Shown here: positions 1 through 64,000 of the stretch, piece by piece
How positions within the stretch are numbered: position 1 is the stretch's first letter
How the letters are laid out: every line of letters begins with the position of its first letter
Origin: Megasphaera stantonii
Lineage (GTDB): Bacteria > Bacillota > Negativicutes > Veillonellales > Megasphaeraceae
Assembly: GCF_003367905.1 (NCBI RefSeq)
Contig: NZ_CP029462.1
Span: forward strand, 372,001-436,000
DNA length: 64,000 nt
Direction of reading: 5' to 3'
Notes under the pieces: generated by a model
What the model saw: the letters and a program-made list of their open reading frames with translations, nothing else
What the model was told of the DNA's origin: nothing
The model's database searches: none
Translations under genes and position numbers: made by a program

Positions 1-328
1 CTACTTCGTCTACCTTGTCGACGGTCTGGCCGAGAACGTTGAAAATACGTCCCAGCACGCCCTTGCCGACGGGAACCTTAATAGGGCCGCCTGTATTTTC
101 CGCAGCCATGCCGCGGACGAGACCGTCTGTAGAACTCATAGCAACGCAGCGGACGACGTCGTCGCCTAAGTGCTGCATAACTTCTGCTACCAAGTCGACA
201 GCCTGTTCGCCTTCCCCGCCGGTGACGTGAAGGGCAGTGTAAATGGCGGGCAAATCTGCTTCGGAAGCAAACCGCACGTCAATAACCGGGCCGATGACCT
301 GGATTACTTTCCCAATGTTATTGCTCAT
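1..328 (-). CDS. atpD: ATP synthase F1 subunit beta (partial, N-terminal part)
   Basis: This is the start of the catalytic beta subunit of F1-ATPase. The reverse strand from 328 reads [20 protein letters not shown] and continues through the beta-barrel domain ([13 protein letters not shown]) to the window edge, so about 109 residues are visible and the nucleotide-binding domain lies outside. An AGGAG ribosome site sits just before the ATG. It follows atpG by 38 bases as the last visible gene of the operon. Identity is certain; only the 3' part is missing. Confidence 0.97.
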
Positions 329-366
329 GAAGAGGCTCTCCTCTCTTTCTTAGTTTTACTCACGCC

Positions 367-1230
367 CTACTGCAGGGCATTAGCACCGCTGACAATTTCT
401 GTCAGTTCGTTCGTAATGCCGGCCTGACGGACTTTGTTATAATGGACAGTCAATCTGTCGATCAGCTCGCCTGCATTATCCGTTGCCGACGTCATAGCCG
501 TCATACGGGCCCCGAGCTCGCTGGCCGCCGACTGGAGCAGGCTGTTGTACACAAGCATGTCCAGATACTGGGGCAAAAGCGATTCCAAGACCTGATGGGC
601 ATCCGGCGCAAAGAGATACTCTTCTTTCGGACCGGTTTTTTCAGAGCCGTCCTGCTGCGAAATAGGCAGTATTTTGACGGTTTGTACTTCTTGCGATAAG
701 GCTGACTTAAACTTCGTATAAATGATATATACTTCGTCAACTTCGCCAGCCAAAAATTGTTCTGTAGCAACATGGGCAATCTGCTGGGCATCGGTGAACT
801 GCGGCTTATCGGAAAAGCCCGTCCACTTCTGGTCCGGCACGATATGCAAATGCTTTAAATATTCAGCAGGCTTACGGCCTGTCACGAGCAGCATCGAAGC
901 GCTGCGGGGCTTATCTTTCAGCACGGCAACCATGGCCTTGTTGATATTGGAATTAAACGCGCCGGCCAGACCTTTATCAGCCCCGACGATAATGTAGCAC
1001 GTCCTCTTCACTTCGTCATGAGGCGTAAACAAGGCGACTTTTTCGCCTGTAGACGCCGCTGCCAAGCGCTGCAGCATGCCTTCGATTTTTTCCGTATACG
1101 GCGCTGTGGCCAACGCCCTTTCCTGTGCACGGCGCAGTCGTACAGACGATACCATTTTCATGGCTTTCGTAATCTGCTGAGTATTCGTAACGGATTTGAT
1201 CCGCCGGTTTATTTCGCGTGCACTCGGCAT
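367..1230 (-). CDS. atpG: ATP synthase F1 subunit gamma
   Basis: The gamma subunit forms the central rotor shaft that couples c-ring rotation to beta-subunit catalysis. The 287-residue protein has the usual length, with the N-terminal coiled coil typical of the family (MPSAREINRRIKSVTNTQQI) and the conserved C-terminal helix with MTSATDNAGELI and ELTEIVSGANAL. It starts 3 bases after the atpA stop, so it is translated from the same operon mRNA. Nothing is unusual in length or motifs. Confidence 0.97.
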   Translation of the reverse strand: MPSAREINRRIKSVTNTQQITKAMKMVSSVRLRRAQERALATAPYTEKIEGMLQRLAAASTGEKVALFTPHDEVKRTCYIIVGADKGLAGAFNSNINKAMVAVLKDKPRSASMLLVTGRKPAEYLKHLHIVPDQKWTGFSDKPQFTDAQQIAHVATEQFLAGEVDEVYIIYTKFKSALSQEVQTVKILPISQQDGSEKTGPKEEYLFAPDAHQVLESLLPQYLDMLVYNSLLQSAASELGARMTAMTSATDNAGELIDRLTVHYNKVRQAGITNELTEIVSGANALQ

Positions 1231-1233
1231 AGA

Positions 1234-2769
1234 TTATTCCTCCTCTTTAATCAGCTCATGGGTGGCGCTATACTGCTTTGTATATTCGCCGATGGCCTTC
1301 TGGAGGGTTGCTTCTGCGTCCTGGCCGAGTTCCTTCGTCGTCTTGATGCTTTCGCCGACTTCCGGATAATTGGTATGCATGAACGTGATGAAGCCGTCGG
1401 CAAACTGCTGTACTTCCGATACCTGAATCGGCATGAGGTAGTTTTTAACAGCCAAATAAATCTGCATAACCTGGTCTTCGACCGGCATAGGATGATACTG
1501 CGGCTGAATTAAGAGCTGCATCGTCCGTTCGCCTTTATCGATCTGGGCCTTTGTGCTCTTATCGAGGTCAGAGCCAAACTGGGCGAAGGCCGCCAATTCG
1601 CGGTACTGCGCTAAATCCAGGCGAAGGGTACCGGCAATTTTCTTCATAGCCTTAATCTGGGCGGAGCCGCCTACGCGGGATACGGACAAGCCGACGTTGA
1701 TAGCCGGACGGATACCAGAGTTAAAGGCTTCCGTTTCTAGGAATATCTGACCGTCCGTAATGGAAATAACGTTTGTCGGGATGTACGCCGACAAGTCGCC
1801 GGCCAGCGTTTCAATGATCGGCAAGGCTGTAATGGAGCCGCCACCCAAATCATCAGAAAGCTTTGCTGCCCGTTCCAGCAGACGGGAATGTAAGTAGAAT
1901 ACGTCGCCGGGATAGGCTTCACGTCCAGGCGGACGGCGGAGCAGCAAGCTCATGGCACGGTATGCCTGGGCGTGTTTGGACAAGTCGTCATATATGCAGA
2001 GGACGTCCTTGCCCTGATACATGAAGTATTCGCCGATAGATACGCCCGAATACGGAGCCAGGTACTGGAGCGGCGCGCCGTCAGATGCCGTAGCAGCAAC
2101 GACGATAGTATACGCCATCGCGCCGTTTTCTTCCAAAGTACGGACGACGCGGGCAACCGTCGAGGCTTTTTGTCCAATAGCGACGTAAACGCAAATAACG
2201 CCGCTGTCTTTTTGATTTAAAATCGTGTCGATAGCGATAGCCGTCTTGCCCGTACCGCGGTCGCCGATGATCAATTCTCGCTGGCCCCGTCCGATAGGAA
2301 CCATGGAATCGATAGATTTAAGCCCCGTCTGAAGAGGTACCTTTACAGGCTGACGGTCGGCAATACCTGACGCCTGCACTTCGACGAGACGGGATTCTGT
2401 CGTCTTGATTTCCCCTTTGCCGTCGATAGGCGCACCCAAGGGGTTTACGACGCGACCAATCATAGCTTCGCCTACGGGAACGCGCATGACGCGGCCTGTA
2501 CGGCGGACCGTGTCGCCTTCCTTGATGAGGGCGTCATCGCCGAGCAATACGGCGCCGACGTTGTCTTCTTCCAAGTTCAGGGCCATGCCGTAAACGCCGT
2601 GCGGCAGTTCCAGCAGTTCCCCGGACATGGCTTTGTCCAAACCGTAAATGTGGGCAATGCCGTCCCCGACTTCCAGAACGGTGCCGACATCGTCGACGTT
2701 CATTTCCACATTATAATCTTCGATTTGTTTCTTGATTATAGCCGTTATTTCTTCTGGCTTCATTTTCAT
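1234..2769 (-). CDS. atpA: ATP synthase F1 subunit alpha
   Basis: This is the non-catalytic nucleotide-binding subunit of the F1 hexamer, 511 residues and full length. The P-loop GDRGTGKT is at residues 169-176, and the alpha signature region ([17 protein letters not shown]) follows. The first ATG at 2769 overlaps the atpH stop in a TAATG junction, which favours coupled translation. A second ATG two codons downstream is an equally possible start. It lies in the middle of the atp operon. Confidence 0.97.
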
Positions 2770-3335
2770 TATTCGTCCGTCACCCCATTCGTCACGTCAG
2801 CCTGGAGCAGTTTATGCTGCATATCGCGCAGCTGCCGCCGGAGGCTGCCGTCTATTAATTTGTCGCCGATCTGGATGACCATGCCGCCGATGAGCGACGG
2901 GTCGATGTAATACAGCGGCTCGATCTTCTTGCCTGTCATCTTTTCCAATCCGGCAACCAGTTTTTCTTCTTCCGCCACCGTCAGCGCCTTGACGACGCGC
3001 ACCTTCGCGACTTCGATGTTCTGCGCCGCCCGCGCCAGGTCGATAAACCCGTCGATAGCGGGAACAATAGCCGCTTCGCGCCGCCTGTCGATCATGACGT
3101 AGAGAAACTGCAGTACCAGCGGCTCTACGTCGCCGGCAAATATTTTCTGCAGCGTATCCTTCTTTACGCCGGGCTGTATGAGCGGATGGCAGATAAACTT
3201 CTGCAAATCAGGATTTTCCTGCATGGCATCGCGGACAGCTTTCAACTCTGTTCCAAATATATCAAGTTTGCCCTGTTCTTTTGCAATATCGAACATAGCC
3301 TGGCTGTATTTGCTGTATACGACTTCCGGTATCAT
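2769..3335 (-). CDS. atpH: ATP synthase F1 subunit delta
   Basis: The delta subunit joins the peripheral stalk to the top of F1. The 188-residue protein is all-alpha in its N-terminal half and ends with the family motif seen here as [22 protein letters not shown] followed by a short tail. It starts 4 bases after the atpF stop and overlaps atpA by one base. Its position between b and alpha is the standard bacterial order. Confidence 0.95.
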
Positions 3336-3339
3336 AGCG

Positions 3340-3840
3340 TCAGTTCCCCTTTACGCGGTTTTCCTGAAGCTGATCGATGCAGTTTGCAACCAGTTTTGCA
3401 TTCATATCCGGGTCCAGATTCTTTTTAAGCAGCTTTTCTGCCACAGCCATAGACAGCGTTACTACTTCGTTGCGCATTTCCCGGATAGCAACTTCCCGTT
3501 CGTTTGCAATTTCCGCTTGGGCAATCTGTTTTTCCCGGGCAATCTGTTCGCGTATTGCGCTGAGCTGGGCCTGCGCCTCTTTATCAGCCTGCTTTACGGC
3601 TTTATCGATAATAGCCTGGGCTTCGGCGCGGGCGCTGCGGAGCTGCGCTTCGTATTCGGCCTGCAGCTGCGCCGCCGTTTCTCTGGCCTGGGCCGCGGCG
3701 TCGAGATCCGATTCGATCTTGTTGCGGCGTTCTTCCAAAACCTTCAGCAGCGGTTTATACGCAAATTTTGCCAAAATAGCCACTAAGATAAAGAAGTTGA
3801 TAATTTGGAACAACAACGTTCCTTCGGTTAAACTAACCAA
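3340..3840 (-). CDS. atpF: ATP synthase F0 subunit b
   Basis: The b subunit forms the peripheral stator stalk. The 166-residue protein has one N-terminal membrane segment (about residues 7-25, FQIINFFILVAILAKF) followed by a long Ala/Glu/Arg-rich coiled coil, as expected. Gene order c-b-delta-alpha supports the call. Only one b gene is present, so the stalk would be a b homodimer rather than the b/b' pair of phototrophs. Confidence 0.96.
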   Translation of the reverse strand: MVSLTEGTLLFQIINFFILVAILAKFAYKPLLKVLEERRNKIESDLDAAAQARETAAQLQAEYEAQLRSARAEAQAIIDKAVKQADKEAQAQLSAIREQIAREKQIAQAEIANEREVAIREMRNEVVTLSMAVAEKLLKKNLDPDMNAKLVANCIDQLQENRVKGN

Positions 3841-3882
3841 CGTAACACCCTCCTTTCATGATGGAATCCAGTTCCTCCACCA

Positions 3883-4131
3883 TTAAATAAAGGGATTGGC
3901 AAATACGAGCACGATGGCGATAACGGCTGCGATAATAGGCATGGATTCGATCAAGCCAACGGAAATGAGGAAGTTGGTCAGCAGCTTGCCGCCCATTTCA
4001 GGCTGACGTGCTACGCCTTCCAGCATTTTAGAAGCAGCGTGGCCGTCGCCGACTGCAGCGCCGAGAGCCGCCAAACCGATACCAATTGCTGCGCCAAGAG
4101 CCGATAACCCTAATATCAATGCATTTTCCAT
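3883..4131 (-). CDS. atpE: ATP synthase F0 subunit c (rotor ring)
   Basis: Subunit c is the hairpin that forms the ion-carrying rotor ring. The ATG at 4131 is chosen over one ten codons upstream because AGGAGG precedes it by 8 bases and the product MENALILGLSALGAA begins like other c subunits. The 82-residue protein has two hydrophobic helices joined by the ARQPE polar loop. The ion-binding carboxylate is E62 in helix 2 (LIESMP). Unusually, D29 in helix 1 (AVGDGHA) lies 33 residues before it, where sodium-type rings carry glutamine and many proton-type rings carry a neutral residue. S63 follows E62. This arrangement resembles the two-carboxylate c rings described in Fusobacterium nucleatum; ion specificity is inferred, not shown. 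Confidence 0.97.
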   Translation of the reverse strand: MENALILGLSALGAAIGIGLAALGAAVGDGHAASKMLEGVARQPEMGGKLLTNFLISVGLIESMPIIAAVIAIVLVFANPFI

Positions 4132-4167
4132 AATCAATGACCTCCTAAATACGATATACAATGTAGT

Positions 4168-4842
4168 TTAATGCCCGCCCTGGAAGGAAGGAGCTAAGTA
4201 CGATGTCGTCAATATAGTAAAAATAAACGCTTGAATTAAGCCGATGAACAAGCTGAAGATCAGCCAGACAATCGGCACGCCTGCCGGAACGAGGAAGTAC
4301 AGCACTTCCAACAGGATTTCCCCGGCCAGAATGTTGCCGAAAAGACGGAAAGCCAACGTCAGCGGCTTTGTAAATTCTTCCAGCACATTGATGATGACAA
4401 AGGGAGCAAATGGCTGGAAGAAGTGCTTAAAGTGCTTCTTCACACCCTGGTTTTTCAATGCGATAACATGAACCATCGCGGAAGATACCAGCGCCAAGGC
4501 TACGGTCGTATTCAAATCGTTCGTAGGCGACGCCAGAAGATGGTTTGTCGGCAAGAGCCCCAATTCGTTGGAAAACAAGATGAACAGAAACATGGTCAGT
4601 AAGATAGATACAACCTGACTGTACTTGGGGCCAAGGGTTTCCTTAAACTGGGCGAGAAGCGCCGTGACAACCATTTCCATGGCGTTCTGCATCCCTGACG
4701 GGACGAGAGACCGCTTTCGCGTGGCTGCCAAGGAAACGATGATGACTAAGATACCGACGATCCACGTCATGATAATCGTATCCATATTGACGTTCATCCC
4801 AAGGATCTGGACGACCCAATGATGCCCCGTATGTAATTCCAT
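4168..4842 (-). CDS. atpB: ATP synthase F0 subunit a
   Basis: Subunit a is the stator membrane protein that carries the ion half-channels. The 224-residue protein has several membrane segments and the conserved helix with the essential arginine (TLAFRLFGNILAGEI), followed by the C-terminal helix ending in TILTTSYLAPSFQGGH. It sits between atpI and atpE as usual. An AGGAGG-like ribosome site precedes the ATG at 4842. Confidence 0.96.
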   Translation of the reverse strand: MELHTGHHWVVQILGMNVNMDTIIMTWIVGILVIIVSLAATRKRSLVPSGMQNAMEMVVTALLAQFKETLGPKYSQVVSILLTMFLFILFSNELGLLPTNHLLASPTNDLNTTVALALVSSAMVHVIALKNQGVKKHFKHFFQPFAPFVIINVLEEFTKPLTLAFRLFGNILAGEILLEVLYFLVPAGVPIVWLIFSLFIGLIQAFIFTILTTSYLAPSFQGGH

Positions 4843-4860
4843 ACGTTTTACCTCCTTTCT

Positions 4861-5241
4861 TTACCGCTGGCGTACATGCCGGATCAGCATGTCGGCAAAA
4901 ATCGTCACCCGATAGGTAAACAATCCGGCTACAGCAGCCCCAAAATGAATAGACGGGAACTGCGCCACGACGATTAATACCAGAGCGATCATGACAAGAC
5001 GCAGGACGGCGCCGCCCCGTATCAAGGCGACAGCCCGCGCCGGCGGTAATTGTACGGCTCGCGTAGAGCGGCTGGTCAGCATCAAAAAATAGGCGATGTT
5101 GATTCCGTTGCCGATACACCAGCCCGTAATGTACTGCGTTTCCCCGCTTACGGCAAGGACGGCAGCGACAAAACATGTAAATCCGATGAGCTTGCACAAC
5201 GTCGCTTTTACATACCTTACAAATTCTTCCACCAGCACCAC
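4861..5241 (-). CDS. atpI: ATP synthase subunit I
   Basis: AtpI is a small membrane protein that helps assemble the c ring. The 126-residue product has about four hydrophobic segments (for example LIGFTCFVAAVLAV and RLVMIALVLIVVAQF), the expected size and topology. It lies directly upstream of atpB and 2 bases downstream of the atpZ-like gene. The family is poorly conserved, so the call rests on topology plus position. Confidence 0.85.
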   Translation of the reverse strand: MVLVEEFVRYVKATLCKLIGFTCFVAAVLAVSGETQYITGWCIGNGINIAYFLMLTSRSTRAVQLPPARAVALIRGGAVLRLVMIALVLIVVAQFPSIHFGAAVAGLFTYRVTIFADMLIRHVRQR

Positions 5242-5243
5242 CC

Positions 5244-5519
5244 TTATTTGTCTTTTTCCATATGAGACGGCTTGTCTTCATTCAAGCGCACGGCTTTCTT
5301 ATACAAGGACAAAAAACCAGACGCGGCGCCTATGAGGGAACACACAATCATGCCCCACGGCGCCGTTCCGGCATGTGAGTCAATAAAACGTCCTAACGCT
5401 ACGCCCGCGCAGATGCAGACAAACAAGGTCAGCCCTAAGGAACCGGCAATTGCAACGATATTCCAGAGCTTCATCTGATTTGCATTGTCATCATGAGATT
5501 CAGTACGCCTCCGCTTCAT
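5244..5519 (-). CDS. AtpZ/AtpI family membrane protein
   Basis: This 91-residue protein has two membrane segments (about residues 20-40 and 55-75) with the motif GVALGRFIDSHAGTAPWGMI, which resembles the AtpZ/AtpQ family that precedes AtpI in many bacteria. Proposed roles in that family are magnesium or calcium handling and ATP synthase assembly. It is the first gene of the atp operon, 83 bases downstream of a good promoter. Family membership is inferred from position and topology. Confidence 0.82.
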   Translation of the reverse strand: MKRRRTESHDDNANQMKLWNIVAIAGSLGLTLFVCICAGVALGRFIDSHAGTAPWGMIVCSLIGAASGFLSLYKKAVRLNEDKPSHMEKDK

Positions 5520-5602
5520 GCTGCAGACACCTCTGTTTCCGTTGATGGCATAGTAGCGGTTGCGAATATCGACGTTGCGTTACCCGCAATCGCTATTGAA
5601 TT

Positions 5603-5631
5603 ATTTTAGCATGGAAAAAATTTAAAAGCAA
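5603..5631 (-). promoter_or_regulatory. Promoter of the atp operon
   Basis: On the minus strand TTGCTT (5626-5631) and TAAAAT (5603-5608) are separated by 17 bases. It sits in the 200-base AT-rich gap between wecB and the first atp gene. No other feature was recognised in that gap. Confidence 0.7.
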
Positions 5632-5720
5632 CATTTTAAATTTGTCAATATTTTCTATTAACAAAAGAAATATATGCATATCTTTTTAGTCATGAACCGG
5701 CGTCTCTTTATACATTATTG

Positions 5721-6869
5721 TTATAGAGAAAATTCTTCCATCACCGTTTCTTCTCCGCCGAAGTCGCGCAAGATGGCCTGAACGATACGCTGCGAAGCCT
5801 TCCCGTCGCCATAGGGATTGACGGCGTTGCTCATCGTATCGTAAGCGTGCCGATCTGTCAACAGGCGCTTCGTCTCGCGATACACCACGTCTTTTTCCGT
5901 TCCGATAAGGCGTACTGTACCAGCCGCCACGGCTTCAGGCCGCTCCGTCGTATCGCGCAGCACCAGCACCGGCTTGCCCAAAGACGGCGCTTCCTCCTGG
6001 ATACCGCCTGAATCGGTCAACACGAGGCTGCATTTATTCATGAGGTTGGCGAAGGGCTCGTATTCCATCGGATCGATAAGGTGAATACGGTCTGCGCCGG
6101 ATAATTCTTCTTCTACGACTTTTCGCACCAGCGGGTTGCGGTGCACCGGGAACACGACTTCCGTATCGGGAATTTCCTCTACGATGCTCCGCAGGGCCTT
6201 ATAGATATGGCGCATCGGCTCGCCTAGGTTTTCCCGGCGGTGCGTCGTCATCAAGATGACCCGGTGGCGGAGGAAATCGATATGATTGAGCATTTCGTCT
6301 TCAAAGGTATAGGCCGGGTCGACGGTCTTCATCAAGGCGTCGATTACCGTGTTGCCCGTGACATAGATATTTTTTTCCGCTACGGCTTCTTTCAGCAGGT
6401 TGGCTTTCGCTGTCGCCGTCGGCGCAAAGTGAATGGCTGCAATGGAACCGGTCAGCTTGCGGTTCATTTCTTCCGGGAAGGGCGAATATATATTGCCCGT
6501 GCGCAGGCCCGCTTCCACGTGGCCTACGGGAATCTGCTGATAATACGCCGCCAGGGCTCCGGCGAAGGTCGTCGTCGTGTCGCCGTGAACGAGGACAATA
6601 TCCGGCTTTTCCTGTTCCAACACGGATTTCAGCCCCATGAGGGATTTCGTCGTAATGTCGTATAACGTCTGTCCCTGCGACATAATATCTAAATCATAAT
6701 CAGGCTCGATGCGGAATAACTCCAGCACCTGATCCAGCATCTGCCGGTGCTGGGCTGTAACGGCCACGACTGTCTGGATTTTATCGGCATGCTTTTTCAG
6801 TTCCAGTACGACCGGAGCCATCTTGATTGCTTCCGGACGCGTGCCGAATACAGTCATTACCTTAATCAT
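5721..6869 (-). CDS. wecB: UDP-N-acetylglucosamine 2-epimerase (non-hydrolysing)
   Basis: The enzyme interconverts UDP-GlcNAc and UDP-ManNAc for surface polysaccharide synthesis. The 382-residue protein has the family hallmarks: GTRPEAIKMAPV at the N-terminus, VHGDTTT and HVEAGLRTG, and the nucleotide-binding stretch TDSGGIQEEAPSLGKPV. It lies 35 bases after the tagO-like gene and probably shares its transcript, which makes sense because both act on UDP-GlcNAc-derived envelope glycans. The name mnaA is used for the same enzyme in Gram-positives. Confidence 0.95.
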   Translation of the reverse strand: MIKVMTVFGTRPEAIKMAPVVLELKKHADKIQTVVAVTAQHRQMLDQVLELFRIEPDYDLDIMSQGQTLYDITTKSLMGLKSVLEQEKPDIVLVHGDTTTTFAGALAAYYQQIPVGHVEAGLRTGNIYSPFPEEMNRKLTGSIAAIHFAPTATAKANLLKEAVAEKNIYVTGNTVIDALMKTVDPAYTFEDEMLNHIDFLRHRVILMTTHRRENLGEPMRHIYKALRSIVEEIPDTEVVFPVHRNPLVRKVVEEELSGADRIHLIDPMEYEPFANLMNKCSLVLTDSGGIQEEAPSLGKPVLVLRDTTERPEAVAAGTVRLIGTEKDVVYRETKRLLTDRHAYDTMSNAVNPYGDGKASQRIVQAILRDFGGEETVMEEFSL

Positions 6870-6904
6870 AGAAATACCTCCTTAGACGAAACAATTCTAC
6901 CCGC

Positions 6905-7942
6905 CTATTCTTTGCGGGTAGAATTGGCCGTTGTTTTTTGCAATATGCCAAGGCGTTTCGCCGTATAAATAATCACAGCAAGGACGACCAATACCGTCGC
7001 AATGCCTGTCTGATAACTTACGTTAGCGACAAACAGGGCTACGATCCCCAGAACGATGCTGACGAAATACATGATCAATACAGCTTGCTTCTGCGACATG
7101 CCTAAAGCCAGCAGGCGATGGTGCAGATGTCCCTTATCAGGCTGAAAAATGGGCACGCCGCTCATCTTGCGGCGGATAATAGCGAATAACGTATCCAAAA
7201 TGGGCAGGCCCAGAGCGATGAGCGGCACTACCAACGCGATCGTCGCCGCCGTCTTAACCAGCCCCAGCACAGCTGCGACGGCCATCGTATAGCCCAGCAG
7301 CATACTTCCCGTATCGCCCATGAAAATCTTGGCGGGGTTAAAATTGTACTGCAAAAAGCCGAGAGCTGCTCCGGCCATTGCGACGATGATCATAGCCGGC
7401 AGGTACTGGTTCATGGTATAAGCCAGCAAAAACATCGATACCGACGCGATAAACGACACGCCGGCCGCCAATCCATCCAGGCCGTCAATCAGATTTACTG
7501 TATTCGTAAACCCGATAATCCAGAAAATCGTCACCGGAATAGCGACGAGCTCCGGCAGCACGATGAGCGTGCCGAAGGGATTTGTCAGCCATTCGATCTG
7601 AATTCCAAAGGCGATGGGAATACATGCCGCAACGATCTGTCCGACTAATTTTACTTTAGCCGGAATATTGCAGATATCGTCCCAAATGCCCAAGGCGACG
7701 ATAGCCGTGCATCCCAGGAGAAGGCCCAGCAGCTCGTGGCGCACGGGTACGCAAAAGAGTACGGCCGCCATGAAGCCGACGTAGATAGCCAGCCCGCCCA
7801 GCCGCGGTATGGCGTGAGTATGGACCTTTCTCGCATTAGGTTTGTCAACGGCGCCGACTTTAATTGCCAACTTTTTAACGCCTGGCGTCAATACATATGC
7901 AACTATGAGGGCAATCAAAAACGGCACAAAATATTCAAGCAC
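6905..7942 (-). CDS. tagO: Undecaprenyl-phosphate GlcNAc-1-phosphate transferase (WecA/TagO family)
   Basis: The protein transfers GlcNAc-1-phosphate from UDP-GlcNAc to undecaprenyl phosphate, the first membrane step of O-antigen, ECA or teichoic acid-type polymers. The 345-residue product is multi-spanning and carries GIWDDICN, the Mg-binding loop NTVNLIDGLDGLAAG, FMGDTGSMLLG and the cytoplasmic His motif KGHLHHRL. These separate WecA/TagO from MraY. Given a diderm host, a WecA-like role in outer-surface glycan synthesis is likely. It is followed by wecB. Confidence 0.93.
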   Translation of the reverse strand: MLEYFVPFLIALIVAYVLTPGVKKLAIKVGAVDKPNARKVHTHAIPRLGGLAIYVGFMAAVLFCVPVRHELLGLLLGCTAIVALGIWDDICNIPAKVKLVGQIVAACIPIAFGIQIEWLTNPFGTLIVLPELVAIPVTIFWIIGFTNTVNLIDGLDGLAAGVSFIASVSMFLLAYTMNQYLPAMIIVAMAGAALGFLQYNFNPAKIFMGDTGSMLLGYTMAVAAVLGLVKTAATIALVVPLIALGLPILDTLFAIIRRKMSGVPIFQPDKGHLHHRLLALGMSQKQAVLIMYFVSIVLGIVALFVANVSYQTGIATVLVVLAVIIYTAKRLGILQKTTANSTRKE

Positions 7943-7969
7943 AACACACGCCTACTTTCCGTAACATCA

Positions 7970-9328
7970 TTAGTTTGTCAGACTGCGCATCGGTGCAGGG
8001 ATGCGTCCGCCGCGGGCGATAAATGCGTCCGACTTGTATTTATTTACGTTGATAATCGGGCAGTAGCCAAGAAGGCCGCCGAATTCAACCGTATCGCCGA
8101 CGTCTTTGCCCGGAACGGGAATGACGCGGACGGCTGTCGTCTTGTTGTTAATCATGCCGATAGCCGCTTCATCGGCAATAATAGCGGAAATCGTCGCCGC
8201 CGACGTATCGCCGGGAATGGCGATCATGTCGAGGCCGACGGAGCACACGCAGGTCATAGCTTCCAGTTTTTCCAAGGTCAGGCTGCCTCTGCCGACGGCT
8301 TCCAGCATCCCCTTGTCTTCGCTGACAGGAATAAACGCGCCCGACAAGCCGCCGACGCGGGACGAAGCCATGAGGCCGCCCTTTTTCACCGCGTCGTTCA
8401 GCAAAGCCAGAGCCGCCGTCGTACCGCAGGCGCCGCAGCTTTCAAGACCCATTTCTTCCAAAATGTCGGCTACGCTGTCGCCGACAGCCGGCGTAGGAGC
8501 TAAGGACAGGTCGATGATGCCGAAGGGAACGTTGAGCCGCTTCGACGCTTCCATGGCGACGAGCTGCCCTACGCGGGTAATCTTGAAGGCCGTCTTCTTG
8601 ATCGTTTCGGCAACGACATCGAAAGGTTCGCCCTTGACATTTTCCAATGCCCGTTTGACGACGCCCGGTCCGCTGACGCCGACGCTGACACAGCAGTCGC
8701 CGTTCGTCACGCCGTGGAAGGCGCCGGCCATGAAGGGGTTGTCTTCAACGGCGTTGGAAAATACAACCAATTTCGCGCAGCCTAAGGCATCCTTATCCTT
8801 CGTCCGTTCGGCCAAATCCTTGAATACCCGGCCCATTTCAGCGATGGCATCCATGTTGAGGCCGGCTTTCGTCGAGCCGACGGCAACGGAGCTGCATACC
8901 AAATCGGTGCAGGCCAGGCTTTCGGCGATGGAGTCGATGAGACGGCGGTCGCCGTCCGTAAAGCCCCGTTCCACCAGCGCGGAAAAACCGCCGATGAAGT
9001 CGATACCGATTTCCTTCGCCGCCTTGTCGAGCGTTCTGGCGATTTCAACGTAATTCGTCAAATCGCTGGCTCCGGCTACCAGGCTGATAGGCGTAACGGC
9101 TACGCGCTTGTTAATGATCGGCACGCCGTATTCGCGGGCAATGTCTTCGCCCGTCTTGACGAGGTTCTCGCCGTACGACGTGATTTTATCGTAAATATTG
9201 CGGCATAATACCTTGCCGTCGCTGGAACAGCAGTCAAGAAGACTAATCCCCATCGTAATCGTACGGACGTCCAGATTATTCTTCTGTATCATTTGATTCG
9301 TTTCTAATACGTCATGGATTGTCAGCAT
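7970..9328 (-). CDS. PFL family protein (UPF0210/DUF711)
   Basis: The 452-residue protein belongs to the UPF0210 family, which has a glycyl-radical-enzyme-like fold but no established function. Recognisable stretches are [15 protein letters not shown] near the N-terminus, [15 protein letters not shown] in the middle and [20 protein letters not shown]. It starts 12 bases after the small ACT-domain gene. This pair (UPF0237 + UPF0210) is conserved across Firmicutes, suggesting the ACT protein senses an amino acid for it. Confidence 0.93.
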
Positions 9329-9340
9329 ACCCGGTTCTCC

Positions 9341-9613
9341 TTATCCTACTTGATGCATCGCATCGAAAATGGCCTGGTTCTGCGCCCGGATTTCTACGCC
9401 CAGGGCGTCGCCCTTTTCCCGCAGGATAGCCTGAAGGCCTTCCAAATCGACGGTCGACTGCTCCATGTCTACGATCATCGCCATATTGAAAATACCGTCC
9501 AAAATGACCTGATTTATCGTCATAATATTAATCTGGTGTTCTGCCATGACCTGGCTTACTGTAGCGATAATGCCAGTCCGGTCTACTCCGACTACGGTGA
9601 TAACAACTTTCAT
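9341..9613 (-). CDS. ACT domain protein (UPF0237)
   Basis: This 90-residue protein is a single ACT domain (MKVVITVVGVDRTGIIATVS), a fold that binds amino acids and regulates partner enzymes. It resembles the stand-alone UPF0237 proteins and is the first gene of a transcript continuing into the UPF0210 gene. An AAGGAGTGG ribosome site precedes the ATG. The ligand is unknown. Confidence 0.93.
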   Translation of the reverse strand: MKVVITVVGVDRTGIIATVSQVMAEHQINIMTINQVILDGIFNMAMIVDMEQSTVDLEGLQAILREKGDALGVEIRAQNQAIFDAMHQVG

Positions 9614-9671
9614 GGGGATTCCACTCCTTTATTGCATATCTTTAATTTCTTTCTAATCTACCATGCCCTTT

Positions 9672-9677
9672 ATTATA
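9672..9677 (-). promoter_or_regulatory. Extended -10 promoter of the ACT/UPF0210 operon
   Basis: The minus strand reads TGGTATAAT about 60 bases before the ACT-domain start, a TATAAT box with an extended TGn element. No good -35 is at the right distance, which is usual for extended -10 promoters. Confidence 0.55.
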
Positions 9678-9756
9678 CCATAAGTCAATCGCAAAATTCT
9701 ACTGCTGCGCCACATAATAGCGCCGTTTCGCCGCGCCGCTTACGGAAATTCCCCGG

Positions 9757-9788
9757 AAAAGAAAGGACACGCTTTCGCCCGTCCTTTC
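9757..9788 (-). terminator. Terminator of pgm
   Basis: GAAAGGAC (9761-9768) pairs with GTCCTTTC (9781-9788), with a GC-GAAA-GC inner loop. On the minus strand a TTTT run follows, 28 bases after the pgm stop codon. Confidence 0.65.
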
Positions 9789-9815
9789 TTCTTTCCGTTA
9801 AGGTATAGTATTGTC

Positions 9816-11453
9816 TTATTTAGCCAAAGCCTTGGAAATCAGCGCCTTGCCTTCTTCCAGCAGCGCCGCCGCCTGTTCCTGGGATACGAAGCTTTCTGCA
9901 TACAGCTTGTACAGATCTTCCGTACCGGACGGGCGCGCCGCTACCCAGCCGTCGTCGGTCGCGATCTTGACGCCGCCGATAGCGAAGTCGCCGTATGGGG
10001 ACTTGGACAGCACCGCCTTGATTTCACTGCCGCACAGGGTCTTTTCCGTAACGTCGCTTTCCGTCAGGGAGCTGATCTGATCCTTTTCTTCCAGCGTCGC
10101 CGGCGCATCGCTGCGCATCGTGTACGGACGGCCCAGCTTTTCGCACAAATCATTGTAGTAGTCGATAGGCGATTTGCCCGTAACGGCCTTGATTTCCGCA
10201 GCTAAGAGGCACATGATCATGCCGTCTTTATCCGTCGTCCAGACGCTGCCGTCTTTCGCGACAAAGGAGCCGCCGGCGCTTTCTTCGCCGGAAAAGGCGA
10301 TTTTACCTTCCGTGTACAAGGAGCCGAAATATTTAAAGCCGACGGGCACTTCGTAGCAGGGAATACCGAGCATAGCCGCCGAGCGGGCCAGCATATCCGT
10401 CGTGACAACGGTCTTGGCGATACCCCGTCCGGCAAAGTTGCGGTGAGTCATCAGATAGTGGGACGCCACCGTCAGGTAAGCGTTGGCCGAAATCATGCCC
10501 TGCGCGCCGGAAACGATGCCGAAACGGTCGTAGTCCGGGTCGTTGGCTAAAATCAGGTCGTATTTGTCCTTGCTCTGCGTAACGGCCGACATGACGTATG
10601 CCGACGAGCAGTCCATGCGGACCTTGCCGTCATGGTCGTAATTCATGAAGGTAAACTGCGGATCGTACGTATCATTGACGAAGTCGATGGGAATATGATA
10701 CTGTTCCGAAATCTTGTGCCAGTAATTCATGCCCGAGCCGCCCAGAGCGTTGACCATAATGCGCAGGTTCGCGCCGCGGATAGCGTCCATATCGATAATG
10801 GATTCAAGTTCTGCCACATACAGTCCCTTGTAGTCGTACGGCACGACCCACTGGCTGTTCTTCGCGTCTTCATAGGACATGCTCTTGACTTCGGCGTTAT
10901 GGCCGGCCAGCAGGCGGTTTGCTTCCGCTTCAATCGCCTTGGTAATATCCGATTCTGCCGGGCCGCCGGTAATCGGGTTGTACTTGATACCGCCGTGTTC
11001 GGGAGGATTATGGGACGGCGTAATGATCAAGCCGTCGGCCAGCTTTTCGCTGCGGCAGTCATTGTAGCGGAGAATGGCCCGCGATACGGACGGCGTCGGC
11101 ACAAAGTCATTTTCGCTGTCTACATAAGCCGTAACGCCGTTAGCCGCCAATACGCCCAAGACCGTTTCATAGGCCAGCTTGGACAAATAGTGGGTATCTT
11201 CACCGACGAACAAGGGGCCTTCTGCGCCGAACTGCTTGCGGAAGTTGCAGACAGCCTGGGCAATAGCCGCGACGTGGTCGGCCGTAAAGCTGCCGTTTCC
11301 AGCCTGTCCGCGATGGCCCGACGTGCCAAAGCGCACCTGCTGATGCGGATCGCTTACGTCAGGATGAGTATTGGCATAGGCCGCCGCAATAGCCTGCAAA
11401 TCAATATAATCCTCTTTTCTTACTTTCGTTCCTGCTAATTCATGTACTGCCAT
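9816..11453 (-). CDS. pgm: Phosphoglucomutase (alpha-D-glucose phosphate-specific)
   Basis: The enzyme interconverts glucose 1-phosphate and glucose 6-phosphate, feeding nucleotide-sugar and glycogen synthesis. The 545-residue protein matches the long bacterial Pgm type: substrate region QVRFGTSGHRG, the phosphoserine loop LIITPSHNPPEHGG, the metal loop NDPDYDRFGI, the sugar loop GEESAGGSF and the phosphate-binding RPSGTEDLYK near the end. It is monocistronic, with a terminator behind it and xth divergent in front. Confidence 0.97.
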   Translation of the reverse strand: MAVHELAGTKVRKEDYIDLQAIAAAYANTHPDVSDPHQQVRFGTSGHRGQAGNGSFTADHVAAIAQAVCNFRKQFGAEGPLFVGEDTHYLSKLAYETVLGVLAANGVTAYVDSENDFVPTPSVSRAILRYNDCRSEKLADGLIITPSHNPPEHGGIKYNPITGGPAESDITKAIEAEANRLLAGHNAEVKSMSYEDAKNSQWVVPYDYKGLYVAELESIIDMDAIRGANLRIMVNALGGSGMNYWHKISEQYHIPIDFVNDTYDPQFTFMNYDHDGKVRMDCSSAYVMSAVTQSKDKYDLILANDPDYDRFGIVSGAQGMISANAYLTVASHYLMTHRNFAGRGIAKTVVTTDMLARSAAMLGIPCYEVPVGFKYFGSLYTEGKIAFSGEESAGGSFVAKDGSVWTTDKDGMIMCLLAAEIKAVTGKSPIDYYNDLCEKLGRPYTMRSDAPATLEEKDQISSLTESDVTEKTLCGSEIKAVLSKSPYGDFAIGGVKIATDDGWVAARPSGTEDLYKLYAESFVSQEQAAALLEEGKALISKALAK

Positions 11454-11474
11454 TTCTGATCACCTGATTCGATT

Positions 11475-11503
11475 TTGACAAGCATACTGCTTTTCTATAC
11501 AAT
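11475..11503 (+). promoter_or_regulatory. Promoter of xth
   Basis: TTGACA (11475-11480) and TACAAT (11498-11503) are separated by 17 bases on the plus strand, close to consensus. The transcript would carry a leader of about 120 bases before the xth ATG. The rest of the 179-base divergent region holds no clear pgm promoter. Confidence 0.7.
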
Positions 11504-11632
11504 AAGAATGCAATATAAAGGCAAACTTACATTTACTGCTTGCAGCATGCTGCAAAAGTAATATTTTATGTTTATTATACCAAATTTTCTTGAATTACGA
11601 CAGTAAGTTATCCAAAGAAAGGATGAAGACCC

Positions 11633-12385
11633 ATGAAATGCATTTCCTGGAATGTAAACGGCCTGCGCGCCGTAATGAAAAAAGGATTTATGGATGTTTT
11701 TTCCGCTCTGGACGCCGATATTTTCTGCCTGCAGGAAACAAAGCTCCAGGAAGGTCAAATTGATCTGGACTTGCCCGGCTACGAGCAATATTGGAACTAC
11801 GCCGACCGGAAGGGCTACAGCGGCACGGCCATCTTTACGAAACGCAAGCCCCTGTCCTGCTCGTACGGCATGGGCATCGACGAACACGACCATGAAGGCC
11901 GCCTGATTACGCTGGAATTCGATGACATATACTTCGTCACCTGCTACACCCCCAACAGTCAGTCGGAACTAGCCCGTCTCGACTACCGCATGACCTGGGA
12001 AGACGATTTTCGCCGCTATCTCGTCGAGCTCAACAAAACCAAGCCTGTCGTGCTGTGCGGCGACCTGAACGTGGCCCACGAAGAAATCGACTTAAAAAAT
12101 CCCAAGACCAACCGCAAAAACGCCGGCTTTTCCGACGAAGAACGGCAGAAGATGACAGAACTGCTGGCCGCCGGATTTACAGACACGTGGCGCTATTTCT
12201 ATCCTGACAAAGAAGGCGTGTACTCCTGGTGGAGCTATCGCTTCAAAGCCCGTCAGAACAACGCCGGATGGCGCATTGACTATTTCATCACGTCCAAAGA
12301 TTTGGACAGCCGGTTAGAACAAGCCGAAATCTACACCGACATCACAGGCAGCGACCACTGCCCAGTCGGATTAGTGCTGAAGTAA
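11633..12385 (+). CDS. xth: Exodeoxyribonuclease III (AP endonuclease)
   Basis: This base-excision repair enzyme cuts DNA at abasic sites and has 3'-5' exonuclease activity. The 250-residue protein has the expected catalytic blocks: CLQETKLQ (metal-binding Glu), GDLNVAHEEIDLKNP (Asp/Asn pair), WRIDYFITSK and the C-terminal GSDHCPVGL (Asp-His). AAAGGATGAAG upstream of the ATG supplies a ribosome site. It stands alone between pgm and glnA and ends at a shared terminator. Confidence 0.97.
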   Translation: MKCISWNVNGLRAVMKKGFMDVFSALDADIFCLQETKLQEGQIDLDLPGYEQYWNYADRKGYSGTAIFTKRKPLSCSYGMGIDEHDHEGRLITLEFDDIYFVTCYTPNSQSELARLDYRMTWEDDFRRYLVELNKTKPVVLCGDLNVAHEEIDLKNPKTNRKNAGFSDEERQKMTELLAAGFTDTWRYFYPDKEGVYSWWSYRFKARQNNAGWRIDYFITSKDLDSRLEQAEIYTDITGSDHCPVGLVLK

Positions 12386-12406
12386 ATCGTATACCTGCCT
12401 TTATAG

Positions 12407-12437
12407 AAATACCCCTGCCGGTGCGGCAGGGGTATTT
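12407..12437. terminator. Bidirectional terminator between xth and glnA
   Basis: AAATACCCCTGCC (12407-12419) pairs perfectly with GGCAGGGGTATTT (12425-12437) around a 5-base loop. It lies 21 bases after the xth stop and 21 bases after the end of the convergent glnA gene, so it can serve both. Confidence 0.85.
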
Positions 12438-12458
12438 GCATGCATATTTTTCTATTTA

Positions 12459-14360
12459 TTAAAATGCGTTGTGAGAGTATTCATAATACAAATCGGTCAG
12501 TTCATCCATCTTGTCATTCATGACGACCATGAGGTCCGAAGCGGCGTCGTAGTCGTTAGCGGCCAAGGCCTTTTTAATCTTGGAGAAGATGGACAAGCTC
12601 TTATCCGTATCGCGGCCTAATTCCGTGCGGAGGGCGTTGATCTTCGTCCACCGTTCGGCTTCCAGCGGATTGGTATCGGCTTCCATGTGCAGCGGTTTTG
12701 CCGAAATGACCTTGGACAAGTTGTCGGGGATAATACGGAACTGCAGTTCCAAGGCCCAGCGATTCAGGGCGCCCAATTTAAACGATTCCATGATGCGCTT
12801 TTCAAAAGCCGGGCAGGCCAAAGTATCCAATTTTTCCGGATGGAGTTCGAGAGCTTTGAAGTTTTCCCATACGGTGCGCGGAGCTTTACCGAACATGGCG
12901 TCCCGTTCCGCTGCCGTGAATTCTTCAAATACGTCGACTTCAGAGCGATATGCCCGGTCTTTTTCCAGATAATCGGCGGCTTCGCCCGGTTTCTTAGACA
13001 GCTCAGCCAGCAATTCGGCCGGCGTCTTGCCGCTGGAAAGGGCGTACTTAATGCCGTCGAGAGCGCTGAGGTAGCCCATGGCGATGGCGATATACGTGTT
13101 GGTAAAGGGGTTGGGAGCGCGCAGCTCGAAGCGGGTTCCGTTCGGGCTGTCAACGCTGCGGATTAAGCCGATCAGGACGGAACGATTACGGGTCGGAACG
13201 TCCGGCGTTTCGCCGCCCAGGGACGTTACGATGCAGACCGGCGCTTCAAAGCCCGGTTTCAAGCGGTTCAGCGAGTCCGTCGTCGCCGAAACGAAGGGAT
13301 TCATGACTTCATAGTGCTTCAGTATGCCCATGATAGCGCCGTAGCCGAGGGACGACATAAATTCTTCATTCATATCGTCGGGGTTGAACAGGTTGACGAA
13401 TTTGCCGCTCTTTAAGATAGCGCCCAATCCGAAGTGGGTGTGTTCGCCGGAGCCGGCAACACCCTGAATCGGTTTGGCCTGGAAGGTAACTTCGAGACCG
13501 TTTTCGCGGAATACTTCGCGGACGATGATGCGGGCTTGGATTTCGTTGTCCGCCGTCTGTACGGGATCGTTGGTAAATTTCCAGTCGACTTCGATCTGTT
13601 CCAATACGAAAATCAATTTGCCCGAATCGTCAATCTGAGCTTTAATGCCGCCGACTTCCTTATGGCCCATTTCAGGATTGAGGCCGTATTTTTCAAGACG
13701 TTCGACAGTCTGTTCCAAGGCCGTGCGGACGACGCCGTGCGTGCGCTGCCAGTACTGTTCCTGCAATTTCTGAGAAGCCGAAAGGAGGCGCGTTTCTACG
13801 TCCTGGCTCGGTGTCTTGACCCAGAATTCCAATTCCGTCGCTGTCGTGAATACGATTTTTTCGATGTCGTCGGGGTTGACAGACAAGCCTTTAATCCCGT
13901 ATTTTTTAATCAGCGCTAATATCTGTTCGCCAACATAATCCGTCGTATTGCGGAGAATCGAACGGGAATCGATGTAGCCCGTCGCATGGCACAAAAAGCT
14001 CGGAATACGCAGTGTGCCTACAGGACGGCCCGTAGCCGGGTCGATATTACCGTCGTTGTAGTCTACGAACCAGTTGACGCTAGGATCTGCTTTCATATCG
14101 ACGCGAGCGTCCGACAATGTAGCAATCCCGGGAAGTACGACAGAAGAACCATCAGTCTGCACAGCCGTGCCGTTGAAGAATTTTTCATAATCGTCGAAAA
14201 ATACGGAAATAGGAATCTTTTCATCCGTATCGTTGCCGGCCAGATCGACACCGACGAGAGATACGAACTTAATTTCCGGGTGCTGTTCCAATAACGCCAG
14301 CACGCCTTCCTTGCCATACTGCCCTGCCGGAATTACGTATACCAAATCATCTTTTACCAT
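12459..14360 (-). CDS. glnA: Glutamine synthetase (long type-I-like form)
   Basis: This enzyme makes glutamine from glutamate, ammonia and ATP. The 633-residue protein has the beta-grasp region at about residues 30-65 followed by the catalytic barrel: TATELEFWV, GHKEVGGI, AGSGEHTHFG (active-site His), NRLKPG and RFELRAPNP. It is longer than classic GSI (about 450 residues) because of a helical C-terminal extension of roughly 150 residues, a form common in Clostridia. It does not have the length or layout of GSIII. A consensus promoter with a dyad at the transcription start and a structured leader of about 110 bases suggest regulation. Confidence 0.93.
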   Translation of the reverse strand: MVKDDLVYVIPAGQYGKEGVLALLEQHPEIKFVSLVGVDLAGNDTDEKIPISVFFDDYEKFFNGTAVQTDGSSVVLPGIATLSDARVDMKADPSVNWFVDYNDGNIDPATGRPVGTLRIPSFLCHATGYIDSRSILRNTTDYVGEQILALIKKYGIKGLSVNPDDIEKIVFTTATELEFWVKTPSQDVETRLLSASQKLQEQYWQRTHGVVRTALEQTVERLEKYGLNPEMGHKEVGGIKAQIDDSGKLIFVLEQIEVDWKFTNDPVQTADNEIQARIIVREVFRENGLEVTFQAKPIQGVAGSGEHTHFGLGAILKSGKFVNLFNPDDMNEEFMSSLGYGAIMGILKHYEVMNPFVSATTDSLNRLKPGFEAPVCIVTSLGGETPDVPTRNRSVLIGLIRSVDSPNGTRFELRAPNPFTNTYIAIAMGYLSALDGIKYALSSGKTPAELLAELSKKPGEAADYLEKDRAYRSEVDVFEEFTAAERDAMFGKAPRTVWENFKALELHPEKLDTLACPAFEKRIMESFKLGALNRWALELQFRIIPDNLSKVISAKPLHMEADTNPLEAERWTKINALRTELGRDTDKSLSIFSKIKKALAANDYDAASDLMVVMNDKMDELTDLYYEYSHNAF

Positions 14361-14385
14361 AGGTACATCCTCCTTTTAATACAAA

Positions 14386-14430
14386 AAGACTCCGCCCCTG
14401 CTATCTTTTCAGATATAGGTTCGAAGTCTT
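14386..14430 (-). promoter_or_regulatory. Possible attenuator in the glnA leader
   Basis: In the leader RNA, AAGACT (14430-14425) can pair with AGTCTT (14391-14386), enclosing a smaller CTAT/ATAG hairpin. A U-run follows directly, 25 bases before the glnA ATG. The shape suits an attenuator, but the outer stem is only 6 bp and no known riboswitch was recognised. Confidence 0.35.
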
Positions 14431-14444
14431 CTTTGACTTTGCAT

Positions 14445-14471
14445 ACATGATTTTGTTGTCGTAAATCATGT
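14445..14471. promoter_or_regulatory. Inverted repeat at the glnA transcription start
   Basis: ACATGATTT (14445-14453) and AAATCATGT (14463-14471) form a perfect 9-bp inverted repeat around a 9-base centre. It covers the predicted start site of glnA transcription, a classic repressor operator position. It could also fold as an RNA hairpin at the 5' end of the message. Confidence 0.55.
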
Positions 14472-14475
14472 TAAA

Positions 14476-14504
14476 ATAATACAATCAATTAGTTTATTTG
14501 TCAA
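14476..14504 (-). promoter_or_regulatory. Promoter of glnA
   Basis: TTGACA (14499-14504) and TATTAT (14476-14481) are 17 bases apart on the minus strand. A further 9-bp inverted repeat, AATTAGTTT/AAACTAATT (14487-14495 and 14520-14528), flanks the -35 box. The promoter reaches into the end of the yqeY gene. Confidence 0.8.
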
Positions 14505-14522
14505 TATATTTTATGATAAAAA

Positions 14523-14969
14523 CTAATTATGTTGTAAAATTTCTTTGACAATAGCTGAAACAACTTTTCCGTCGGCCTTGCCCTTTACATGCGGCATAAC
14601 CGCCTTCATGACATCGCCCATCTTCATGCCGTCGTTTCCGGCGACGATGTCCGTCACGATCTTCCGGATTTCATCTTCCGAAAGCTGCTTGGGCATATAC
14701 TTTTCCAGGACGGCCATTTCTGCCTTTACCTGTTCTACCAGATCGGCGCGGCCGGCCTTTTCAAAATCTGCCAACGATTCTTTGCGCTGTTTCATTTCTT
14801 TCGCAATGACTGCTCCGACGCCAGCGTCGTCTAATTCGCATTTACCGTCGATTTCCGTATTGCGGATAGCCGAGCGGACCATGCGGATCACCGATAACGC
14901 CGTCTTTCCTGCTTCTTTCGCTTTCATTGCGTCTTTCATGTCCTGAAGCAGTTGTTCCTTTAGAGACAT
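14523..14969 (-). CDS. GatB/YqeY domain protein
   Basis: This 148-residue protein matches the YqeY family: MSLKEQLLQDMKDAMKAKE at the N-terminus, the motif LSVIRMVRSAIRNTEID, and PKQLSEDEIRKIV in the second half. The domain resembles the tRNA-binding tail of the GatB amidotransferase subunit, and a tRNA-related role is usually assumed. It follows rpsU by 26 bases, the conserved Firmicute arrangement, and is probably cotranscribed with it. Confidence 0.93.
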   Translation of the reverse strand: MSLKEQLLQDMKDAMKAKEAGKTALSVIRMVRSAIRNTEIDGKCELDDAGVGAVIAKEMKQRKESLADFEKAGRADLVEQVKAEMAVLEKYMPKQLSEDEIRKIVTDIVAGNDGMKMGDVMKAVMPHVKGKADGKVVSAIVKEILQHN

Positions 14970-14995
14970 GGTATCACCCTTCTTACTGTTGACGA

Positions 14996-15175
14996 TTATG
15001 CTCTGTATTTCCGTTTACGTGCTGCTTCGGATTTTTTCTTTCTCCGTACACTCGGTTTTTCATAGTGTTCGCGTTTCCGTACTTCGGAGAGAACACCTGC
15101 CTTTTGGCAAGAACGCTTGAAGCGGCGAAGTGCGCTGTCCAACGTTTCGTTTTTACCTACTTTGATTTCTGCCAT
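14996..15175 (-). CDS. rpsU: 30S ribosomal protein S21
   Basis: The reverse strand encodes a 59-residue protein starting [20 protein letters not shown] and ending [15 protein letters not shown], a full-length bS21. The basic C-terminal tail and the RSCQKAG block are diagnostic. S21 binds the 30S platform and supports mRNA initiation. A GGAGGGAGG ribosome site lies just upstream and a perfect consensus promoter drives it. Confidence 0.97.
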
Positions 15176-15230
15176 CTATTATCCCTCCCTCCAAATTATG
15201 TTAGGGAGTGCTTTTATTGCACACAATGAA

Positions 15231-15259
15231 ATTATACTCAAAATGAGTCATTTTGTCAA
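15231..15259 (-). promoter_or_regulatory. Perfect consensus promoter of rpsU-yqeY with spacer palindrome
   Basis: TTGACA (15254-15259) and TATAAT (15231-15236) match the sigma-70 consensus exactly with a 17-base spacer. The whole spacer is an inverted repeat, CAAAATGA-N-TCATTTTG (15239-15255), which looks like an operator. Nothing was recognised in the rest of the gap up to hemW (15260-15427). Confidence 0.88.
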
Positions 15260-15427
15260 ATGGGACTGACTGACCGCCCTTGCATCGTTACACAGGCCGC
15301 AAAGCCAGCAGTCATGAGCTGTTTCGCCGTATTGTTATCCCCTTTCGGCAGGAGCATCGTACGATGGAGACAACATAAATCTGTCAAATAGGCTCTATAT
15401 TGCAGTAAAAATATCGTAATATCCCGC

Positions 15428-16549
15428 CTACTCGCGAATAAATTGACTGAATACGTAATTCCCATAATCCCGGCCCAAGGCAGTCATGCGGCAGCCGGCC
15501 GGCGTTGCCTCCAACATTTTCTGTGCCAGAAGACGATGCAGCACGTCGGCAAACTCGTCTTCTACAGAACAGCCGAAGCGCTGCCGAAAATCGGCGTAGT
15601 CAATGCCTTTGCGCATGCGCAGGGCTAAAAAACAATAGTCCTCGACGGCTCGGTTTCGGTCAATGACAACGCGTTCCGCCGCCGCGTCTTCCCTGCCGGC
15701 CTTGCGGATATACAGGGGAATATTCGCAATATTAGCCCAGCGTTCGTCATGATAAAAGGAATGAGCCGACGGCCCGAAGCCGACGTACGGTTCGTACTGC
15801 CAATACTTGCAGTTGTGCCGGGACAAACAGCCGTCCTTGGCATAGCTGGAAATTTCATAGTGCGAAAAGCCCAGCCGGTGCATAGCCCGATGAACGGCCT
15901 GCCCCATTTGTTCTATCTCCTCGTCGTTCGGAAGAAGGCAGCGGCCTTTGCGCAAATCATCCCACAAGGGCGTATGCTCTTCTACGATAAGGCTGTATAT
16001 GGACGCGTGGCATACGGGCAAGGACGCCAGCACTTCCATATCGGCGCGGACCATCTCTTCCGTCTGCCCCGGCAGGCCGTACATGAGGTCGATGGAAATA
16101 TTTCTGACGCCGCCGTCCCAAACGGCCTGCACAGCTCGTTTTCCCTCGTCTGCCGTGTGAACCCGTCCGAGAAAGCGCAGCATGCCATCGTCGAAGGACT
16201 GAATGCCGAGACTCATGCGGTTGATGCCAAGAGCCGCCAGCTCGCGGACGTACTGGCAGCTCACGCTGTCCGGATTCGCCTCCACTGTAATTTCCGCATC
16301 AGCGGCAATGTCAAAATGCGCCTCGATGCATTTCATGATGGAGCCGATTTGGCCGGCCCGCAGCAGCGACGGCGTACCGCCTCCGAAATAAACAGTATCA
16401 GCCTGCTCCCCGCGGGGAAACAGGCTGATTTCGCGGCATACGGCGTCGACGTAGGCGTCGATATACGATTCGACGCCGCTGTACGACGGAAAGTCGCAGT
16501 ACCGGCATTTTTTGACGCAAAACGGGACGTGCACGTATAGGCCGATCAT
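15428..16549 (-). CDS. hemW: Radical SAM heme chaperone HemW
   Basis: HemW binds heme and delivers it to target proteins. It descends from the coproporphyrinogen oxidase HemN. The 373-residue protein carries the radical SAM cluster motif CVKKCRYC at residues 11-18 and [12 protein letters not shown] and GIQSFDD downstream. Its 4-base overlap with the lepA stop (ATGA) gives translational coupling, and the lepA-hemW pairing is conserved in Firmicutes. The length fits HemW rather than HemN (about 450 residues). Confidence 0.92.
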
Positions 16550-18348
16550 TTGTCGTCTACCTGCAGGACGGCCATGAAAGCTTCCTGAGGAATTTCGACG
16601 GTGCCGAACTGCTTCATGCGCTTCTTCCCTTCTTTCTGCTTTTCCAGCAGCTTGCGCTTACGCGTAATATCGCCGCCGTAGCACTTGGCCAATACGTCCT
16701 TGCGCAGGGCCGCGACGTTTTCCCGGGCAATAATCTTGTTGCCCAGCGCGGCCTGAATGGGGATCTGGAACAGCTGGCGCGGAATGAGGCTGCGCAGCTT
16801 TTCGACAAGAGCCCGGCCGCGGCGGGCGGCAAATTCGCGATGTACGATGACGCTCAGGGCGTCGACGACTTCGCCGTTGATGAGGATATCCATCTTCACC
16901 ATAGGCGAGGACTGATACCCGTTGAGCTCGTAATCAAGAGACGCATACCCTCGCGTCGCCGATTTCAAAACATCGAAATAGTCGTATAATATTTCACACA
17001 ACGGAAGATTATATACAAGAGAAACTCTCGTTTCATCGAGATAATCCATCGTCTCATACTGGCCGCGGCGATTTTGGGAAATTTCCATGACCGTGCCGAC
17101 CATTTCCTTCGGAATGATAATCGTCGTCTTGACGAAGGGTTCTTCGATATGATCGATTTTCGTCATATCCGGCATGAGAGCCGGGTTGTCTACCTCAACC
17201 ATCGTGCCGTCCGTGCAGTACACGTGGTAAATAACAGACGGAGCCGTCGTAATCAGCGTCAGGCCGTATTCCCGCTCCAATCGTTCGCGGACGACGTCCA
17301 TGTGCAGCAGGCCCAGAAAGCCGCAGCGGAAACCAAAGCCCAAGGCCGTCGACGTCTCCGGTTCAAATAACAGGGCCGCATCGTTGAGGTGAAGCTTTTC
17401 CAGGGCGTCGCGCAGGTTATCGTAATCGTTCGTTTCAACGGGATATAAGCCGCAGTATACCATCGGCACGGCTTTGCGGTAGCCCGGCAGGGCTTCCGAC
17501 GCCGGATTATCGGCCAGCGTCACCGTATCGCCGACGCGGCAGTCGCGAACGTTCTTCATGCTGGCAGCTAAATAGCCTACGCTGCCGCATTCCAGCGACG
17601 GCACGGGATACATCTGCGGCAGGAAAACGCCCGTTTCGATGACTTCGAACTCCTTGCCTGAAGCCATCATGCGGATGCGGTCGCCAGGCTTGACGCTGCC
17701 TTCCATGATGCGGATGTTGGCAATAGCCCCTTTGTACGGGTCGAAATGGGAGTCGAAAATAAGAGCCCGCAACGGTTTGTCGGGAGCGTCAGCCGGCTCG
17801 GGAACGTGCTTTACGATCGCTTCGAGCACGTCGTCTATGCCGACGCCGGTCTTCGCGCTGACCAGTATAGCTTCCGACGCGTCCAGCCCGATGAGGTCTT
17901 CAATTTCCTTACGCACCCGGTCGGGATCGGCGCTGGGCAAGTCAATTTTATTGATGATAGGAATGATTTCCAAATCATGTTCCAAGGCCAAGTACACGTT
18001 TGCCAATGTCTGCGCTTCTACGCCCTGCGTTGCGTCGACGATGAGCAGCGCCCCCTCGCAGGCCGCCAGGCTGCGGGATACTTCGTAGTTGAAGTCGACA
18101 TGGCCCGGCGTGTCGATCAAGTTCAGCGTGTACTGATGACCGTCTTTCGCATCGTACATGAGACGCGCCGACTGGGCTTTGATGGTAATGCCTCGTTCAC
18201 GTTCCAAATCCATCGTATCGAGCAGCTGATCTTCCATTTCACGCTGCGAAACGGTTCCTGTCCGTTCCAGCAGCCGGTCGGCCAGCGTCGATTTCCCATG
18301 GTCTATATGGGCAATAATTGAAAAATTGCGAATATATTTTGTCGCCAC
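16546..18348 (-). CDS. lepA: Elongation factor 4 (LepA)
   Basis: LepA is a ribosome-associated GTPase that acts in translation under stress and in ribosome biogenesis. The 600-residue protein has G1 [10 protein letters not shown]3 DTPGHVDF, G4 NKID and the LepA-specific C-terminal domain ([20 protein letters not shown]). Full length and intact. It lies between mnmA and hemW, 28 bases after the former, so the three genes probably form one transcript. Confidence 0.97.
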
Positions 18349-18376
18349 GTTATCTCTCCTCTTTCAGTATTTCAAT

Positions 18377-19429
18377 TTACATAATGATGCCGCCGCCTAA
18401 AACGCGGTCGCCCGTCTCGGCGTCGTACAGGACCAGTGCCTGTCCCGCCGTGACCGCCCGCTGGGGCTGGTCGAAGGTAACGCAGATACGGCCATGTTCT
18501 TCCAGTTGGACCGTGCAGGACGATTCCTTGGCGGCATAGCGTATTTTTCCCAAAGCGCGGAAGCGTCCTTCAGGCTCTCCTTCTACCCACGATACGCCTT
18601 CGGCCCGTACCTCTGCAGAAAATAAATCGTCGTTCGAACCGACGACGACCTGGTTACGAGCCACATCCAGTGCCGTAACGTAATACGGCCCGCCGGGACC
18701 GCCCAAATTCAAGCCGCGGCGCTGGCCAATTGTATACGCCGGAATGCCTTCGTGCCGGCCGACGACTCGGCCGTCTGCATCGACAAAATTTCCGGCCTTA
18801 AACATGCCGGCCCGTTCCCGGCGCAGAAATCCCTTGTAGTCATTATCGGGAATAAAGCAAATATCCTGGCTCTCCGGTTTATTAAACACGGGCAACCCCC
18901 ATTCCTGCGCCATCGCCCGCGTATCGCTTTTTTCAAAATCAGCCATAGGGAACAAGACGTGGGGAAGCAGATCCTGCGTCAGCTGATACAGCACGTACGA
19001 TTGATCCTTGCGCCGGTCTGAACCGCGAAGCAGCGTATACACGCCCCGTTCCGCATCGTAGGCCGTGCGGGCATAATGCCCCGTCGCCAGCAGGTCGGCG
19101 CCTCGACGGCGCGCTTCGTCCCACAGCCGGCCAAATTTAACGCACCGATTGCAGGCAACGCAGGGATTGGGCGTCTTTCCCCGACCGTAAGCGTCGATAA
19201 AATATTCTACGACATCGCGCCGGAAGGTGTCGCTAAAGTCCAGCGTGTCATGGGGAATTCCCAATATATCGGCTACAGCCTTGGCATCGGCGGCGCTTTT
19301 TTCCGCCGCTTCGCCATCCCACAAGCGCATCGTAATGCCGATGACATCATATCCCTTTCGTTTCAGCAGCGCCGCTGTAACGGAACTGTCCACGCCGCCG
19401 CTCATGGCAACGGCAACTCGTTTCTGCAT
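18377..19429 (-). CDS. mnmA: tRNA-specific 2-thiouridylase MnmA
   Basis: MnmA thiolates U34 of Lys, Glu and Gln tRNAs using ATP and sulfur relayed from a cysteine desulfurase. The 350-residue protein has the PP-loop AMSGGVDSS at residues 8-16, the first catalytic cysteine in NPCVACNRC (about C93) and the second in ESQDICFIP. Both cysteines are present, so the enzyme should be active. It begins the mnmA-lepA-hemW unit; no strong promoter was seen in 19430-19618. Confidence 0.96.
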   Translation of the reverse strand: MQKRVAVAMSGGVDSSVTAALLKRKGYDVIGITMRLWDGEAAEKSAADAKAVADILGIPHDTLDFSDTFRRDVVEYFIDAYGRGKTPNPCVACNRCVKFGRLWDEARRRGADLLATGHYARTAYDAERGVYTLLRGSDRRKDQSYVLYQLTQDLLPHVLFPMADFEKSDTRAMAQEWGLPVFNKPESQDICFIPDNDYKGFLRRERAGMFKAGNFVDADGRVVGRHEGIPAYTIGQRRGLNLGGPGGPYYVTALDVARNQVVVGSNDDLFSAEVRAEGVSWVEGEPEGRFRALGKIRYAAKESSCTVQLEEHGRICVTFDQPQRAVTAGQALVLYDAETGDRVLGGGIIM

Positions 19430-19618
19430 GGTATATTCCCCCCTTTTTGCACGACGCGGCTCTGCCGTATCTGCCGTCTCTGCAAGACAATACAGCGGCC
19501 GGCGCCCGTTTGCTCCAGGAGCCGCCGCTAGTGTACCACATAGTAGTCAAAGCTTCCTGTATTGAAGCCTATTATTAATAATATCATAATATATTGGCAG
19601 TGGCTAGTAACAGCCGCA

Positions 19619-19649
19619 TAAAAAAGGGCCGCATCAGCGCAGCCCTTTG
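19619..19649 (-). terminator. Terminator of the ECF S-component gene
   Basis: AAAGGGC (19623-19629) pairs with GCCCTTT (19642-19648). On the minus strand the stem is followed by a T-run and lies 12 bases after the stop codon at 19661. Confidence 0.8.
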
Positions 19650-19660
19650 AAAATCACATC

Positions 19661-20284
19661 TTATCTGTTTTTTATAACCTTTTTCAGCACGATGACCACC
19701 GGCACGGTAATAATGGCCGACACCACGGCTTCGGGAATCCCGTTGAACAGGCAGACGCCTACGATGATGTTGACGACGTTATCCAAGGGAATATTGCGGA
19801 GCTCGGCAAAGTCCTTTGCATAAATCAGGTAAATACCGCCCATAACGCCGACCGTATTGATGACCGAGCCGGTAAAGCCGGCAACAGCCAGACTGAACGA
19901 TTCCTTGTGAATCGCCTTCCATACGGCTTTATACACATAATAGGTCCCCAAGCCGATCAGTACGCGGGGAACGACGGAAATCAGCGGATTTAAAAAGGCG
20001 AAGGACAATACGACAGGCGTCGTAATCGCCTGAAAAATACTGAAACAGCCGAAGATAAAGCCAACCATAACGCCGACGCGCGGCCCGGCTACCAGAGCGC
20101 CGATAATAACAGGCACATGCAGGATCGTCGCTTTCATCAGCGGCAGGGGAATGAATCCATACCCCGTCAGGCCTAACAACATCGTAATTCCCGACAGCAT
20201 GCCGACGATAGTCAGCTCCCGCGTCGTCAGCAAGGCCCGTTTACGGACGCCGCCCGGCGCTTTGACACCCATTTCTTTTTGCAT
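19661..20284 (-). CDS. ECF transporter S component (substrate unknown)
   Basis: This 207-residue integral membrane protein has about six hydrophobic segments (for example LTIVGMLSGITMLLGLTGYG and VGVMVGFIFGCFSIF), the layout of the substrate-binding S subunit of energy-coupling-factor vitamin importers. No A or T subunit is nearby, so it would share a core module encoded elsewhere. The leader is long (about 137 bases), but none of the riboswitch classes I checked (TPP, cobalamin, FMN, THF, preQ1) is recognisable in it. The substrate cannot be named from sequence alone. Confidence 0.85.
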   Translation of the reverse strand: MQKEMGVKAPGGVRKRALLTTRELTIVGMLSGITMLLGLTGYGFIPLPLMKATILHVPVIIGALVAGPRVGVMVGFIFGCFSIFQAITTPVVLSFAFLNPLISVVPRVLIGLGTYYVYKAVWKAIHKESFSLAVAGFTGSVINTVGVMGGIYLIYAKDFAELRNIPLDNVVNIIVGVCLFNGIPEAVVSAIITVPVVIVLKKVIKNR

Positions 20285-20427
20285 ACATAATTCCTCCGTT
20301 CTCGCTCTTCAAAACAAAGATACAAGTCGCATATCGTATCACAGCACTGCTTTCAGGCCCTCTTCCAGTCCCGCTCTTCCGATGCCAACCGGACCATAAC
20401 GCATACAGACCTGCAACAGCCATGCGT

Positions 20428-20456
20428 AGTATATCATACTTGCTGTCCCTTGCCAA
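20428..20456 (-). promoter_or_regulatory. Promoter of the ECF S-component gene
   Basis: TTGGCA (20451-20456) and TATACT (20428-20433) are separated by 17 bases on the minus strand. The start would be near 20421, leaving an untranslated leader of about 137 bases. Confidence 0.72.
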
Positions 20457-20536
20457 TAGATTTTGCAAAATTTGTGAAAATTGCCACAAGCTTGAAAAGA
20501 AGTCCGAAATATGGTAAACTATTGCCTGTCATATAA

Positions 20537-20620
20537 GCGAGTGTGGCGGAATGGCAGACGCACCAGACTTAGGATCTGGCGTCGTACGACGTAAGGGTTC
20601 AAGTCCCTTCACTCGCACCA
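20537..20620 (+). tRNA. tRNA-Leu (anticodon UAG)
   Basis: An 84-base tRNA with acceptor stem GCGAGTG/CACTCGC, the long variable arm typical of leucine tRNAs, the T-arm GGGTTCAAGTCCC, and an encoded CCA end. The anticodon loop CTTAGGA sits on stem CCAGA/TCTGG and places anticodon TAG at 20570-20572, reading CUA codons. Confidence 0.97.
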
Positions 20621-20625
20621 TGCAA

Positions 20626-20659
20626 GGCAGAATCAGCAGTTGCTGGTTCTGCCTTTTTT
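20626..20659 (+). terminator. Terminator of tRNA-Leu
   Basis: GGCAGAATCAGCA pairs with TGCTGGTTCTGCC (one G-U pair) and is followed by six T residues. It begins 6 bases after the tRNA. Downstream, 20662-20695 carries two direct copies of TTGACATCAT without a recognised role. Confidence 0.88.
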
Positions 20660-20853
20660 CGTTGACATCATAAAATCTGGTGTCTTTGACATCATTTTGA
20701 CCCCATCACCAGAGCATCAGCAATCCTCATATTCTCCCGCACCGGTGCTGCCGTCGTTGCAATCCTAAAAATAGCCTTTTTTCCATATACTAATATGCCC
20801 ACATCGTATCTCGTTATTCTCAAAATTCATATCAATTTTATTCTCAATTACTA

Positions 20854-20882
20854 TAGACATTTTGAGAAAACAGGTATATACT
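20854..20882 (+). promoter_or_regulatory. Promoter of the small membrane protein gene
   Basis: TAGACA (20854-20859) and TATACT (20877-20882) are 17 bases apart. Just upstream, two ATTCTCAA copies (20817-20850) form an AT-rich direct repeat that might bind a regulator. The remaining 20700-20810 shows nothing recognisable. Confidence 0.55.
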
Positions 20883-20946
20883 ATAGGAACATCCTATACT
20901 GCGCAGCGATATAGTACTGAAATGGTTTTCTTAGGAGGAATGCCTT

Positions 20947-21213
20947 ATGAAATTCGCTAAATTTATATTGCCTTACGTATTAATTTCGCCGGTGTCCGTA
21001 GCCGTATTTTTCATCACCCTCTTTGTGTCCTGTATCGCCATCGAATTCGTCATGAACGGCATGTTGCATGCATTAGGAGTCTTCTCCCTCGTATCGCAAA
21101 CCTTCCGCAATATTTTCGTATCCGCAGCCGGCTCCGGTATTTCCTTGATTGCTGCCGCGTTGTTCATGAATAAGGCAGTCCATGAAATGAGGCATCTTCA
21201 ATTTATACATTAA
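20947..21213 (+). CDS. Small membrane protein, unknown function
   Basis: This 88-residue protein has two hydrophobic segments (about residues 6-35, LPYVLISPVSVAVFFITLF, and 55-72, VSAAGSGISLIAAALFM) joined by a short loop, and a His-rich tail. It is a credible gene: TTAGGAGGAATG gives a strong ribosome site, a promoter lies upstream and a strong terminator downstream. I do not recognise a family. It is monocistronic between tRNA-Leu and a LysR gene. Confidence 0.7.
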   Translation: MKFAKFILPYVLISPVSVAVFFITLFVSCIAIEFVMNGMLHALGVFSLVSQTFRNIFVSAAGSGISLIAAALFMNKAVHEMRHLQFIH

Positions 21214-21230
21214 AATATACAGCATTTGAC

Positions 21231-21259
21231 ACTCTGCATACACTGCAGAGTATTTTTTT
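21231..21259 (+). terminator. Terminator of the small membrane protein gene
   Basis: ACTCTGCA (21231-21238) pairs perfectly with TGCAGAGT (21244-21251), followed by A and a seven-T run on the plus strand. It also borders the 3' end of the convergent lysR gene. Confidence 0.88.
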
Positions 21260-21265
21260 GCCGTT

Positions 21266-22168
21266 TTACAAGCACTCTCTGCCAAAAGCCTCGTTCATCC
21301 GCTCTAAAAACAACTCCGCTGCCGGCGAGAACACCTGATACTTTTTCCAGATGACGTTCATTCCCGACTCCAATAACGGCATCAGCGGGCGAAAACAAAG
21401 GGGACTGTCTTCCGACGTATGGGCCAGCTTATCGAGGGTCACGGCATAGCCTATGCCGGCTTCCACCATAATGGCCGCGTTATACACGAGATTAAACGTC
21501 GTCACGACATGGAGTCTGTCAAAATCGTCGCCGAACCAGTCGGCAAACTCATTTTCCGTCCGACGCTGTGTCATGACCTGCCGCGAGCAGATGAGAGGCA
21601 CGTCGAGAAGGTCCTCTTTCCGAATGCTCTCTTTGGCTGCCATGGGGCTATCCTTTCGCATGATAACGCCCCAGCGGTCCCTGCTGGGCAAATTGATGTA
21701 ATCGTACTTGGAAATATCGGCGGGCTGAATCAGGATGCCGAAGTCGAGAAGCCCCTTGTCCAGCCGTTCGGTTACATCTTCGGCGTTGCCGCTGTACAAA
21801 TGATAATGAATATCTGGATATTCCTCCTGCAGCTCCCGGATGATTTCGGCAATCTGCCGGATAGCCTGCGTCTCGCCGCCGCCGATGTAAATATCGCCGC
21901 TTACGGCGTTTTCCCTGGCCAAAAACTCTGCTTCCGTCTTGTCGACCATGGAAATGATTTCTTCCGCCCGTTTGCGCAGCCGCATCCCTTCCGGCGTAAG
22001 GACGACGCGATGGCTTTTTCGCACCAAGAGCTGGCAGCCTAATTCTTCTTCCAAGTCCTTAATCTGCCGCGACAATGTCGGCTGCGTCAGGTGAAGAAAA
22101 TTTGCCGCCCCCGTAATGTTCCCCTCGCGGGCTACGGCTAAAAAATACCGAAGCACTCTCAGTTCCAT
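21266..22168 (-). CDS. LysR family transcriptional regulator
   Basis: This 300-residue regulator has an N-terminal winged helix-turn-helix (MELRVLRYFLAVAREGNITG, then LTQPTLSRQIKDLEEELG) and a periplasmic-binding-like effector domain. It is divergent from the small protein and alpha/beta hydrolase genes at 22348 onward, so those genes and possibly its own are the likely targets. The inducer is unknown. Confidence 0.95.
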   Translation of the reverse strand: MELRVLRYFLAVAREGNITGAANFLHLTQPTLSRQIKDLEEELGCQLLVRKSHRVVLTPEGMRLRKRAEEIISMVDKTEAEFLARENAVSGDIYIGGGETQAIRQIAEIIRELQEEYPDIHYHLYSGNAEDVTERLDKGLLDFGILIQPADISKYDYINLPSRDRWGVIMRKDSPMAAKESIRKEDLLDVPLICSRQVMTQRRTENEFADWFGDDFDRLHVVTTFNLVYNAAIMVEAGIGYAVTLDKLAHTSEDSPLCFRPLMPLLESGMNVIWKKYQVFSPAAELFLERMNEAFGRECL

Positions 22169-22237
22169 GCTCTCTCCTCCTCTATCACTGCTGCCGTCGT
22201 GTTCTTTATATATCTTTAAGTTCTTCTTTTAATTTTC

Positions 22238-22266
22238 ATTATGGCCTCTTATGAAATGCCTGTCAA
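22238..22266 (-). promoter_or_regulatory. Promoter of the lysR gene (21266-22168)
   Basis: TTGACA (22261-22266) and CATAAT (22238-22243) are 17 bases apart on the minus strand. TATCATGAGATA directly upstream is a short dyad that might be the LysR binding site in the 179-base divergent region. The plus-strand promoter for the hydrolase operon is weak or activator-dependent. Confidence 0.7.
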
Positions 22267-22347
22267 GTATATCATGAGATAAAATCAAAGCATTAGCTAT
22301 ATATCCGCATCGGCGTTACAATAAAGACAGCAAGGAGGTGACCTCGA

Positions 22348-22602
22348 ATGACCGCAGCCGCAGAAACCGATATATTCAAGATACAACGGAATCTGTCCGA
22401 CGCCGGATTCGCCCCTTCCCTGATTCAGAAATTTCTCAGCCTATCTCAGCAAAAAAAGCGAAAGGAACAGTATCTGCTGCTGGCTCGCCATCGGGCGGAG
22501 CTGCTCGAGGAATTACATCATACGCAGTATAAAATCGACTGCCTCGACTACATGGTCTACGCCATGAAAAAAGAGGACAAGCCGACTGATGAACATGTAT
22601 GA
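22348..22602 (+). CDS. Small helical protein, unknown function
   Basis: This 84-residue soluble protein is rich in charged residues and predicted helical (QQKKRKEQYLLLARHRAELL), with KIDCLDYMVYAMKK near its end. AAGGAGGTGACC gives a near-perfect ribosome site before the ATG. It lies 10 bases ahead of the alpha/beta hydrolase and in the same direction. Similar short proteins occur beside redox regulators in related Firmicutes, from memory, but I know no function. Confidence 0.75.
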   Translation: MTAAAETDIFKIQRNLSDAGFAPSLIQKFLSLSQQKKRKEQYLLLARHRAELLEELHHTQYKIDCLDYMVYAMKKEDKPTDEHV

Positions 22603-22612
22603 GGAGGTACAT

Positions 22613-23755
22613 ATGAAACGAACAACTTTAGCTAAGAAACTTCGGATAGCCCTGGCCGTCATGGCGTTCGCCGGCTGCGCGACGAGTTTCGCCGCCGACG
22701 ACACAGCAGATGCGGCCGCGTCGCCGGCTGCAAAGACGCAAAATGAAATGAAAAGACAACTTACAAGGGAGGCAACCTATATGGAAGAACAATTGACATT
22801 AACACAAGAATGGGATAAAACATTCCCCAAAAGCGATAAGGTCAACCACCGCAAAGTCACATTCCACAACCGCTACGGCATTACCCTCGCCGCCGACCTG
22901 TACGAACCGAAGCGCTATAAAGGCAAGTTAGCGGCCATCGCCGTCTGCGGGCCCTTCGGCGCCGTCAAGGAACAGGCTGCGGGCCTGTACGCCCAGGCCA
23001 TGGCCGAACGAGGATTCCTGACCATCGCCTTCGACCCGTCCTTTACCGGCGAAAGCGGCGGCCAGCCGAGATACGTCGCCTCGCCGGACATCAACACAGA
23101 AGACTTCCAGGCTGCCGTCGATTTTCTCTCCGTTCAGGATAACGTCGACCCGAAAAAAATCGGCATCATCGGCATTTGCGGCTGGGGCGGCATGGCCCTG
23201 AACGCCGCGGCTATCGATACGCGCATCAAAGCAACCGTCGCCTCGACGATGTACGATATGACCCGCGTGACGGCCAACGGCTATTTCGACGCTGAAAACA
23301 GCGAAGAAGCGCGCTACGCAAAGCGCAAAGCCTTGAACGCCCAGCGCACGGAAGATTACAAAAAAGGCTCCTATGCCTTAGCCGGCGGACTTCCCGACGA
23401 ACTTCCAGCCGACGCCCCCTTCTTCGTAAAAGATTACTACGATTATTACAAGACGAGCCGCGGCTATCATCCCCGTTCGCTCAATTCCAACGGCGGCTGG
23501 AACGTCACGTCGTCCCTGTCGTTCCTGAACATGCCCATCCTGCAGTATGCCGATGAAATCCGCAATGCCGTCCTGATTCTCCATGGCGAAAAAGCCCATT
23601 CGTGCTACTTCAGCCGCGACGCCTATGCCAAATTAAAGGGCGATAATAAAGAACTCCTGATCATCCCCGGCGCAGTTCATACCGATTTATATGATAAAAC
23701 CGACGTGATTCCCTTTGATAAAATGACGGAATTTTTCCGAGCCAATTTATCCTAA
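22613..23755 (+). CDS. Exported alpha/beta hydrolase (dienelactone hydrolase-like)
   Basis: The 380-residue protein begins with a signal peptide (KKLRIALAVMAFAGCATSFA, then ADD) and contains an alpha/beta-hydrolase domain. The start at 22613 is preferred because GAGGAGGT precedes it. The nucleophile elbow reads GICGWGG, with cysteine in place of serine, as in dienelactone hydrolases. The likely acid is in LHGEKAHS and the histidine in PGAVHTDLYD. A second in-frame ATG at 22781 with its own GGGAGG site would give a cytosolic form without the signal peptide. The substrate is unknown. Confidence 0.88.
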   Translation: MKRTTLAKKLRIALAVMAFAGCATSFAADDTADAAASPAAKTQNEMKRQLTREATYMEEQLTLTQEWDKTFPKSDKVNHRKVTFHNRYGITLAADLYEPKRYKGKLAAIAVCGPFGAVKEQAAGLYAQAMAERGFLTIAFDPSFTGESGGQPRYVASPDINTEDFQAAVDFLSVQDNVDPKKIGIIGICGWGGMALNAAAIDTRIKATVASTMYDMTRVTANGYFDAENSEEARYAKRKALNAQRTEDYKKGSYALAGGLPDELPADAPFFVKDYYDYYKTSRGYHPRSLNSNGGWNVTSSLSFLNMPILQYADEIRNAVLILHGEKAHSCYFSRDAYAKLKGDNKELLIIPGAVHTDLYDKTDVIPFDKMTEFFRANLS

Positions 23756-23806
23756 TTATCTCGTTTCACCACTGCATCTGTACAGACGTCAAGGGAGGTA
23801 TTACCG

Positions 23807-24625
23807 ATGCATACGACTGCCATTCCCTCTATAATCCTGAATAACGGCGTATCCATGCCGATATTAGGCCTGGGTATCTACGCCCTCCACGGCGCGGACT
23901 GCGAGCGCGCCGTCTGCGAAGCCGTCGACCTGGGTTACCGCCTGTTCGACACGGCCCAGATGTACGGCAACGAACGAGAACTGGGCAATGCCCTGAAAGC
24001 CTGCGGCGTGCCGCGGGAAGAAGTATTTATCACGACGAAGCTCTATTCACCGACAACGACGTATAAAAAGGCCAAAGCGGCTATTTCGGAATCCCTCAAA
24101 GCTCTGCAAACCGATTATATCGACCTGCTGCTGATCCACGAGCCTTACAGCTCGTCCCTCGAGATGTATGAAGCCATGAAAGAGGCCTATGAAGACGGTA
24201 AAATCAGGGCTTTAGGCATTTCCAATTTCAGCGCCGCCCGCTATTTAAACTTCATTCAGTCCTGCGGCGTCATTCCGGCAGTCAATCAAGTAGAAGCCCA
24301 CGCCTTTTATCAGCAAAAGCATTTGCAGGCCGTACTCGAACGACACGGCACGCGCATGGAAGCATGGAGCCCCTTTGCGGCCGGAAAGAACCATTTCTTT
24401 ACCAATCCTATATTGCAGTCCATCGGCAAAAAGTACGGCAAGACGGTGGCTCAAGTCGGCCTGCGCCTCCTCGTCCAGCGCGGCGTCGTCGTCATTCCCA
24501 AGTCAGGCCATGCCGGCCGGCTGAAACAAAACCTCGACATTTTCGATTTTTCCTTATCCGACGAGGACTTGCGGCAAATTCAGTCCCTAGAAGGCGAACG
24601 CAGCTTATTCGGCTGGTACGATTAG
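23807..24625 (+). CDS. Aldo/keto reductase
   Basis: This 272-residue NADPH-dependent oxidoreductase has the AKR tetrad: Asp and Tyr in LFDTAQMYGNE, Lys in ITTKLYS and His in LLIHEPY. The C-terminal NADPH site reads VVVIPKSGHAGRLKQN. It belongs to the short bacterial AKR5-like group that reduces small aldehydes and ketones. AAGGGAGGT precedes the ATG. It lies 51 bases after the hydrolase gene, probably in the same LysR-linked unit, which ends at a terminator. Confidence 0.95.
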   Translation: MHTTAIPSIILNNGVSMPILGLGIYALHGADCERAVCEAVDLGYRLFDTAQMYGNERELGNALKACGVPREEVFITTKLYSPTTTYKKAKAAISESLKALQTDYIDLLLIHEPYSSSLEMYEAMKEAYEDGKIRALGISNFSAARYLNFIQSCGVIPAVNQVEAHAFYQQKHLQAVLERHGTRMEAWSPFAAGKNHFFTNPILQSIGKKYGKTVAQVGLRLLVQRGVVVIPKSGHAGRLKQNLDIFDFSLSDEDLRQIQSLEGERSLFGWYD

Positions 24626-24660
24626 ACGCAATGTCATCATAAAACTTATCATGCACAACT

Positions 24661-24702
24661 AAACGGCAAAGAACGAGCACGATTCTCTTCTTTGTCGTTT
24701 TT
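24661..24702 (+). terminator. Terminator of the hydrolase-AKR operon
   Basis: AAACGGCAAAGAA (24661-24673) pairs with TTCTTTGTCGTTT (24688-24700) with one G-U pair, followed by T residues. Confidence 0.85.
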
Positions 24703-24703
24703 C

Positions 24704-24733
24704 TTGACAACCTGCGCCGCCGCAGGCCATACT
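24704..24733 (+). promoter_or_regulatory. Promoter of the DUF6506 gene with spacer palindrome
   Basis: TTGACA (24704-24709) and CATACT (24728-24733) have an 18-base spacer that holds the inverted repeat CCTGCG-CCGC-CGCAGG (24711-24726). It starts right behind the preceding terminator. Confidence 0.7.
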
Positions 24734-24766
24734 AAATGCATATTCATTAATTTACAGGAGGCTGCC

Positions 24767-25051
24767 ATGACATTTGCATACTTAGTAATGGGCCCGTTCG
24801 ACAGCCGGACGGACCGCGCCGCCATACACGACGGCATGATACAGGTAATCGGCGTCGCCGACGTGCAGGACGCGATTGCCGTCGCCAAAGAATTGCAGGA
24901 ACAAGGAATCAGCTGCATTGAGCTGTGCGGAGCCTTCGGGCCGGAGAATGCCAAGAAAATCATCGACGCGACGGGAAATACCATTCCCATCGGCTTTGCA
25001 ACGCACCTTCCCGAGCAGGAAGCCTTGTATCAAGCTACCTTCTCCGCATAA
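24767..25051 (+). CDS. DUF6506 family protein
   Basis: The 94-residue protein starts MTFAYLVMGPFDSRTDRAAI and continues with alternating strands and helices, including GISCIELCGAFGPENAKKI. ACAGGAGGC places the start at 24767 rather than further upstream. The family is uncharacterised and often lies beside oxidoreductases. It has its own promoter and terminator. Confidence 0.82.
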   Translation: MTFAYLVMGPFDSRTDRAAIHDGMIQVIGVADVQDAIAVAKELQEQGISCIELCGAFGPENAKKIIDATGNTIPIGFATHLPEQEALYQATFSA

Positions 25052-25057
25052 TAGGAA

Positions 25058-25106
25058 CGATAAAAAATGGACTGCCAGCGCATGACGGGCAGTCCATTTT
25101 TTATCG
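25058..25106. terminator. Bidirectional terminator between DUF6506 gene and etfA
   Basis: CGATAAAAAATGGACTGCC (25058-25076) pairs perfectly with its complement at 25088-25106. Each strand ends in a T-run, so it serves both convergent genes. Confidence 0.9.
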
Positions 25107-25160
25107 TCTCATATGAAGTTCTGTATCATCGGCCTCTGCCGACGAATCGTCAGTCAGCTA

Positions 25161-26156
25161 TCAGGCCTTCATCTTTTTGATTTCTTCTTCCAGTACAGGC
25201 ATGACTTCAAAGAGGTCGCCGACGATGCCGTAATGAGCAAACTGGAAAATAGGAGCGTCGGGATCGGTGTTGACGGCAATGATGATGTCCGAATCCTGAA
25301 CGCCTAATTTATGCTGAATCGCGCCGGATACGCCGAGAGCAATGTAAATCTTCGGCGCAATCTTCTTGCCTGTAATACCGATCTGAATATCGTGCAAGGC
25401 CCAGCCGTTGTCGACGAGGGGCTTCGATACGCCGAATCCGGCTCCGATCGCTTCAGCGAAGGCTTTTACCTTGTTCATGCCTTCTTCATCGCCTACGCCA
25501 CGGCCTGCGCCGACGACAATTTCTGCTTCTTCCAGGCTCAGTTCCGCAACGTCGGCTGGCAGCGCTTCGAAAGCCGTGACCTTCTGTACGGCCTTCAAGC
25601 CGCCCAAATCAACGGTTTCCGTAATGATTTCACCGCTGCGGCTGTCGTCGAATCCATTGCCGCGGAAAATCTTGTCGCTGATCGTAGCCAGCTGGGGACG
25701 GGTCGTCGTCAAAATCTTGACGAACAGCTTGCCCGTATAGGCCGGACGAATCCAGGTCAGCGTATCGTCGTCGCCTTCATAGCGGACGTCGATGCAGTCG
25801 GCGACGAGGCCCAAATTCATTGCGGCAGATAAGCGGCCGCCCAAATCGCGGCCGTTATTGGACGCGCCGATGAGGATAACGCTCGGTTCGTATTTTTTAG
25901 CGACTTCTTCTACGGCCTTCGTGTATAATACCGAATCAAAGGCCGCCAATTCGGGATTGTTGACGACTACGACGGCGTCGGCGCCATAGGAAATCACATC
26001 CTGCGCGGCCTTTTCATCGCCTACGACGAGGCCGACTAATGTATTGTTGCGGGCATCGGCCAATTCACGGCCTTTGCCCAATAATTCAGCACTGAGGGGG
26101 CTTACCTTTCCATCTGCGACTTCGACGTAAACCCAGACATTTTGTTTCAATTCCAT
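25161..26156 (-). CDS. etfA: Electron transfer flavoprotein subunit alpha
   Basis: EtfA carries one FAD of the Etf heterodimer that shuttles electrons between NADH-linked and acyl-CoA dehydrogenase reactions. The 331-residue protein has the C-terminal FAD domain with VGAGRGVGDEEG, GFGVSKPLVDNGW, and GITGKKIAPKIYIALGVSG. It follows etfB by 13 bases. No acyl-CoA dehydrogenase gene is adjacent, as in some butyrate and caproate producers such as Megasphaera. Whether this Etf bifurcates electrons cannot be decided from what I can see. Confidence 0.96.
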   Translation of the reverse strand: MELKQNVWVYVEVADGKVSPLSAELLGKGRELADARNNTLVGLVVGDEKAAQDVISYGADAVVVVNNPELAAFDSVLYTKAVEEVAKKYEPSVILIGASNNGRDLGGRLSAAMNLGLVADCIDVRYEGDDDTLTWIRPAYTGKLFVKILTTTRPQLATISDKIFRGNGFDDSRSGEIITETVDLGGLKAVQKVTAFEALPADVAELSLEEAEIVVGAGRGVGDEEGMNKVKAFAEAIGAGFGVSKPLVDNGWALHDIQIGITGKKIAPKIYIALGVSGAIQHKLGVQDSDIIIAVNTDPDAPIFQFAHYGIVGDLFEVMPVLEEEIKKMKA

Positions 26157-26169
26157 GATACGGCCCTCC

Positions 26170-26955
26170 TTATAACAATTTCTTTTCCGCTAATGTGCCG
26201 ACGAGATTCTTGGCGGCTTCAGCAGCTGTAGCGCCGCTGATCATCGTGCCGACGGGATGAGGCTCGGGAGCAAACAGTTCCGTAACCTGCGTAGCCGAGC
26301 CGGCTTTGCCTGCTTCCTGAGCGTCCAGGCCCAAATCTTCCAGGCGAAGGACATCGAATACGGCTTTCTTCGCCATCATCGTGCCTCTGACCTTAGGCTG
26401 GCGCGGCGTGTTCATCGTTTCCATGACCGAGCAGACCGCCGGCAAGGTAACTTCTACCGATTCGATGCCGCCGTTGACTTTGCGCGTGCCTTTGACGACG
26501 CCGCCGTCGACAGCGATCGATTCGGCATAGGACAAGAGGGACATGCCCAGATGCTGGGCCACAGCCGGAGGAATCTGGCCCGTATCGCCATCGGTCGAGC
26601 GCTTGCCTGTAATGACCAAGTCAGCACCGCCGATTTTTTCAATCGCTTTCGCCAAAATTTTTCCTGTTGCCAATGTATCTGAGCCTGCCATCCGTTCATC
26701 CGAAACGAGAACACCTTTGTCTGCGCCGATAGCGATGCCCTGACGCATGACTTCGCCGGCCAGGGCCGTCCCCATCGTCACGAGGGTAACGGTGCCGCCG
26801 ACAGCCTCTTTAACGGCTACAGCCGCTTCGATAGCGTTCATATCCACGGGGTTGAGCATGGACGGAGCGCCGACGCGGACAAGATTATGGTCCTTTGCGT
26901 CGATTTGGATATCTGAAACGGCAGGTACTTGTTTTACCAAAACTACGATATTCAT
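26170..26955 (-). CDS. etfB: Electron transfer flavoprotein subunit beta
   Basis: EtfB binds the second cofactor (AMP or FAD) of the Etf dimer. The 261-residue protein begins MNIVVLVKQVPAVSDIQID and has MLNPVDMNAIEAAVAVKE and DLVITGKRSTDGDTGQI(P), the family signature. It is the first gene of the etfBA unit and has its own promoter. Confidence 0.96.
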   Translation of the reverse strand: MNIVVLVKQVPAVSDIQIDAKDHNLVRVGAPSMLNPVDMNAIEAAVAVKEAVGGTVTLVTMGTALAGEVMRQGIAIGADKGVLVSDERMAGSDTLATGKILAKAIEKIGGADLVITGKRSTDGDTGQIPPAVAQHLGMSLLSYAESIAVDGGVVKGTRKVNGGIESVEVTLPAVCSVMETMNTPRQPKVRGTMMAKKAVFDVLRLEDLGLDAQEAGKAGSATQVTELFAPEPHPVGTMISGATAAEAAKNLVGTLAEKKLL

Positions 26956-27002
26956 ATTCGAACCTCCTTCGTGTTGCTGAATACTTGTCTGTTTCTTTTT
27001 AT

Positions 27003-27031
27003 ATTATGCCATAGTTTTAAAAAATAATCAA
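27003..27031 (-). promoter_or_regulatory. Promoter of etfBA
   Basis: TTGATT (27026-27031) and CATAAT (27003-27008) are 17 bases apart on the minus strand. An AT-rich inverted repeat, CTAATAA/TTATTAG (27032-27055), lies directly upstream and could act as an UP-type element or a regulator site. Confidence 0.65.
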
Positions 27032-27127
27032 CTAATAATAGATATTATTTATTAGTTTTACAAAAAATATACCTAGCAGGAAATTTTCAAATCCTCCTAT
27101 ACAAAAACTGCCTGCACAGCCATAAGG

Positions 27128-27163
27128 AAAAAGGCCTCGGAGAGTATCTCCAAAGCCTTTTTT
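27128..27163 (-). terminator. Terminator of the feo operon
   Basis: A 16-bp stem (with G-U pairs) formed by 27128-27143 and 27148-27163 is followed by T-runs. It abuts the stop codon of the small FeoB-associated gene. Confidence 0.85.
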
Positions 27164-27164
27164 C

Positions 27165-27350
27165 TTATTTTTCCGCTGGCTTTTGCTTCTCCGAACTTTT
27201 TTTCTCCGCCGCGCAGCACGACGGGCAGCCTCCAGAGCATCCGCCGCTGCAGCATCCTTTCGTTCCCTTAAATAAACCGATAACATGACGAAGGATGTAT
27301 GCCGCGGCAGCCAGTACGACGACGGCGATGATAATATTGGAAAGGGTCAT
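27165..27350 (-). CDS. FeoB-associated Cys-rich membrane protein
   Basis: This 61-residue protein has one membrane helix (IIIAVVVLAAAAYILRHVI) followed by a cysteine cluster, KGCCSGGCSGGCPSCC, and a lysine-rich tail. This matches the short FeoB-associated Cys-rich proteins that end feo operons in Firmicutes, where a role in iron handling is assumed. The start at 27350 is chosen for its GGGAG site and because it starts at the membrane helix. It lies 88 bases after feoB. Confidence 0.9.
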   Translation of the reverse strand: MTLSNIIIAVVVLAAAAYILRHVIGLFKGTKGCCSGGCSGGCPSCCAAEKKSSEKQKPAEK

Positions 27351-27438
27351 GATACCCGCTCCCTTCTGCAAATAATAGATGTGCAAATAGTGGCCGACGC
27401 CAGGCGCCAACCACCATTTGCATATAGTATAGAATATA

Positions 27439-29811
27439 TTATGCGCCTAAGCCAAGCAGTAAGGACCCATGATACGTAACGAATGCCAATACATAGGCGA
27501 GAACGACGCACATACCGTTTAAGAGGAACAGCATCTTCCAGGAGTTTGTTTCGCGCTTGATGACCGCCATGGCCGCGACGCAGGGCATGTACAGCAGGGT
27601 AAATACCATCAGGGCCAAGCCGACAGCCGGGTTAAAGCTCGGGTCTTCCTGCAGATACGTAACGAGGTTTTCCTGGTCTTCTTCGTCAGCCTGTACGCTG
27701 TAAATCGTAGCCAGCGTAGAAACCATGACTTCTTTCGCAGCCGAGCAAGCGACGATGCCTACGCCGATCTTCCAGTCGAAGCCGAGAGGCGCGATGACCG
27801 GTTCAATAAAATGACCAATTGTAGCAGCATAGCTTTGAGAAATTTTTTCCGACGCTTCTTGTTCGTCGAGAAGGGCGATATTGTCGTCGGCGGCAACCTT
27901 CAAATCATACAGAGGCAAGGCCTGAGCATATACGGCCGGATTCTGTTCCTGTAAGGCGGCAAAGCCGGCAGGATATGCAGGTTCTTCTGCCGCAACCGTT
28001 TCTTCAGATGCAGCTTCTTCGCCTTCCGCTTCTTCCGGAGCTTCCGCCGCCGCAATCATCGATTCATACATACCGTTTAATTCCGCATTATCTTCCAGAG
28101 AAGCGATGCCGTAGCCCTGAAGGACGGCAGCCTGCTGTACTTCCATCTGTTCTTCTACGTTTGCCCGGGCCGCTTCAAAATCCTGAGAGTATTCGACGTC
28201 CATGGGATAAGCTGTTAAGAACCAAACGATGATGGACGCGCCGAGAATAAAGGTACCGGCTTTTTTCAGGTACAATACGCTCCGTTCCCACATATGCATG
28301 AGCACGTCTTTTACCGTCGGAATATGATAGGGCGGCAATTCCATGACGAAAGGTTCTTTTTCACCTTTAAAAAGAGTATGACGGAGTACGACGGCAACTA
28401 AAATCGCAACGATAATCCCTAACAGGTAAATGCCAAATAAGACGGTACCGCCGTTTCCGGAGGCTCCAAAAAAGGCCGCGATGAGCAAAGTATAGACAGG
28501 TAAGCGAGCGCCGCAGCTCATGAAGGGCGCAGCGAAAATCGTAACGAGGCGATCCTTTTCATTGTCCAGCGTACGAGCGGCCATAATGCCCGGAACGGTG
28601 CAGCCAAAGCCGAGGATCATCGGGATAAAGGACTTGCCGTGCAGCCCCATGGCGCGCATGACGCGGTCGATGAGGAAGGCGGCGCGGGCCATATACCCCG
28701 TGTCTTCCAGCAAACTGATAAAGAAATACAAGATAACGATAAGGGGCACGAAGCTCATAACCGAACCGACACCGCCGACGACGCCGTCGACGACAAGGGA
28801 GCGAATCTGTTCGTCGGCAATGACGCCGCTAAGCCAGTCGCCAAGCATGCCGAACAGCGTATCCAACCATTCCTGCGGATAGGCGCCGATATCGATAACG
28901 GCCGTAAACATGGCCCACATCAACGCCAGGAAAATAGGAATGCCTAACACCCGATGCGTCAGGACGCGGTCGATTTTATCGGACAACGTATCACCTGTCC
29001 CGACAGCGATGACGGAATGATTGAAGGCCTGTACGGCAAACTGATGGCGGCATTGGGCAAAATAGAAATCCAAATCGATTTTATCCTTCAAGTCGTTGCG
29101 CATCTTCGACGCTAAGTTGAGGATATTCTGCATCCCGTCCATACTTCTAATCTTAGCCACGACGTCCGAATCGTTTTCCAGCAGCTTGACCGCCAGCCAG
29201 CGGATAGGATAATCAATGATGCCGGTTTTATTAATAGCATCCGTCAATTCCTGGACATACGGTTCTACGTCTGCGCCGTAATCCACTTTAGCATTAACAA
29301 GATTTTGCGTCTTATTCTCATCGGCAATAACTACTAAGAGGTCTTTCGTACCTATATTTTTGCTGCCGATAAGGGGAACGACGACGGCGCCGAGCTCTTC
29401 GCCCAATTTCTTTAAATCAATTTTGACGCCCATGCGTTCGGCAATATCCATCATGTTCAGGGCCACGACGACAGGACGGCCTAATTCAACGAGCTGAGCA
29501 GCCAGGTACAGGTTGCGTTCCAAATTGGACGCGTCCAATACGTTTACGATAATATCAGGTTTTTCATTGATGATGACGTTTCTGGCTACGACTTCGTCAA
29601 GAGAGCGAGCCGTCAGGCTGTATGTGCCCGGCAAATCGACAAACAATAATTCTTTGCCGCCGAAAGAACAATGGCCTTCCTTCTTTTCGACTGTAACGCC
29701 GGGGTAATTCCCTACGTGCTGCTTCGCGCCTGTGATGTTGTTAAAAATTGTCGTCTTCCCGCAGTTAGGATTACCGGCAAGGGCGATTTTTATCTTTCCT
29801 GCTTGTTCCAT
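27439..29811 (-). CDS. feoB: Ferrous iron transport protein B
   Basis: FeoB is the membrane iron(II) transporter with a cytosolic G domain. The 790-residue protein has G1 GNPNCGKTT at residues 13-21, G3 DLPGTYSL and G4 NMMD, then two Gate regions with many membrane segments. The start at 29811 is 5 bases after the feoA stop and gives the canonical MEQAGKIKIALAG. A Glu-rich insertion, roughly residues 575-610 with the core EAPEEAEGEEAASEE, interrupts the stretch before the second Gate domain and is not typical of the family. Confidence 0.97.
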   Translation of the reverse strand: MEQAGKIKIALAGNPNCGKTTIFNNITGAKQHVGNYPGVTVEKKEGHCSFGGKELLFVDLPGTYSLTARSLDEVVARNVIINEKPDIIVNVLDASNLERNLYLAAQLVELGRPVVVALNMMDIAERMGVKIDLKKLGEELGAVVVPLIGSKNIGTKDLLVVIADENKTQNLVNAKVDYGADVEPYVQELTDAINKTGIIDYPIRWLAVKLLENDSDVVAKIRSMDGMQNILNLASKMRNDLKDKIDLDFYFAQCRHQFAVQAFNHSVIAVGTGDTLSDKIDRVLTHRVLGIPIFLALMWAMFTAVIDIGAYPQEWLDTLFGMLGDWLSGVIADEQIRSLVVDGVVGGVGSVMSFVPLIVILYFFISLLEDTGYMARAAFLIDRVMRAMGLHGKSFIPMILGFGCTVPGIMAARTLDNEKDRLVTIFAAPFMSCGARLPVYTLLIAAFFGASGNGGTVLFGIYLLGIIVAILVAVVLRHTLFKGEKEPFVMELPPYHIPTVKDVLMHMWERSVLYLKKAGTFILGASIIVWFLTAYPMDVEYSQDFEAARANVEEQMEVQQAAVLQGYGIASLEDNAELNGMYESMIAAAEAPEEAEGEEAASEETVAAEEPAYPAGFAALQEQNPAVYAQALPLYDLKVAADDNIALLDEQEASEKISQSYAATIGHFIEPVIAPLGFDWKIGVGIVACSAAKEVMVSTLATIYSVQADEEDQENLVTYLQEDPSFNPAVGLALMVFTLLYMPCVAAMAVIKRETNSWKMLFLLNGMCVVLAYVLAFVTYHGSLLLGLGA

Positions 29812-29816
29812 ACCTA

Positions 29817-30059
29817 CTAATTTCCCCCTTCCACAGCTACGCTGATCATAGCTGCTTCGTTCATGCGCAGCGCCAGGGCGCATCCCTTTACTTTGACTTC
29901 AATAGGATCGCCCAGCGGAGCCTTTTTCACTACGGTAATGCGGGTGCCCTTGACGACGCCCATGTCAACCAGCCGATGCTGGATATTGCCTCGGCCCTGC
30001 AGGGCTTCGACAATACCCGAATCACCGACCTGCATGTCTGATAATGCAATAACATTCAT
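29817..30059 (-). CDS. feoA: Ferrous iron transport protein A
   Basis: FeoA is a small SH3-like partner of FeoB. The 80-residue protein has the family motif HRLVDMGVVKGTRITVVKKA. GGGGAGG upstream fixes the start at 30059. It lies between the DUF2325 gene and feoB, in one operon. Confidence 0.95.
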   Translation of the reverse strand: MNVIALSDMQVGDSGIVEALQGRGNIQHRLVDMGVVKGTRITVVKKAPLGDPIEVKVKGCALALRMNEAAMISVAVEGGN

Positions 30060-30090
30060 ATTGCTGCCTCCCCTTCTCTTGGCGGAGCGC

Positions 30091-30387
30091 CTAACCACAG
30101 CTACAGCGTTCTGCCCGAGATTCTAATATACTTTTAAGCGAGTTAGCACTGCTCGTATGGGACCGAACGACCTCTACGTTCTTCCGCTGCGCTTCTTTGA
30201 GGGCGCAGCGCACCATACTGTGGCTAACTGTGCTTGTAAACAATACAACCAGGTCCGGCGAACCGATTTTCGATTTAAAATCACTCGGAACCTGCGTAAA
30301 AACCTTAGCCTTATAAGAATATTTTTTACAAATAGTCTTATACTGACACACCATGCAATCATTTCCACCAACTATGACAACACTCAT
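30091..30387 (-). CDS. DUF2325 domain protein of the feo operon
   Basis: This 98-residue protein begins MSVVIVGGNDCMVCQYKTIC, with cysteines in a CxxC...C pattern, and continues VVLFTSTVSHSMVRCALKEA, the layout of DUF2325. Such proteins often accompany feoA in Firmicutes, and a metal or redox-sensing role is possible but unproven. AAAGGAGCGAGG precedes the ATG. It is the first gene behind the feo promoter. Confidence 0.88.
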   Translation of the reverse strand: MSVVIVGGNDCMVCQYKTICKKYSYKAKVFTQVPSDFKSKIGSPDLVVLFTSTVSHSMVRCALKEAQRKNVEVVRSHTSSANSLKSILESRAERCSCG

Positions 30388-30469
30388 TTACCTCGCTCCT
30401 TTCATGCTCCGTAAATAATACTCACACATCCCTTCTGATTTTGATAACAAACTTCATTACCATGGCATT

Positions 30470-30498
30470 AGTATACAAAAATACATATCATCTGTCAA
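30470..30498 (-). promoter_or_regulatory. Promoter of the feo operon
   Basis: TTGACA (30493-30498) and TATACT (30470-30475) are 17 bases apart on the minus strand. Weak Fur-like sequences flank it: 14 of 19 matches to the classic Fur box at 30504-30522 and 13 of 19 at 30443-30461. Fur control is plausible but not secure. The stretch 30523-30716 holds only a minus-strand hairpin near 30650. Confidence 0.75.
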
Positions 30499-30648
30499 CA
30501 CTTTATACTAATTTTCACTATCATATTTTGCAAAATAAAATTATATAAAAAAGGCAATCCCTCTTATTATTTTCTGTACAATGCCGCTGCGGCTCTTTAT
30601 CAGGCAAATACAGTTTCCCCTTTGTTCGTTATGTTTCACACAAATAAA

Positions 30649-30694
30649 AAAAGCCGGCTGCAATGGAACAAATTCCCTTGCAGTCAGCTTCTCA
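30649..30694 (-). terminator. Orphan minus-strand hairpin with T-run
   Basis: On the minus strand AAGCTGACTGCAA pairs with TTGCAGCCGGCTT (one mismatch) and is followed by seven T residues. No gene reads into it directly. It could end a small minus-strand RNA or antisense transcript from the toxin-like locus. Confidence 0.5.
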
Positions 30695-30716
30695 TTGAAT
30701 TCTAATCCAGCTTTTG

Positions 30717-30744
30717 TTGACTCCATGACAATCAATTTTATACA
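30717..30744 (+). promoter_or_regulatory. Putative promoter of the toxin-like gene
   Basis: TTGACT (30717-30722) and TATACA (30739-30744) are 16 bases apart on the plus strand, giving a leader of about 60 bases before the small reading frame at 30812. Confidence 0.5.
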
Positions 30745-30811
30745 AATATGGGCGAGGCACTACACCGCACGGCAGGCGGTTAAATCAAACTCCTAGATTG
30801 GCGTGTTGCAT

Positions 30812-30889
30812 ATGACTCCGGACTCCATCAATGCTGCGATTGTACTGTTGATCCTCTTTATGCTCGTATTGCAGCACATAAAGAAATAA
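30812..30889 (+). CDS. Putative type I toxin (holin-like peptide, 25 residues)
   Basis: A 25-residue reading frame encodes MTPDSINAAIVLLILF followed by a few more hydrophobic residues and the basic end QHIKK. This is one membrane helix with a short polar head and a Lys tail, as in TxpA/Fst/holin-like type I toxins. The stop codon is embedded in the left arm of a 13-bp hairpin (30882-30927), an arrangement I recognise from those toxin genes. A consensus promoter on the opposite strand fires an antisense RNA over the 3' end. No strong ribosome site is visible, which fits tight translational control but is also the main weakness. Confidence 0.6.
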   Translation: MTPDSINAAIVLLILFMLVLQHIKK

Positions 30890-30927
30890 CCGCCATTCTC
30901 CGTCGCAAAGTGAAGGCAGTTATTTCT
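30882..30927. terminator. Hairpin at the end of the toxin-like gene
   Basis: AGAAATAACCGCC (30882-30894) pairs with GGCAGTTATTTCT (30915-30927) with one mismatch. It can terminate or stabilise the toxin message on one strand and end the antisense RNA on the other. Confidence 0.6.
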
Positions 30928-30978
30928 ACTGAGCTTTAATTTTGGCGTAACCGTTTGTCGGTGTAGCGCCTTTTTTTC
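30890..30978 (-). ncRNA. Putative antisense antitoxin RNA
   Basis: A transcript starting near 30978 from the promoter at 30985-31013 would run leftward over both hairpins and the last codons of the toxin-like frame. Its probable end is the GGCGGTTATTTCTT arm around 30880. The existence of the RNA is inferred from promoter and hairpins only. Confidence 0.45.
30944..30977 (+). terminator. Terminator downstream of the toxin-like gene
   Basis: GGCG..ACCG pairs with CGGT..CGCC around TTTGT, followed by seven T residues on the plus strand. This is the second hairpin behind the 25-codon frame. Confidence 0.7.
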
Positions 30979-30984
30979 ATGTTT

Positions 30985-31013
30985 ATCTTATCAAAGGGCC
31001 CCTTTCCTGTCAA
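30985..31013 (-). promoter_or_regulatory. Promoter of the putative antisense RNA
   Basis: TTGACA (31008-31013) and TAAGAT (30985-30990) are 17 bases apart on the minus strand, with an inverted repeat AAAGGG-N-CCCTTT in the spacer. It lies behind the ABC transporter gene and has no protein gene to drive except the antisense RNA. Confidence 0.65.
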
Positions 31014-31026
31014 GATTAGCGCTTTT

Positions 31027-32739
31027 TTATTTGTCAAACTGTGACATATACAAATCGTAATACAGTCCTTTGCATTCCATGAGCTCGTCGTGGGTTCCCT
31101 CTTCGCAAATACCGTCCTTTGTCAAGACGACGATGCGGTCGGCGTGGCGAATCGTCGCCAGCCGATGAGCAATGACCAACGTCGTCCGGTTATGAGACAA
31201 ATCCTGCAGAGCCTGCTGTATTTTCCGCTCTGTCTCGTTGTCCAGAGCCGACGTCGCTTCGTCCAAAATAAGGACAGGCGGATTTTTAAGGAAAACGCGG
31301 GCAATAGCCAAGCGCTGTTTTTGCCCTCCTGACAGCTTAACGCCCCGTTCGCCGATGGCGCTGTCGTATCCGTCGGGCAACTTCATGATGAATTCATGGG
31401 CGTCAGCCAGCTTTGCCGCTTCGATGATCTCCTGCTCCGTCGCATCGGGCCGGCCATAGGCAATATTTTCACGAATCGAATCAGAAAAGAGAAATACGTC
31501 CTGCTGCACAATGCCGATGCTCCGCCGCAGTGACGACAGTGTATACTGCCGGATATCCCTTCCGTCCAGAGTAATACATCCCGCTTGAATATCGTAAAAC
31601 CGCAGGAGCAGGCTGGCCACACTGGACTTCCCTGCGCCGGTAGGCCCGACGATGGCGACAGTCTTGCCGCGGGGAATATCCAGGGAAAACCGCCGCAGCA
31701 CCGGGTCCTTCCCATTATAGGAAAAGCTGACGTCTTCAAAGGCTACCCGGCCTTCTATCGTCCCGGCCGCGACGGCATCTGCACCATCAGCAACGGCCGG
31801 CGCAACGGCCATGAGCTCTTCATACCGCCGATACCCGGCCAATCCCCTCTGGTATCGCTCTGTCAGCATAGTCAGCTGCATGATGGGCCGGATAAACACC
31901 ATGAGGTACATGAGAAAGGCCACGAGATCGCCCAGACTCATGACGCCGAGCATGATAAAAAAGCTTCCGGCGGCGATGATAACCAAATTCGTCAGATTAG
32001 AAAAAAAGATAATGCTGCTTGTCAAATAAGCTTCAAACATAAAGGTCCGCTGCTGGGCCCGCCGCAGCTTGTCGCTGGCGGCGACAAACTTTTTCAGTTC
32101 TACGGCTTCATTACAGAACGATTGGACGAGGCGGATGGCGTTCAGGCTTTCCATAGCCTGAGAGCTGACGAGTCCCATTTTTTCTCTGGCAGTGCGAAAG
32201 GTTTCCTTCATGCGGCGATTGAGAATCATTGTTCCCGCCGTTTTCAGCAAAATGAGAAATAAAACAAAAATAGCCAGCTGCCAATTGATATAAAACAGAA
32301 AAAAAGCGCTGCCGCACATCGTAATCAGGCAGACCATAATGAGATTCGGCATCTGAAACACCAAGTCGCCTATTTCTGAAATGTCGCTGATAATGCGGGA
32401 CAAGAGCTGCCCTGTCTTGGCATTGTCAAAAAACGAAAAGCTCATGGACTCGATATGGGAAAACAAGCGGCACCGCAAGTCGTTTTCGATGTGCGTGCCC
32501 ATACTGCGGCCAAAGTACGACACGCAGAAGGACGAGCACAGACAGACGACGTAAAGAATAAACAAAACAGCTGCCGTATGCACTAATCGCAGCATGTCGC
32601 CGGCAGGCAGGATATCCTCCAGGATATAACGGACAATCATGGGAAAGGAAATTTCCAGCCCTGCCGTCAGAACCGAGCCGGCAATGACGAAGAATAAGAT
32701 GGTATGATACGGCGCATAACACGCCCACAATCGCTTCAT
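31027..32739 (-). CDS. ABC exporter (fused permease and ATPase)
   Basis: This 570-residue protein is a half-transporter with six membrane segments in the N-terminal 310 residues and a nucleotide-binding domain with Walker A GPTGAGKSS, signature LSGGQKQR and Walker B ILDEATSALD. The start at 32739 is chosen for GGAGGAGG upstream. It resembles MsbA/lipid or multidrug exporters. It lies at the end of the receptor-chaN gene line, behind a hairpin, so a link to heme or siderophore export is possible but not shown. No partner half-transporter gene is present, so a homodimer is likely. Confidence 0.92.
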   Translation of the reverse strand: MKRLWACYAPYHTILFFVIAGSVLTAGLEISFPMIVRYILEDILPAGDMLRLVHTAAVLFILYVVCLCSSFCVSYFGRSMGTHIENDLRCRLFSHIESMSFSFFDNAKTGQLLSRIISDISEIGDLVFQMPNLIMVCLITMCGSAFFLFYINWQLAIFVLFLILLKTAGTMILNRRMKETFRTAREKMGLVSSQAMESLNAIRLVQSFCNEAVELKKFVAASDKLRRAQQRTFMFEAYLTSSIIFFSNLTNLVIIAAGSFFIMLGVMSLGDLVAFLMYLMVFIRPIMQLTMLTERYQRGLAGYRRYEELMAVAPAVADGADAVAAGTIEGRVAFEDVSFSYNGKDPVLRRFSLDIPRGKTVAIVGPTGAGKSSVASLLLRFYDIQAGCITLDGRDIRQYTLSSLRRSIGIVQQDVFLFSDSIRENIAYGRPDATEQEIIEAAKLADAHEFIMKLPDGYDSAIGERGVKLSGGQKQRLAIARVFLKNPPVLILDEATSALDNETERKIQQALQDLSHNRTTLVIAHRLATIRHADRIVVLTKDGICEEGTHDELMECKGLYYDLYMSQFDK

Positions 32740-32753
32740 GCATCCTCCTCCAC

Positions 32754-32816
32754 AAAAAACAAGGCTTGCCCAAGGAGCCGCTCCATGGCGGACAGCCCCT
32801 TTCGGCAAGGCCCTGT
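32754..32816 (-). terminator. Hairpin with T-run between chaN-like and ABC genes
   Basis: On the minus strand the ends of 32758-32816 can pair (AACAGGGCCTTGCC with GGGCAAGCCTTGTT, imperfect) around an inner stem, followed by six T residues just before the ABC exporter's ribosome site. It may reduce read-through into the exporter. Confidence 0.5.
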
Positions 32817-32843
32817 TAAAATCTATACGGTGAAACTTGTAAT

Positions 32844-33785
32844 TTATGCCCCGTGAGCCGTTTCCAATGCTAAGTATTCGCCGCCGTCGGCATGAGCGCT
32901 GGCAGCGTCTGCTGCCGACTCAGCTGCCGGGTCGTAATGTACGGCGTTGATGACGGCAATTTTTAAGTCAGGCCGCAGACCGTGCAGCTTTTCTACGGCT
33001 CCCAAATGGCCTTCGCTGTGGAAATTACCGACGACATGATACACGATGGCATCGCCATGATCATCCAGATACTCGGCTATGCTTTCTGCCATGGCATCGT
33101 CCTTGAGGCACTGGGCCATAAACATAGGCTGTATCATCGCTTCGGGTACATTCATGCCGCCGGGCATATTGTTCATGCCGGCCATCGTCGCGGCGAATTT
33201 CGTCCGATACGCATCGGAACCGGCGGCATGGACTTTAGGCAAATAGCGCTTGTCGGCTGCCGCCACGCCGTCGAGACTGCGGGCTTTGGCGTACGCCGCG
33301 GCCATGCGCCGGGGAATATTGCCCGTCAGCACGGGAATCCCCTTCTCCTTGGCGAATTCTGCCATGGGCTTATAGGCCGTCATATACTGAGGCCAAGGCC
33401 GCGATTGAGACAAGAACAGCTCCTCGCTCAGCGTTCCGGCTAAATAATCGTCCATCGTGGTCTGTACGTCCCGTTCAAACATTTCCATGGATAAAACCAG
33501 CTTATCGCCGTGCAGGTCATGCAAGCCTTTCAGCACGTCCAGCTCGGCGTCATGTATAGGCTGGCTGTCGTGAAATTCACCGAAAAAGATAACTTGATAC
33601 TCTTTTAAGCCGTCCAGCATCTCTGCTGTCGATACGGCTTTCTTTGTCGCTCCGTCTATCCATACGACGGCCGGCGCCTTCTCCGCTGCAGGAGCCGGAG
33701 CAGCCGCTCCGGCCATTCCTGCCGCAGAGAAGACGGTCATAGCCGTCAAGAGGGAGAGGAGTCGTAGTGTACGTGATATGTTCAT
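32844..33785 (-). CDS. ChaN-like heme-binding uptake protein
   Basis: The 313-residue protein has a signal peptide (LRLLSLLTAMTVFSAAGMAG, then an Ala/Pro linker) and a ChaN/Cofac_haem_bdg domain: QVIFFGEFHDSQPIHDAEL, KLVLSMEMFERDVQTTMDDY and VYHVVGNFHSEGHL. Family members such as Campylobacter ChaN bind heme and are iron-regulated. It lies 24 bases after the TonB-dependent receptor, consistent with a periplasmic or membrane-anchored heme role. No lipobox cysteine is present. Confidence 0.9.
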   Translation of the reverse strand: MNISRTLRLLSLLTAMTVFSAAGMAGAAAPAPAAEKAPAVVWIDGATKKAVSTAEMLDGLKEYQVIFFGEFHDSQPIHDAELDVLKGLHDLHGDKLVLSMEMFERDVQTTMDDYLAGTLSEELFLSQSRPWPQYMTAYKPMAEFAKEKGIPVLTGNIPRRMAAAYAKARSLDGVAAADKRYLPKVHAAGSDAYRTKFAATMAGMNNMPGGMNVPEAMIQPMFMAQCLKDDAMAESIAEYLDDHGDAIVYHVVGNFHSEGHLGAVEKLHGLRPDLKIAVINAVHYDPAAESAADAASAHADGGEYLALETAHGA

Positions 33786-33809
33786 GAGAAATTCCTGCTT
33801 TGCTGGAAA

Positions 33810-35867
33810 TTAGAACATCCATTCTGCGCCGGCTACCCATGTGCGTCCGTAGAGGTAGGCGTTCGTATTCTTTTCATCAAAAATATTATCGCAGCCGGCA
33901 AAAATACGATTTCCCTTACCGAATTTTTTGTTAACTGTTACGTTGAATGTCGAATACGTGGCGTCTTTTGATTCGCTGTTTCCGCTCATTCCACCCATCG
34001 TTCCGCCAGTAGTATAGCGATATTTATTCACCCACTGGTTCCACAAAACGACGCTGTATCCATAAGGATCTAAGTCATCGTACATGAGCTGGAGCGTCGT
34101 AATATTCTTCGCACGATTATCCAAACGAGAATCATCAGCTTTATCAACGGCATCTAACCAGTTGCTCGTCGCCTTGACTGTCCAATTCTTATTGAAGTGA
34201 TGTCCCAATTCCAATTCCACGCCATTGATTTGTGCTCTGTTGACGTTGATATATTCATTGACATATCCATCGGCATCTAAGGCATGAGATGTAATCAAGT
34301 TCTTGACGTCGTTTTCAAAATACGTGATTTTTCCCCACGTTTTGTCGTCGTCGTATTCGTAACTAATATCCCACGATTCCGCTTCTTCCGGCTGCAAATC
34401 AGGATTCCCCAAAACAGTTACCGTTGCCGGCCCCATAGCACGAGTCATACTCATATACAATTCGCTGATTGTCGGAGCCTTGAAGCTCTTGCCCCAGTTC
34501 GCTTTGAAACGGTTGTGGTCATTAAGGAAATAAGTCGCACCAATTTTAGGCGTCGTTTCTCCGCCGAACGAGCTGTCGTGGTCATAACGGACAGATGGAA
34601 TAATCAGCAGCTTATCATTGACCATCCATTCGTCCTGAATATAAGCGGCATATGTATCGACTTCTTTTTCTGAATAATCTTTGGTTTTCAGAACGCCATT
34701 GCCCCAGCGATCTTCACTATGGACGTTATCGCCGCCGTTGCCCATACGAGTCCCTTCTACTTTATTGGTGCGGTATTCCGCGCCAAACGTCAGCAAATGG
34801 TCCTCGCCAATAGCCATAGTATCCTTGCCTTCAATACCGAATAACTTATATTTTGACTTATCCCAGTCGTATTTGGGGAACATTCCGCCAAGCATACCTT
34901 CCATCATCCCTAACGAAGGCCGGTTATTATATAAATTATTGTCTTTATCCAAATAGCTGTAATAGGTCCGAATCATCCAGTCGTTTTTAGGGGTCTTGCC
35001 AGTCCACGCTAGGCTAAAATCTTTGCGTGAAAAATCGTACCATTCTTTTTTATCTTTGCTGGTAACATACCCCATCATAGACTCATCAATATAATCGGCC
35101 GCTGTTTGTTCATGATAATAACCTAAATTTACATTTAAATTCTGATTTCTGCCCAAGTCGAAATTGCCGTCGAAATGAAAGTCCTGCGTCGGGCCGTAGT
35201 AATTGCTGCCGTCGGAGTCTTCAAACATTTGCTTTCTTAATTTAGAAAAGCGCATATCCAAGCTGCCGCTGAAATTTCCCTGCTTGCCGAAATTGATATG
35301 GTAGTAGTTATTGATACTGCTCGTACCGGTCGATGCGCCGACTGTAACGGACGGTTTTACACCAGATTTCTTTGTAATGATATTGATGACGCCGCCGAGA
35401 GCATCCGATCCGTACTGGGCCGACGCCGGGCCGCGGACGATTTCAATGCGTTCGATGTCGGATAAGCTGAGACGGTCGAGGGCATATACATTCTGCGTAA
35501 CGCTCGTATCTTCACCGGCACGGCGCATGCCGTTGACCAAAATCAGCGTATGGTTGGTGCTCATGCCGCGGATCATGACGTTGTGGCCTGCCATGCCGGC
35601 ACGGGTCACATCGACATTGCTGGCCAGCTTCAATGCCTGATATACGTCGGTCGCGCCGAGTTTTTCAATATCTTCGGACGTAATGACTTCTACATTCTGC
35701 GGAACAACTTTAACTTCTTCTTCCGTACGCGTAGCGGTAACGATGACGTCTTTTGTCCTCACAACGTCGCCGTCAGCAGGCGCGGCCATGACCGGCAGGC
35801 TGCCGCCTACGGCGCACAATACAGCTAAGGTCAGCATACATTTTTTAGATGATGAAAATGAATCCAT
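33810..35867 (-). CDS. TonB-dependent outer-membrane receptor (probably heme or siderophore)
   Basis: This 685-residue receptor has a signal peptide (KKCMLTLAVLCAVGG, cleaved near VMAAPADGD), a TonB-box-like segment KDVIVTATR, a plug domain with IRGMSTNHTLILVNGMRRAG and IEIVRGPASAQYGSDALGG, and a 22-strand barrel ending in aromatic EWMF. GKSFKAPTISELY and LGNPDLQPEEAESW resemble the FRAP/NPDL region of heme receptors but also occur in other receptors. The start at 35867 follows GGGGAGG. Neighbours (ChaN, FecBCD, HutW-like) favour heme. Confidence 0.95.
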   Translation of the reverse strand: MDSFSSSKKCMLTLAVLCAVGGSLPVMAAPADGDVVRTKDVIVTATRTEEEVKVVPQNVEVITSEDIEKLGATDVYQALKLASNVDVTRAGMAGHNVMIRGMSTNHTLILVNGMRRAGEDTSVTQNVYALDRLSLSDIERIEIVRGPASAQYGSDALGGVINIITKKSGVKPSVTVGASTGTSSINNYYHINFGKQGNFSGSLDMRFSKLRKQMFEDSDGSNYYGPTQDFHFDGNFDLGRNQNLNVNLGYYHEQTAADYIDESMMGYVTSKDKKEWYDFSRKDFSLAWTGKTPKNDWMIRTYYSYLDKDNNLYNNRPSLGMMEGMLGGMFPKYDWDKSKYKLFGIEGKDTMAIGEDHLLTFGAEYRTNKVEGTRMGNGGDNVHSEDRWGNGVLKTKDYSEKEVDTYAAYIQDEWMVNDKLLIIPSVRYDHDSSFGGETTPKIGATYFLNDHNRFKANWGKSFKAPTISELYMSMTRAMGPATVTVLGNPDLQPEEAESWDISYEYDDDKTWGKITYFENDVKNLITSHALDADGYVNEYINVNRAQINGVELELGHHFNKNWTVKATSNWLDAVDKADDSRLDNRAKNITTLQLMYDDLDPYGYSVVLWNQWVNKYRYTTGGTMGGMSGNSESKDATYSTFNVTVNKKFGKGNRIFAGCDNIFDEKNTNAYLYGRTWVAGAEWMF

Positions 35868-35994
35868 GAAATAAAACCTCCCCTTCATCTTTGAACATGG
35901 TGTCTGTCTGGAATATTTTCCTGATGACAGAGTACGTTATTATGAAATGAATAAAAGATATGTATAATAAACGCCAAAGCGTTATTAACCGAAT

Positions 35995-36783
35995 TTATAC
36001 GGCAGCGTACGGGAAGCAGGCCAGATACGCGCCGTTTTCTTCTTGTACCGTCGTGACGACGGCGCGGATACCGTAAAGAGGCTCCAGTATATCCTGTCGG
36101 AACACATCGGCTACAGGGCCGTCAGCCACGATATTTCCTTTCTTTACGGCGACGAGGCGATGGCTGTAACGAGCTGCGTGGTTTAAATCATGCATGACCA
36201 TGATGACGATAATGTGCATGGTCTGATACAAATGCACGACGAGCTCCATCAGAGCCAGCTGATGGCGGATATCCAGATATGTCGTCGGCTCGTCGAGAAG
36301 GAGGATTTGCGGCTCCTTGGCCAAGGCCATAGACAGCCAGGCTCGCTGCCGTTCGCCGCCTGATAAGGCAGACAAGCGGCTGTGCTGTAAACGCTCCATC
36401 TCCGTCGCCTTTAACGCGCTGTTAATGGCCGCAATATCTAAATCGTTTAGTTTTGAAAATAATCCCTGATAGGGCAAGCGGCCATATGTAACCAAATCCC
36501 GCACGGTCATATCTCCCGGTGCGCTGGCCGACTGGGGCAGCATGGAAATGGTACGGGCGATTTTGTCCATCGACACGTCTTTGAGATCCTGCCCGTCCAG
36601 ATATACGGCGCCGCCCGTCGGCACGAGAAGCCGCGCCAGTGATTTCAGAAGCGTCGATTTACCTGAGCCGTTCGGGCCGATAATCGACACGATTTCCGGT
36701 TGGTCAAAGGCTATGGTTAGGTCTTCCGCTATAACTCGTTCGCCGTACTGCAGGCGTAAATGGTTTGTCGTAATCGTACTCAT
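35995..36783 (-). CDS. Iron-chelate ABC transporter ATPase (FecE/FhuC type)
   Basis: The 262-residue ATPase has Walker A GPNGSGKST, the signature LSGGERQRAWLSMALA and Walker B ILLLDEPTTYLD, followed by an H-loop HDLNHAARY, the FecE/FhuC pattern. The start at 36783 overlaps the permease stop by 4 bases (ATGA), which gives a canonical MSTITTNHLRLQYGERV. It completes the FecB-D-E set for periplasmic import of heme or ferric siderophore. A promoter for the next gene (receptor) was not found in the 127-base gap. Confidence 0.95.
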   Translation of the reverse strand: MSTITTNHLRLQYGERVIAEDLTIAFDQPEIVSIIGPNGSGKSTLLKSLARLLVPTGGAVYLDGQDLKDVSMDKIARTISMLPQSASAPGDMTVRDLVTYGRLPYQGLFSKLNDLDIAAINSALKATEMERLQHSRLSALSGGERQRAWLSMALAKEPQILLLDEPTTYLDIRHQLALMELVVHLYQTMHIIVIMVMHDLNHAARYSHRLVAVKKGNIVADGPVADVFRQDILEPLYGIRAVVTTVQEENGAYLACFPYAAV

Positions 36784-37790
36784 GACTGACCCATCCTCCG
36801 TTTCAGCAAGTATAAGAAGAACGGCGCGCCGATGAAGGACATGAAAATGCCCACAGGCACTTCTACAGGACTGAACAGCGTCCGGGCCGCTACATCGGCT
36901 ACGACGACCAATACGGCGCCGAACAATGCCGAGCACGGCAGAAGGGCTTCAAAGTCCGAACCGACGATAAGGCGCATGACATGAGGCACGATGAGACCGA
37001 CAAAGCCAAGCAGACCGGCTACGCTGACTGCCGATGCGGCCAGCAGAGCCGCCAAAGCAACGAGGACAGCACGAGTACGCTCCGTATTAACACCTAACGT
37101 TTTAGCTACGTCATCGCCCAGCTGGAGAGCATTGAGTCTTCGGTAGTAGCATAGAGTCCCGACGATGCCCAGCAGGCTGTACGGCAGAATCATGCGGACG
37201 TACGACCAGTTGCTGCCGGCAAAACCGCCGGCCATCCACGATACGGTTCCCTGAATCTTATCGGAGAAAAATACCGACAGGGCCGTCATGCCGCCGCCAA
37301 AAAACGCCGCCACGGCTACGCCGGCTAAGACGAGACGCAGCGGATTGACGCCCCGCTCGTAGGCAAGGAAAAAGACGACAGCCGCGGCAAACATAGCACC
37401 GATAAAGGCTGCAAAGGGTACGAAACTCGTAAAGGTCGGCGCAATAAGCATGAGGGCCATGGCCGCCAGACCGGCGCCGGCCGAAATGCCGATAATACCC
37501 GGGTCAGCCAGCGGGTTGCGCAGAATTCCCTGCAGGATACATCCCGACAAGGCCAGGTTAGCGCCGGCTAAGGCCGCACAGATTGCCCGAGGCATGCGCA
37601 GCGTATAAATAATGCGGTAGTTATCTGTCTGTCCCGGCGCGACGACAGCCTGATATATATCCGACAAAGAAATATGTACCGCGCCGGCGGCAATGCCTAA
37701 TGCCAGAGACAGCATCAGCAGTATCAGGCCGGCGCAGAGCGTCGTCATGCGGACGACGCCGCGGTTATCTTGTTCTACGGCACGCTCCAT
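36780..37790 (-). CDS. Iron-chelate ABC transporter permease (FecCD family)
   Basis: The 336-residue permease has about ten membrane segments with the FecCD hallmarks LRMPRAICAALAGANLALSG, GIIGISAGAGLAA and GFVGLIVPHVMRLIVG. The start at 37790 overlaps the fecB-like stop by one base and has GGGAGG upstream. A single permease gene implies a homodimer, as in BtuC and HmuU. Confidence 0.95.
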   Translation of the reverse strand: MERAVEQDNRGVVRMTTLCAGLILLMLSLALGIAAGAVHISLSDIYQAVVAPGQTDNYRIIYTLRMPRAICAALAGANLALSGCILQGILRNPLADPGIIGISAGAGLAAMALMLIAPTFTSFVPFAAFIGAMFAAAVVFFLAYERGVNPLRLVLAGVAVAAFFGGGMTALSVFFSDKIQGTVSWMAGGFAGSNWSYVRMILPYSLLGIVGTLCYYRRLNALQLGDDVAKTLGVNTERTRAVLVALAALLAASAVSVAGLLGFVGLIVPHVMRLIVGSDFEALLPCSALFGAVLVVVADVAARTLFSPVEVPVGIFMSFIGAPFFLYLLKRRMGQS

Positions 37791-38755
37791 CAGATACCTC
37801 CCTGCCCGTACAGGCAATCTGCCATATATTCCATAGCCTCGCCGATGTTGCTGCCCGGATTGACAGTAAACAGCTCCATAGGCAGATCATAAATGCGGCC
37901 GTTTTTAACTGCCGACGTCTGACTCCACGCTTCATTCGTCTGCATTTGTTCCTTGAAGCGAGCCAGATTTTCCGGTGTATTACCCATGGAAATGATGAAG
38001 ACGACTTCCGGGTCCTGCTTGACGACGTATTCCAAACTGAGAGGAATAAACTGGCCCGTCAGGGATGTATCCAGTTCGGCAATATTTACACCGTGAAGGC
38101 GCTGCAGCAAATCGCCGGAAAATGTCTCGCTGCTGGCCATGCTGTTGCTGTCCGGGTTGCTGAACAAAATCAGTGTCCGCGGGCCCGTCTTGCCTTCAGT
38201 CATAGCGACAGCATCACGGCACTGCTTGACAATTCTGTCCGTCTCTTCCTGGGCTTTTGCCGTATTGCCGGTCAATTCGCCAAAAAACTTCATCGTTTTC
38301 AGCGTGTCCTCGTAATTGTCCAGCGAATTGATATACAGCGGAATATGATTCTGCTTCATCGTTTCCCGCAGCTGATTATGGAACGGCACGTTGACGCCGA
38401 TGACCAAATCGGGTTTTAAGGACAATATTTTTTCGATATTCGGCGAATGAATAATCCCGATTTCCGGCACGTCAGCGACGGCTTTTGCCAGTTCCGGCGA
38501 CAGCGACTGCGACGTCGGCCTGCCGACAACCTGCGACGCCCCGCCGGCTGCAACGTACATATCCATGTTGGACGCATTTAAAAAGACAACACGCTGCGGA
38601 TGCTCCGGGATCTCCATTGTCTCACCCGTACTGTCCGTCACCTGCCGCATGGCTGCCGTTGACGCTGCTATTCCGCCCTGTGTCATCATGTATACGATGC
38701 CGCCGAACAAGCAGATAACAAAAGCTGCTGCGACATATAAAATTACTTTGCGCAA
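37790..38755 (-). CDS. Iron-chelate substrate-binding protein (FecB family)
   Basis: The 321-residue protein has an N-terminal hydrophobic segment (ILYVAAAFVICLFGGIVYMM) and a class III binding-protein fold with EIPEHPQRVVFLNASNMDMYVAAG. It starts at a TTG preceded by GGGGAGG; no better ATG is available. The leader has no lipobox, so it may be an uncleaved membrane-anchored binding protein. First gene of the import operon, controlled by the promoter at 38812-38840. Confidence 0.9.
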   Translation of the reverse strand: MRKVILYVAAAFVICLFGGIVYMMTQGGIAASTAAMRQVTDSTGETMEIPEHPQRVVFLNASNMDMYVAAGGASQVVGRPTSQSLSPELAKAVADVPEIGIIHSPNIEKILSLKPDLVIGVNVPFHNQLRETMKQNHIPLYINSLDNYEDTLKTMKFFGELTGNTAKAQEETDRIVKQCRDAVAMTEGKTGPRTLILFSNPDSNSMASSETFSGDLLQRLHGVNIAELDTSLTGQFIPLSLEYVVKQDPEVVFIISMGNTPENLARFKEQMQTNEAWSQTSAVKNGRIYDLPMELFTVNPGSNIGEAMEYMADCLYGQGGI

Positions 38756-38807
38756 TCAAATCCCTCCCCAAGACATACGTTATATGATATGAGTTGCATT
38801 TTATTAA

Positions 38808-38826
38808 AGAAATGATAATCACTATC
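38808..38826. promoter_or_regulatory. Fur box at the fecB promoter
   Basis: AGAAATGATAATCACTATC matches the classic 19-base Fur consensus at 15 of 19 positions. It overlaps the -10 region of the import operon promoter, as expected for iron repression. Confidence 0.8.
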
Positions 38827-38840
38827 TATAACTATAGCAG
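38812..38840 (-). promoter_or_regulatory. Activator-type promoter of the fecB operon
   Basis: CTGCTA (38835-38840) and TATCAT (38812-38817) are 17 bases apart on the minus strand. The weak -35 and the conserved element 15 bases upstream suggest activation. Confidence 0.55.
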
Positions 38841-38855
38841 GATTCTTCCTTGTTT

Positions 38856-38884
38856 TCTACTCCAAATAGACATAAAAATAACCC
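38856..38884. repeat. 29-bp regulatory element, copy 1 (fecB promoter)
   Basis: This element matches a second copy at 46017-46045 at 26 of 29 positions. On the minus strand it ends 15 bases before the -35 box of the fecB promoter, exactly as the second copy does at the exbB operon promoter. Confidence 0.75.
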
Positions 38885-38909
38885 ATTTCGTTATGTTAAT
38901 AAATAATAA

Positions 38910-39689
38910 TTATCCTAAAGCGACATCCAGAGCCATCATGACGGTAAACCCTAACGAAAAGGAAAGAGCGCCAACGTTAGAATGTTTTCCGAAAGACATT
39001 TCCGGAATCAGTTCTTCCACGACGACGTACATCATCGCACCGGCAGCCAGGCTCAGCAGGTACGGCAGCAGCGGCACAACGAGACTGGTCAGGCAAATCG
39101 TCGCGACGGCGCCGACGGGCTCGACGATGCCCGACAGCATCCCTCCGGCAAAGGCCCGATGAGACGACAGGCCGGCAGAGCGCAGAGGCATAGAAATAAT
39201 GGCTCCTTCCGGAAAATTCTGGATCGCGATCCCCAGCGATAAGGCAATAGCACCAGCCAGGCTTATTCCTTCCTGCCCCGACAAAAACGCAGCATACACG
39301 ACGCCTACAGCCATGCCTTCCGGAATGTTGTGCAGCGTAACAGCCAATACGAGCATAGTCGTCTTTTTCAAATGTGCCCGCATCCCTTCCGGCTCATCGC
39401 TGTTCAGGTGAAGGTGCGGCACCCAGCGGTCTAGAAGAAGCAGCATGCCTACGCCGAGCCAAAAACCGGCAGCCGCCGGCACAAAGGCCCATTTCCCCCA
39501 TGAAGAGACTTGATTCATAGCTGGAATGAGCAGACTCCATACCGACGCAGCAGTCATCACACCAGCTGCAAATCCTGTCAGAGCCCGCTGTATGCCTTGC
39601 GGCAGCGGACCTCTTATACCATACACACATGCTGCTCCCAAGGTCGTCCCTAAAAAGGGAATGAAAAGCCCAATGGCAATATCGGTCAT
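38910..39689 (-). CDS. ZIP family metal transporter
   Basis: This 259-residue integral protein has about eight membrane segments and the two ZIP metal motifs, LHNIPEGMAVGVVYA and IQNFPEGAIISMPL, plus a His-containing loop (DRWVPHLHLNSDEPEG). ZIP proteins import zinc, iron(II) or manganese. Its place in an iron island suggests iron(II) or manganese, but the motif alone does not decide. It lies 48 bases after the AraC gene. Confidence 0.93.
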   Translation of the reverse strand: MTDIAIGLFIPFLGTTLGAACVYGIRGPLPQGIQRALTGFAAGVMTAASVWSLLIPAMNQVSSWGKWAFVPAAAGFWLGVGMLLLLDRWVPHLHLNSDEPEGMRAHLKKTTMLVLAVTLHNIPEGMAVGVVYAAFLSGQEGISLAGAIALSLGIAIQNFPEGAIISMPLRSAGLSSHRAFAGGMLSGIVEPVGAVATICLTSLVVPLLPYLLSLAAGAMMYVVVEELIPEMSFGKHSNVGALSFSLGFTVMMALDVALG

Positions 39690-39737
39690 AACGCCCTCCT
39701 CAATCTATCCGCCGAAACGCACAGTATTGCCTGCCCT

Positions 39738-40670
39738 TTATTTTCGCAATGATTTTCGGTACTCTCGCGGAAGCATGCCGGTCATTTTCTGAAACAGCAC
39801 GGAAAATTTACTGCTGTTTGCGTAACCTACGCGATTGGCTATCTGTAGGATGCTGTCTTCCGTTTCGGCAAGCATGCGCATCGCCTCGCTGACCCGCAGT
39901 TCCTGCAAATGCTGGCCGATGGAGCTGCCGTAAACGCTTTTAAAGCACCGTTTCAACGTCGTCGGCGCAATATGATGCTCTGCGGCAAGTTCTTCTACTC
40001 GTTTCTTTGTCGTCAGATTTTCTAATAGTTCCAAATGGATCGCCTTAACGATATCAACTTGCCGCTTCGTCACGTAAACGTATTGGTTTCGTTCCGGCTC
40101 GATTGTCCCGAGGAACAAAAATATTTCCAAGATTTTAAGCTGGCAATACCGGCGTCGAATACCTTCCGGCACACGGTACAGTTCTTCAAACAAATGCTGC
40201 ATGTCATTGTTTTCTTTCATAATAAGGCCGAAATCCGATTCCCGGCAAAAACGGCTGCATAAGGCCGTCAAATCGCCGTCGTCCTCCAACAGCCGGGAAA
40301 CGACAGGCTGCGCCTTGGATACAGAGCATAAAATAGACAGGCCATGATAATGAGACGAAGGAAAGAAAATAGAATGACAATATTCCTGATGATGCCGCCA
40401 GCCAATAGACATATCGCCTGGCCCCATATAGAGAAATTCGCCGTTCTGAAAATTACACTCTATACGGCCTTCCTCACAATGATTGACAGCGAACAAGCCC
40501 TGCGTTACGGGATGGCTCCGGCAGGAAAAGGATTCAATATGCGCGTCTATATAGACGAGATCGATGCCCGGATATACGGGATACGACGTCAGACGTGCCG
40601 TACCCGTATTATTTTGTATTTCAAACACAACCCTCTCTTCAGAAGATTCGATCATCCGCATAGTATCCAT
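39738..40670 (-). CDS. AraC family regulator of the iron/heme island
   Basis: The 310-residue protein has a C-terminal two-helix-turn-helix AraC domain (VEELAAEHHIAPTTLKRCFK; ILQIANRVGYANSSKFSVLF) and an N-terminal region of about 200 residues. This layout is shared with PchR/YbtA-type regulators that activate siderophore and heme genes when a ligand arrives. It is 43 bases downstream of the HugZ-like gene and probably cotranscribed with it. I infer that it binds the 29-bp elements at 38856 and 46017. Confidence 0.92.
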   Translation of the reverse strand: MDTMRMIESSEERVVFEIQNNTGTARLTSYPVYPGIDLVYIDAHIESFSCRSHPVTQGLFAVNHCEEGRIECNFQNGEFLYMGPGDMSIGWRHHQEYCHSIFFPSSHYHGLSILCSVSKAQPVVSRLLEDDGDLTALCSRFCRESDFGLIMKENNDMQHLFEELYRVPEGIRRRYCQLKILEIFLFLGTIEPERNQYVYVTKRQVDIVKAIHLELLENLTTKKRVEELAAEHHIAPTTLKRCFKSVYGSSIGQHLQELRVSEAMRMLAETEDSILQIANRVGYANSSKFSVLFQKMTGMLPREYRKSLRK

Positions 40671-40713
40671 TATTATACTGCACCCTTTCTTGAATAACCA
40701 GCTCTAATTTAAA

Positions 40714-41538
40714 CTAAAATCGATATACCTGACGCACAGCTTTTCCCTCTCTGGCAAATTGCCCCCAAAGAAAGACAGCTTCAGACGGAGAAATCTCAAT
40801 GACATGGAGAACGACGGGCATTTTACGCAGCCGTTTTTCAGCAATACCCTTGGCCGCCGCGGCCGCAGCATAGCCTTCGTCCTGTGGTTCGAGAATCTGT
40901 GCCGTGCCGCTCAGCTGCAGTCCTGCCAAATGGGAAAAATCGGAAAATGGCTCGCATACGGAAAAACTGACATGCGGATCACGATATATATTCGCAAATT
41001 TTCGTCCGCCTTCGCTGAACAGGTATATTTTTTTATGCCAATATACGTACTCAATCGGCGTCGTCCGAATATTCCGTCCCCATCCGGTAGCTAAAACGCC
41101 CGTAGTATGACTCGTCAGGAACGTTTCTAATGCCTGCCATGCCGTACTGTCGCTGTCCGGTACAGCAGCCGGAGGCGGCTGTATTGTCTCAGCAGCACGT
41201 ATGACCCCTTCTGTAACGTCACTCGCCGGAATAAACGCAGACAAGGCGATAGGCCGTTTCAGCAGCATTTCAGCCTGACTACGCAGCCTCTGTACCGACA
41301 ATTCATTATCACCAATGACAATGAGTCCCCATGTTGTATCTGGCTCCGCATACTGTACGATCTCTGCCAAGGGCTGTACCGCCTGTTTTTCCGTCAAAAC
41401 CAGCAAAATCCGCTTATATTGGCGCAGCGATACGTCTTCCCGGCATTCCGCATACCGGCTCATGCTGAGTATACTGCCGATCATGACGGCAACGCGCCGT
41501 GCCGCAGCGTTTTCGTAATATAGGCAAAGAGTATTCAT
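40714..41538 (-). CDS. HugZ/HutZ-like FMN-binding split-barrel protein
   Basis: The 274-residue protein has two parts. Residues about 1-115 look like a degenerate flavodoxin-like domain (LCLYYENAAARRVAVMIGSI). Residues about 135-274 are a pyridoxamine-phosphate-oxidase-like split barrel (HTTGVLATGWGRNIRTTPIE, KFANIYRDPHVSFSV). Split-barrel proteins of the HugZ/HutZ group bind or degrade heme. GGGGGAAGC places the start at 41538. It is expressed from a Fur-box promoter and precedes the AraC gene. Confidence 0.82.
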   Translation of the reverse strand: MNTLCLYYENAAARRVAVMIGSILSMSRYAECREDVSLRQYKRILLVLTEKQAVQPLAEIVQYAEPDTTWGLIVIGDNELSVQRLRSQAEMLLKRPIALSAFIPASDVTEGVIRAAETIQPPPAAVPDSDSTAWQALETFLTSHTTGVLATGWGRNIRTTPIEYVYWHKKIYLFSEGGRKFANIYRDPHVSFSVCEPFSDFSHLAGLQLSGTAQILEPQDEGYAAAAAAKGIAEKRLRKMPVVLHVIEISPSEAVFLWGQFAREGKAVRQVYRF

Positions 41539-41595
41539 GATTGCTTCCCCCTTCTGGATTGTCACGCAGCCAATTTTCCATATCTCCTACTCTTT

Positions 41596-41624
41596 ATTAT
41601 GAATTTTATGATATAGATTGTCAA
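41596..41624 (-). promoter_or_regulatory. Promoter of the HugZ-like gene
   Basis: TTGACA (41619-41624) and CATAAT (41596-41601) are 17 bases apart on the minus strand. Confidence 0.78.
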
Positions 41625-41628
41625 TATC
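41610..41628. promoter_or_regulatory. Fur box at the HugZ-like promoter
   Basis: GATATTGACAATCTATATC (minus strand) matches the 19-base Fur consensus at 15 of 19 positions and covers the -35 box. Confidence 0.75.
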
Positions 41629-41671
41629 ACACTTGCGTATATGTTATATTTTTCACGCGATTAGATACGGC

Positions 41672-41703
41672 AAAGACTGCAACAGATCTTCGTTGCAGTC
41701 TTT
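41672..41703 (-). terminator. Terminator of the flavodoxin-hutW unit
   Basis: AAAGACTGCAAC (41672-41683) pairs perfectly with GTTGCAGTCTTT (41692-41703), 20 bases after the hutW stop. The T-run is short. Confidence 0.7.
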
Positions 41704-41723
41704 ACACAGAGGAGTGCAGCTAT

Positions 41724-43277
41724 CTATGAGTGATTTTTCATTTGCTTCATAATGGCTTGAATCTCATCCTGACTCATATGGCGCATGGCTTCAGCCATTT
41801 TTTTCATAGCTTCCACGCTGGGCGTGCCGCTCATAGCTTTCATCCGCTTCATGGCCTCTACCATAGACGCAGTTTTCTTCGAATCTTGCGCAGCTACGCG
41901 TTCCATCACCATGGCATTTTTCCCAGTCATGAGGTACTGGATGCATTCCAGCGTCGTCTGCGTGATGTTGACCTGCCAGAACTGACCAGCATCCGTCAGC
42001 GTATACATGACGCCGTTATATGTTACAAGACCGCGTGTTTCCCACAGCTTATACAGCCATTCCAGATCTTTCAGCTTGTCGTCAAAGGCGTATATTTTAT
42101 TTAAATCCATATAGCACATTTCCAGCTGGTTCTGCACCGCATCGACAATCGGCTGCAGCGGCGACTGCTTCATGAGAGCCATAAAGGGCTTTTTGCCTGC
42201 TTCGACAAACATTTCATACGGTGCAATGGACCGGTGAAGCATCGTTGAATAGCCGTCTACGCTGCCTCCGGCGCCGCTGCCGAAGGGGAACATGGACGAA
42301 CCGGAGCGGGCCAGTGTATTGTACAGGCTCCGCTCACGGTTGCTGCAGCTCCAATGGCAGACATTCAGGCGGCGATACGCCCGCTGTTCCAGATAGGCCT
42401 TGGCAAAGGCAAACATGCCGGCCTGGTAATCCGTCGTCGCTGCCGGCGGCAGCGCGCCGCGGGCAATGGCCTTATTCAAATCGCTGCCGTCAAAAACGTT
42501 GAGCTGATACAAATCAGCGCCGTCTACGCCGGACTGAATCAGCAGATCCAAATCTTCCTTCCAGACCTGCATGTCCTGACCGGGCAGACCGTAAATGAGG
42601 TCGACGACGACAGCACACTGGTTGTAATCGAGAAGGCTCCGCAGATTTTTCAATACCGTTTCTTCATCGTCCAGTCGGCCGACAGAACGGCGGATATCCG
42701 TATGAAAGGACTGAACGCCCAAAGACATGCGGTTTACACCATTTGCCAGCCAAACGTCCATCTTTTCCGGTACCAGATCATGAACACGCCCTTCCAAAGT
42801 CAGCTCGTAATCATTGGCCAAGGGCAGGCAGCGGCAAATCGCCTGCAGCAGCCGTCCGGCATTTTTCGGAGACAAGGATGTCGGCGTACCGCCGCCGATA
42901 AATACAGCATGAATAAGGCTGTCCTTTAAGCGCGGTAAGTCGGCAGAGGCTTCCAGTTCCTGAATCAGGCAGTCCACATAATGATCTTCTACGTCCTGAT
43001 TCGTCCCATTTTGAAAAAATCCGCAGTACAGGCATTTAGTCTTGCAGAACGGAATATGTATATACGCCGTCTGGATGTCCTTTTTAGCCGGTGCAGACGC
43101 CATGATGCGCTGCCAAACCTGCTGTGATTCATCAGGCGGGACAACCGTGCCGTGCAGGCCGGCATGAACGACGCGTTTGCGCGGAAACGCGTCCGTCAGC
43201 GGGCTGTCCGTTTCCGCACCGAATTGGAAAATGCGCTGCTCTGGCGGCAGGCTGTGAAATAATTCTTCTAAACTCAT
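41724..43277 (-). CDS. hutW: HutW/ChuW/HmuW-like radical SAM heme-degrading enzyme
   Basis: This family opens heme without oxygen by a radical SAM methyl-transfer reaction, releasing iron and a linear tetrapyrrole (anaerobilin). The 517-residue protein has the cluster motif CKTKCLYC at residues 78-85, GGGTPTSLSPKNAGRLLQ, and NRMSLGVQSFHT, all HemN-like. The N-terminal extension before the cluster and the C-terminal tail fit HutW better than HemN or HemW. The final 90 residues are methionine- and lysine-rich (MVEAMKRMKAMSG). AGGGAGAC precedes the start at 43277. The flavodoxin 13 bases upstream is the likely electron donor. Confidence 0.88.
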   Translation of the reverse strand: MSLEELFHSLPPEQRIFQFGAETDSPLTDAFPRKRVVHAGLHGTVVPPDESQQVWQRIMASAPAKKDIQTAYIHIPFCKTKCLYCGFFQNGTNQDVEDHYVDCLIQELEASADLPRLKDSLIHAVFIGGGTPTSLSPKNAGRLLQAICRCLPLANDYELTLEGRVHDLVPEKMDVWLANGVNRMSLGVQSFHTDIRRSVGRLDDEETVLKNLRSLLDYNQCAVVVDLIYGLPGQDMQVWKEDLDLLIQSGVDGADLYQLNVFDGSDLNKAIARGALPPAATTDYQAGMFAFAKAYLEQRAYRRLNVCHWSCSNRERSLYNTLARSGSSMFPFGSGAGGSVDGYSTMLHRSIAPYEMFVEAGKKPFMALMKQSPLQPIVDAVQNQLEMCYMDLNKIYAFDDKLKDLEWLYKLWETRGLVTYNGVMYTLTDAGQFWQVNITQTTLECIQYLMTGKNAMVMERVAAQDSKKTASMVEAMKRMKAMSGTPSVEAMKKMAEAMRHMSQDEIQAIMKQMKNHS

Positions 43278-43290
43278 ATGAGTGTCTCCC

Positions 43291-43812
43291 TTATTCCGCA
43301 GCAAGCTTCTTCATGACATCTGCCGCAAAAGCTTTGGCATTTTCCAAATCAGCAGCATCGGGATGCTTGGCTGCTTCGGCATGAAGGGCGTCCCGTTCCG
43401 GCGATTTGCCGTGGGGATGGCCAGCTGGGAACTGCTTGTACATCATTTCAATAAGCTTGGGGTCTACTGCGCCCTGGCAGATAAACGTACCGGCGACATG
43501 GACGCCTTTCGGCAGAAAGGCCGCGCCGTTATCCAGGCTCTTCGCCGCATGTTCCGACTTCGGATCGGCTCCTAACGTTGCAAATATAGCGACATGCTTA
43601 TTCTTCAGTTTTTTCAGCATGTCCTGCGAATCCTTATCTGCCGTACCGCGGTCCACCCAAAATCCGAGGAACACGCAGTCGCAGCGGTCAATATCAGCCG
43701 GCGCCTCTTTAACGGAAAGGCAAGGCGTCCCTGCCGGCAGGGCTTCGGCAATTGCTTCGGCCACCTTTTTCGTATTTCCTGTACGCGTCGAGTACAAAAC
43801 GATCGTTTTCAT
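43291..43812 (-). CDS. Flavodoxin, likely electron donor to the HutW-like enzyme
   Basis: The 173-residue protein has the FMN phosphate loop STRTGNTKKVAEAI at its start and the hydrophobic core VFLGFWVDRGTADKDSQ. It is followed by hutW, a pairing known from Fusobacterium (HmuF with HmuW). The promoter is not obvious in the 106-base gap upstream, which also contains an eight-T run after tonB. Confidence 0.9.
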   Translation of the reverse strand: MKTIVLYSTRTGNTKKVAEAIAEALPAGTPCLSVKEAPADIDRCDCVFLGFWVDRGTADKDSQDMLKKLKNKHVAIFATLGADPKSEHAAKSLDNGAAFLPKGVHVAGTFICQGAVDPKLIEMMYKQFPAGHPHGKSPERDALHAEAAKHPDAADLENAKAFAADVMKKLAAE

Positions 43813-43918
43813 ACATACACTCTCCTTTTATGGCATAATTTTTTATAATGGATACGAATCTCATGTCTTCGGCTCTGTGTCTCCTGACTAAAAAAAACGA
43901 TCCGACAAACCAGGGGAA

Positions 43919-44707
43919 TTAATTCAAATTAAAGGTAACGGGCACGTTTACCGTTACATCCTGCCCGCTGGCATTCGGATACGGGCAGGCGGCATATACA
44001 GCGTTGAGAGCTGCCTTATCCAAAATACTCTGTCCCGATGAGCCGGATACATAGGCATTGACGCAGTTTCCGCTGCTGTCCAGCGTAACTGTAACGGTAA
44101 CGGAACCAGTCAAACCGCGGCGGACAGCCATAGGCGGATAGGATTTATTGGCGTTGACAGCAGACCAGAATCCATCGGAATCAAACGGCGATGAACCGGT
44201 CCCTTCTGCACCGCTGTAACCGCTACCCTGACCGTCGCCGACGCCTTCTCCATAGCCCTGGCCATCGCCCGTCCCGTCTCCGACGCCTGAGCCAGTACCC
44301 GTACCGCTGCCAGCCCCCGCACTGCTGCCGACACCACCTCCGCCAGCAGCAGACGAACTGGCGGCAGCCGGAGCGGGCTGACTGCTAGGAGCCGGTTCCG
44401 GCACGGCATCTGACAACTGCGGATGAGGCATAACAGCCGATTGGCTGGCATCTATTTGCGCCACACGCTCGGCTACGGCTGTTTCAGACAGCTTTTCCGG
44501 AAACAGTTCGCCGCCGCTGCCGCCGGCATGCCCGCTTCCAGCACTAGACAGTTCGCTGGTGTCTAAATCTATGACATACATCTGCTGTTGTTCCTGCTGC
44601 ATCACAGCTCCGGCAAGAAACATAGCTGCCGCGCCTACGACAAGCAGGTGGACTACTGCCGAGCCGGCATAAGCTCGTATCCATGAAATTTCCCGCATAG
44701 GCGTCAT
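43919..44707 (-). CDS. tonB: Energy transducer TonB
   Basis: TonB spans the periplasm and opens outer-membrane receptors. The 262-residue protein has an N-terminal anchor (VVHLLVVGAAAMFLAGAVM), a long linker and the TonB C-terminal domain (YPPMAVRRGLTGSVTVTV, then VNVPVTFNLN). The linker is unusual: a Gly/Ser-rich repeat (GAGSGTGTGSGVGDGTGDGQ) instead of the Pro/Lys-rich one. It overlaps exbD by 4 bases; an ATG three codons further in is an alternative start. Confidence 0.95.
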   Translation of the reverse strand: MTPMREISWIRAYAGSAVVHLLVVGAAAMFLAGAVMQQEQQQMYVIDLDTSELSSAGSGHAGGSGGELFPEKLSETAVAERVAQIDASQSAVMPHPQLSDAVPEPAPSSQPAPAAASSSAAGGGGVGSSAGAGSGTGTGSGVGDGTGDGQGYGEGVGDGQGSGYSGAEGTGSSPFDSDGFWSAVNANKSYPPMAVRRGLTGSVTVTVTLDSSGNCVNAYVSGSSGQSILDKAALNAVYAACPYPNASGQDVTVNVPVTFNLN

Positions 44708-45108
44708 CCCTTCTGTTCTGCAGCGATGGCCAGACGCTTAACACCAGCAGATTTCAACATATCCATGACAGCGACTACCTGACCATGAGCCGTACGGCGG
44801 TCGGCTTGCAGAATCACAGCGGCGTTGGCATTTTCTGCCATGTGTCGCTTCATCCGTTCCGATGCTTCGTCAAAGCTGACAGGACGATTATCCATCGTAA
44901 TATGCCCTTCCGCATCAACCGTCAGGATAATGGGCATCTGCACAGGCGCCGACGCGCTCTGAGCCTGAGGGAGCTGGACGGACAAGGCCTTCTGCGCTAC
45001 GGTCTGCAGGCTGTTCATCATAAAAAACACAAGCAGGAAAAAGATAATATCAATCATCGGAATGATCATAAAAGCCGGTTTCTTTTTCATCCTGACATTC
45101 GTAAACAT
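44704..45108 (-). CDS. exbD: Biopolymer transport protein ExbD
   Basis: ExbD forms the proton-using motor with ExbB. The 134-residue protein has one N-terminal membrane helix carrying the essential Asp (MIIPMIDIIFFLLVFFMM) and a periplasmic domain (TVDAEGHITMDNRPVS). It lies 12 bases after exbB. Confidence 0.96.
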   Translation of the reverse strand: MFTNVRMKKKPAFMIIPMIDIIFFLLVFFMMNSLQTVAQKALSVQLPQAQSASAPVQMPIILTVDAEGHITMDNRPVSFDEASERMKRHMAENANAAVILQADRRTAHGQVVAVMDMLKSAGVKRLAIAAEQKG

Positions 45109-45120
45109 CAGCCTTACCTC

Positions 45121-45732
45121 CTACCTTGCATTTCTGGCGTTCACTACAGTAAGGCACAGCTTTTCCGTATCCGTCACAATGGTGTCCAGCTGATGGTCGA
45201 AGTAGGTATATACGCAGAAAGCGATAATCGCGACGCACAGTCCCGACGCCGTCGCAATAAGAGCTTCACCGACACCGCCGGTAATCGCCGTGGCGCCAGC
45301 GCCGCTGTCTAAAACGCTGAACGTGCTGATCATGCCCGTTACTGTGCCGAGAAGCCCGAGAAGCGGCGCAATCGTGACGATAGCGCTGAGGTAATCGAGA
45401 TAGCGGCGAAAGGCGATGGATTCAATCGTCATCTGTTCATTGAAAGCATCTTTCATGGCTTTTTCATCATCCTTATGCCGGAGGCCGCTGGCAATAATGC
45501 GGCTGATAGCCGTAGGGAATTTCCGGCAGAAATTTTCCGCCGTATCCCATTGCTGATCACGAATAGCATGATCAACACCAGTAAAAAACTTTTTCGAATC
45601 CCGACGATTGGCCCGGTAATAGTAAAACCGTTCAATCGCAATGGCTACCGTAAAAATAGATAAGGCCAGCAGCGGATACATAACCAGGCCGCCGCTGTGA
45701 AATAAATGCAGAAAATACGCGAATCCTTCCAT
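45121..45732 (-). CDS. exbB: ExbB/TolQ family proton channel
   Basis: The 203-residue protein has three membrane segments and the conserved C-terminal stretch APLLGLLGTVTGMISTF followed by GGVGEALIATASGLCVAI. AAGGAGTG precedes the ATG. With exbD and tonB it completes the energy module in the usual order. ExbB is preferred over TolQ because of the neighbouring tonB and receptor. Confidence 0.95.
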   Translation of the reverse strand: MEGFAYFLHLFHSGGLVMYPLLALSIFTVAIAIERFYYYRANRRDSKKFFTGVDHAIRDQQWDTAENFCRKFPTAISRIIASGLRHKDDEKAMKDAFNEQMTIESIAFRRYLDYLSAIVTIAPLLGLLGTVTGMISTFSVLDSGAGATAITGGVGEALIATASGLCVAIIAFCVYTYFDHQLDTIVTDTEKLCLTVVNARNAR

Positions 45733-45812
45733 TTGTTACACTCCTTAATGATTATAGTTACTAACTTATATAAATGCGATGATGCCTTGATACACTTTGC
45801 CGCTTACAAATC

Positions 45813-45920
45813 TTATATGCATAACGCGGCGGCAGAAACGAAAATAACCCATAACCCCAGAGTGCACGCTACGCTTTCCCATGTACCTTTTTCAGCACTT
45901 TTCATGTTTTTTTGCGCCAC
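45813..45920 (-). CDS. Putative 35-residue membrane peptide upstream of exbB
   Basis: A small frame starting with GTG at 45920 encodes MAQKNMKSAEKGTWESVAC followed by a hydrophobic segment (TLGLWVIFVSAAALCI). An AGGAG site lies 10 bases before the GTG. It is the first frame behind the promoter at 45974-46001 and 80 bases ahead of exbB. Only the placement and a membrane helix support it. Confidence 0.45.
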   Translation of the reverse strand: MAQKNMKSAEKGTWESVACTLGLWVIFVSAAALCI

Positions 45921-45952
45921 TGTTATCCATCTCCTTTACTGATCATTTTTAA

Positions 45953-45971
45953 GATATTGATTATTGTATTC
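45953..45971. promoter_or_regulatory. Fur-like box of the exbB operon
   Basis: GAATACAATAATCAATATC on the minus strand matches the Fur consensus at 14 of 19 positions and lies just after the -10 box. Confidence 0.5.
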
Positions 45972-45973
45972 AT

Positions 45974-46001
45974 ATAATAAAATGCACGTATATGATACCA
46001 A
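45974..46001 (-). promoter_or_regulatory. Promoter of the exbB-exbD-tonB operon
   Basis: TTGGTA (45996-46001) and TATTAT (45974-45979) are 16 bases apart on the minus strand. The 29-bp element lies 15 bases upstream of the -35. Confidence 0.65.
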
Positions 46002-46016
46002 GGATATGAAAAAAAA

Positions 46017-46045
46017 TCTACTCCAATCAGACATAAAAATAGCCC
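46017..46045. repeat. 29-bp regulatory element, copy 2 (exbB promoter)
   Basis: Identical to the copy at 38856-38884 at 26 of 29 positions and placed at the same 15-base distance from a -35 box. It is probably a binding site shared by both promoters. Confidence 0.75.
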
Positions 46046-46073
46046 GATTAGACCAAACGACAATAATAATTAT

Positions 46074-46130
46074 TAAAAAATACTCCTCATCCAGACAAAT
46101 ATCAAATATATTAGTCTGCATGAGGAGTAT
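46074..46130 (-). terminator. Terminator of the pilus assembly operon
   Basis: ATACTCCTCAT (46080-46090) pairs perfectly with ATGAGGAGTAT (46120-46130), with an inner CAGAC/GTCTG pairing. On the minus strand it is followed by six T residues, 18 bases after the last gene. Confidence 0.9.
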
Positions 46131-46147
46131 GTCTCTAAAATATATAT

Positions 46148-46588
46148 TTAAATTTTTATGACAGCCAATACGGCGTCGCCGCATCGTTCCATACGCTCTA
46201 AAGAAACGGAGAAAAAGGGGCCTTCTCGTTCCATTTGATTGAAAAAATGAATATAGCTCCCGTAAAACCCGCTTAATTCTACATTATATCGGCTTTTTTC
46301 CTGCGGCGAGGTATAAAACGACAGTACTTGTAAGCCGCACGCATCGGCCTGCCGCTGTACGACGTTCAGTGCGTCTTCATCGGTTCCCTGCCATTTCCTG
46401 ATAATGTCTTCCCGATCTTTCCACTCCATTGCCGTTTTATAGGAACAAATGCGGTTGTTAACGGTCTTCCACGCTTGCCATTGCCGGTACCAGTAGGCAC
46501 AATGGACGGAGGACATCAAAAGCAGTACCAGAAGGATATACCAAAGGACTTGTTTATGCCTTTTGTCGTGAAGTATCTTGTTCATCAT
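46148..46588 (-). CDS. PilO-like pilus alignment protein
   Basis: The 146-residue protein has one N-terminal membrane helix (VLWYILLVLLLMSSVHCAYW) and a small periplasmic domain with SFYTSPQEKSRYNVELSGFYG, the PilO/GspM layout. It overlaps the PilN-like gene by 35 bases. Sequence similarity is weak, so the call relies on topology and position at the end of the operon. Confidence 0.65.
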   Translation of the reverse strand: MMNKILHDKRHKQVLWYILLVLLLMSSVHCAYWYRQWQAWKTVNNRICSYKTAMEWKDREDIIRKWQGTDEDALNVVQRQADACGLQVLSFYTSPQEKSRYNVELSGFYGSYIHFFNQMEREGPFFSVSLERMERCGDAVLAVIKI

Positions 46589-47102
46589 TCGCCCATTCTA
46601 CCTCCAGCTGAAACGCCGTTTCCGCCGTCTGTCCCGCCTGCTTCATACGGCTGGCCGAAACCGAACGTACAGAAGGCTGGCGACGCAGGGCGTCCTGCCA
46701 TTTTCTCTCGGTGCCGACTTCATTTGCCATACCAGATATTGACAACACATGGCGGCGCATTTCGATTTTTTCTACAAATGCGCCTTCCGGCTTGGTATCG
46801 GCAAGGCACACGAGAATTTCCGGCCAATGAAGCCGATTTCGTTGGTCTTCGTCGTGCCGCTCTTTCAACTCGTGCAGCTTTCGTTCCCACTCATTTTGCT
46901 GCACAATACGTTTCTGAATAGGAAAAGCCTGATCCGTAAACCGTTCTTGTTCCCAAATCGTCCGCATCTGAAAGATCGCACCGGCTGCGCCGACGGCCAG
47001 AGTCACGACGACCAGCAGCGCAGCAAGCTTTTTACTCAACCGCAGCGCCAACAAGGACCATGACGAAGGGCGCTGCTCCTGAGGGATTAAATTGAATTCC
47101 AT
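46554..47102 (-). CDS. PilN-like pilus assembly protein
   Basis: This 182-residue protein starts MEFNLIPQEQRPSSW, the short PilN motif that contacts PilM, followed by a membrane helix (KLAALLVVVTLAVGAAGAIF) and a coiled periplasmic part. It is 9 bases after the PilM-like gene. Together with PilM and PilO it would form the inner-membrane alignment complex. Confidence 0.75.
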   Translation of the reverse strand: MEFNLIPQEQRPSSWSLLALRLSKKLAALLVVVTLAVGAAGAIFQMRTIWEQERFTDQAFPIQKRIVQQNEWERKLHELKERHDEDQRNRLHWPEILVCLADTKPEGAFVEKIEMRRHVLSISGMANEVGTERKWQDALRRQPSVRSVSASRMKQAGQTAETAFQLEVEWANDEQDTSRQKA

Positions 47103-47111
47103 ACGCTGCTC

Positions 47112-47882
47112 CTAATACGCTGCCAGTACGGCAGCCGGATATACTAATTCCCACCGATCCATATCTCGCTTCACAGACTCCGACACCGGCGGAATAGACC
47201 ACATTCCTTTCTCTTCGTCGTACCACACCCCATGATGCATCTGTTCCTGCGCTTCTTGCCAAATCCGGCCTTCTTCCGGCAGCGCCGAAGTGCAGGCATA
47301 GGATAAGGGAACTCCCGACTTCAGCTGAACCACATGAATCAGCGCCGGTTCGCACAGATATAAAATGCCAGTCCCGGACGGACAGAGGCGTCCTGCCGCC
47401 GCCGGAAGAACGTCAATTCTCCTGACGCAGCAATTCCCGGACCGCAGCGTCTGAATCATATCTGTTACCATATCGTAAGGATAGGCGGCGCTCATCCAGC
47501 CGTACAGGCCTCCCTCAGGCGGTTCTGCAGTTCGGGCTAAATCAAAGGCGTACGCCGTGCTGCCGTCGCCAATCGCCTCATCCCATACGACCATGCTTCG
47601 CGCCTCTTCCTTCCGTTTCGTCGCCAGCTTCAGCTCTTTCCACAGTAAAGACGGGCCGCTGAGCAGAAGATACGTCGTATAATCCTGCAATCCATATACA
47701 GCAATAATATCTCTCAGGCACTTCTTTATTTTCTCAGGCCATGCGAGCCAGTCGCCAGGACAATCATAAAGGCAGAGCTGCCGGCTCCGGACGCCGCCGT
47801 ACCAGCTCGTTTCCGTTTTCAAAACATATATGTGCCGCTGCGACAGCCATATGTAGGCCCGATATCCTTGGACTATACTCAT
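47112..47882 (-). CDS. PilM-like cytoplasmic pilus assembly protein (diverged)
   Basis: This 256-residue protein has no membrane segment and sits directly before the PilN-like gene, where PilM or the cytoplasmic part of GspL belongs. The actin-like motifs are not clear. The stretch TGILYLCEPALIHVVQLKSG resembles a beta-hairpin of that fold. AAGGAGGG precedes the ATG. The call is mainly positional. Confidence 0.5.
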   Translation of the reverse strand: MSIVQGYRAYIWLSQRHIYVLKTETSWYGGVRSRQLCLYDCPGDWLAWPEKIKKCLRDIIAVYGLQDYTTYLLLSGPSLLWKELKLATKRKEEARSMVVWDEAIGDGSTAYAFDLARTAEPPEGGLYGWMSAAYPYDMVTDMIQTLRSGNCCVRRIDVLPAAAGRLCPSGTGILYLCEPALIHVVQLKSGVPLSYACTSALPEEGRIWQEAQEQMHHGVWYDEEKGMWSIPPVSESVKRDMDRWELVYPAAVLAAY

Positions 47883-47895
47883 TCATTTGCCCTCC

Positions 47896-48333
47896 TTAAT
47901 ACACAATTTGCCGGACAGCGAAAGAGGCGCTGCCGTCGTCGCCTTTCTGCACCCGGAACTGCAGGGCGCAGGTTCGCTTCAAAAGGGTATGATCCGACAC
48001 GGCCGACGCGCGCAGCACGCCGTTGAACGGCAGAGAATATGGCGATGCAACACACTGGATTTCTATGCGCTGTCCTCCTTCGGCAATCCCCCATACATCG
48101 TTAAAAGCCCACGTCCGCCGTTCCGGCACATCCTGCCACCGCCGGCTGCGCAAGTCGCGCCAGCTCACCAGCAGGGCGCTTTCCGAAGCATAGGATAACT
48201 GAACGGCTTCTTCGTATTGACGGGCAGACCGGACGTATTGGGCAGATAAATGCGCAGCCGACGCAGCCAGCAGCAGCGCCGCCGTTCCCAGCGCCAAGAT
48301 GCAGAACGTCATATACCCGTTTTTTCGTCTCAT
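47896..48333 (-). CDS. GspK/PilX-like minor pilin
   Basis: The 145-residue protein starts MRRKNGYMTFCILALGTAAL: a short basic leader ending in Gly, then Tyr and a hydrophobic helix, without the Glu at position 5. Lack of that Glu is typical of GspK-type tip pilins. The ATG at 48333 overlaps the previous stop (ATGA). Confidence 0.65.
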   Translation of the reverse strand: MRRKNGYMTFCILALGTAALLLAASAAHLSAQYVRSARQYEEAVQLSYASESALLVSWRDLRSRRWQDVPERRTWAFNDVWGIAEGGQRIEIQCVASPYSLPFNGVLRASAVSDHTLLKRTCALQFRVQKGDDGSASFAVRQIVY

Positions 48334-48872
48334 GCCGCATCCTCCCATTGGCAAGGCAGCGGCGTAACGGTCAGCACGCAGGGCCAGGATTGTCCCGTAT
48401 AGGCGTCGTACAGCTCAATATAAACGTGTATTTTTTCTCCATCGGCGGAAAAATAGGGCCTGTCACCCTGAGAACGCACGCTGATGCGGTCTTCCCGCAG
48501 CCCGGCGTTTACCGAACCCGTCAGAGGCTGTTCGCTGCCGTTGCTCAGCAAACGATATACCCGTCCGTTTTTGACAGAAAATCCTGTCAGCCCGTTTTGT
48601 TCGTCGCAGCACCGTACCGTCTTAGGCGATACCTCGATATTCCGGGCAAAACGCAGTACGCCGAATATCGTTTCTTCCATCACCATGCCCTGTCGGGATA
48701 GTTCTTCCCAGCTTTCGCCGTAGCGGCAGTTTGCCGCCGTCTGCACCAGCATCGGCAGAAGCGCCGTCATGACGATAGCTGCGACGGCCAGTGCCGCGAC
48801 GAGTTCGGTCAGCACGAACCCATTAGCTTTCTTCCGATTCCGCCAGGCGGATAAAAACGTGAACGCCTCCAT
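48330..48872 (-). CDS. PilW/GspJ-like minor pilin
   Basis: The 180-residue protein has a type IV prepilin signal, KANG before FVLTELVAALAVAAIVMT, with Phe at +1 and Glu at +5. The C-terminal part is beta-rich. It overlaps the next pilin gene at both ends, so the minor pilins are tightly coupled. Confidence 0.78.
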   Translation of the reverse strand: MEAFTFLSAWRNRKKANGFVLTELVAALAVAAIVMTALLPMLVQTAANCRYGESWEELSRQGMVMEETIFGVLRFARNIEVSPKTVRCCDEQNGLTGFSVKNGRVYRLLSNGSEQPLTGSVNAGLREDRISVRSQGDRPYFSADGEKIHVYIELYDAYTGQSWPCVLTVTPLPCQWEDAA

Positions 48873-49218
48873 CAGGGTCCTGCACCTCCACTCTGTATCG
48901 AATATACAGGCCGTCTACATTCTCAGCCTGGCTGCGCAGCGTATACGTGCCGCGCGGCCCCGTCACCTCTTTCTGCAAAGAAAAATTCCTGTCTTCTCCG
49001 CGCAGTTCTTCCATCTCCGACCGCCCTGCAGCAGCAGCTCCGATAATATGGCGGGCCTGCCGGTAAGCCGAAACGGCCTGGGCCGTCAGCATCAACGCCG
49101 GCGTAAAGAGGAGAATTCCGATAACAGACGCCGTCACGGCATCGGCCAGCAGAAATCCGTTTTTCTTATTCGATGCGGATACGGCCGGTCTGAGCGGCCA
49201 CGATGATTTTCTTTTCAT
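48823..49218 (-). CDS. GspI/PilV-like minor pilin
   Basis: The 131-residue protein has a prepilin leader ending in KKNG and the helix FLLADAVTASVIGILLF. Position +5 is Asp rather than the usual Glu. The start at 49218 lies 53 bases inside the upstream gene and lacks a clear ribosome site, so the exact start is uncertain. Confidence 0.65.
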   Translation of the reverse strand: MKRKSSWPLRPAVSASNKKNGFLLADAVTASVIGILLFTPALMLTAQAVSAYRQARHIIGAAAAGRSEMEELRGEDRNFSLQKEVTGPRGTYTLRSQAENVDGLYIRYRVEVQDPDGGVHVFIRLAESEES

Positions 49219-49657
49219 AAGGCTGTGCGCCGGAACTGGCGACAGTAAGCTCCATATCGCTCTGCGGTCTTCCTTTGCCATCAAACGTAAAGTCCTTTCG
49301 TCCGTTTTTTCCGGTAGGAATCGTAATCCCCTTCGGATATATCCTCGTTTTATGGACAGTATACCGCTGCATGATGACATATTTGTCTTTTCGCAGCGAC
49401 AACGTCCATCCGTCCATATCGGCCGTCCCGTTCGTCAGGGAATGCTGGCGCATGCGCTGCAGGTCGACGGCGATTTCCCGCGTCATGACGTCTACAGCAT
49501 AACGGTGGGAATCCCAGGTCATCTTAGGCATCGCCAATGTAAAAAATAACCCCAGCAATCCGAGCAGTACAAGGTATTCCGTCAACAGATAGCCGTTTTC
49601 GCGCCGCCGGCATGCATTAGCCAGCCATCCAGGCCATAAGTTCTTCTCCTGCCGCAA
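49166..49657 (-). CDS. GspH/FimT-like minor pilin
   Basis: The 163-residue protein has the prepilin signal RRENG, then YLLTEYLVLLGLLGLFF, with Tyr at +1 and Glu at +5. The C-terminal half (DFTFDGKGRPQS, KKIIVAAQTGRIRI) matches the GspH/FimT beta domain. It overlaps the peptidase gene by 41 bases. Confidence 0.8.
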   Translation of the reverse strand: MRQEKNLWPGWLANACRRRENGYLLTEYLVLLGLLGLFFTLAMPKMTWDSHRYAVDVMTREIAVDLQRMRQHSLTNGTADMDGWTLSLRKDKYVIMQRYTVHKTRIYPKGITIPTGKNGRKDFTFDGKGRPQSDMELTVASSGAQPYEKKIIVAAQTGRIRIE

Positions 49658-50087
49658 AGGCTATCCACCATCCTATCCACAAAAACGGGCCGAAGGGAAT
49701 GCAGTTCTTTCGGGCATAGAGCCGCCACGCAGCCGCCCCAATCAAAGCGGACAGGAACGCGGCCGTCGTCATAATATAGGCCGTCGAGCCGCTGCAGCCC
49801 AGGCACAGGGCCGCCGCCAGCTTGACGTCGCCGCTGCCGATGCCCTGCGGATACAGAAAGTACAGCAGGGCAAAGGACAAGGCAAACCCGATGCTGACTG
49901 CACTGCAGGGAGCTACGAGGCCGCCTGCTACGGCGGCCCCGTTTGCCAACGCCGCAACGCATACAATCCCATCGGGAATCCAATACCAGGATATATCCGT
50001 ATAGATGACGACAATCGTGCATAAGGCCATGACCGCCAGCCATATTCCGTATCCCCAGCTCAAAGCGGCAGCCATATCGCCGGTCAT
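49617..50087 (-). CDS. Prepilin peptidase (A24 family, short form)
   Basis: The enzyme removes prepilin leaders at the Gly-Phe bond. The 156-residue membrane protein has both catalytic Asp sites, YTDISWYWIPD and GIGSGDVKL. It lacks the N-terminal zinc/methylase domain of PilD (about 290 residues), so it may cleave without methylating, like the archaeal and ComC-short relatives. It directly follows the major pilin-like gene. Confidence 0.88.
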   Translation of the reverse strand: MTGDMAAALSWGYGIWLAVMALCTIVVIYTDISWYWIPDGIVCVAALANGAAVAGGLVAPCSAVSIGFALSFALLYFLYPQGIGSGDVKLAAALCLGCSGSTAYIMTTAAFLSALIGAAAWRLYARKNCIPFGPFLWIGWWIAFAAGEELMAWMAG

Positions 50088-50097
50088 ATCTCAGTCA

Positions 50098-50508
50098 TCA
50101 GCCGCTCTCCGCAGCTGTCGTCCGATGGCTGGCCGCCGAATCATAGGTCACGCCGTCAAATACGCCGGATACGACGCCTTCGCTGTTAATGCTGTACTCC
50201 GTTCCGTCCGGCAATGTCGGCTTGGACTGGAGATAGGCTTTGCCGGAGCTTCCTTTCTTTACCAGGTCATCGACGGAGTCGGGATACGCGCCGGTTTCGA
50301 CTTCATACAGCGCCGCCGCGTTGCTGATCGTGTGCAAGTCGGCTTCAATCTTGGCAATTTTCGCCGTTTTCCCGGCTGACGTAAACTTCGGCACGGCTAC
50401 GGTAGCTAAAATCAAAATGATGCTGACAACCACCAGCATTTCCAGCAGAGAAAACCCGTTTTTTCTCCGTCGGGACGGAGATAACCATAAACGAATGCGA
50501 ATGAACAT
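50098..50508 (-). CDS. Major pilin-like protein (PilA/GspG/ComGC type)
   Basis: The 136-residue protein has a canonical prepilin signal RRRKNG, then FSLLEMLVVVSIILILATVA, with Phe at +1 and Glu at +5. The globular part (LHTISNAAALYEVETGAYPD) resembles GspG. The start at 50508 follows AAAGGAGAG. It has the best ribosome site of the pilin genes, consistent with the major subunit. Confidence 0.88.
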   Translation of the reverse strand: MFIRIRLWLSPSRRRKNGFSLLEMLVVVSIILILATVAVPKFTSAGKTAKIAKIEADLHTISNAAALYEVETGAYPDSVDDLVKKGSSGKAYLQSKPTLPDGTEYSINSEGVVSGVFDGVTYDSAASHRTTAAESG

Positions 50509-50531
50509 ATACACAACTCTCCTTTCATTTC

Positions 50532-51734
50532 TTACGGTACCATGCCTGCCGCCATATCCAGCAGCGGCAACATACATGAGATGACAAGTGTTCCTATAAC
50601 AGCGCCGACGCCAAGGAGCATCAAAGGCCCTGCCAAACGCTGTACGACGGACAGACGCGACTGGATGCGCCACTGGTAATACTCGGAAACAGCCTGCAGG
50701 GCATCTTCATACCGCCCCGTCGTTTCCCCGACTAAAAGCATCGTCTCGATATACAGCGTGCCGAATTGGCCTAATCGCACGGCCTGGCTGAAGGAGCTGC
50801 CGTTTTCCAACCGCCGCGCCGCCTGATTTACGGCCCGACGAAACCAATCGACGGGCACGACGGCAGCTCCATCGTCCAAGGCGTCCAGCAAGGGAATGCC
50901 GCAGCGTATCTGCACGGCCAGTATTTGGCTGAACCGCTGCCAGCAAAAAATCACGCACAGACGCCGCAATGCCGAAAGGGAAAACAGCTTGTCTTCTGCA
51001 TATCGCCGCACACCGGGACGGCGCAGCAAAAGGAGCAGCGACGCAATACCCGCAACAGCTCCTGCGGCCAGCGCAGCGCCGTAAAACTGCAGTATATGCG
51101 CCCCGGCCAGCATATACGCCGTCATCGCCGGCAGCGGCATCTGCATCTGGTTAAACATAGCTTCAAACACCGGCAGGATAAACGCGACGATGCCGACTGT
51201 CATAGCCGTCGTACAGAGCAGGAGAAACAGCGGATACGATAAGGCGTCCATCAGAAAACGGCGCTGCTTATCTGCCTGCTCGTAATATTGGCCCAGAAGA
51301 TACAGCATCTGCTCCAAATTGCCGGCCCGCTCGCCGGCACTGACAATGCGGCAGACCAGCGAAGGAAATAACCCGGTCTGCCCTAAAGCTTCCGACACGG
51401 CCATTCCTTTTTCCATATAGTCGACGGCCAGCTTCATAGCCTGACGCTGCTTTTTGCTCGTCACGTCGTGCAATAAAAGCCGGCAGGCCTGCACAAAGGG
51501 AATGCCGGCCCGGGTCATCGCGCCCAGCTGGTAAAACAAGAGAGACAAGGTCTTATAGGAAAAAGGGCGGAGGCGGAATACAAAATCCAAAAGGGGCGTC
51601 GTTTCTTCCATCGCCATGATTTGCCAGGAACGACGCCGAGCCATGGCGCGAACCGCTTCCGAGCTGGGAGCCGTCAGCTTGTATGTCATTTTCCGTCCGT
51701 GCATGTCGGTGCATGTCACAACAAATCGTTTCAT
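50532..51734 (-). CDS. pilC: Inner-membrane platform protein (PilC/GspF family)
   Basis: The 400-residue protein holds two copies of the T2SSF domain (RAGIPFVQACRLLLHDV and RCGIPLLDALDDGAAVV) and three membrane segments. It is the platform on which ATPases act to assemble or retract the fibre. The gene overlaps the pilT-like gene by 4 bases. Confidence 0.92.
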   Translation of the reverse strand: MKRFVVTCTDMHGRKMTYKLTAPSSEAVRAMARRRSWQIMAMEETTPLLDFVFRLRPFSYKTLSLLFYQLGAMTRAGIPFVQACRLLLHDVTSKKQRQAMKLAVDYMEKGMAVSEALGQTGLFPSLVCRIVSAGERAGNLEQMLYLLGQYYEQADKQRRFLMDALSYPLFLLLCTTAMTVGIVAFILPVFEAMFNQMQMPLPAMTAYMLAGAHILQFYGAALAAGAVAGIASLLLLLRRPGVRRYAEDKLFSLSALRRLCVIFCWQRFSQILAVQIRCGIPLLDALDDGAAVVPVDWFRRAVNQAARRLENGSSFSQAVRLGQFGTLYIETMLLVGETTGRYEDALQAVSEYYQWRIQSRLSVVQRLAGPLMLLGVGAVIGTLVISCMLPLLDMAAGMVP

Positions 51735-52696
51735 ATCAGATTCCGCCTATGCCGCTGCAGCGCTTGTTCCATCGTCCGCATCCCCAGGGCCGCGCCGGTC
51801 TGCATAACTGTCGCCAGCTGATGCTCCCTGCCGCTGCGGATGAGTTGAGCGACGGCCGGCGTATGCAGCAAGATCTCCCTGGCAATATAAGCGCCGTCAG
51901 CTCCATCGCGCCGGCGCTGAGCCAAGATTCCCTGCAGTACCATAGCCAGGCGGCAGCGCATCTCTTCCTGTTCCGCGCCGGCATAGGCTCCGGCCATGCG
52001 GCTGACGGCCTGCGCTGCCGAGCGGGTATGAAGGGTAGCGAAGACGAGATGCCCCGTTTCCGCCGCCGTCAATGCCGCATCCATGGTCTCCCTGTCGCGC
52101 ATTTCGCCGACAAGCAGTATATCCGGGTCCTGGCGCAGCGCTTCCCGTACCCCTTCGGCAAAGGACTGGAAGTGAATCCCATATTCCCGCTGGCTGATAA
52201 GGGCCAGCTCCCCCGGCACGACATATTCAATGGGATCTTCCAGCGTAATGATGTGGCAGCGGCGGTTGGCATTCGCCCAGCACAGTATTCGCCATAAGGC
52301 TGTCGTCTTGCCGCTCCCCGTCGGCCCGCATACCAGCACGAGGCCGTCGTCCAGTCCGCTCAGCCGCCGCAGCAATAGTTCGTCACCGTCAGGCGGCAGC
52401 GTATCGAGGGGATACAGTATCCGCACGACGACGTGAACGCCGGCTTGCTCGCGGCTGCCATGAAGGCGGCAGCGGACGCGCCCGTCCCAGGAAAATGCCG
52501 TCGACACATAGGGCCGTCCGTCAAAGGGCTGGCCTAAGGCCTGCAGCCACGCGGAAATATCTTCACCTCCTACACGATGATTTCCCCAGGGAAATAGCTC
52601 TGCCCCCAGGCGCAGCAAAGGCAGCCGGCCTTCCTGCAAGTGAATGTCCGATGCTTGCGATTGGACGGCGGCGGCGAGTACAGCAGCTATGTCCAT
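51731..52696 (-). CDS. pilT: PilT-like retraction ATPase
   Basis: The 321-residue hexameric ATPase has an N-terminal PAS-like domain (QSQASDIHLQEGRLPLLRLG), Walker A GPTGSGKTT, Asp box ITLEDPIEY, Walker B PDILLVGEMRD and His box ATLHTRSAAQAV. This layout and the length match PilT, which powers retraction. It overlaps the pilB-like gene by 10 bases. Confidence 0.9.
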   Translation of the reverse strand: MDIAAVLAAAVQSQASDIHLQEGRLPLLRLGAELFPWGNHRVGGEDISAWLQALGQPFDGRPYVSTAFSWDGRVRCRLHGSREQAGVHVVVRILYPLDTLPPDGDELLLRRLSGLDDGLVLVCGPTGSGKTTALWRILCWANANRRCHIITLEDPIEYVVPGELALISQREYGIHFQSFAEGVREALRQDPDILLVGEMRDRETMDAALTAAETGHLVFATLHTRSAAQAVSRMAGAYAGAEQEEMRCRLAMVLQGILAQRRRDGADGAYIAREILLHTPAVAQLIRSGREHQLATVMQTGAALGMRTMEQALQRHRRNLI

Positions 52697-53853
52697 ACTT
52701 CGTCTCCTACATTGTACACGCGGCCGATTTCCTCTATGTCGGTCCAGCCCTCGGCTAAAGCCCGCTGCACCAGGGATTTCGTAAATATGGCACCATCCAG
52801 AGCCGCAGCCCCTGCGATATCAGAAGCGCTTCCGTTTTTTCGGATACGGGCTTTGACGTGTTCTCCTACAGGCAGCACTTCGCACAAGCAGAACCGGCCG
52901 TCATACCCGCTGTGAAAGCAGTGTCCGCATCCTTGATGCACAAAGGCCGACGGGCTGCCGGACCGTTCCTGCCTGCGGCATCGGCTGCACAAGCGGCGGG
53001 CCAGGCGCTGTGACGTAATGCCGATGAGGGCGTCGGCAACTAAATACGGTGCGATGCCCATGTCGATTAATCGTATCGGCGCCTCCGCCGCGCTGGCCGC
53101 ATGGAGGGTGCTGAATACGAGGTGCCCCGTCAAGGCCGCGCGGATGGCGATGCGGGCCGTCTCGACGTCGCGGATTTCGCCGATGACCAGGATATCCGGA
53201 TCCTGACGCAGCAGAGCCCGCAGGCCGTTGTGAAATTCCAATCCGCTTTTTACATGGATCTGGCTTTGGCAGACGCCTTCCAATTTATACTCCACTGGAT
53301 CTTCCAGCGTAGCGATGCTCACTTCCGGCCGGTGCAGCTCCTGCAGGGCGGCGTATAAGGTCGTCGTCTTGCCGCTGCCCGTCGCGCCGCTGTACAAAAA
53401 CAGCCCGCTGCTCCGCTTCGTCAGCTGCCGCAGCAACGCCGCCACATCGTCGCCAAGGCCCAGGCAGTCCAGATTCAGCGTTACCTGGCCGGCGTCCAGC
53501 AATCGGATGACCGTCTTTTCGCCGCGAATCGTCGGCATCGTACTGACGCGCATGTCGATGGGACGGCGTCCATCGGGCCAGACGAATCGCCCGTCCTGCG
53601 GCAGGCGCTTGTTGGCAATATCCAGGCTGGCCAAAATCTTGATGCGCGCCGTCACCGCGTCGAGTCGTTCCGCCGGCAACTCTCCTACGGACATCAGCAC
53701 GCCGTCGCGGCGCAGGCGGATACGAACGGCCCGGTCCATCGGCTCGATGTGAATGTCGCTGGCGCCGGAATCGGCGGCGTAAACCAGCAGTTCCGATACG
53801 ATTTCATGGGCCGTGCCGCGAAAGGCCGGCCGGGACGGCCTCGTATATTCCAT
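52687..53853 (-). CDS. pilB: PilB/GspE-like assembly ATPase (short form)
   Basis: The 388-residue ATPase has ASDIHIEPMDRAVRIRLR, Walker A GATGSGKTT, ATLEDPVEYKL, Walker B PDILVIGEIRD and a zinc-type cysteine set (CSRCRR and QGCGHC). It lacks the N-terminal MshEN domain of PilB (about 560 residues) and is closer in length to ComGA. AGGAGGAG precedes the ATG. First gene of the operon. Confidence 0.9.
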   Translation of the reverse strand: MEYTRPSRPAFRGTAHEIVSELLVYAADSGASDIHIEPMDRAVRIRLRRDGVLMSVGELPAERLDAVTARIKILASLDIANKRLPQDGRFVWPDGRRPIDMRVSTMPTIRGEKTVIRLLDAGQVTLNLDCLGLGDDVAALLRQLTKRSSGLFLYSGATGSGKTTTLYAALQELHRPEVSIATLEDPVEYKLEGVCQSQIHVKSGLEFHNGLRALLRQDPDILVIGEIRDVETARIAIRAALTGHLVFSTLHAASAAEAPIRLIDMGIAPYLVADALIGITSQRLARRLCSRCRRQERSGSPSAFVHQGCGHCFHSGYDGRFCLCEVLPVGEHVKARIRKNGSASDIAGAAALDGAIFTKSLVQRALAEGWTDIEEIGRVYNVGDEVWT

Positions 53854-54108
53854 GATGCTCCTCCTTTCTCGTCGGGGTTACACCGTCATCATACCACGTC
53901 CCGGAGCGGCCTCTGAAAAATTTAATCTACCTTTAATGTGCAAACTGCCGATTTTAATGCATCTCTCAGAATCGCTTCATGTACGGCTCATAATAGACGC
54001 CGGCTGACTGGTATTGACGGAAATTGACGGAGCAGCCAAATTTTTAAAGCCTCTCTTTTTATGGTATGATTAGCATAGTATTTCCACAGAACGAAAGGAG
54101 TCCCGCCT

Positions 54109-56760
54109 ATGGATGAGGCTATCCTGCATGGCTTAAACGCCGAACAGCGCGCCGTCGTCGCCGATTTGGATCATCATATATTGTTAAACGCGCCGGCCGG
54201 CACGGGAAAAACCAACGTGCTGGCTCGCCGCGTCGCCGCTATCGTCGAGTCGGGACGAGCCGAAGGAGCTCAGATTCTCTGCCTGACCTTTACGAACCGG
54301 GCCTGCAAAGAATTGAAACATCGAATTTTTTCTACGGCACACGAAAAAGGCCTCGACGTCGTCGTCAAGACCATTCACGGTTTCTGCTACTCTCTCATCA
54401 AGGAAGAAAGCAAGGCCGGCTCCGACGTATGCAGCGATTTTCTCGTCTACGACGACGAGGACTGCAAAAACATCGTCGCCAGCCTGCCCCTTTCTCTCGA
54501 TGTATCTGCCCGGGGAAGGATGCAGAATATACAAAATTTCATAGAAGCGTCCAAAAAATACTGCGCCCTCCATGACTGCCAAAGCGGCGACGTACTGGCC
54601 GACTTTGCCGCCGGCGCTGCGGCTGTCTGCCGGGACGACGGCTGTCTCCGCTCGTTCTGCACGAATTATACGGACAGCGTCGACGCCGAACTGGAACAGT
54701 GGCTGGCAATAAACGGCGTCGACCTCATGGAGCAGTACGCCGCGGCGTTGTCGGCCAACCATGCCCTGGACTTTGAAGATCTCATCGTCCGGGCCTCTCT
54801 CCTGCTGCGGCAGGACGACGTATGCCGGCGCTGGCAAAACCGCTTCGCCTACATCGCCATCGACGAAATGCAGGATACGAGCGACATCGAATACGACCTC
54901 ATTTCCCGCCTGTTTCCGGGGCGTATCATCCTCCTCTGCGGCGATTATTTCCAGACCATTTACGAATGGCGCGGCTCTCACCCCGACGCCATCCTGCGCC
55001 GCTTCACTGCGGATTACCATCCCGTCCGCATTACCTTTACGATAAATTACCGGGCTACGGAAACGCTGCTCCAGGCGTCGTCAGACTGTCTGGCCAACCT
55101 GTTCGGCCCGTCTGTCGCCTCTTTTTATCCCGCGCCCGGCACAGCTGCCGGCCATGAACAGGGCGAACCCATCGTCGCCGTGGAAACGGCCCATTTCATG
55201 GAAGAAGCGCGCTGGATATTCCGTCAAATCGCCGCATTGCCGCCGCAGGAACGGACTAGAGCCTGCATCATGACCCGGACGAATCGCTGCAATAAGGTCA
55301 TCTGGAACGGTGTCCGCTCGCACAATGAGGGACTGCCGCCGGAACAGCGCCTGCCCTTTACGATGATCGACCAGTTTCAGTTGTTTAAACGGCAGGAATG
55401 CAAGGACGTCACGGCCTTTCTGCGCCTGACGATGAACAAGCACGACGCCCTGAGCCTGAAGCGCATCCTCCTGCGCTTTGCCGAACGCGTCGGCCGCCGC
55501 ACCATCGACACCATCGAGAGCCCGTCGTACCGCCGCCTGGGTCTGGGGCTGTGCGACTTCATCGACGGCGACGCCCTAGCCTTCGGCGATCCCTTCGGCC
55601 TGCTGCTGACGGCGTTGGAAAAAGGCAATGTCGTCGTCTTCGACGTAGAGAGCACCGGCACGGACACGACGCGGGACGACATCATTCAGATTGCCGCGAT
55701 CCGCCTGAACGAGCGCTGCGAAATCGCCGGGAAATTCAACGCCTACGTCCGGCCCAGCCGCAGCGTCGGCGATTCGTACTATATCCACCATATCAGCGAC
55801 GAACTGCTCCGCCGCGAAGGCCGCGACCCCAAGGAAGCCCTCGCCGACTTTCTCCGGTTTGCCGACGGCGCCGTCATCGTCGGTCACAACGTGTCCTACG
55901 ACCTGCGCATCCTGCGCAGCGAGCTGCGACGCCTGTCCATGGACAGCCCCGACGACATCGCCTATTACGATACGCTGGATATATTCCGCCGCTTTTATCC
56001 CAACCTGCCCAATCACAAGCTCAGCTATTTGAGCAACCGTTTCACGCCGGACACCCAGTCGAGCCACGACGCCTTCGACGACATCGTCGCCACGGCGGCC
56101 ATCCTGCGCTACGCCCTGGACGAGCACATCCGTCCCTATACGGCCCAGCGCCGGTCCTGCATAGCCATTTATGCCTCGTTGTTTAAACCGGTAAGCGAAA
56201 AACTCCACGAACTGCGGCAGCTGTCGTACACGCAGCGCCCCTGCGAGCTCATCGCCGCCGTCATGCTCCGCTGCGGCGTAAAAGACTACTATGAAGGGCG
56301 GCAGAGCCGCACAGAACAAGAAGAACACATCGACCGCATGGAAAATATCCGCAAGCTGTACAGCCTGGCTAAGGAAACGGACACCCCCGGCCAGGACCCG
56401 CGCGACGCCCTGACGGAATTTCTCCAGCTCACGGCCCTGTCCAACAGCGAATTAGACAGCCTGCTGGAAAAAAAGCCCCAAATCCCGATTATTACAGTAC
56501 ATCAGGCTAAGGGGCTGGAGTTCGATTATGTATTTTTAGCGTGCCTTCAGGACGGCGTCTTTCCCTTGTCCCGCACTGCCGATGACAGCCGCGAGCTCGA
56601 CGAGGAAAAGCGGCTGTTTTACGTCGCCATGACGCGAGCCAGGAAACGGCTGTTCCTAAGCTGGCACCGCCGCGAAGGAAAGCACGTCTACGGGCCAAGC
56701 CGGTTTATCGCCGCCATTCCCGGCCAGTATCTGTTACAGGAGGCCGGCCAGGCCAAATAA
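54109..56760 (+). CDS. UvrD-family helicase with inserted DnaQ-like exonuclease
   Basis: The 883-residue protein combines a superfamily 1 helicase with a 3'-5' exonuclease. Helicase motifs: I NAPAGTGKT (residues 27-35), II IDEMQD (about 252), III GDYFQTIYEWRG, IV INYRATETL, V VHQAKGLEFDYVF (about 797) and VI YVAMTRARKRL. Between IV and V lies a DEDDh exonuclease, about residues 506-690, with FDVEST (D512, E514), GHNVSYD (about D598), H653 and D658. The gene has its own weak promoter and AAAGGAG site. Its 3' end overlaps the convergent chromate transporter gene by 27 bases. A repair or RecBCD-like processing role is inferred. Confidence 0.93.
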   Translation: MDEAILHGLNAEQRAVVADLDHHILLNAPAGTGKTNVLARRVAAIVESGRAEGAQILCLTFTNRACKELKHRIFSTAHEKGLDVVVKTIHGFCYSLIKEESKAGSDVCSDFLVYDDEDCKNIVASLPLSLDVSARGRMQNIQNFIEASKKYCALHDCQSGDVLADFAAGAAAVCRDDGCLRSFCTNYTDSVDAELEQWLAINGVDLMEQYAAALSANHALDFEDLIVRASLLLRQDDVCRRWQNRFAYIAIDEMQDTSDIEYDLISRLFPGRIILLCGDYFQTIYEWRGSHPDAILRRFTADYHPVRITFTINYRATETLLQASSDCLANLFGPSVASFYPAPGTAAGHEQGEPIVAVETAHFMEEARWIFRQIAALPPQERTRACIMTRTNRCNKVIWNGVRSHNEGLPPEQRLPFTMIDQFQLFKRQECKDVTAFLRLTMNKHDALSLKRILLRFAERVGRRTIDTIESPSYRRLGLGLCDFIDGDALAFGDPFGLLLTALEKGNVVVFDVESTGTDTTRDDIIQIAAIRLNERCEIAGKFNAYVRPSRSVGDSYYIHHISDELLRREGRDPKEALADFLRFADGAVIVGHNVSYDLRILRSELRRLSMDSPDDIAYYDTLDIFRRFYPNLPNHKLSYLSNRFTPDTQSSHDAFDDIVATAAILRYALDEHIRPYTAQRRSCIAIYASLFKPVSEKLHELRQLSYTQRPCELIAAVMLRCGVKDYYEGRQSRTEQEEHIDRMENIRKLYSLAKETDTPGQDPRDALTEFLQLTALSNSELDSLLEKKPQIPIITVHQAKGLEFDYVFLACLQDGVFPLSRTADDSRELDEEKRLFYVAMTRARKRLFLSWHRREGKHVYGPSRFIAAIPGQYLLQEAGQAK

Positions 56761-57300
56761 GAGGCCCAGGACGCCGGAACCGAGAAGCACTTTGATGACG
56801 CCGAATTTCCGGCGGATGGCCGCCAAGGCCAGCAGCAGGATAACCAACGCGCTGACTTTAAAGTCGGCAAAATCATGGGGAATCGCTTCGGCGTTCCACA
56901 AGGCCAGCAGAATAAAGCTCAGGCTGGCCGCGCAGATGAGGGCTACGACAGCCGGACGCAGGCCGTTCAGGATGCCGCGGACCGGGCCGATGTCACCGTA
57001 TTTTAAGAAAATGCGGGCAAAGGCGATGCCGATGAAAAAGGACGGCGTGACAAAGCCGACGGACGCGCAGATAGCGCCGCCTAACCCGGCAATGCGCGTG
57101 CCGGCGAAGGTCGCTGCATTGAGGCCGATAGCGCCGGGCATCATCTGGGACAAGGTGAAAATATCGACGAATTCGCTCATGGTCATCCAATGATACGTAT
57201 CGACGACGCAGTGCTGAATGAGGGGCATAGACGCGTAGCCGCCGCCGACGCAGAACAGGCCGACCTTGCAGAATTCAATAAACAGTATAGCGTATATCAT
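56734..57300 (-). CDS. Chromate transporter, second half (CHR domain)
   Basis: The 188-residue membrane protein is one CHR domain (FCVGGGYASMPLIQHCVV, then LSQMMPGAIGLNAATFAG). AGGAGG fixes the start at 57300. It pairs with the gene 11 bases upstream to form a two-gene, short-chain ChrA. Substrates of this family include chromate, but many members may move other anions. Confidence 0.9.
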   Translation of the reverse strand: MIYAILFIEFCKVGLFCVGGGYASMPLIQHCVVDTYHWMTMSEFVDIFTLSQMMPGAIGLNAATFAGTRIAGLGGAICASVGFVTPSFFIGIAFARIFLKYGDIGPVRGILNGLRPAVVALICAASLSFILLALWNAEAIPHDFADFKVSALVILLLALAAIRRKFGVIKVLLGSGVLGLLFGLAGLL

Positions 57301-57311
57301 ATGGCATCCTC

Positions 57312-57896
57312 CTAATTGTACTTGGCGGCGCGCATGCACATAAACCCGATGATGCCGTCGATTACGATCAATTCCATAATATTGATATCAAAAACGATGC
57401 TGCCGACAAAAGTTCCGACGATAATCAGCATGGGCAGAACTAATTTCTTTTTTACCTGCTTAACTAACAAGTCAATCGCTACGTTGACGATGAGCGCCGT
57501 CGCGCCGCACTGCATGCCCCGCAGGATCATGCGGACGATTTCGCTCTGGACAAAGTAGTCGTAGCAGTACGAAACGATGGACAAAGTAATGAGCGGCGGC
57601 AATATCGTCGCCACCAGGGCCACGAGGGTCCCCAGGACGCCGGCCATGCGGTAGCCTAAGATGATGGCGCAGTTGGCCGCGATGACGCCCGGCATGGACT
57701 GCGCTACGGCCACCATATCTAAGGCGTCCTTGTCGTTAATCCAATGGTATTCATCTACATATTTCGCTTTTAATAAGGGAATGATAATAAATCCGCCGCC
57801 GACGGTAAAGGCGCTGACGAGAAAGGTCGCCTTAAACAGCGTCCAATAAAAATGGGCGTCTCTCGGCTTATCCATAATACTGGGTCTAGGTTCCAT
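57312..57896 (-). CDS. Chromate transporter, first half (CHR domain)
   Basis: The 194-residue membrane protein is the other CHR domain (FTVGGGFIIIPLLKAKYVD, then VAQSMPGVIAANCAIILGY). The start at 57896 follows AAGGAG and gives MEPRPSIMDKPRD. It is divergent from a LysR gene that likely controls it. Confidence 0.9.
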   Translation of the reverse strand: MEPRPSIMDKPRDAHFYWTLFKATFLVSAFTVGGGFIIIPLLKAKYVDEYHWINDKDALDMVAVAQSMPGVIAANCAIILGYRMAGVLGTLVALVATILPPLITLSIVSYCYDYFVQSEIVRMILRGMQCGATALIVNVAIDLLVKQVKKKLVLPMLIIVGTFVGSIVFDINIMELIVIDGIIGFMCMRAAKYN

Positions 57897-57933
57897 AGGA
57901 AAACTCCTTCCGTGTGATATCTTTTCATCGTCG

Positions 57934-57939
57934 ATTATA
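57934..57939 (-). promoter_or_regulatory. Extended -10 promoter of the chromate transporter genes
   Basis: The minus strand reads TGGTATAAT, with a poor -35 (TTTTAA) 17 bases upstream, a pattern expected of an activator-dependent promoter. Confidence 0.6.
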
Positions 57940-57947
57940 CCACGAAG

Positions 57948-57999
57948 CAATATATATTAAAAATATTGGTTTTATTGCCCATACATATGAAAATCATAT
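57948..57999. promoter_or_regulatory. Candidate LysR boxes in the divergent region
   Basis: CAATAT-N9-ATATTG (57948-57968) overlaps the -35 of the transporter promoter. ATATGA-AAA-TCATAT (57985-57999), a T-N11-A type palindrome, lies 17 bases before the lysR start. Both fit binding by the divergent LysR protein. Confidence 0.5.
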
Positions 58000-58016
58000 A
58001 TAAAGAGGTGCCTTAT

Positions 58017-58880
58017 ATGGACATTCGCCAACTACTTTACTTTATTACCGTCGCCGAAGAAGGCCAAATCACGGCGGCGGCTAAAAAACTGCACATGGCC
58101 CAGCCGCCCTTGAGCCAGCAGATGAAGCATCTGGAAGACGAGCTGGGCGTCGCCCTGTTCAAGCGCGGCTCCCGTCAGACGGAGCTGACCGACGCTGGAA
58201 AAATCCTGTTTCGCCGGGCCCAGCAGATCATCAACCTGTCCGACTCGACGCTGCGGGAAATCAAGGACTTCAAGGAAGGCGTCTACGGCACCCTGTCCAT
58301 CGGCATGGTATCGTCGTCAGGCAGCGTCATCCTCCGCCCCTTTATGCAGCAATTTCACCGCCAGTACTGCGGCGTGCGCTTCGAGGTATACGACGGCAAT
58401 ACCTTCAAGATCATCGACCTCCTGACGAAGGGCCTCATCGAAATCGGCATCGTCCGCACGCCCTTCAATTACGAGCCCTTTCACTACAAATTCCTCAGCG
58501 AAGAGCCCATGGTCCTGGCCTTGACCGACGAGCTGGACTGGTGTCCCCGCCGCGATACGGTTTCCCTAAAGGAACTGGACGACAAGCCCCTCATCATTTA
58601 CCGACGCTTCGACCAGCTCGTCCAGGATACGTGCGCCGCCCAAAACATGACGCCGACGATCTTCTGCCGCAGCGACGACGCCCGCACGAGCCTCCTGTGG
58701 GCCAACGCCGGATTGGGCATGGCTATCCTTCCCCAATCGGCCTTCACGCTGGCGACGCACTCGCGTCTGCACGTAAAAATCATCGACGAGCCGCGGCTCT
58801 ATACGCGCCTGACGGCCATTTGGATGAAAAACCGGTATTTCTCGTCCCTGGCGGAAAAATTTATCGAAGCCTTCTCCTAA
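58017..58880 (+). CDS. LysR family regulator divergent from chromate transporter
   Basis: The 287-residue protein has the LysR winged helix (MDIRQLLYFITVAEEGQITA, MAQPPLSQQMKHLEDELG) and an effector domain (LSIGMVSSSGSVILRPFM). The start at 58017 follows AAAGAGGTG. The arrangement suggests it controls the two CHR genes; the inducer is unknown. Confidence 0.94.
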   Translation: MDIRQLLYFITVAEEGQITAAAKKLHMAQPPLSQQMKHLEDELGVALFKRGSRQTELTDAGKILFRRAQQIINLSDSTLREIKDFKEGVYGTLSIGMVSSSGSVILRPFMQQFHRQYCGVRFEVYDGNTFKIIDLLTKGLIEIGIVRTPFNYEPFHYKFLSEEPMVLALTDELDWCPRRDTVSLKELDDKPLIIYRRFDQLVQDTCAAQNMTPTIFCRSDDARTSLLWANAGLGMAILPQSAFTLATHSRLHVKIIDEPRLYTRLTAIWMKNRYFSSLAEKFIEAFS

Positions 58881-58888
58881 CCACGACA

Positions 58889-58923
58889 AAAAAGCAGCCT
58901 GTCCCTTTGGCAAGCTGCTTTTT
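58889..58923. terminator. Bidirectional terminator between lysR and ogt
   Basis: AAAAAGCAGC (58889-58898) pairs with GCTGCTTTTT (58914-58923). T-runs occur on both strands, serving the convergent lysR and ogt genes. Confidence 0.85.
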
Positions 58924-58936
58924 CGCATATATGCAG

Positions 58937-59452
58937 TTATCGGTGAAGCTGCTCCATGTCGGCCCCTTCGTGCGCTAAGAGCTGTATTTTCTTATCGATG
59001 CCGCCGGCATAGCCTGTGAGGCGGCCCTTCGCGCCGACGACGCGGTGGCACGGAATGATGATGGAAATAGGATTATGTCCGACAGCTGTTCCTACGGCCC
59101 GGGCGGACGAGGGTATCCCGCGCAGCGCTGCCGCTTCCTCGGCTATCTGGCCGTACGTCTTCGTCTGCCCATAGGGAATGTGACACAGGAGCTGCCACAC
59201 GCAGCGCTGAAAGGCCGTCCCCTGAGGTGCTAAGGGCAAGGCCAGGATGGACGGCCGGCGGCCGGCAAAATATTCGTCAAGCCAGCCCTTCGCCTTAGCC
59301 AAGGTCGGCGTTTCTCCATCGGACACATCGTCCTCGTCCAAGGACGCCAGATAATATTTCTGCCCTTTGATCCACAGTCCGGCCAGGCAGCCGTCTTTTT
59401 CCGCTAAGGTTAATTCGCCTACAGGCGACAGATACGTCGTCTTCCAATACAT
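58937..59452 (-). CDS. ogt: Methylated-DNA--protein-cysteine methyltransferase
   Basis: The protein removes O6-methyl groups from guanine by transferring them to its own cysteine. The 171-residue product has the active-site motif IIPCHRVVGAKG with C135, and the helix-turn-helix part YGQIAEEAAALRGIPSSAR. It follows tatA by 14 bases, probably in the same transcript. Confidence 0.95.
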   Translation of the reverse strand: MYWKTTYLSPVGELTLAEKDGCLAGLWIKGQKYYLASLDEDDVSDGETPTLAKAKGWLDEYFAGRRPSILALPLAPQGTAFQRCVWQLLCHIPYGQTKTYGQIAEEAAALRGIPSSARAVGTAVGHNPISIIIPCHRVVGAKGRLTGYAGGIDKKIQLLAHEGADMEQLHR

Positions 59453-59466
59453 CGTCGTGCTCCCGT

Positions 59467-59718
59467 CTAGTTTGCTTCGTTCTTTCGGTCTGTCGTTTCC
59501 GCCTTGACGGCCCCTTCGGCCGCTTGCTTTGCTTCCGACGCTTCGGCTTTCACCGCATCGGCCCCGTCTTTGACGGCGTCGCTCGTCTTATTGACTTCTT
59601 CCTTGAATTCGCGCAGGCTCGTCCCCATCGCTTTTCCCAGGCCGGCGACTTTTTTCCCGCCGAACAAGATCAAGACAATCAATAAGATAACTATCAATTC
59701 CTGTGCGCCTAAATGCAT
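59467..59718 (-). CDS. tatA: Twin-arginine translocase subunit TatA
   Basis: The 83-residue protein starts with a membrane helix (ELIVILLIVLILFGGKKVAG), the FG hinge, and an amphipathic helix (GLGKAMGTSLREFKEEV) with a charged tail, the TatA layout. No tatC is nearby. It sits in the same gene line as a Tat-dependent DUF362 protein (62971-61946), which may be its client. Confidence 0.93.
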   Translation of the reverse strand: MHLGAQELIVILLIVLILFGGKKVAGLGKAMGTSLREFKEEVNKTSDAVKDGADAVKAEASEAKQAAEGAVKAETTDRKNEAN

Positions 59719-59800
59719 GGTGTGTCCCTCTTTCTTTATAAAAACGTCGCCTTTATTGTATCACGGCCTGCAAAAATAAAAAAGCGCCGCCGCAAAAACT

Positions 59801-60298
59801 TTACAAATCTTCCGCCGCCATGGCGAAGGCTTCAAAGGCGCCGTCCATGCGCGACAGCGGCTCGATGCCGGACGTGACGTGTCCCAAGAGAACGCGGCCG
59901 TCCGACGCGTCCATATCGCGGCAGCAGATATATACCTCTTTGGCCTGGACGTCCAGGACGACGTCGCCGATGACCGGCGCTTCTACTCCGCCGCGAGTTC
60001 CTTGGAAAACGCCGTCAGGCACGCCGGCTACAACAATCCGCTCGGGCTTCCGCTCCAGCTGGATGGACAAGGGCTGCCGTTCGGCAAATTCCATCGCCGC
60101 TTCTTCGTCGAGCAAGCCGACACGGGCCCGGCCTCCTTCAAAGGCCACGTCTATCTGACGGGCATAGGCCGGCTGGACCGGCGCAATGACGACGACTTGC
60201 TCTTCCGTCGCGTCGGCCCTGCCCGGCCCAAAAACACAGAAGGCGGAAACGACGACGGCCGCTCCAATGATTCCGCTCAATAAAGCTATTCCTTTCAT
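59801..60298 (-). CDS. Exported cyclophilin-like fold protein
   Basis: The 165-residue protein has an N-terminal signal (GIALLSGIIGAAVVVSAFCV) and a domain that resembles cyclophilin-like DUFs: LLDEEAAMEFAERQPLSIQL and GDVVLDVQAKEVYICCRD. Such genes often accompany flavodoxin, cupin and aldo/keto reductase genes in Firmicutes. Function unknown. It lies 32 bases after the flavodoxin gene. Confidence 0.7.
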   Translation of the reverse strand: MKGIALLSGIIGAAVVVSAFCVFGPGRADATEEQVVVIAPVQPAYARQIDVAFEGGRARVGLLDEEAAMEFAERQPLSIQLERKPERIVVAGVPDGVFQGTRGGVEAPVIGDVVLDVQAKEVYICCRDMDASDGRVLLGHVTSGIEPLSRMDGAFEAFAMAAEDL

Positions 60299-60330
60299 CG
60301 TTTCCCCTCCATTTCTATGCGCTCATCTGC

Positions 60331-60942
60331 TTATTGCACGGCGTGAATATCCTTAAGCCATTTCGACACGGCTGCCGGGTCGGACGAATCGCTGCCCCGC
60401 ACGAGCTGCGCCCCTGCCGCCGATTTCTGCGCATCGGCCATACTGCCGCTGATAGGCGTGCCGCCAGTCGTGCAGAAGGGAACGACAGTCTTGCCCTGGA
60501 AATTGTAGCTTTCCAGGAAGGTGTACACGAACATCGGCGCCTTGCCCCACCAAATCGGGTAGCCGACGAACACGACGTCGTACTGATCCATGTTGTCTAC
60601 CGTATTGGCGACAGCCGGACGGGCGTTTTCATTCATTTCCTTCTTGGCAATATCGACGCATTCGCGGTAATCGCCGGGATATGGCGTCTGCGGCTGGATA
60701 AAGAAGATATCGGCGCCCGTTTCCCGCTGAATCTGTTCGGCAACGGCTTTTGTATTGCCGCTCCACGAATAGTAGGCTACGAGGACCTTCTTGCCCTGCA
60801 GGCCGCCGTCTATCGTATCAGCAATAGCTCCCGCCTTCGCCTGGGGAGCCGCCGCGCTGGCCGAGCCGCTTTCCGACACGCCGCAGCCGACGAGCATCAG
60901 GGCCGCAAAGGCCGTTACTATCATCATAACTAATTTTTTCAT
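60331..60942 (-). CDS. Lipoprotein flavodoxin
   Basis: The 203-residue protein has a lipoprotein signal with lipobox LVGC at residues 17-20, a short Ser/Ala linker, and a flavodoxin domain with FMN loop YYSWSGNTKAVAEQI, GYPIWWGKAP and FCTTGGTPISGSM. A membrane-anchored, extracytoplasmic flavodoxin is unusual because flavodoxins normally work in the cytosol. It lies 12 bases after the exported cupin gene. Confidence 0.92.
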   Translation of the reverse strand: MKKLVMMIVTAFAALMLVGCGVSESGSASAAAPQAKAGAIADTIDGGLQGKKVLVAYYSWSGNTKAVAEQIQRETGADIFFIQPQTPYPGDYRECVDIAKKEMNENARPAVANTVDNMDQYDVVFVGYPIWWGKAPMFVYTFLESYNFQGKTVVPFCTTGGTPISGSMADAQKSAAGAQLVRGSDSSDPAAVSKWLKDIHAVQ

Positions 60943-60954
60943 CCTATCTCACTC

Positions 60955-61476
60955 CTATTTCAGCTGACGATACTGGGCGTCGTCTACAGCTTCAAGCCAT
61001 TCGTTAGACGCGCCTTCAGCCGGCACAGCGATGGCAATGTGGGCAAACCAGCTGTCCGGAGCTGCGCCGTGCCAGTGCTTCACTTCCGGCGGAATGTTGA
61101 CGACATCGCCGGGATGAAGCTCCTGAGCCGGCTTGCCCCATTCCTGATAATAGCCCCGTCCCGACGTGCACAAGAGGATCTGGCCGCCCTTATGGTGGAT
61201 GTGCCAGTTGTTGCGGCAGCCCGGCTCAAAGGTGACGTTGGAAATAGACAGGCCCTCTGTCGTCAGGGGATTTAAATAGCTCTGGCCGATGAAATACTGG
61301 GCGTAGGCGTCGTTGGATTTGCCGAGGCCGAACATACCTGCGCCGGCTTCGGCTTCGGACATGGCGGCGCGTTGAACCGGCTGAACCGTATCGGCAGCCA
61401 TGCTCTGTGAAGGGCTCGCAGCCGCAAAGGACAGAGCCGCCAGCGTCGTCATGAGAAAAGGCATTATCTTTTTCAT
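60955..61476 (-). CDS. Exported cupin protein
   Basis: The 173-residue protein has a signal peptide (MPFLMTTLAALSFAAASPSQ) and a cupin domain with the metal motif NNWHIHHKGGQILLCTSGRG and PPEVKHWHGAAPDSW. From about residue 50 it is nearly identical to the cupin encoded next to it (61503-61907), which has no signal peptide. This is a recent tandem duplication with one copy exported. Confidence 0.92.
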   Translation of the reverse strand: MKKIMPFLMTTLAALSFAAASPSQSMAADTVQPVQRAAMSEAEAGAGMFGLGKSNDAYAQYFIGQSYLNPLTTEGLSISNVTFEPGCRNNWHIHHKGGQILLCTSGRGYYQEWGKPAQELHPGDVVNIPPEVKHWHGAAPDSWFAHIAIAVPAEGASNEWLEAVDDAQYRQLK

Positions 61477-61502
61477 CAGTCATTCTCCTTTAGCAAAAAG
61501 TA

Positions 61503-61907
61503 TTATTTTAACTTATTGTATGCTTCGGCATCGACAGGTTCGCACCATTCGTTGGACGCCCCTTCTGCCGGTACTTCGATGGCCACGTGGGCAAACCAGC
61601 TGTCGGGAGCCGCACCGTGCCAGTGCTTCACTTCCGGCGGAATGTTGACGACGTCGCCGGGATGAAGTTCCTGCGGTTCCTTGCCCCATTCCTGATAGTA
61701 ACCGCGGCCTGACGTGCACAAGAGAATCTGACCGCCCTTGTGGTGAATGTGCCAGTTGTTGCGGCAGCCCGGCTCAAAGGTGACGTTGGCCGTAACCAAA
61801 CGATCCTTTGTCAGCAAATTCAAATAGCTCTGGCCGACAAAATACTGGGCATAGGCGTCGTTCGTCTGGCCTAAGCCGAACAGCCCTGCTTTTTCTTTTT
61901 CATCCAT
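61503..61907 (-). CDS. Cytosolic cupin protein (tandem paralog)
   Basis: The 134-residue cupin has the same metal motif NNWHIHHKGGQILLC and the block LHPGDVVNIPPEVKHWHGA. It begins MDEKEKAGLFGLGQTND without a signal peptide. It resembles carboxymuconolactone-decarboxylase-linked cupins and is paired with the exported copy 26 bases downstream. Confidence 0.92.
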   Translation of the reverse strand: MDEKEKAGLFGLGQTNDAYAQYFVGQSYLNLLTKDRLVTANVTFEPGCRNNWHIHHKGGQILLCTSGRGYYQEWGKEPQELHPGDVVNIPPEVKHWHGAAPDSWFAHVAIEVPAEGASNEWCEPVDAEAYNKLK

Positions 61908-61945
61908 CGTATATCCTTCTTTCTCTGCAAACGAAATTTACATAG

Positions 61946-62971
61946 TTAGTCAATAGAAATCAGCTCGTATTGGTCGTTGCCCATCTTGAGGTCGCGCATG
62001 GCCTGCAGCTGATGGAGGCCGCGGCGCGATTCGATGCGTTCCACCAAGTCATGATTCTGGCTCGACGGCAGGCCGTATACCAAGTCGACGCTGGCCTGGT
62101 CGACGGCAAGAATATCCGTCGAGGCTACGATGCCAATATCGGGGATGGTCGGCTCCGCCGCGCTGGTGCCGGCGCAGTCGCAGTCGACGGACATGCGGCG
62201 CATGACGTTGATAAACACGATGTGCTTGCCGAAATAATCGACAGTCGCCTTCGCCGAATCGGCCATGAGCTCCATGAGATGCTCCTTCGCCGGCCAGGCA
62301 CCCCAGTCTTCCGGCGGCGTACCCGTCACGCCGTGAACCTGCCGCTTGCCAACCTGTCCCGACGCGCAGCCGATGGCGATATTCTTCATGGAGCCGCCGA
62401 AGCCGCCCATGGCGTGGCCCTTGAAGTGGGTCAGGACGACCATGGAGTCGTAGTTTACGATGTGGCCGCCCATGGCGACTTCTTTCAAATGCTTGCCGCC
62501 GCGGACGGGCAGATTGACGTCGCCGAATTCGTCCATAATATCGACGGGACAGAAAGTCCAGCCGTTGACTTTCAGCGTTTCCCGATGGCCTTCCGTCGTG
62601 TAGCGGTCGCCGGCATACAGCGTGTTCGTTTCGACGATCGTGCTGTCGGGAATATGAGCCATGAATTCCTTTACCATATCCCGCGGCAGGATGTTCGGGC
62701 CGTGCTTTTCGCCGGTGTGGAGCTTGACGGCTATCTTGCCGTAAATGCCTTCGTTGATCTTATCGTACAGCTGAATCAGATGGGCCGCGTCGATGTACTT
62801 CGTAAAGTACACCTTGGCCCGCGAGCCCGCCGTCGCTTTACCCGTCACGTCGGCCGCCCCGACGACGGGAGCTTGGGCCAGCAAGTCCGTCAGGCCTACG
62901 CCCGACAAGGCCACGCCGGCAGCCGTTACGCCGGCCAATTTAAAGAAATCTCGTCTCGACAAATCTTTCAT
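61946..62971 (-). CDS. Tat-exported DUF362 domain protein
   Basis: The 341-residue protein has a twin-arginine signal (SRRDFFKLAGVTAAGVALSG) followed by a DUF362 domain (AVKLHTGEKHGPNILPRDMV; HFKGHAMGGFGGSMKNIAIG). DUF362 proteins are often fused to ferredoxin domains; here no Fe-S motif is added. Export points to a periplasmic redox or metal role. It is transcribed from the MerR-type promoter 69 bases upstream. Confidence 0.92.
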   Translation of the reverse strand: MKDLSRRDFFKLAGVTAAGVALSGVGLTDLLAQAPVVGAADVTGKATAGSRAKVYFTKYIDAAHLIQLYDKINEGIYGKIAVKLHTGEKHGPNILPRDMVKEFMAHIPDSTIVETNTLYAGDRYTTEGHRETLKVNGWTFCPVDIMDEFGDVNLPVRGGKHLKEVAMGGHIVNYDSMVVLTHFKGHAMGGFGGSMKNIAIGCASGQVGKRQVHGVTGTPPEDWGAWPAKEHLMELMADSAKATVDYFGKHIVFINVMRRMSVDCDCAGTSAAEPTIPDIGIVASTDILAVDQASVDLVYGLPSSQNHDLVERIESRRGLHQLQAMRDLKMGNDQYELISID

Positions 62972-63039
62972 TTAAAGTCACTCCTTTGTGTAGTCGTCAT
63001 ATATAAATGTATATTATCTATATACTTTAATTATGTTTC

Positions 63040-63070
63040 ATTATAAATGTTAGAGTTAACTTTATGTCAA
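63040..63070 (-). promoter_or_regulatory. MerR-type promoter with 19-bp spacer
   Basis: TTGACA (63065-63070) and TATAAT (63040-63045) are both perfect but separated by 19 bases on the minus strand. The spacer holds a dyad centred on GTTAAC (AGTTAACT flanked by TA). Such long spacers with a central dyad are the hallmark of promoters twisted into shape by MerR-family activators, and the AGTTAACTCTAA core resembles NmlR/AdhR sites. Confidence 0.75.
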
Positions 63071-63103
63071 GATATTTCTCCGTAAAATTTGCCGTCCTGC
63101 AGC

Positions 63104-63547
63104 TTATTCGGCGTATACTTCCTTAGCCATGTTGAAGGCCGCCCAGGCCTTCGGCCAGCCGACGTAGAAACCCAGCTGCGTGATGATTTCCGCCATTTCT
63201 TCCTTCGTCACGCCGTTTTTCTTAGCCGTCGCCAAGTGGTATTTCAGCGAGCTGTCGATGACGCCCGAGCCGATGAGCGAGCACACCGTCACGATGCTGC
63301 GGTCGCGGAGGGACAATTTGTCGTTGCGCGACCAGACTTCACCGAATAAAATGTCGTCGTTGTAGCGGGCAAATTCAGGGGCAAATTCGCCGAGCTGATC
63401 CCGTCCTGCTGTCTGTACAATTTTTACTGCTTTCTTTTCCGTTTGATTTTCTGCCATTGCAATCGCTCCCATCGGTACTAATGTCGTCGTAATCATAGCT
63501 GCCGCAACGATAGCGGCAACTTTTTTCTGCATCTTCAAAAAGTTCAT
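63104..63547 (-). CDS. Exported carboxymuconolactone decarboxylase-like protein
   Basis: The 147-residue protein has a signal peptide (KKVAAIVAAAMITTTLVPMG) and a CMD/AhpD-type helical domain (LSLRDRSIVTVCSLIGSGVI, then LKYHLATAKKNGVTKEEMAE). The AhpD CxxC pair is absent. AGGGAGGT supports the start at 63547. It precedes the MerR-type promoter and follows the truncated flavoprotein gene. Confidence 0.9.
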   Translation of the reverse strand: MNFLKMQKKVAAIVAAAMITTTLVPMGAIAMAENQTEKKAVKIVQTAGRDQLGEFAPEFARYNDDILFGEVWSRNDKLSLRDRSIVTVCSLIGSGVIDSSLKYHLATAKKNGVTKEEMAEIITQLGFYVGWPKAWAAFNMAKEVYAE

Positions 63548-63590
63548 TTCAAGACCTCCCTATCAGGTACAGAATAATACATGTATAAGC

Positions 63591-64000
63591 TTATAAGCTG
63601 GCCCCCAGGCGGTAGGCCTGGTCGGGGAACTGGGACTGCTCGATGAGCGCCCTGTAGCCGCAGCCGACGGCTAATACTTGCCCGACGTCGGTCCATTCCA
63701 TGTAGCGCACGAGCGTTTCATAATGGTGGACGAGGGCCTCCATCGTCCAGTCAGCGCTGTTCCATGCCGTAGCCATGAGAATGGATTTCTTGCCGTGAAG
63801 CCGTCCCGTCCGCGAATAGAAGCGGTCGACGACGGTCTTGAGCTGAGCCGACATGCCGTAATAGTACAGCGGCGTGACCAGCACGATCAAATCCATTTCC
63901 AGCATCTTCGGCATGAGCTTCTGCGAAATAGCGTCGTTAAAGATACAGTCGCCGTCCATGCCGCAGTGGTCGCAGCCCTGACAGGGATGCGTATCTTCAA
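63591..64000 (-). CDS. Flavodoxin-fold NAD(P)H reductase (5'-truncated)
   Basis: The visible 136 residues are the C-terminal part of an FMN-dependent reductase of the flavodoxin family: CQGCDHCGMDGDCIFND, then LIVLVTPLYYYGMSAQLKTV and DRFYSRTGRLHGKKSILMA. The cysteine-rich stretch before the fold is typical of the iron-sulfur flavoprotein/NADPH-dependent FMN reductase group. The N-terminus lies beyond the window. Confidence 0.85.
   Translation of the reverse strand, partial: EDTHPCQGCDHCGMDGDCIFNDAISQKLMPKMLEMDLIVLVTPLYYYGMSAQLKTVVDRFYSRTGRLHGKKSILMATAWNSADWTMEALVHHYETLVRYMEWTDVGQVLAVGCGYRALIEQSQFPDQAYRLGASL

Follow-up and report, generated by a model that had tools for sequence, protein, structure and literature searches.

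Asp at the second-carboxylate position of the ATP synthase c subunit of Megasphaera stantonii: a residue usual in its class and probably part of a proton-coupled ring

The window analysed here is a stretch of 64,000 nucleotides of the Megasphaera stantonii genome (contig NZ_CP029462.1, positions 372,001 to 436,000). A complete atp operon lies at its start and is transcribed in the order AtpZ-like, AtpI, a, c, b, delta, alpha, gamma, beta, epsilon. The features of this operon, including the codons of the c subunit discussed below, are collected in Table 1. Elsewhere in the window, at 54109-56760 on the plus strand, an 883-residue UvrD-type helicase is encoded, in which an RNase_T exonuclease domain (509-666) lies inside the UvrD_C match (308-854).

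Table 1. Features of the atp operon and of the atpE gene; positions are those of the window unless a locus is named.
Feature	Position	Strand	Basis
AtpZ-like protein (ATPase_gene1)	5244..5519	minus	PF09527, 58.8 bits
AtpI, ring assembly factor	4861..5241	minus	PF03899, 25.6 bits, barely above the cut-off of 25.1
ATP synthase subunit a	4168..4842	minus	PF00119, 177.6 bits
atpE, ATP synthase subunit c, 82 aa	3883..4131 (stop codon 3883-3885; coding 3886-4131)	minus	ORF, Pfam PF00137, NCBIfam, PDB alignments
Asp29 codon GAC, second (helix 1) carboxylate	4047-4045	minus	sequence; aligned to E32 of 3zk1; Asp in 15/15 genus genomes
Glu62 codon GAA, ion-binding carboxylate	3948-3946	minus	sequence; aligned to E65 of 3zk1
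Ser63 codon TCC	3945-3943	minus	sequence; aligned to S66 of 3zk1
Met64 codon ATG	3942-3940	minus	sequence; aligned to T67 of 3zk1
Ile67 codon ATC, place of Tyr70 of Na+ rings	3933-3931	minus	sequence; 3zk1 alignment; census
ATP synthase subunit b	3340..3840	minus	PF00430, 106.4 bits
ATP synthase subunit delta	2769..3335	minus	PF00213, 154.7 bits
ATP synthase subunit alpha	1234..2769	minus	PF00006, 282.1 bits
ATP synthase subunit gamma	367..1230	minus	PF00231, 338.6 bits
ATP synthase subunit beta, gene start; rest past window start	1..328	minus	L313:1610-3028, PF00006, 247 bits
ATP synthase subunit epsilon, after beta, outside window	L313:1184-1606		PF02823, 79.6 bits

The list of open reading frames gives the minus-strand atpE frame an upstream TTG start at 4161, and the sequence contains an ATG at 4131-4129 with an AGGAGG at 4146-4141, nine bases upstream of it. 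Translation of the window shows that the plus strand of 3883-4131 encodes no c-subunit protein. The atpE product matches PF00137 with 56.6 bits (cut-off 24) and NCBIfam PRK06876.1 with 82.8 bits (cut-off 71), and it is the sole PF00137 match in the 2.65 Mb, single-contig genome. Judged by these family matches, it is the F-type ATP synthase subunit c of the organism. The AlphaFold model of the protein is a single helical hairpin with a mean pLDDT of 93.8; the predicted helices span residues 2-42 and 44-78 around the loop R42-Q43-P44, and Glu62 lies in helix 2.

Read from the codons, Asp29 in helix 1 stands exactly 33 residues before the ion-binding Glu62, which is followed by Ser63 and Met64, while Ile67 lies five residues after Glu62. 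Alignment to the Na+ ring subunit of Fusobacterium nucleatum (3zk1) places D29 on E32, E62 on E65, S63 on S66, M64 on T67, and I67 on Y70. An earlier note on this DNA had described the spacing of 33, the placement of Asp29 at the Gln32/Glu32 position, and a kept Ser63 followed by Met instead of Thr, and all of this is borne out by the alignment. The note had overlooked that Ile67 replaces Tyr70 and that Asp is the usual residue in the class. According to passages of PMC3692424, Na+ in the F. nucleatum ring is bound by three side chains (Glu65, Glu32, and Ser66), the carbonyl of Val63, and a water molecule; this water also contacts Thr67, and Tyr70 forms a hydrogen bond with Glu65. Counting Gln/Glu32, Ser66, Thr67, and Tyr70 as the partners of the ion-binding Glu, the M. 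stantonii subunit lacks three of four. The Ser directly after Glu62 is present, helix 1 carries Asp29 instead of Gln or Glu, and Met64 and Ile67 occupy the places of the Thr or Ser two residues and the Tyr five residues after Glu. The first hairpin of the Na+ ring chain 4bem has Phe, not Tyr, at the Tyr70 place.

Among the solved rings, the F. nucleatum c11 ring resembles the M. stantonii subunit in having a second carboxylate in the same column, in the Glu and Ser, and in 43% identity, but it has Glu instead of Asp and retains Thr67 and Tyr70. The mycobacterial rings (4v1f, 7jg5, 8j0s, and 9vks; 39-41% identity) share the Asp 33 residues before Glu and the Ile at the Tyr70 place, whereas they carry Ala at the position of Ser63 and Tyr-Phe at that of Pro65-Ile66. 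All four chains show the pattern D/EAA/I. By the titles of their PDB chains, solved c subunits with Asp at the column come from M. tuberculosis, M. smegmatis, and M. abscessus, and we take M. phlei to be the source species of one such solved mycobacterial c subunit. The Asp version is thus already known from mycobacteria. The earlier description of an Asp variant of the two-carboxylate motif holds formally, as a second Asp/Glu does lie in helix 1 at the expected spacing, but the variant is not new, being present in four mycobacterial rings and the norm of the class. Together with the aliphatic residue at the Tyr70 place, the M. stantonii subunit shows the mycobacterial-like combination.

The H+ rings of the Bacillus PS3 type (6n2d and 7wem) have the same fold and presumably differ by an Asn in this column and by an Ala following the Glu. 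The Na+ ring of Ilyobacter tartaricus (1yce) also has the same fold and, we assume, carries both Thr67 and Tyr70, which are missing in M. stantonii. At the column, the I. tartaricus ring has Gln where M. stantonii has Asp, as given in a part of PMC3692424. The N-type ring of Burkholderia pseudomallei shares the second carboxylate and the Met two residues after Glu, but differs in Glu30, Thr62, and Tyr66 and belongs to an N-type ATPase with 17 c subunits (sections of PMC5376962). M. tuberculosis and Streptococcus pneumoniae are treated as H+-driven double-carboxylate cases in portions of Schulz et al. 2013 (PMC3692424), and bedaquiline contacts described in an excerpt of PMC5874750 include the mycobacterial Asp32 and Glu65.

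Overall similarity gives conflicting rankings. The top two PDB fold matches of the AtpE model are M. smegmatis rings and spinach comes third; 4bem, 1yce, and 3zk1, all Na+ rings, rank 25, 26, and 29. This ranking is weak evidence for an H+ ring. A plain sequence search puts a Na+ ring subunit of Acetobacterium woodii first among the PDB chains (4bem_J, 65.6 bits as the sum of two hairpins); the F. nucleatum chain 3zk1, at 59.7 bits, also exceeds mycobacterial 4v1f (51.8 bits). A profile search returns the same order (92.3, 83.0, and 72.2), and the mycobacterial chains score below Na+ and chloroplast rings in both the single-query and the profile search. The identity of the M. stantonii subunit to these Na+ and mycobacterial rings is approximately equal (38-44%). 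Consequently, overall similarity does not decide the ion.

The distribution of residues at the column was examined in three sets of c-subunit sequences. The class sample comprised 102 rows, made up of the best-scoring loci and places chosen by genus, and was drawn from 15 genus, 17 family, 61 order, and 200 class genomes. For the named genome loci, 450 were confirmed and the best 80 were used. The phylum sample consisted of 100 hand-picked places out of 134 genomes with a match among 149 searched; each genome contributed a single place, and most genera did so too. Four genomes that belong to the class were omitted, along with several further ones that included the weakest matches. After removal of 19 V-type or partial rows, 282 of 301 rows were kept. 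The census left out 11 repeat loci of genomes already represented, the Rnf locus L212, and the loci L075 and L091, which gave no match. Because the class and named sets share genomes, repeats were removed by reducing the rows to 198 distinct sequences.

Asp occupies the column in all 15 genus genomes, so Asp29 is not a chance residue; Ser63 is likewise present in 15 of 15. The class rows contain Asp in 89, Asn in 12, and Gln in 1 of 102, and the named loci, as the best 80 of those confirmed, contain Asp in 78 and Asn in 2. These counts make Asp the default of the lineage, as far as it was sampled. The wider phylum sample shows Gln in 71 rows, Asp and Asn in 9 each, Glu in 6, Met in 3, and Ile in 2, and 2 of these 100 rows, both from outside the class, combine Asp with Ser after Glu. 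Two individual cases were also recorded. Genome G075, of the same class, carries two F-type c subunits (L092 and L093), one with Q/ESL/Y, N-ATPase-like by appearance, and one with D/ESV/I. The loci L112 and L113 (genomes G156 and G090) combine Asn29, Ser63, and Leu67 (N/ESM/L), a rare pairing of an amide with Ser.

The distinct sequences fall into two kinds of ring. Where Asp or Asn stands at the column, the Tyr70 position holds Ile, Leu, or Ala (115 of 115), and where Gln or Glu stands there, it holds Tyr or Phe (78 of 78); the remaining five sequences, with Met or Ile at the column, have Tyr or Phe. The full Na+ set, with Ser/Thr at 63, Thr/Ser at 64, and Tyr at 67, is found in 29 rows, all with Gln or Glu, and in none of the 176 Asp rows. 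Both the Na+ chains 3zk1 and 4bem (hairpin 1) and the H+ chains 2wie and 4mjn combine Gln/Glu with Tyr/Phe. The Gln/Glu kind therefore holds Na+ and H+ rings alike and is not itself a Na+ class.

A FastTree tree was built without the site columns, which left about 80 columns and weak support. On this tree, the two kinds are separated by one change, or by two once eight PDB chains join the tree, which indicates a deep divergence and no repeated coevolution. For the same reason, a Fisher test of the pairing between the column and the Tyr70 position was set aside, as its p value is not independent evidence. The eight nearest rows of each mycobacterial chain are all Asp/Asn rows, and those of 3zk1, 4bem hairpin 1, 2wie, and 4mjn are Gln/Glu rows. 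Within the Asp/Asn kind, the best tree requires at least 12 Asp/Asn swaps, with 4 of 12 differing pairs on supported branches, and at least 17 Ser/Ala swaps at position 63, with 2 of 17 pairs on supported branches. Frequent Asp/Asn exchange is expected if Asp29 stays protonated, and a constitutively protonated second carboxylate is deemed equivalent to Gln or Asn in parts of Schulz et al. 2013 (PMC3692424).

Coevolution of Asp29 with Ser63 was considered as well. The raw counts of distinct sequences are strong (Asp with Ser 61, Asp with Ala 33, Asn with Ser 2, Asn with Ala 17, and Asn with Val 2), but only four supported independent Asp/Asn pairs and two Ser/Ala pairs are available. A sign test on these pairs is unable to reach 0.05, and no such coevolution is claimed.

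The explanation that best accommodates these observations is a ring of the mycobacterial/Bacillus-like kind, coupled to H+, to which a probability of about 0.72 is assigned. Glu62 would be the carboxylate that loads and releases the travelling proton. Asp29 would point from helix 1 into the ion site of the assembled ring and stay protonated there, acting as a polar, hydrogen-bonding neighbor that Asn could replace, a role also proposed for the second carboxylate in M. tuberculosis. This reading draws on Asp as the clade norm, the pairing of Asp/Asn with aliphatic residues, the missing Na+ set in the Asp rows, the Asp/Asn exchange, and the M. smegmatis fold matches. It also draws on the M. stantonii genome, where nothing matches the Na+ decarboxylase beta family, and on Sporomusa acidovorans, a member of the same class whose c subunit (L157) reads D/ESV/I. 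That species is entered with an H+ ATP synthase in Table 1 of PMC8578096, although the entry is possibly itself a sequence-based call. Against H+ coupling stand Ser63, which is kept like Ser66 of Na+ rings and is Ala in mycobacterial rings, the higher scores of the Na+ ring chains, and the presence of an Rnf-type gene.

The same three points, together with the second carboxylate in the right column, would favor a Na+-coupled ring, in which Glu62 and Ser63, along with a backbone carbonyl and a protonated Asp29, would hold Na+; such a site would match that of Fusobacterium with Asp for Glu. Ser63, invariant in the genus rows, keeps Na+ alive as a possibility. The Rnf-type gene is the one match of the RnfD/NqrB family in the genome; in certain anaerobes, such as Acidaminococcus fermentans, Rnf is a Na+ pump (PMC8473912). 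Na+ bioenergetics is also common in the class, as the Na+ decarboxylase beta family is found in 171 of 200 class genomes. However, it is found in 0 of the 9 family genomes in the class sample, which suggests that its absence is specific to the family of the window, and the c-subunit motif is unchanged there. Such a Na+ ring would lack its Gln/Glu32, Thr67, and Tyr70 partners, and the Ser/Ala switches are unlike the behavior of a fixed ion-selectivity residue. The Na+ motif published in PMC4320612 and PMC7911925 reads Q....ES/T. For the N-type ring of B. pseudomallei, a sequence-based prediction of Na+ was followed by measurements that showed predominantly H+ coupling, according to sections of PMC5376962; this case is a warning against calling Na+ from such motifs. 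A Na+-coupled ring is thus unlikely, and the suggestion of the earlier note that the Asp could mean Na+ coupling is largely unsupported by these comparisons.

Nor do the data tie the motif to Na+ decarboxylase pumps: the Asp29 motif occurs both with and without the beta family, and the nine sampled family genomes that lack the pump family keep it. As a separate observation, an order relative with a 2.4 Mb genome contains eight OAD_beta matches, six of them listed at a spacing of about 3.5-3.7 kb, and this array (G019:C1:66733-85775) looks like a tandemly amplified operon.

It is also improbable that in Megasphaera and its relatives Asp29, Glu62, and Ser63 bind Na+ by an unseen geometry that uses Asp for Gln or Glu and dispenses with the Thr/Tyr lock, in which case a whole class of gut anaerobes would make ATP with Na+ or with both ions. 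More doubtful still is a promiscuous ring, which the earlier note had raised as a proton/sodium hybrid and which would use H+ at low pH and Na+ in large Na+ excess, a behavior reported from Methanosarcina acetivorans. Two carboxylates and Ser63 would suit such a ring, and passages of PMC3692424 describe selectivity as set by the site and the ion concentrations and mention a reported coupling of M. acetivorans to both ions, but the set of Na+ ligands is incomplete in M. stantonii. Very improbable, finally, is a role of Asp29 as a pH sensor whose deprotonation at high pH stops the motor: the proposal came from two-carboxylate E. coli mutants, whose pH dependence is both summarized and reinterpreted in parts of PMC3692424, and the frequent natural Asp/Asn exchange suggests a small cost of losing the acid.

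In the literature searched, which left most subscription journals outside its scope, no coupling-ion data for Megasphaera were found. The M. stantonii ring, in its preferred reading as H+-coupled, is most likely an ordinary member of a known two-acid kind that is normal for its class, and as far as the window is concerned the finding is unremarkable. If it were true that an Asp-Ser site takes Na+, the sequence rules by which Na+ ATP synthases are called would need revision. For the class, the result has a wider meaning, since most of its genomes (171 of 200) carry the Na+ decarboxylase beta family, yet 101 of the 102 sampled class c subunits have Asp or Asn without the full Na+ set. If the rings of the class are proton-driven, such bacteria would need to exchange Na+ for H+ ahead of ATP synthesis.
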